A DNA stretch of 5,391 bases from contig JAKAXG010000355.1 in NCBI GenBank assembly GCA_021827225.1, forward strand, positions 1 through 5,391. The letters run 5' to 3'. The DNA is from Actinomycetes bacterium. GTDB lineage: Bacteria; Actinomycetota; Acidimicrobiia; Acidimicrobiales; Palsa-688. Below are positions 1 to 5,391 of this stretch, piece after piece; within the stretch, counting starts at the first letter, position 1, and each line of letters opens with the position of its first letter. Below the pieces are notes generated by a model. It was not told the origin of the DNA. It did not search any database and saw only the letters and a list, made by a program, of their open reading frames with translations. Position numbers and translations under genes: made by a program.

Positions 1-241
1 GACGCTCGACTGAAGACTCACGATCGGTGTGCAGGCCCAGGAGGAACCGCTGGACGATCGGAACCATTGACCGGACGAGACCCGGTGCGGCCCGGAACGC
101 TAGGTGGGTGTACTGGGCTGGCGTGATCGGTGCGGATACGCCACCTGGGACGCTAAAGCAGTCTGAGTAGTCGGCATGCGCTAACGAGTCGAGGGTTTGG
201 AGGTCTTCGGGGGCCCCGAGTCTCCATGTCGCGGTCAGCAA
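1..241 (-). CDS. Partial hypothetical protein, possibly DUF2867-like (C-terminus outside window)
   Basis: A leftward reading frame is open from a TAG at 293-295 to the window edge. I chose the TTG start at 239-241 because GAGGAG (248-253 on this strand) lies six bases before it; no ATG is available near that point. The 80 visible residues look like real protein: an opening MLTATWRLGAPEDL, then AHADYSDCFSVPGG (residues 21-34), then an amphipathic helical part AAPGLVRSMVPIVQRFLLGL (51-70). The arrangement of 'DYSDCFSV' followed by a helix ending in 'LLGL' recalls DUF2867 proteins, whose function is unknown, but this is recognition by eye and could be wrong. A TAGAGT at 290-295 could be the -10 box. 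Base composition is lower in GC than the genes on the right of the window, in line with the rest of this left part. I am fairly sure it is a gene and unsure of its family. Confidence 0.55.
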   Translation of the reverse strand, partial: MLTATWRLGAPEDLQTLDSLAHADYSDCFSVPGGVSAPITPAQYTHLAFRAAPGLVRSMVPIVQRFLLGLHTDRESSVER

Positions 242-247
242 TGGCTG

Positions 248-253
248 CTCCTC
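248..253 (-). promoter_or_regulatory. Ribosome binding site (GAGGAG) selecting a TTG start
   Basis: GAGGAG on the minus strand sits six bases upstream of the TTG at 239-241. It is the only strong Shine-Dalgarno match near the start of the left-edge gene, and it is the reason for choosing TTG rather than the internal ATG at residue 59 of the frame. Confidence 0.5.
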
Positions 254-729
254 ACTTGTCTGAGCCCAATCGGAGCATTCGGGCCCCAAACTCTACCTTT
301 GTCTCAATGCGTGCCCTGGAGGTGACGCACTGCCATCGCCACCGAAGATCAGTGCAGAACGTCGCGATCCTCGGTGTGGTTGGGGGCGCCTATCGACGGC
401 TCGGATCCTTGACTCCTATCAAGCATTCGACGCCGAACGAACAACCAGAATGCACAACGCAGTGTCACTCTTCAGCCGGCACGGACGTTCAAAGTCGTCT
501 CGAGCCGAGACGTCGCCTCCGGGCGGCGGCTCGGGACCGACGCCGTAGGCGTCGGAATTCACCCACTCCTCCCGTACGATGCACCTCTCGCGTTTGACGG
601 TGCCCGGGCGGCCCGGATGTTCGTCGGGTCGTCGTCCATCTCGGATCGAACGTCGGATCCGACCTTGCCAACCACAGGTTGCAATCGTGTTCGAGTCTTG
701 ATTCCGTTCTTGGTCGATGTTGTCGGGCT
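254..729. other. Gene-poor stretch, no confident gene
   Basis: Nothing here is a convincing gene. The best candidate is a rightward frame open from 413 to 1084 (TGA at 410-412). Its part before 730 reads like protein, for example VVSSRDVASGRRLG and IHPLLPYDAPLAFDGARAAR, and third codon positions at 482-610 are about three quarters G or C. But it has no ATG, GTG or TTG start before 617, no ribosome site, and beyond 730 it only runs antisense to the PIN-like gene. It may be a decayed gene tail. The exactly antisense frame (419-772, leftward) is also open and no more convincing. The stretch also contains the hairpin at 537-555 and several TCGGATC-type words, including the perfect palindrome GTCGGATCCGAC near 651-662. 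Confidence 0.4.
537..555. repeat. Perfect inverted repeat, 8-bp arms and 3-base loop
   Basis: CCGACGCC (537-544) and GGCGTCGG (548-555) are exact reverse complements separated by GTA. A second, looser inverted repeat with 7-bp arms (CGAGCCG at 500-506, CGGCTCG at 527-533) lies just to the left. There is no T-run on either side, so it is not a textbook intrinsic terminator. It lies about 175 bp beyond the stop codon of the leftward PIN-like gene and could end that transcript or be a protein-binding site. Confidence 0.45.
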
Positions 730-1161
730 CTACGTGAGGTCGGATCGGACCGGCACACCGAGGGTTGAGCATGCTTCGTGCAGGAGGTCGGATTCGGTGG
801 TGACGGCGATGGTTGCGTCGAGGAGAATGGCGGTGGCGATCGCTTCGGCCGTGAGCAGATTGAGGCGCCTAGGAGTTGGCAAGCTGGTCATGACCGGGAC
901 CAGGTCCCTGGGACCGATCAGGCCGACTTGTCCGGGGAGCTCGGCGAGGGCCGAATGTACGGCGTCCTGTTCTGAGACGGTGAGGGCAGAGAAGGCCCGA
1001 GTGAGCGTCCCTACGCTCCGCGGATCCCGGATGGCGCGGGCGAGGCGCCAGTACCAGGAGCCGGTCGTGAACACCTGGCTCTGACGAAGAGCGTTGGTCG
1101 GTTCTGGTCCGGCCACGCCGGCCAGGAGGAGCAGCAGGAGGCTGTCGTCAACCACCAACAA
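730..1161 (-). CDS. PIN-like domain protein, putative toxin of a toxin-antitoxin pair
   Basis: The protein has 143 residues, a usual size for a single PIN domain. PIN toxins are Mg-dependent RNases that cut RNA inside the cell. The beginning is a hydrophobic strand with acidic residues, LVVDDSLLLLLLAG (D5, D6). The end has the PIN-type order of a helix with an acid (LTAEAIATAILLDA, E106, D116), a strand ending in a threonine and acid (IAVTTESD, E123 or D125), and a final LGVPVR. The central part (VFTTGSWYWRLARA) does not show the usual second acidic residue, so the match is to the fold rather than to the full catalytic set, and a non-nuclease role is possible. The start is not certain: TTG at 1161, TTG at 1158 or GTG at 1155. 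No ribosome site precedes them, so translation is probably coupled to the gene upstream, whose stop codon is 18 bases away in the same frame. The gene order fits an antitoxin-then-toxin operon. Confidence 0.65.
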   Translation of the reverse strand: MLVVDDSLLLLLLAGVAGPEPTNALRQSQVFTTGSWYWRLARAIRDPRSVGTLTRAFSALTVSEQDAVHSALAELPGQVGLIGPRDLVPVMTSLPTPRRLNLLTAEAIATAILLDATIAVTTESDLLHEACSTLGVPVRSDLT

Positions 1162-1179
1162 GTGTGGGCGCCGGTCGTG

Positions 1180-1404
1180 TCAGAGATCAGCGATCTCTGG
1201 GTCCTCGGCTGCGACGACATCCGCCAGCCGGCGGTAATCACCCGAGCCGACCAAATCGAGGATCGCCTGTCGCGTGTCTTCGCTGAAGGGCGACTGGTAA
1301 GGCTCGACGATCGGGGGCCGCAGCGCACCGGTATCGGCCATCCGGGCACGCGTGCGCTCGACCAGTTCACGGAGCTGAGGGTCCAGTTTCAGTTGAACGC
1401 TCAC
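1180..1404 (-). CDS. Putative antitoxin, 74 residues
   Basis: This small leftward gene lies directly upstream of the PIN-like gene. From a GTG start at 1404 it gives 74 residues: an N-terminal strand and helix (VQLKLDPQLRELVERTRARM, residues 3-22), a proline-containing middle (ALRPPIVEPYQSPF, 27-40) and an acidic C-terminal helical part ending ADVVAAEDPEIADL. A DNA- or partner-binding N-terminus with an acidic tail is common among type II antitoxins, but I do not recognise the family and the function is inferred mainly from size and gene order. The frame stays open upstream to 1818, but that extension runs antisense through the tRNA-Cys fragment and repeats and has poor protein character, so I end the gene at the GTG. 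A TACCCT box six bases upstream suggests a leaderless mRNA. Confidence 0.6.
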   Translation of the reverse strand: MSVQLKLDPQLRELVERTRARMADTGALRPPIVEPYQSPFSEDTRQAILDLVGSGDYRRLADVVAAEDPEIADL

Positions 1405-1410
1405 GCCATC

Positions 1411-1416
1411 AGGGTA
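1411..1416 (-). promoter_or_regulatory. Probable -10 box (TACCCT) of the toxin-antitoxin operon
   Basis: On the minus strand TACCCT fits the TAnnnT pattern of actinobacterial -10 boxes and ends six bases before the GTG at 1404. That places the transcription start on or next to the start codon, which agrees with the lack of a ribosome site. I see no good -35 box 16-18 bases upstream. Confidence 0.4.
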
Positions 1417-1481
1417 CGTCGCCGGAGGGCCCGACCTGTGACCACAAGGCACCGTCCATCGCCGATCTTGACCGGTATTTC

Positions 1482-1511
1482 GCTCCCCGATCGCTCCCCG
1501 GCGGCTCCCCG
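1482..1511. repeat. Three GCTCCCCG direct repeats with an exact 11-bp period
   Basis: GCTCCCCG occurs at 1482-1489, 1493-1500 and 1504-1511, joined by the 3-base spacers ATC and GCG. The 11-bp period puts all copies on the same face of the helix, as in operators or integrase arm-type sites. The array lies about 40 bp before the tRNA-Cys fragment and about 80 bp upstream of the putative antitoxin start, so either the integration event or control of the toxin-antitoxin operon could explain it. Confidence 0.6.
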
Positions 1512-1552
1512 GCCTGCTAGAAATGGCCTCTGACCAGGGACTTTCTGGAGAC

Positions 1553-1601
1553 GGCAAGGGCCTGCAAGCCCTGTACAGCGGTTCGATTCCGCTCGCCGCC
1601 T
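1553..1601 (+). pseudogene. tRNA-Cys 3' fragment, probable integration-site remnant
   Basis: From GGC at 1553 rightward the sequence reads as the 3' part of a tRNA-Cys: end of the D stem (GGC), anticodon stem AGGGC (1557-1561) paired with GCCCT (1568-1572), anticodon GCA (1564-1566), variable loop GTAC, a perfect T arm (AGCGG, loop TTCGATT, CCGCT, 1577-1593), acceptor strand CGCCGCC (1594-1600) and discriminator T1601, which is the base typical of tRNA-Cys. Two things show it is not functional: the anticodon loop is CTGCAA, six bases where seven are needed, and there is no GGCGGCG acceptor strand or D arm at the right distance upstream. Loss of the 5' half with retention of the 3' part is the pattern left at the far end of an element that integrated into a tRNA gene. 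An intact copy would be expected to the left, outside the window. Confidence 0.75.
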
Positions 1602-1690
1602 CCCAGCAGTCGACCCTGTCACCGGGCTTCCGATGAGGCGCCCGGAGCCCCGACTCCCGCCGGCCGGCCCGGTCGGCGCCAACAGGGTTC

Positions 1691-1736
1691 GGGACCATGG
1701 TCCCTACGGCCGGCGCCACCCCGGCGCCTATGGTCC
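1691..1736. repeat. Nested inverted repeats, including a perfect 14-bp palindrome
   Basis: GGGACCATGGTCCC (1691-1704) is a perfect palindrome. GGACCAT within it (1692-1698) can also pair with ATGGTCC at 1730-1736. Between them lie two copies of the palindrome GGCGCC (1712-1717 and 1723-1728) separated by ACCCC. The segment could therefore fold in two alternative ways, as a short hairpin or as a longer arm. It may be a dimeric regulator's binding site or a structured leader, but no known element is recognised. Confidence 0.4.
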
Positions 1737-1748
1737 GGCCCAGCCGGT

Positions 1749-1793
1749 CCGCTCCACCCCGTGTGCGCAACGGGCTGCGGACCGCTCCACCCC
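1749..1793. repeat. Direct repeat CCGCTCCACCCC, two copies 33 bp apart
   Basis: CCGCTCCACCCC occurs at 1749-1760 and 1782-1793. The 33-bp spacing is close to three helical turns. No function can be assigned; it lies upstream of the DUF2786-like gene and could be part of its control region. Confidence 0.35.
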
Positions 1794-1919
1794 CACGAGG
1801 ACAGGGAGCCGGGCACATGGCGGGATCAGGCAGGCCGGGACCTTGAGCGATTTCCCCGCTTTCCGGTCTGCGGCTTTCGGGCCGGAGGGCTGCGCCCCGG
1901 TAGTGGGGAATAACTAGTC

Positions 1920-2282
1920 ATGATGGCCGACCACCGACTGGACCTGGCAGAGGCACTCCTCGCCAAAGCCCGCTCGACCTCGTTCGAGGGGGAGCGGCAG
2001 TCCTTCGTGGCCGGCGCCCATCACCAGCTCAGCGCCTTCCTCGGGTCGGATGCGCCGGTCCAGCGCCGCCCGGGGGAGCGAGCCGGTGCCGCTCCCGCCC
2101 TGGCCCGGCGCCCGGCCGCGTCCCTGAGCGCACCGGAGGTACCGGCCGCGCAGGAGACTCCAGCCCCGTCCGAGCCCGAGGCCGAGCCCGTGCTGGTCGT
2201 GGACCTGGCCGCCGCCGAGCGGGCGTACCGCTCCCACTCCGGGCGGGCCGTACCGGGCGTGCTGGTCGACCTGGCCATCTGA
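1920..2282 (+). CDS. Small protein with DUF2786-like N-terminus and Pro/Ala-rich linker
   Basis: The protein has 120 residues. Residues 8-41 (LDLAEALLAKARSTSFEGER and the next dozen, ending HHQLSAFL) follow the pattern of DUF2786, a short helical domain of unknown function usually seen as 'LLAKAESTxFPEEAEAFxAKAQELM'. Residues 42-90 are a low-complexity Pro/Ala/Glu linker, probably disordered. The last 30 residues return to an ordered pattern (VLVVDLAAAERAYRSHSGRA, then VPGVLVDLAI) that may be a second conserved element. There is no signal peptide or membrane segment, so it is probably cytoplasmic. Two ATG codons are adjacent (1920 and 1923); a GGGGA ten bases before the first favours 1920, while TAACTA at 1911-1916 would fit a leaderless start at 1923. 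It stands alone, 125 bp before the next gene. The function is unknown, and the DUF2786 match is by eye. Confidence 0.75.
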   Translation: MMADHRLDLAEALLAKARSTSFEGERQSFVAGAHHQLSAFLGSDAPVQRRPGERAGAAPALARRPAASLSAPEVPAAQETPAPSEPEAEPVLVVDLAAAERAYRSHSGRAVPGVLVDLAI

Positions 2283-2285
2283 CCC

Positions 2286-2318
2286 TCCGGGCGCCCGCCC
2301 CCTTTCGGCCGGCCCGGA
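2286..2318 (+). terminator. Weak candidate terminator hairpin
   Basis: TCCGGGC (2286-2292) pairs perfectly with GCCCGGA (2312-2318) across a 19-base loop, starting four bases after the stop codon of the DUF2786-like gene. There is no T-run after it and the loop is large, so this is only a possible terminator. Some such stems are expected by chance in sequence this rich in GC. Confidence 0.25.
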
Positions 2319-2395
2319 CCCCGATTCCAAGCCTCCCTTCAGCCTGCGTTCATCCGGCGCGGTCACAGTTACCTACGTCAGCGGTATCTCCAGCC

Positions 2396-2400
2396 GAAGG
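2396..2400 (+). promoter_or_regulatory. Ribosome binding site (GAAGG) for the membrane-anchored protein
   Basis: GAAGG ends seven bases before the ATG at 2408, a good spacing. It supports that start over any other. GAGGA directly before the ATG is too close to act as the site. I could not pick a convincing promoter in the 113 bases before it. Confidence 0.5.
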
Positions 2401-2407
2401 ACGAGGA

Positions 2408-3085
2408 ATGGAACACGAAGACAACCCGTATCGCGACCCCGCCCAGCCGGTCGGGCCCCCCTCTGCGCCGCCCACCCGGTGGCGGGTACCGCGAGTTGCC
2501 CTGGCCGTCGGCCTGGCCGGAGTGCTGGGCCTGGCCGGCGCCGGCGTGGCGTTCGCCGTCACCGGTCCGAGCGGCCGGCCCGCATCGGCGGGATCAATGA
2601 TGTCGGGCGGGTCTTTGATGTCGGGCACCAGCTCCACCTCCACCCCGGCCGTTCCCGCCGCCCCGCCGGCCGGCCGCCACGGCATGGGCCGGTTCGGTCC
2701 CGGGGGCGGCCCCGGCCTCATGGGGGGCGGCATGGTGCACGGCGTGTTCACCGTCAGGAACGGAACCGGCTACCGGGTGGTGGAGGTGCAGACCGGCGTG
2801 GTGCAGCCCGGCAACACGTCCGCTTCGCTCACCGTGAAGAGCGACGACGGGTACTCCCAGAGCTACACGGTCCAACCGTCGACGGTCGTCAACTCGCAGG
2901 CCGGCGGGATCTCGACGGTGAAATCCGGCGACCGGGTACGGGTGCAGGCCGTCCAGCAGGGGAGCGGCTACACCGCCACCGACGTGATCGACATGACCCA
3001 GATCGGCTCCAGCCACCAGGGCTTCGGGTTCGACCCGCCGGGGCCGCCGGCTGGGGCCGGGACCGGATCGGCGCCGGCCGCCTGA
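2408..3085 (+). CDS. Membrane-anchored protein with Met/Gly-rich linker and DUF5666-like extracytoplasmic domain
   Basis: The 225-residue protein has a cytoplasmic N-terminus rich in proline (1-28), one membrane-spanning segment (about 29-52, an Ala/Gly/Val/Leu helix ending GVAFAVTG), a low-complexity outer linker (53-110), a beta-rich domain (about 111-198) and a short Gly/Pro/Ala tail. No clear signal peptidase site follows the hydrophobic segment, so it is probably an anchored protein rather than a secreted one. The domain, HGVFTVRNGTGYRVVEVQTG, then SLTVKSDDGYSQSYTV, VVNSQAGGISTVKSGDRVRV and ATDVIDMT, has the repeated short strands typical of DUF5666-like proteins of actinobacteria, whose role is unknown. 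The linker has clusters of methionine with glycine, serine and histidine (M64, M65, M71, M93, M105, M109, H91, H111), which might bind a metal but may simply be low complexity. It converges on the citrate synthase, with 114 bp between the stops. Confidence 0.85.
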   Translation: MEHEDNPYRDPAQPVGPPSAPPTRWRVPRVALAVGLAGVLGLAGAGVAFAVTGPSGRPASAGSMMSGGSLMSGTSSTSTPAVPAAPPAGRHGMGRFGPGGGPGLMGGGMVHGVFTVRNGTGYRVVEVQTGVVQPGNTSASLTVKSDDGYSQSYTVQPSTVVNSQAGGISTVKSGDRVRVQAVQQGSGYTATDVIDMTQIGSSHQGFGFDPPGPPAGAGTGSAPAA

Positions 3086-3103
3086 CCGGCTCCGAGGTCC
3101 GGG

Positions 3104-3160
3104 CCGCCCCCGCCCCGACGCCTCCTCCGGCATCGGTTCCACTGGCGCCGGCGGGGGCGG
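3104..3160. terminator. Long GC-rich stem in the convergent gene gap
   Basis: CCGCCCCCGCC (3104-3114) and GGCGGGGGCGG (3150-3160) are exact 11-bp reverse complements separated by 35 bases. It starts about 20 bases after the stop codon of the membrane-anchored protein. No T-run follows. It is a plausible part of the terminator region, less compact than the hairpin at 3176-3205. Confidence 0.35.
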
Positions 3161-3175
3161 GCCGGCCGCGGCCGG

Positions 3176-3205
3176 AGCTGACCGGCGGGCCCCGGCCGGT
3201 CAGCT
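3176..3205. terminator. Perfect 11-bp-stem hairpin, likely bidirectional terminator overlapping a stop codon
   Basis: AGCTGACCGGC (3176-3186) pairs perfectly with GCCGGTCAGCT (3195-3205) across an 8-base loop GGGCCCCG. It lies between two convergent genes, where a bidirectional terminator is expected. The right arm contains the citrate synthase stop codon (TGA, complement of 3200-3202), so for that gene the hairpin begins inside the coding end. As is common in actinobacteria there is no T-run. Confidence 0.6.
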
Positions 3206-4375
3206 GGCGGGGGGTTCGGGGACCGGCACCGGCGCCGGGGCCCCGACGTAGCGGGCGGCCGGGCGGATGATCTGGCGCTGGTCGGCCTGCTCGGCCACGT
3301 TGGCACACCAGCCGATTACCCGGCTGACGGCGAACGTCGGGGTGAACATCTCCCGGGGCAGCCCGCAGGCGTCCATGACCACGCCGGCGTAGTACTCCAC
3401 GTTGGCGTACAGGGGCCGGCCCGGTCGCAACTCGGCCAGCACCCGCAGGATGGTCTTCTCGACCTCCACGGCCAAATCTGCCAGGTCGCCGCCGAGACCG
3501 GTGGCGACTCCCCGCAGCATCACCGAGCGGGGGTCGTCGGTCCGGTACACGGCGTGCCCGAAGCCCATGATCCGCTCACCCCGGGCCAGCATCTCGCGGA
3601 TGTGGGCCTCAGCCCGCTCGGGCCGGCCGATGGCGTCAAGGGTGTCGAGCGCCCGGCTGGGGGCTCCGCCGTGGAGCGGCCCGGACAGGGCGCCGAGAGC
3701 CCCCACCACGGCGGCCGCAGCGTCCGCCCCGGTCGACGCGATCACCCTGGCGGCGAAGGTCGACGAGTTGAACCCGTGGTCCACCGTGAGCATCAGGTAC
3801 TGCTCCAGCGCCCGGGCCCGCTGCGGGTCGGGGCGGTCACCGGTGACCATCCACAGGTAGTTGGCGGCGTGGCCGAGGGCCGGATCCGGCGGCACCGGCT
3901 CCTCACCGCGGCCCAGCCGGTACAGGGCGGCCACCAGGACCGGGGTCACGGCCGCCAGGGCGAGAAGGTCCCTGCGCCGTTCCGGCCGCTGCAGGTCCCA
4001 GACGGGGCGCATGCCCATCGCCGAGCCGTACAGCGACAGGGCCGACCTCAGCCCGTCCAGGGGACCACCGGAGGCCGAGGCCCGGGCCACGCCGGGTAGG
4101 AGCTCGGCCACGGCCGGCGGCACGGTGCGGGCGGCGGCGATCTCGGCCGCGAAGTCCGCCGCCTCGGCGACGGTTCCGGGTAGGGCACCGTCGAAGAGCA
4201 GCCTCCACACGTCCTCGAGGCTCCGGCCGGCCGCCAGATCCACCGCCGAGTACTGGCGGTAGTGGTAGAAGCCCTCCATCCCCCGGACGTCGCCGATGGT
4301 GGTGTCGGTCACCTGCACGCCCTTCAGTCCGGGCGGTACGGCCGGGGAAGGGCTGAGAACTTCGGTGGTGGTCAT
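3200..4375 (-). CDS. Citrate synthase (citrate/2-methylcitrate synthase family, CitA-like)
   Basis: Citrate synthase condenses acetyl-CoA with oxaloacetate to citrate, the entry step of the TCA cycle, in the cytoplasm; relatives use propionyl-CoA to make 2-methylcitrate. The 391 residues are a normal length. Visible family motifs are the N-terminal hairpin GFYHYRQYSAVDLA (35-48), the oxaloacetate site VDHGFNSSTFAAR (H200), the catalytic SGPLHGGA (H235) and GFGHAVYRTDDPR (H274), and a C-terminal VSRVIGWCANVAEQ and IIRPAARYVG. The third catalytic position is NVEYYAG with Glu327, where E. coli GltA has an Asp in NVDFYSG; I believe Glu occurs in some actinobacterial paralogs, so I still expect activity. 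The ATG at 4375 has no strong ribosome site; CAAGAT six bases upstream and TTGATC 17 bases before that fit a leaderless promoter. It is divergent from an HTH-citrate synthase fusion only 44 bp away, which is probably its regulator or partner. Citrate versus methylcitrate activity cannot be decided from sequence alone. Confidence 0.95.
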   Translation of the reverse strand: MTTTEVLSPSPAVPPGLKGVQVTDTTIGDVRGMEGFYHYRQYSAVDLAAGRSLEDVWRLLFDGALPGTVAEAADFAAEIAAARTVPPAVAELLPGVARASASGGPLDGLRSALSLYGSAMGMRPVWDLQRPERRRDLLALAAVTPVLVAALYRLGRGEEPVPPDPALGHAANYLWMVTGDRPDPQRARALEQYLMLTVDHGFNSSTFAARVIASTGADAAAAVVGALGALSGPLHGGAPSRALDTLDAIGRPERAEAHIREMLARGERIMGFGHAVYRTDDPRSVMLRGVATGLGGDLADLAVEVEKTILRVLAELRPGRPLYANVEYYAGVVMDACGLPREMFTPTFAVSRVIGWCANVAEQADQRQIIRPAARYVGAPAPVPVPEPPAS

Positions 4376-4381
4376 GTCCGC

Positions 4382-4410
4382 ATCTTGACGCAGCCCTGTG
4401 TATTGATCAA
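4382..4410 (-). promoter_or_regulatory. Predicted leaderless promoter of the citrate synthase
   Basis: On the minus strand TTGATC (4405-4410) is a -35 match of four out of six. It is followed by a 17-base spacer and CAAGAT (4382-4387) as the -10, then six bases and the ATG at 4375. The expected transcription start falls on the start codon. The -10 match is only moderate, so the evidence is the spacing and its symmetry with the promoter on the other strand. Confidence 0.4.
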
Positions 4411-4413
4411 TCT
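4385..4413 (+). promoter_or_regulatory. Predicted leaderless promoter of the HTH-citrate synthase gene
   Basis: TTGACG (4385-4390) matches the -35 consensus in five of six positions. A 17-base spacer leads to CAATCT (4408-4413), a weak -10, and six bases later comes the GTG at 4420. It overlaps the opposite promoter almost completely: each -35 overlaps the other's -10. Two polymerases could not bind both at once. Confidence 0.4.
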
Positions 4414-4429
4414 TGATTTGTGATCAATC
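4403..4429. repeat. TTGATCAATC direct repeat, candidate operator in the divergent promoter
   Basis: TTGATCAATC (4403-4412) and GTGATCAATC (4420-4429) share GATCAATC with a 17-bp period, and a partial copy TTGAT lies between them at 4413-4417. TTGATCAA (4403-4410) is itself a palindrome, and the outer arms also form an imperfect inverted repeat. This is an AT-rich island in very GC-rich surroundings. The first copy covers the -35 of one predicted promoter and the -10 of the other; the second covers the GTG start. It is a natural binding site for the HTH protein encoded right next to it, though this is inferred from position. Confidence 0.5.
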
Positions 4430-5391
4430 AGCGCCTGACCACGGCCGAGACGGCGGCCCGGCTGGGGGTGAAGCCGGCGACGGTCTACGCCTACGTGAGC
4501 CGGGGCCTGCTGCACCCCGAACGGGGTCCCCGGGGGAGCACCTTCGACCGTCACGAGGTGGCGCTCCTGGCCCGCTCGGCCCGCCACCCCGGCGAGGGAT
4601 CGCCGGGCCGCCGGACCGGGCGGGAACCGGGGGCCGGCACCGCTCCGGCCGGAGGCCCGGCCGGCGAGCCCATCTTCGTGACCGAGCTCACGCTGATCGC
4701 CGGCGGGGGGCTGTACTACCGGGGTCGGCACGCCACGGACCTGGCCGCCCGGTGGAGCTTCGAGCAGGCGGCCGAATGGCTGTGGACCGGGGCGGAGAAG
4801 CCGGCCGGCTGGTCCTGGGCGGCCCCGTCCGATCCGGGGGACCGGGTAGCGGCCGCCGTTGCCGGCCTGGGCCCCGAGGTGCTCCCGGTGGAGCGGCTGA
4901 TGGTGGCCACGGTGGCGGCGGCACTCGGCGACGACCTGCGCCACGACCTGGACCCCAGCCGGGTCCCGGCGACCGGCCGCCGGCTGCTGGGCGTCCTGGC
5001 CGCCGCCCTGCCCCTCGCCGGCCTCCCACCGGGCCGGCCGGGGCACCCGGGAATGGCCGAACTGTCCTGGCGGGGTCTCACCCGGCGCCGGCCGGCCGGG
5101 GCGGACCTGGCCGCCACCGGCGCCGCCCTGGTCCTGGCCGCCGACCACGAGCTGGCCCCGTCCACCCTGGCTGTCCGGGTGGCGGCCTCCTTCCGGGCCG
5201 ACCCCTACGCCGTGGTCCTGACCGGTCTGGGGCCCTCCGCCGGCAGCTGGCCGGCGGGCAGCACCGGCGCCCCGGGGGAGGTGGAGGCGCTGCTCGAGCG
5301 GGCCGCCGACACCGGTCCCGAGCGGGCCATAGGCGAGCACCTGCGCCGCTCCGGACAGGTTCCGCACGGCTTCGGCATGCCCCTCTACCCG
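4420..5391 (+). CDS. HTH-citrate synthase fusion with altered catalytic histidines (partial, C-terminus outside window)
   Basis: 324 residues are visible and the frame is open at the window end. Residues 6-51 are a MerR/BldC-like winged HTH: LTTAETAARLGVKPATVYAY then VSRGLL and a wing ending FDRHEVALLA. A Gly/Pro/Arg linker follows (55-82), then a citrate synthase domain starting with the hairpin EPIFVTELTLIAGGGLYYRG (83-102). Helices resembling the family follow, up to the oxaloacetate-site motif ADHELAPSTLAVRV (H243 kept, Asn replaced by Ala246). Beyond that it diverges: the usual SGPLHGGA is replaced by WPAGSTGA, with Ser281 in the catalytic His place, and the usual GFGH is GFGM (Met320). 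Loss of both histidines argues against normal citrate synthase activity. A ligand-sensing regulator or a non-catalytic subunit is more likely. The GTG start is the only one that keeps the whole HTH; it has no ribosome site and fits a leaderless promoter. It is divergent from an intact citrate synthase. Confidence 0.9.
   Translation, partial: MINQRLTTAETAARLGVKPATVYAYVSRGLLHPERGPRGSTFDRHEVALLARSARHPGEGSPGRRTGREPGAGTAPAGGPAGEPIFVTELTLIAGGGLYYRGRHATDLAARWSFEQAAEWLWTGAEKPAGWSWAAPSDPGDRVAAAVAGLGPEVLPVERLMVATVAAALGDDLRHDLDPSRVPATGRRLLGVLAAALPLAGLPPGRPGHPGMAELSWRGLTRRRPAGADLAATGAALVLAADHELAPSTLAVRVAASFRADPYAVVLTGLGPSAGSWPAGSTGAPGEVEALLERAADTGPERAIGEHLRRSGQVPHGFGMPLYP

Follow-up and report, generated by a model that had tools for sequence, protein, structure and literature searches.

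A gene at the end of the 5,391-nucleotide stretch of actinobacterial DNA analysed here (the window) encodes a citrate synthase (CS) domain with a helix-turn-helix (HTH) head. As judged from its sequence, the protein, HTH-CS, is very probably a DNA-binding regulator derived from citrate synthase and kept under purifying selection. It is likely to act as a one-component transcription factor of local reach, working at its own divergent promoter, with the CS fold sensing a CS-type ligand. Only 44 bp separate the gene from an ordinary citrate synthase gene on the other strand, an arrangement that an earlier note on this DNA did not record, and a candidate operator lies in this gap and runs into the HTH-CS start codon (Table 1).

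Table 1. Features of the window. "Listed" refers to the best 120 of 2465 homologs, and "rows" to the 356-row HTH-CS table unless a clade is named.
Feature	Position	Strand	Remarks
Partner: an ordinary citrate synthase (391 aa) that has GPLHGGA and GFGH	3200..4375	-	PF00285, E 9.7e-106
Divergent intergenic region, 44 bp, between both start codons	4376..4419	.	
TTGACG, possible HTH-CS promoter -35, or extra half-site	4385..4390	+	TTGA in 9/9 aligned loci
Core palindrome ATCAATCTTGAT	4406..4417	+	
Composite operator (putative) TCAATCTTGATTTGTGATCAA	4407..4427	+	overlaps start codon; conserved in relatives
HTH-citrate synthase (HTH-CS) gene	4420..5391	+	GTG start; 324 codons; 3' end past the window
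MerR/BldC-like HTH, residues 6-51	4435..4572	+	HTH_17 and MerR_1 over cutoffs
Citrate synthase (CS) domain, residues 82-323, cut by window end	4663..5388	+	
His243, kept; matches His229 of E. coli GltA, which binds oxaloacetate	5146..5148	+	120/120 listed; 356/356 rows
Pro278 at the catalytic His264 position, weakly constrained	5251..5253	+	entropy percentile 88 within the domain (window clade)
His316, inserted residue of HGFGM	5365..5367	+	117/120 listed; gap in 173/174 canonical HTH-CS
Met320 replacing catalytic His305	5377..5379	+	120/120 listed; 140/140 rows of the window clade, which was picked partly by this residue

The earlier note had described a MerR/BldC-like HTH fused to a CS domain, and this architecture was recovered by Pfam matches above their cutoffs. 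The CS domain is matched by Citrate_synt (E 2.4e-19), and the head by HTH_17 (28.1 bits, cutoff 27) and MerR_1 (residues 7-51, 26.3 bits, cutoff 21.6). It is MerR_1 that identifies the head as a MerR-type winged HTH; PF00376 stays under its cutoff (24.2 against 28.2), as does the NCBIfam profile HTH_BldC (15 bits, cutoff 77). The complete gene is represented by P0001, a relative of 427 aa in the public record (ENA) that is 99% identical to the window protein. The HTH residues Y23, Y25, S27, R28 and G29 are kept in all of the best 120 of 2465 homologs, and the N-terminus, Met-Ile-Asn, shows its Ile 91 times and its Asn 96 times in the same 120. The structure model predicts a CS fold for the window protein.

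The divergent partner carries Glu327 at the position of the catalytic Asp. This was dismissed as an oddity, since B. subtilis citrate synthase (2c6x) also aligns with a Glu. A divergent CS match is found upstream of HTH-CS in 44 of 58 loci (the window and the loci outside the proteobacterial L012-L019, counted together; in part from the class and phylum of G006), with a few matches partial or several hundred bases off. Such company would suit a regulatory subunit, whose dead CS domain pairs with the partner CS in mixed dimers and senses not a free metabolite but the partner itself, through its amount or substrate load. In known citrate synthases the R407-type Arg reaches across the dimer, and its counterpart is kept in 355 of the 356 rows of the HTH-CS table (made up of 291 proteins and 65 locus rows; some genes are entered twice, one of them as L008 and P0121). 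However, the family has members without a CS neighbour, for example beside TctC or oxygenase genes, and we consider mixed dimers unlikely.

The residue numbers and roles used for the CS domain are those of the E. coli enzyme (H229, H264, H305, R314, Asp362, Arg387 and R407), which were mapped by alignment. The earlier note had read the His of GFGH as Met320 and the oxaloacetate-side His243 as kept, and both readings hold without exception in the alignment of the best 120 of 2465 homologs. Its reading of the other catalytic His stands in part: the His of GPLHGGA is indeed lost, the column being non-His in 110 of these 120, but it aligns with Pro278 and not with Ser281. The column is variable (R/Y/Q/P and others) and is followed by a three-residue insertion; seven of the 10 proteins with His in this column carry the insertion, and three (P0076, P0091 and P0112) do not. 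The third acid, the catalytic Asp, lies beyond the window and is retained as Asp367 of P0001 and in 120 of the best 120 homologs, as is the Arg of DPR, and the counterpart of Arg387 is Lys in 117 of them. What the window protein shares with a catalytic citrate synthase is the fold, the counterparts of the oxaloacetate-binding His229, Arg314 and Arg407 and, to go by P0001, that of Asp362; the counterparts of His264 and His305 are both missing.

Relatives of this protein are numerous. A search at E<=0.001 returned 2465 related proteins, in which the HTH need not be present beyond the best 120; the homolog listings give the best 120 of 2465, 1353 and 4926 for hand-chosen queries. Among 296 genomes of the class, 39 have a match at E<=1e-15; in 20 of these the match reaches the HTH, in two more it does so in pieces, and in 17 it covers the CS domain only. 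At the level of the phylum 39 of 396 genomes were matched (E<=1e-40), as were 17 of 300 genomes (E<=1e-25) from the order to which G666, a Rhodoferax record, belongs. From the loci, 68 HTH-CS-type proteins were taken; the partial L020, L049 and L073 were omitted from the 356-row table, L052-L060 were unused as weak, partial or CS-domain-only matches, and L021-L031 duplicate other loci. L003 comes from a record titled Acidobacteriota, but shares 94% identity in its HTH-CS with L004, an Actinomycetes record, which may reflect an error of binning or naming.

The oxaloacetate-binding His229, Arg314 and Arg407 have counterparts in 356, 356 and 355 of the 356 rows, respectively. The residues of catalysis are distributed differently, with shares that describe the collected rows and not natural frequencies: H264, H305, the Asp and Arg387 are all present in 174 rows, H305 alone of these is absent in 28, and both His are gone with Lys at the Arg387 position in 132, to which eight more rows of that clade add a His at the free column. 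The double loss of His is a feature of one HTH-CS branch. Because nearly half of the rows keep the catalytic residues, sensing by HTH-CS need not require catalytic loss.

A quick tree built from 96 of the 357 aligned rows and rooted on one distant row suggests an order for these events. Rows with H264 and without H305 surround the canonical rows and the window clade and also fall between the two, and H305 was therefore probably lost first. The label of the window branch takes two changes on the tree because P0076, P0091 and P0112, which have no insertion, nest inside it. The proteobacterial loci L012-L019 group apart from these with full support, and in them His264 is replaced by Thr or Ser and the Asp by Ala or Ser, while His305 is retained; to judge by the tree, this is an independent route of residue loss. 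Further losses are seen on the long branches of L044, L045 and L048. A stepwise loss, in which the residues that would hold the substrate stay and those of the chemistry go, fits the tree.

A rival reading sees the protein as a trigger enzyme, whose rearranged site, with His316 in place of His305, would still catalyse condensation or cleavage alongside DNA binding. His316 could in principle replace a lost His, and it precedes GFGM in 117 of the best 120 of 2465 homologs and in 137 of the 140 rows of the window clade, in which Asp367, Arg329, Arg411 and Arg413 are invariant. The relatives with all scored catalytic residues may also be active. Against this, the His264 position is among the less constrained of the domain, and its loop is poorly ordered in the predicted model: the block with the lost His has a mean pLDDT of 43 in the window protein and 75 in a canonical relative, where the whole models average 82 and 89. 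Moreover, all 140 rows of the window clade have Lys at the Arg387 position; the clade was picked partly by this residue and by Met at the His305 position, but Lys also stands there in 117 of 120 in the list that was not selected in this way (best 120 of 2465). Catalysis by such a site appears quite improbable.

The candidate operator was first spotted by eye and tested afterwards. Its general form is TCAANNTTGAT, then 3-8 bases, then ATCAA or GTCAA. The window has one composite match, and 200 shuffles gave none. The third half-site of this match coincides with codons 2-3 of HTH-CS (ATC AAT), which agrees with the Met-Ile-Asn N-terminus of the homologs. The sequence GATCAATATTGATCA stands immediately 5' of the ATG in L001-L005 and L008, and L006, L032 and the window are 1-3 bases off it; the first divergent ORF begins 44 bp from the HTH-CS start in the window, L001-L005, L008 and L032. 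With an HTH plus CS domain and an upstream TCAANNTTGAT core, the window has both marks by which the family was recognised.

The motif is also rare elsewhere in the genome. The 12-mer ATCAATATTGAT occurs in exactly one place per genome in 10 of 10 genomes (2.7-11.8 Mb), always at HTH-CS; since it was chosen from those loci, the informative part is its absence from the rest of the genome. In 48 genomes, hand-chosen among those known to carry HTH-CS, the composite pattern TCAANNTTGATN{3,7}ATCAA has 33 places in 33 genomes, 32 of them at the HTH-CS locus; the exact composite is absent in the other 15, and the reversed pattern had no match in the 48. Within 250 bp upstream of HTH-CS, the composite (<=1 mismatch) is found at 48 of the 58 loci and the core at 46, compared with 11 and 12, respectively, of 9923 control windows, which were drawn from the same loci and are mostly coding. 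The composite is missing even with one mismatch at 10 of the 58, including L066 and L067, where HTH-CS is kept with a CobW-like neighbour (by eye) and there is neither an upstream CS nor an operator. The sole composite match away from HTH-CS in the 48 genomes, at G007:C4:54516-54537, is a possible second target.

In Proteobacteria, the core is upstream in seven of the eight loci L012-L019, and ATCAAYATTGAT is single-place in seven of these eight genomes, at HTH-CS in six and elsewhere in one. In 24 further proteobacterial loci (L090-L113), the exact core is upstream in 14 and absent in 10; a recognisable HTH was not found in one of the 24, L105. Overall, the link between the motif and the gene is well supported by these counts, and the motif is almost exclusive to HTH-CS genes, though not present on every member.

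The neighbours of HTH-CS vary more than the motif does. In L009-L011 (Nonomuraea), the divergent gene is homocitrate synthase-like in place of CS, and the operator core is present; the L011 protein matches TIGR02660 with 235 bits, under the cutoff of 462.9, and those of L009 and L010 were assigned by likeness. This gene may encode a Re-type citrate synthase or a homocitrate synthase, enzymes whose fold is unrelated to that of CS and whose reaction is related. L012 has a TctC receptor, an aldehyde dehydrogenase and a Rieske oxygenase as neighbours (Pfam); the same set was recognised by sequence likeness in L015, L017 and L018, and its first two members in L014, and the core is present at all five loci. 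HTH-CS faces a CoA-transferase of family III in L096 and L101 (Pfam) and, by eye, in L099, L100 and L102; the core is again present, and the scored catalytic residues are intact in all of them. HTH-CS genes on named plasmids are annotated as citrate synthase. Those of Massilia and Acidovorax adjoin Rieske/ring-hydroxylating genes and have no core; that of Paraburkholderia is near a gene of this type, and that of Chelatococcus stands beside a divergent citrate synthase. Among the 10 proteobacterial loci without the exact core are L110 and L111, which lie on plasmids next to oxygenase genes, and in L112 an aldolase and a cupin adjoin HTH-CS, with a ring-hydroxylating gene further off.

The proteins of L012, L014, L015, L017, L018 and L110-L112 are without His264 and the Asp (Ala, Glu or Phe stands instead), and are likely regulators that have been misannotated, as citrate synthase where an annotation exists. 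That Proteobacteria lost other residues and have other neighbours suggests a retuning of the pocket in this group. Because the core recurs beside quite different neighbours, the site appears to follow the HTH-CS gene.

This bears on whether the motif belongs to another regulator, which would control HTH-CS. MtrA is a candidate, as the available part of one report places it at the sco5831-sco5832 intergenic region of Streptomyces coelicolor (PMC12323332). However, the MtrA consensus (GTAACC repeats) and the site given in that part, TTGACTTAACTGTCCA, are unlike the motif (PMC12323332), and TCAANNTTGAT accompanies HTH-CS in more than one phylum and beside different neighbours, and is close to unique within a genome. 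Ownership of the motif by another regulator is very unlikely.

Selection on the gene is also evident. Three HTH-CS pairs gave dN/dS values of 0.17, 0.25 and 0.18, which points to selection and not decay as the source of the loss pattern, and in the CS domain of the window clade 55 of 335 columns are invariant over 140 rows. The earlier note had allowed for a decaying pseudogene, here of an HTH-CS enzyme, and although two catalytic His are lost, these values and the conserved HTH residues leave that reading with hardly any credence.

The preferred reading, that of a local regulator built from citrate synthase, can be set out as a mechanism. The fusion, the pattern of residue loss, the purifying selection and the near-exclusive motif are results of computation; from them we infer DNA binding at the motif, the direction of control, the ligand, the dimer and the domain closure. 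Known citrate synthases are dimers, and a CS dimer would set the two N-terminal MerR/BldC-like heads on the TTGAT/ATCAA half-sites of the 44-bp promoter. HTH-CS would repress or tune its own gene, as the putative site covers the start codon, and would control the divergent, catalytically intact CS gene. With the two catalytic His lost and the residues for the oxaloacetate/citrate carboxylates retained, the active site may have become a sensor pocket, for which a di- or tricarboxylate or an acyl-CoA is the candidate ligand. Closure of the CS domains on the ligand would be the likely switch, altering the grip on DNA.

The sigma-70 consensus scan of 4300-4500, on both strands, found no promoter, and the geometry of operator and promoter is for this reason proposed only provisionally. 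The TTGACG of Table 1 might serve in a promoter, and a reading by eye that places TTGAC-N17-CAATNT 6 bp before the start codon would suit leaderless transcripts. A tRNA scan found none.

The earlier note had proposed a regulator that measures flux into the TCA cycle. A DNA-binding regulator that retains the binding residues and lacks catalytic ones agrees with the present results. As the operator, where found, is nearly always at one place per genome, the protein looks more like a local switch for the adjacent CS gene than a general flux sensor. A genome-wide TCA regulon was likewise judged unlikely, the motif being essentially single-copy where it is found. On a wider scale, it seems somewhat probable that CS-built regulators, many of them annotated as the enzyme, form a cross-phylum group with one DNA code (the TCAANNTTGAT core) and rewired targets, in which catalysis gave way to sensing at least twice, through loss of different catalytic residues and with the binding residues fixed. 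Candidates for rewired targets are citrate synthase, the homocitrate synthase-like gene, CoA-transferase, and the operons of tricarboxylate-binding proteins and oxygenases.

Several known systems resemble HTH-CS in part. Citrate and 2-methylcitrate synthases (PF00285; PDB 1a59, 3hwk and 6s6f) share the whole fold and the oxaloacetate-side His, Arg and Asp, whereas the window protein is without both catalytic His, has Lys for Arg387, and carries two insertions and the N-terminal HTH. Proteins annotated as "citrate synthase (family protein)" in Actinomycetota and Proteobacteria have the same architecture as HTH-CS, and often the same core and a divergent metabolic gene; they differ from the window protein where the catalytic residues are kept, as in the 174 rows, or where His264 and the Asp are lost and His305 is not, as in L012-L019. 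MerR/BldC-type regulators have the HTH fold in common with HTH-CS, which bears a CS domain instead of the MerR effector domain. The operator of MerR lies between -35 and -10, with a long spacer. The putative operator here overlaps the start codon, in a region where the scan found no sigma-70 consensus. MocR/GabR regulators are an HTH fused to an aminotransferase fold. HTH-CS would resemble them in reusing a complete enzyme fold as a sensor and in acting on a local divergent target; the fold differs, and HTH-CS is not a member of that group.

A further related case is the pair SCO5831/SCO5832 (citA3/citA4) of S. coelicolor, a species credited with four citrate synthase genes (PMC12323332). The available part of that source calls both genes putative citrate synthases and places an MtrA site in their intergenic region, and excerpts of others call SCO5831 citrate synthase-like and report a higher abundance with phosphate (PMC9739823, PMC8981147). 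Like the window pair, they are putative CS genes with a shared intergenic region, and they are probably the same kind of pair, set alongside here by description; in these partial sources they appear only as putative or citrate synthase-like, tied to MtrA or phosphate. In the literature searched, with most subscription papers and preprints lying outside it, no description of HTH-CS as a regulator was found. One source, once among the listed matches, names an Acidiferrimicrobium HTH-CS "MerR family transcriptional regulator", so annotation has already noticed the HTH. HTH-CS regulators are apparently a widespread, undescribed family.

If the proposed role is true, citrate synthase joins a small set of enzyme folds that have been reused whole as transcription-factor sensors. 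Living lineages with both His, with one lost and with both lost make the path from enzyme to sensor testable, and a concrete candidate operator, nearly always with a single target where it is found, makes binding, ligand and regulation testable together. It would also mean that regulators are hidden among the genes called "citrate synthase", with consequences for TCA reconstructions, as for the four such genes ascribed to S. coelicolor, and for how oxygenase operons are annotated.

Elsewhere in the window, adjacent small ORFs at 730-1161 and 1180-1413 (-) have by eye the look of a PIN-type toxin and antitoxin, and a Pfam scan of the ORFs 730-1161 and 1180-1818 gave no match. The ORFs at 2408-3085 (+) and 1920-2282 (+) have weak, below-cutoff matches to DUF5666 and DUF2786.
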